6,170 nucleotides of DNA. It comes from JAHJDO01 sp030671985 [NCBI: bacterium] (GTDB lineage Bacteria > JAHJDO01). The stretch covers positions 1 through 6,170 of the forward strand of contig DAOVHI010000087.1 of assembly GCA_030671985.1 (NCBI GenBank). Reading direction: 5' to 3'. The notes under the pieces were generated by a model. That model saw only the letters and a program-made list of their open reading frames with translations. It was not told where the DNA came from and made no database searches. Below, piece by piece: positions 1-6,170 of the stretch. The stretch's first letter is position 1, and every line of letters begins with the position of its first letter. The translations under genes were made by a program, and so were the position numbers.

Positions 1-207
1 GGGAGAGTTCTTTGCTGTACAAGTTTTATTAAGGAGTTTCAAACAGTTACTATTCGAGATGCTAAGTCTCAGAATTCTCATTTAGATCCTTCAAAAATAT
101 CCGGTTTGTGCGGTCGTTTAATGTGTTGTCTAAAATATGAATCAGATATGGTCAAAGGAAATACCGCCATGAAATTTGATAGTGAAAAAAACACGAACAT
201 AGTATAA
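1..207 (+). CDS. ricT: RicT (YaaT/PSP1 family) C-terminal fragment, 5' end outside window
   Basis: An open frame runs from base 1 to the TAA at 205-207 and encodes the last 68 residues of the protein. The fragment opens with GRVLCC and continues through an SKISGLCGRLMCCLKYE block (residues 31-47), the hallmark of the PSP1 C-terminal domain of B. subtilis RicT/YaaT. Five cysteines are visible (fragment residues 5, 6, 37, 42, 43). In B. subtilis, RicT forms a complex with RicA and RicF that carries iron-sulfur clusters and assists RNase Y-dependent mRNA maturation; that role is family knowledge, not visible here. Only about 21 residues follow the CCLKYE motif, fewer than I recall for the B. subtilis protein, so the tail looks short. 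The stop lies 34 bases before the deacetylase gene, so the two may be co-transcribed. The family call is firm; the exact role in this organism is inferred. Confidence 0.87.
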   Translation, partial: GRVLCCTSFIKEFQTVTIRDAKSQNSHLDPSKISGLCGRLMCCLKYESDMVKGNTAMKFDSEKNTNIV

Positions 208-241
208 AATATATAAAATAGAACATGGAGAGTATAGAATT

Positions 242-1003
242 ATGAAGGTTTTTGGAATTGGGATGCATCCCGATGATGTAGAGTTTATTATGGCAGGAAC
301 CCTTGCTTTACTCAAAAAAGGGAAACACAAAATAGTTATTGGAACTGTGGGTTCGGGAGATATGGGATCTGTTGAGTATGTTCCTGCAGATCTAAGCAGA
401 AAACGATATGCGGAAGCTGAGGCGTCAGCAAAGTTGCTTGGAGCGGAATACGTTACCTGCGGCATATCCTGTCTGCATGTTGTATTTGATAATCCGACAA
501 GATTCATGGTTACAGAAATGATACGAAAAATAGACCCTGATATTGTTATTACCATGTCTCCTCAGGATTACATGAAAGACCATGAGATAACTGCTGATTT
601 AGTGTGGGACGCGTGTTTCAACGCACCAATTCCTAATTATCACACAGGTTCTGCAAATCCGGCGAAGGCAACATCCAAAATTCCATATCTATACTATGGA
701 GATTCACTGGATTTAAAGGACAGATTTGGCAATCCTGTGCATCCTCAATTTTATGTAGATATTAAAGATGTAATGGAAATAAAAACAAGGATGTTAAAGA
801 AGCATGAGAGTCAACGATCATGGTTAAAAAGACAGCACGGTATGGATAAGTACACAGAGACTATGAAGGAGCTCTCAAGCAAAGGGGGAAATGAGATCGG
901 AGTAAAATATGCCGAAGGATTCAGACAGCATAAAGGACATCCATTCCCTCAGGATAATGTCTTGGAGAAATTGTTGAAGAATAAGGTATTATACAAAAAA
1001 TAA
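242..1003 (+). CDS. PIG-L/LmbE-family zinc-dependent N-deacetylase
   Basis: The 253-residue protein has the PIG-L/LmbE signature. An HPDD motif lies at residues 9-12 after the first beta strand (KVFGIGM); His9 and Asp12 should bind zinc and Asp11 should act as general base. The third zinc ligand is probably His114 in the KDHEITAD segment, which matches the usual HPDH element. A KHESQ motif at 187-191 and YAEGFRQ at 223-229 are further family landmarks. Such enzymes remove acetyl groups from N-acetylglucosamine-type substrates (MshB, BshB, diacetylchitobiose deacetylase, GPI-anchor PIG-L). No signal peptide is visible, so it is probably cytoplasmic. A GGAG ribosome-binding site at 227-230 lies 11 bases before the ATG and supports this start. 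The next gene, 12 bases on, encodes a NagB-fold protein, so an amino-sugar-derived substrate is likely, but the actual substrate cannot be read from the sequence. All catalytic residues appear intact. Confidence 0.88.
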   Translation: MKVFGIGMHPDDVEFIMAGTLALLKKGKHKIVIGTVGSGDMGSVEYVPADLSRKRYAEAEASAKLLGAEYVTCGISCLHVVFDNPTRFMVTEMIRKIDPDIVITMSPQDYMKDHEITADLVWDACFNAPIPNYHTGSANPAKATSKIPYLYYGDSLDLKDRFGNPVHPQFYVDIKDVMEIKTRMLKKHESQRSWLKRQHGMDKYTETMKELSSKGGNEIGVKYAEGFRQHKGHPFPQDNVLEKLLKNKVLYKK

Positions 1004-1015
1004 GGGGAAATAATT

Positions 1016-1966
1016 ATGGATTTAATGAGTACAATTAAAGGGTCTTTGCTGGAGAATTTCTTTCCGAAAGGGTGGGATATGGAGAAGCTGGATAAATGTT
1101 GTAATAATCCACCTGAAACAATCACTGACCGTCAGGATTGGTGGAACAAAGAATTTAAACCTGTTTCATGCGAAACATTAGGTGACTTTAATGCGATGAT
1201 GGGTCATGAAATAGCTGTAGAGATTAGAAAGGCAAGAGATGAAGGCAGGAAGATAGCGTTTATATTGCCTGTTGGTCCGATGGGAATGTATAAGTGGGCT
1301 GTTTACTTTCTAAAAGAATGGAATGTGGATTGCAAACATGTTTATGGGTTCAATATGGATGAATGGAGCGATAAAGACGGAAATACATTGCCTTCCGATA
1401 ATGTAGGAGCTTTTCAAAATGCAATGCAGCAAGCTTTTTATGGTCCGCTCGGAGATCTAACTGTCCCAAAAGACCAACGAAATTTTGCGCTCAAGAATGT
1501 TCTTCCAACATATTCAGAAAAGATAGAACGGCTCAAAAGTGATGGGGCAAAGCTTGTAGTTGTTTTTGGCATTGGACGAGTATTTCATATTGCTTTTTGG
1601 GAACCGCACTTTGCCGCAGAATTCTCTTCTGAAGAGGAATGGAATAAGCAGTGTTACAGATTGGGAGCAAAACTGCATCCTTTGACCGTAGAACAGAATG
1701 CGGTAACCAGTTTTAAGAGCCGCACAACTCTGGTTCCATGTTTTGCCAATACAATTGGACCGGGGCTATTTCTCAAAGCTGATAAAATAATCGGCGGATG
1801 TGACGGAACACTGGGAAGAGGAATGATGTGGCAGGGATTGTCTCTCTGGGTTACTTTAAGACATGGTCCAAGTATCTGGATCCCTTCCAGTTTTATGCCA
1901 ACTTTAGCCGGAAAGCTCTTTTTTCTTAAAGAACTTGCAGGCCCTCTTGTAGCAGAATGCAATTGA
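1016..1966 (+). CDS. Divergent glucosamine-6-phosphate deaminase (NagB)-like protein
   Basis: This 316-residue protein has the NagB/6-phosphogluconolactonase fold. Landmarks are [11 protein letters not shown] at 84-94 (the phosphate-loop region, E. coli LPTGGTPM), GFNMDEW at 111-117 (E. coli FNMDEY, with Asp115 matching catalytic Asp72) and [13 protein letters not shown] at 185-197 (E. coli GVGNDGHIAFNEP). His191 and Glu196 match catalytic His143 and Glu148. Asp141 is replaced by Val189 and the next Gly by Phe190, and the phosphate loop is two residues shorter. Near the C-terminus, [11 protein letters not shown] (283-293) resembles the final strand region of the family. About 50 extra N-terminal residues make it longer than E. 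coli NagB (266). An AAGGGGA ribosome-binding site at 1002-1008, overlapping the upstream stop, supports the ATG at 1016. It is probably translated together with the preceding deacetylase. The fold is clear; true glucosamine-6-phosphate deaminase activity is doubtful, and isomerase or lyase action on a related sugar is possible. Confidence 0.8.
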
Positions 1967-1974
1967 TGAAACTT

Positions 1975-2060
1975 GCCGGAGTGGTGGAACTGGCAGACGC
2001 GCCGGACTCAAAATCCGGTGGAGCTTAAACTCCGTGAGGGTTCGACTCCCTCCTCCGGCA
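1975..2060 (+). tRNA. tRNA-Leu (anticodon CAA)
   Basis: The 86-base sequence folds as a class II tRNA. The acceptor stem pairs GCCGGAG (1975-1981) with CTCCGGC (2053-2059), followed by discriminator A at 2060. The anticodon stem CCGGA/TCCGG (2002-2006 with 2014-2018) encloses the loop CTCAAAA, placing anticodon CAA at 2009-2011 to read UUG. A long variable arm follows (GGAG, TTAAA loop, CTCC), typical of leucine tRNAs. The T arm is GAGGG-TTCGACT-CCCTC (2036-2052). The 3' CCA is not encoded (CTA follows the discriminator), so it must be added by nucleotidyltransferase. The tRNA sits 8 bases after the NagB-like stop and 28 bases before the RNase E/G start, with no terminator between, so it is probably cut from a longer transcript. 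Confidence 0.96.
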
Positions 2061-2088
2061 CTAAACGAACAATTTTAGGACAAATATA

Positions 2089-3588
2089 ATGAAAAAGAAA
2101 TTATTCATAAGCGTAGACGCCTATGAGGTAAGAACAGTATTATTGGAAGAAGGTGTGTTAGCTGAATTTGCTGTTGAACGGATGGGAGAAAGACGCATTG
2201 CGGGTAATATTTACAAAGGCATAGTGAAAGCGGTATTGCCGGGCATACAATCTGCATTTGTAGATATAGGGTTGGAGAAAAACGGATTTTTACACGTTAA
2301 AGATATAGCAACTTCTTCAACAGTGCCGGAGGACGTAGAAGAGTACGGGGGAAATGGTGAAACAATTTCGAAAAGGTCTCACAAAAAAGAGTCTATAACA
2401 GATATACTAGCTAATGGTCAGGAAATACTTGTTCAAGTAATAAAGGAACAATTAGGAACAAAGGGCGTAAAACTATCATCTTTTATTTCCATCCCCGGTA
2501 GATTCTTGGTTTTGATGCCAACAGTTGATCATATAGGGGTATCCAGAAAAATAGATAATCAAAATGAAAGATATCGCTTAAAGGAGATAGTAAAAAAAAT
2601 TAAGCCTGATAATATGGGGCTTATTATTAGAACGGGAGGCGCTGGAAAGACAGAAAAAGAATTCAATGATGAAATTAATTATTTGGTAAGACTTTGGAAC
2701 AAAATTCAAAAAAGAGCAAAAATATCTGATGCCCTGACTGTAGTTTATCAGGAGTACAATTTAATTCACAGACTTGTGAGAGATTTATTGCATCCCGATA
2801 TTCAGATGGTGCTAATAGATTCAAAGGATGAGTATAAGAAGTTGAGACAGTTCGTTGGCGGTGTACTGCCTGAAATGAAATCTCGGATAAAATTATATAA
2901 TAAAAAACAAAAGTTATTTGATAAATATAATTTAGAAAAAGAGATAGATAAAGTGTTGCGGAGTAGAGTGAGATTAAAAAGCGGTGGTTGGATATTAATT
3001 GAACAAACAGAGGCTCTTGTTTCTATAGACGTAAATACGGGAAAATATGTAGGAAAAACCTCTCTGGACGATACCATTTTAAAAACTAATCTTGAAGCCG
3101 CTATAGAAATAGCTCGTCATCTCCGTCTCAAGGATATGGGTGGAATTATAATAATTGCTTTTATTGATATGAAGTATGAAAAGCATAAACATGAATTATT
3201 GCAAGTCTTTAAAAATGCCCTAAAAAAGGACAGGGCCAAGACTACAATGGCTCGATTGAGCAAATTTGGTCTTTTAGAAATGACCAGACAAAGAGTTAAA
3301 CAAAGTATCTCGGATTACCTATTCCAAGTTTGTCCTTATTGTAAGGGAAATGGAAATATAAAATCATTGGCAACTACATGTATTGAATTGCAAAGAAAAG
3401 CAGAACAATTATGCGCAACAAGATCAATGAAGACTATTTGGGTAAAAATTCATCCATCTATATCTTCTTACCTCATTAAACATTATAAGAGAACAATGAC
3501 AGGATTGGAATTAACATACAACAAGAAAATCATTTTAGAATCAGATATAAATATGAATGTGGAAGTTTCGGAAATAAAATGTTTGTAA
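2089..3588 (+). CDS. rng: Ribonuclease E/G family protein (RNase G-like), catalytic Asp346 equivalent replaced by Ala
   Basis: The 499-residue length fits RNase G (about 490). Domains in order: an S1/RNase H-like N-terminal part with GNIYKGIVKAVLPG at 39-52 and QSAFVDIGLEKNGFLHV at 54-70; a KGVKLSSFISIPGRFLVLMP stretch at 125-144; RTGG at 181-184, the 5'-monophosphate sensor region; and a DNase I-like catalytic domain with VSIDVNTGK at 311-319. Asp314 and Asn316 match RNase E Asp303 and Asn305. TNLEAAIEIARHLRLKDMGG (333-352) follows. CPYCKGNG at 415-422 is the Zn-link. The family endonuclease cuts single-stranded AU-rich RNA and matures rRNA, tRNA and mRNA. In the segment IIIIAFIDM (353-361) the expected D-F-I-D is A-F-I-D: Ala357, codon GCT at 3157-3159, replaces the second metal ligand (RNase E Asp346). 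The reading frame is otherwise intact. An AGGA at 2077-2080 supports the ATG. Activity is uncertain unless this base is an error. Confidence 0.93.
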   Translation: MKKKLFISVDAYEVRTVLLEEGVLAEFAVERMGERRIAGNIYKGIVKAVLPGIQSAFVDIGLEKNGFLHVKDIATSSTVPEDVEEYGGNGETISKRSHKKESITDILANGQEILVQVIKEQLGTKGVKLSSFISIPGRFLVLMPTVDHIGVSRKIDNQNERYRLKEIVKKIKPDNMGLIIRTGGAGKTEKEFNDEINYLVRLWNKIQKRAKISDALTVVYQEYNLIHRLVRDLLHPDIQMVLIDSKDEYKKLRQFVGGVLPEMKSRIKLYNKKQKLFDKYNLEKEIDKVLRSRVRLKSGGWILIEQTEALVSIDVNTGKYVGKTSLDDTILKTNLEAAIEIARHLRLKDMGGIIIIAFIDMKYEKHKHELLQVFKNALKKDRAKTTMARLSKFGLLEMTRQRVKQSISDYLFQVCPYCKGNGNIKSLATTCIELQRKAEQLCATRSMKTIWVKIHPSISSYLIKHYKRTMTGLELTYNKKIILESDINMNVEVSEIKCL

Positions 3589-3614
3589 CACTATGGTGCG
3601 GACGATATTTGAGT

Positions 3615-3643
3615 TTGACAATCATTTATGTGTATGGTAGTCT
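3615..3643 (+). promoter_or_regulatory. Possible sigma-70-type promoter for rplU
   Basis: A perfect TTGACA hexamer at 3615-3620 is followed after 17 bases by TAGTCT (3638-3643), which keeps the three most conserved -10 positions (T, A and final T) but matches only 3 of 6. It lies in the 83-base gap between rng and rplU, the only gap in the + strand cluster between 207 and 4921 that is wide enough for a promoter and not filled by a tRNA. Transcription would begin around 3650, leaving a leader of about 20 bases. The spacing and location favour it and the weak -10 counts against it. I saw no convincing L21-leader hairpin. Confidence 0.32.
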
Positions 3644-3671
3644 TCGCTAACAAATTGAAAGGGGATATAAA

Positions 3672-3992
3672 GTGCAAGCGGTTATTGTTGCGGGAGATAA
3701 GCAGTTCAAGGTTAAAGAGGGAGATGTTATAAAAATAGATAAGGTTGAAAAGGATGTTGGCGATAAGATTAATTTTGACCCTATTCTTGTTTCTGATAAT
3801 GAAACTGTGACCATGGATAAAGGTCATATGGAGAATGCCAAGATTTCAGGAGAAGTTATCCTGCATGGCAAGGGAAAAAAAATCATAGTGTTTAAAAAGA
3901 AAAGACGCAAGGGCTACAGCCGTAAGATGGGACATAGACAGTTTTTTACAGAAGTTAAGATTGGAAAAATATCGCTTGGAAAGACGGGGTAA
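3672..3992 (+). CDS. rplU: Large ribosomal subunit protein bL21
   Basis: The 106-residue product matches L21 along its full length (E. coli 103). The N-terminus QAVIVAGDKQFKVKEGDVI (2-20) corresponds to the usual YAVI..GGKQ..V..GD.. pattern. The basic C-terminal half carries KKIIVFKKKRRKGYSRKMGH (69-88), then RQFFTEVKI (89-97), the signature 23S rRNA-binding segment. L21 binds 23S rRNA in the large subunit and depends on L20 for assembly in E. coli. The start is GTG at 3672, chosen because it aligns with the family N-terminus and has a purine-rich GAAAGGGG (3657-3664) at good spacing. The usual partner rpmA (L27) does not follow; a membrane protein gene starts 5 bases after the stop. rng next to rplU is a common bacterial arrangement. 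Confidence 0.96.
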   Translation: MQAVIVAGDKQFKVKEGDVIKIDKVEKDVGDKINFDPILVSDNETVTMDKGHMENAKISGEVILHGKGKKIIVFKKKRRKGYSRKMGHRQFFTEVKIGKISLGKTG

Positions 3993-3997
3993 AAAGA

Positions 3998-4630
3998 ATG
4001 CGTGATAGAAAATTAGAAGCAGATATTATTGCCCTTAAGGAGTTTATTCAGATGTGGATCACATTTGGAGACTTTCTGAAACAAGGCGAAGAAAAATCAA
4101 CTTCTATAGGCGCAGAAAAAAAACAGGGATGTATGGAGTCCAAGAGTCATCTCGCCCGTAAGTATGAGTCAATAAGCGGTGTGCTTGAAAAACAATACAG
4201 TCCTGATAACAAAATATCAAGTATTCTTAGCCAATCTGTTTCGTTGAGTAATCTAGCTGCCTCAGATATGCAATCCAGAAAACTGGAAAACGACTGGCAT
4301 GTTTCCTATATATTTCTAAATAAACGATTAGGAGGACTTGAAGGCAAAAGGGATGATCTTGCAAAGATAAGTATGCTGACGACTGTAATTATCCCAAAAA
4401 TCAAAAGAAGCTTAATTAAGTTTTTCATTGTTGTAATACTAGCAGCTATTTTGACAGCAGGAGCTTATATTGGATATAGAGTGCTTTTTGTGAAAACGGT
4501 TGTTGTTGAACCTGACGAAAGAACAAATGTTCAAGGACAAGCAGAAGATAGCGTTGTTGAGGATGCGTCTATTATTGCCAATGTTAGAAATGCATTAGAT
4601 CGAATAGCGGACAAGATAAAGAAAAATTAG
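3998..4630 (+). CDS. Unrecognised single-pass membrane protein
   Basis: I do not recognise this 210-residue protein. The N-terminal ~138 residues are hydrophilic, rich in Lys, Glu and Ser, probably mainly helical, with one Cys (45) and no catalytic motif I can identify. A basic stretch PKIKRSLIK (133-141) leads into one hydrophobic segment, about 142-160 (FFIVVILAAILTAGAYIGY), followed by a 50-residue acidic then amphipathic tail ending in ALDRIADKIKKN. Positive residues before the segment suggest the N-terminal part is cytoplasmic and the tail extracytoplasmic. The gene starts 5 bases after rplU with a G-rich ribosome-binding site (ACGGGG, 3984-3989) inside the rplU end, and its stop is 15 bases before the IHF/HU gene. 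It is therefore almost surely co-transcribed with both and is a real gene. Function is unknown; a scaffold or anchoring role is only a guess. Confidence 0.72.
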   Translation: MRDRKLEADIIALKEFIQMWITFGDFLKQGEEKSTSIGAEKKQGCMESKSHLARKYESISGVLEKQYSPDNKISSILSQSVSLSNLAASDMQSRKLENDWHVSYIFLNKRLGGLEGKRDDLAKISMLTTVIIPKIKRSLIKFFIVVILAAILTAGAYIGYRVLFVKTVVVEPDERTNVQGQAEDSVVEDASIIANVRNALDRIADKIKKN

Positions 4631-4645
4631 TAGAGGGATTCGGGA

Positions 4646-4921
4646 ATGACAAAGAGAGATATTGTAATAAAGATTTCGGAAGAATTGGGAGTAACTCAGG
4701 TAATCGTGGCAAAAATAGTTGATAAACTGTTGCATCATGTGTGTGATAGTGTGCTCAGAGGAGAAAAAGTTGAATTGCGCAACTTTGGTGTTTTTAAGCA
4801 AAAGTCAAGAAAAGCCAGATTGGGACGCAATCCAAAGACTGGCAAAGAAGTTCCCATCCCTGCAAGAAAAGTTGCTTGCTTCAAGCCGGGGAAAATAATG
4901 CAAGAAAGGATGCCTGGTTAG
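4646..4921 (+). CDS. IHF/HU-family nucleoid DNA-binding protein
   Basis: The 91-residue length and sequence are typical of the HU/IHF family. The N-terminal helical dimerisation part (TKRDIVIKISEELGVTQ, 2-18) is followed by the beta-saddle VELRNFGVFKQK (42-53). The DNA-contacting arm GRNPKTGKEVPIPA (60-73) contains Arg61-Asn62-Pro63, whose proline intercalates into the DNA minor groove to bend it, and the protein ends with ARKVACFKPGKIM (73-85). The ELRNFGVF and GRNP..G..V.IPAR pattern looks more IHF-like than HU-like, but the subtype cannot be settled by eye. It probably acts as a dimer in nucleoid packaging, recombination and regulation. AGAGGG at 4632-4637 is the ribosome-binding site. It is the last gene before a strong terminator and probably ends the rplU transcript. 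Confidence 0.93.
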   Translation: MTKRDIVIKISEELGVTQVIVAKIVDKLLHHVCDSVLRGEKVELRNFGVFKQKSRKARLGRNPKTGKEVPIPARKVACFKPGKIMQERMPG

Positions 4922-4941
4922 AGGCAAATATGTTATTAATG

Positions 4942-4981
4942 AACAAGACTCGGCGTGTTACTCTCCGGGTCTTGTTTTTTT
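4942..4981 (+). terminator. Intrinsic (rho-independent) terminator after the IHF/HU gene
   Basis: AACAAGACTCGG (4942-4953) pairs with CCGGGTCTTGTT (4965-4976) over 12 bp, all Watson-Crick except one G-T wobble, around an 11-base loop. A run of seven T (4975-4981) overlaps the end of the stem. The form is classic for the + strand. It lies 20 bases after the IHF/HU stop and only 10 bases before the purM start codon, so it either ends the upstream operon or acts as an attenuator in the purM leader. Confidence 0.9.
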
Positions 4982-4991
4982 GCGGTGAAAG

Positions 4992-6017
4992 ATGAAAAAA
5001 TTAACATACAAAAAAGCCGGTGTAGATATAAAAAAAGGGGATAAATTTGTAGACATAATAAAACCCCTTGCAAAATCCACCTTTGATAAAGGGGTGCTTA
5101 GCGGTTTAGGTAGTTTTGCCGGCTTTTATGAGCCTGATATAGCTAAGTACAGTAAACCTGTTCTTGTTGGCGCAACCGATGGTGTCGGTACAAAACTTGA
5201 AATAGCCTGCAAATGCAAAACATACAACACTGTCGGAATAGACCTGGTGGCAATGTGTGTGAATGATCTTGTTGTGCAGGGTGCAAAGCCTTTGTTTTTT
5301 CTGGATTATCTAGCTACAGGCGGTCTTAATGTTAAAAGCGCGGCAAGTGTTGTAGAAGGAATTGTTAATGGATGCAGAGAAGCGGAGTGCGCTTTGATTG
5401 GCGGAGAAACGGCAGAAATGCCAGGATTCTATAAACCGGGCGAATATGAACTTGCAGGATTTACTGTAGGAATTGTTGATAAAAACAAAATAATAACCGG
5501 AGCAAATATCACTTCAGGCGATATCATAATAGGACTTCAATCCTCAGGACTGCACAGCAATGGATTTTCTCTAGTAAGAAAGGTGTTTAATATTGATAAA
5601 ATTAGTTTGCAATTAAAGAAAGAGCTTTTAACTCCTACCAGAATTTATGTCAAGGCAGTTATGAAACTTTTAGGTAAATGTGAGATAAAAGGCATGGCGC
5701 ATATAACCGGCGGAGGCATCGAAGGAAATCTTGCAAGGGTTCTGCCAAAAGATTGTCAGGCTCATATAAATACAAAAACATGGAAAACACCGCATATATT
5801 TGAACAAATTCAGAAGGAAGGCAATATCGAAGCAAAGGAAATGTTCAAAGTGTTTAATATGGGAATTGGGATGATACTTGTGGTTTCCAGCAAAGATGTT
5901 GACAAAGCAATGTCTTCTCTTTCTGAGGCAGGAGAAAAAGCCCACTTGCTTGGAGAAATTTCTAAAGGCAAGTGCAGAGTGAAACTGGTCACAACTGCGA
6001 TAGATTTCAGCTCCTGA
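4992..6017 (+). CDS. purM: Phosphoribosylformylglycinamidine cyclo-ligase (AIR synthetase)
   Basis: PurM uses ATP to close formylglycinamidine ribonucleotide to 5-aminoimidazole ribonucleotide, the fifth step of purine synthesis, in the cytoplasm. The 341-residue length matches the family (E. coli 345). Motifs in order: TYKKAGVDIKKGD (5-17), ATDGVGTKLE (61-70), GIDLVAMCVNDLVVQGAKP (82-100), IGGETAEMPGFY (136-147), SSGLHSNGFSLVRKV (184-198), HITGGGIEGNLARVLP (238-252, 'LP' at the end) and FNMGIGM (288-294). The nucleotide-binding and catalytic segments appear intact, with the ATP-grasp-unrelated PurM/PurL fold. The ATG at 4992 fits the family N-terminus; a weak GGTGAAAG precedes it. No other pur gene is in the window. 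Because a terminator sits just upstream, expression needs readthrough or a promoter inside or near the IHF/HU gene. The 3' end converges on the transporter gene. Confidence 0.97.
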   Translation: MKKLTYKKAGVDIKKGDKFVDIIKPLAKSTFDKGVLSGLGSFAGFYEPDIAKYSKPVLVGATDGVGTKLEIACKCKTYNTVGIDLVAMCVNDLVVQGAKPLFFLDYLATGGLNVKSAASVVEGIVNGCREAECALIGGETAEMPGFYKPGEYELAGFTVGIVDKNKIITGANITSGDIIIGLQSSGLHSNGFSLVRKVFNIDKISLQLKKELLTPTRIYVKAVMKLLGKCEIKGMAHITGGGIEGNLARVLPKDCQAHINTKTWKTPHIFEQIQKEGNIEAKEMFKVFNMGIGMILVVSSKDVDKAMSSLSEAGEKAHLLGEISKGKCRVKLVTTAIDFSS

Positions 6018-6044
6018 AAGAGTGCTTTAATAAAGCAAACACTA

Positions 6045-6170
6045 CTATCCGCGAATTACCAAAAAAACACCTAAAAAAGCAATAATAGCTGAAATCAAAT
6101 GTTTTATTGTTATTCTTTCTTTAAGAATCAATGCTCCAAAAAATATAGCAACAAACATTGAAGTATTAAC
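6045..6170 (-). CDS. EamA/DMT-superfamily transporter, C-terminal fragment
   Basis: On the - strand an open frame enters from base 6170 and ends at TAG (6047-6045), giving the last 41 residues of a protein whose start lies beyond the window. The fragment reads as one hydrophobic segment, MFVAIFFGALIL, then KERITIKHL, then a final membrane helix of about 16 residues, ISAIIAFLGVFLVIRG. The sequence FFGALILKERIT followed by a glycine-containing last helix is the usual end of the second EamA repeat in drug/metabolite exporters, where the Glu of the L-x-E motif is conserved. Substrate is unknown. The gene converges with purM; only 27 bases separate the two stops. The frame is too short to be listed by typical ORF length cut-offs, but the composition and motif support it. 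Confidence 0.78.
   Translation of the reverse strand, partial: VNTSMFVAIFFGALILKERITIKHLISAIIAFLGVFLVIRG

Follow-up and report, generated by a model that had tools for sequence, protein, structure and literature searches.

According to the accessible portions of the relevant papers, the closest described counterparts of the gene analysed here are E. coli RNase E proteins altered at Asp346. The D346N enzyme is reported to show low but detectable cleavage at micromolar enzyme (PMC2948425), and it binds pieces of tRNA precursors with Kd values of 19 and 56 nM (PMC9841416). D346C is described as cleaving with Mn2+ only and as binding one metal per subunit (PMC8522691), and a cited statement in PMC12399333 has it that plasmids carrying D303C, D346C or both fail to sustain an rne deletion. 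A system of a different kind is archaeal RNase W (FAU-1), where an RNase E-like S1/5'-sensor part is used without an E-type catalytic centre; in the available text of PMC11602121 this protein has no RNase E catalytic domain and relies on a DUF402 domain instead, and we came across no closer natural precedent for such an arrangement. A search of an open-access library for a natural inactive RNase E/G homologue or pseudoenzyme found none, and D346A was not named among the literature matches listed, whereas D346N or D346C are; neither result implies absence from print.

The stretch of DNA analysed here (the window, 6,170 bases) is an entire contig of a 1.25 Mb genome that is 92% complete and distributed over 152 contigs, a fragmentation that is part of what points to a metagenome assembly. 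It contains a member of the RNase E/G family with the following features.

2089-3588, + strand: RNase E/G family gene, 499 aa, of RNase G-type length, with no E-like C-terminal scaffold
3028-3030, + strand: Asp314, aligned with E. coli Asp303, the first metal ligand, kept
3034-3036, + strand: Asn316, aligned with E. coli Asn305, kept
3118-3120, + strand: His344, aligned with E. coli Gln333; Gln in 108/111 homologues; 39 nt from codon 357
3157-3159, + strand: codon 357, GCT (Ala), aligned by phmmer with E. coli RNase E Asp346, the second catalytic metal ligand
3166-3168, + strand: Asp360, aligned with E. coli Asp349; Asp in 109/111 homologues
3331-3342, + strand: CPYC Zn-link motif with Cys415 and Cys418, kept in the homologue alignment

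By descent the protein belongs to the Rne/Rng family, as it scores 491.7 bits against TIGR00757 (cut-off 325.95) and 342.7 bits against PF10150 (cut-off 25.5), and E. coli RNase E structure chains match it at E ~1e-91 (phmmer). The ribonuclease G equivalog NF008689 is its best-scoring equivalog, at 464.8 bits, which is below the NCBI cut-off of 594. S1, RNase E/G and thioredoxin-like domains were recognised by profile search. The CPYC motif represents the Zn-link (CPxC), its E. coli counterparts being Cys404 and Cys407. As S1/5'-sensor residues we used E. coli F57, F67, K112, S140, R141, R148, R169 and T170, and in the alignment all of these are kept in the window protein, as Phe57, Phe67, Lys125, Ser152, Arg153, Arg161, Arg181 and Thr182. 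The residues from F67 onwards are named as such in the available parts of PMC8522691 or PMC11602121.

From Asp314 to Ala357 the phmmer alignment with the E. coli RNase E chains is gap-free, and one of these chains (8b0j) has Cys in the Ala357 column. A preliminary description of this DNA had placed Asp314 on Asp303 and Ala357 on Asp346, as the alignment with these chains confirms, and had regarded Asn316, the CPYC motif (415-418) and the full 499-residue frame as intact, which is also correct. Of the residues expected in an active RNase E/G, the Asp303-equivalent ligand and Asn305 are thus represented by Asp314 and Asn316, and the Asp346-equivalent ligand is replaced by Ala357.

The window protein resembles E. 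coli D346N and D346C in that the same residue is replaced and the other landmarks are kept. Those are laboratory mutants, whereas this is a natural gene as assembled, known from sequence alone, and its Ala has no ligand atom, unlike the Asn or Cys of the mutants; in this position we would expect Ala to do no less damage than Asn. RNase W, as described in the available text (PMC11602121), lacks the catalytic domain altogether, whereas that of the window protein is full-length, minus one metal ligand. As written, the protein would fold and would retain the residues of the Zn-link, the 5'-sensor and the S1 domain; since those of the last two are unaltered, RNA binding should persist. By analogy with the E. 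coli D346 mutants, its hold on Mg2+ would be poor and its cleavage very weak.

Ala357 is very unusual and is private to one assembly. Column 357 is Asp in 29 of 29 homologues of a first alignment (30 proteins with that of the window) and in all 111 distinct homologues of a larger, non-random sample that includes the four congeners; in the same sample Asp314 is found in 111/111, Asn316 in 110/111 and Asp360 in 109/111. The sample goes back to 119 loci (29 from a first search, the best 30 of a wider search and 60 more, including six picked for their low scores in the first search), from which 8 proteins identical over the compared region were dropped; 302 of 385 genomes matched, better scores were favoured, and the weakest matches (e.g. 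G199, G365) were left out. Within residues 134-403, 34 columns are at least 97% conserved, and the window protein departs from these at Q344H, R348K and D357A, of which R348K is not private, as Lys also occurs in congener G001. The other 29 proteins agree throughout at 37 columns, from which the window departs twice (Q344H and D357A) and the four congeners never (the G001 protein being partial); other rows of the alignment have 0 to 3 departures, such as K>R and L>I, but also G>A, W>F and P>T.

Like D357A, the change Q344H is private; it affects an almost invariant column, and the two lie 13 residues (39 nt) apart. Two of the 37 invariant columns would fall this close together by chance with a probability of 0.084.

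His344 is a potential metal ligand found only here, and this raises the question of a rearranged but still active site, in which the metal would be held by Asp314 together with Asp360 or His344, or in which a different metal would be used. That a change of ligand can be tolerated is suggested by E. coli D346C, which works with Mn2+ according to the accessible part of PMC8522691. However, Ala provides no ligand, such a swap is seen in 0 of 111 homologues, and a residue three positions along the strand should face away, so that we consider a rearranged site very unlikely. Compensation by Asp360, as proposed in the preliminary description, was rejected, since this residue is near-invariant next to Asp357 throughout the family (109 of 111 homologues) and is not new.

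The copies in the four congeners (G001-G004; Rne/Rng by TIGR00757) are orthologous and syntenic to the window gene and 86-87% identical to it. Three of them are full-length and equal it in length within one residue, while that of G001 is cut by a contig end. Where the window has Ala357 (codon GCT) and His344, all four have Asp (codon GAT) and Gln. Upstream of the gene lie tRNA-Leu(CAA) (1975-2061), a divergent NagB-like gene and a PIG-L deacetylase gene; downstream come rplU, an unnamed 210-aa gene, an HU/IHF gene and purM, an order common to the window and the congeners as far as the congener contigs extend.

These data bear on the earlier suggestion that the gene is an RNase G paralogue, which did not hold. 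The genome (as a 92%-complete assembly) yields one RNase E/G match and no second rng/rne gene, and this sole copy is the syntenic ortholog of the congener genes. Where a congener's copy is full-length (three of the four), it is likewise the one full-length match in that genome; in G004 a further fragment of 55 residues lies at the end of a contig. A divergent paralogue, with the true enzyme encoded in the missing 8% of the genome, would be compatible with the incompleteness of the assembly, but given the synteny, the 86-87% identity and the single full-length match in each of those three congeners, we regard it as extremely improbable.

Of several possible explanations, we favour one that we hold to be very probable, namely that this is an ordinary RNase G-type gene in which the Asp346-equivalent was changed to Ala by a private, very recent or artefactual change. 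The gene itself would be the endoribonuclease gene of RNase G type that the genus ordinarily carries and passes on vertically. Of the three readings offered in the preliminary description (a paralogue, an active site rearranged around Asp360, or a single-base error or isolated mutation), the evidence favours the last, as the close relatives have Asp at this column in 4 of 4 cases, an outcome that the preliminary description itself had named as the mark of an error or isolated mutation. Two points weigh against our explanation: Q344H lies beside the active site, and two such changes could mean real functional drift; and the genus comparison comprises only five genomes, so that Ala357 may exist in other strains.

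A long history as a pseudogene was rejected in view of the intact frame and of a dN/dS that is no higher than among congeners. For the RNase gene, pairwise dN/dS between the window and its congeners is 0.091-0.099, and among the congeners 0.081-0.148. Since the former values do not exceed the latter, there is no sign of long relaxed constraint on the gene. In the same comparison of the window with the congeners, values are 0.086-0.091 for PIG-L, 0.107-0.111 for the NagB-like gene, 0.084-0.109 for purM and 0.043-0.084 for HU/IHF, and higher for rplU (0.178-0.216) and the 210-aa gene (0.192-0.225). If all constraint ended with the loss of the Asp, the change dates to within about 0.005-0.02 synonymous substitutions per site, a figure obtained from the G002 pair only, with about 1150 nonsynonymous sites assumed and w = 0.081-0.10 before the change and 1 after it. 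This interval is a few per cent of the lineage branch, if that branch is taken as half of the synonymous distance of 0.72 between the window and G002. An RNA-binding protein under retention would escape the dating argument, and a normal dN/dS is expected of a pseudoenzyme too, which is a further point against our explanation.

The sole RNase E/G of this organism may be pictured as a retained protein that has become RNA-binding or regulatory, perhaps with Q344H as a second step; we think this unlikely. On this reading it would protect or deliver 5'-monophosphate RNAs, and RNase Y would do the cleaving. In its favour, the residues of the 5'-sensor and S1 domain are kept, purifying selection is strong across the gene, and RNase Y is present. 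In the accessible parts of the literature there are also the binding of tRNA-precursor pieces by E. coli D346N (PMC9841416) and the precedent of RNase W, with its RNase E-like RNA-binding part lacking an E-type catalytic domain (PMC11602121). On the other hand, a settled pseudoenzyme would not need Asp314, Asn316 and Asp360, all of which are kept, and Ala357 is confined to one genome, with 0 of 111 other homologues showing it.

RNase Y, with its HDIGK motif, scores above cut-off in the same genome, as does PNPase, the gene for which appears to be split over two contigs. RNase J is above cut-off in none of the five genus genomes, the two weak matches in G002 and G003 falling below it. As RNase Y is present and RNase J was not found over the cut-off, RNase Y could carry the initiation of mRNA decay, and it is through RNase Y that the loss of RNase G activity would be tolerated.

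Within our preferred explanation of a private change in an ordinary gene, a real recent loss-of-activity allele and an error of the consensus or a chimera of strains would have roughly even odds, the real allele being slightly favoured. The idea of a generally error-rich assembly finds no support in three control genes from this genome, each compared with 29 proteins, in which departures were found at 0 of 50 (purM), 0 of 67 (RNase Y) and 0 of 90 (PNPase) invariant columns. This lack of any sign of careless assembly counts against the error alternative, although a local error in the RNase gene would still be compatible with it. The contrast between 0/207 control columns and 2/37 in the RNase gene (Fisher p = 0.022) is biased, as the gene was chosen for Ala357; with Ala357 set aside, 1 of 36 invariant columns departs, which is non-informative.

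One further feature includes the codon in question.

3025-3188, + strand: stretch unusually close to G001, including codon 357; 13/164 sites differ, against 71/397 downstream

The difference from the downstream region is post hoc (Fisher p = 0.0026), and the G001 contig begins at this point. Relative to G004, 18 of 200 sites differ in 2889-3088, compared with 122/797 upstream (p = 0.022) and 70/397 downstream (p = 0.0048), again post hoc. A mosaic relation of 2889-3188 to G001 and G004 is possible; such a pattern would result from a consensus that is chimeric as well as from related strains having recombined.

Ala357 is probably a one-genome oddity in an ordinary gene and not a new kind of enzyme. 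Where a single draft assembly shows one disrupted catalytic residue that none of the relatives read shares, the reads should be checked before functional claims are made. Should Ala357 prove real and fixed, it would offer a natural experiment on what an RNase E/G does once it no longer cleaves, in a cell equipped with RNase Y.

Some minor observations concern the surroundings of the gene. G004 has two different contig ends over the NagB-rng region, one in L043 (G004:C32, 6133-10064) and one at the start of L041 (G004:C105), and one of these ends carries roughly 1.6 kb of additional sequence separating the NagB-like gene from tRNA-Leu; the G004 assembly is likely to be a mixture of strains. The divergent NagB-like protein of the window (1016-1966), which adjoins the PIG-L/BshB1-like deacetylase gene, has no Pfam match at 1e-3 and scores 36 bits against the nagB model, far below the cut-off of 236.9. 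In the region 3672-4630, rplU is not followed by rpmA, L27 being encoded on another contig (C8), and the 210-aa gene occupies that place. This gene, with no significant Pfam or NCBIfam match and no match in the G004 stretches compared, has counterparts in G001, G002 and G003.
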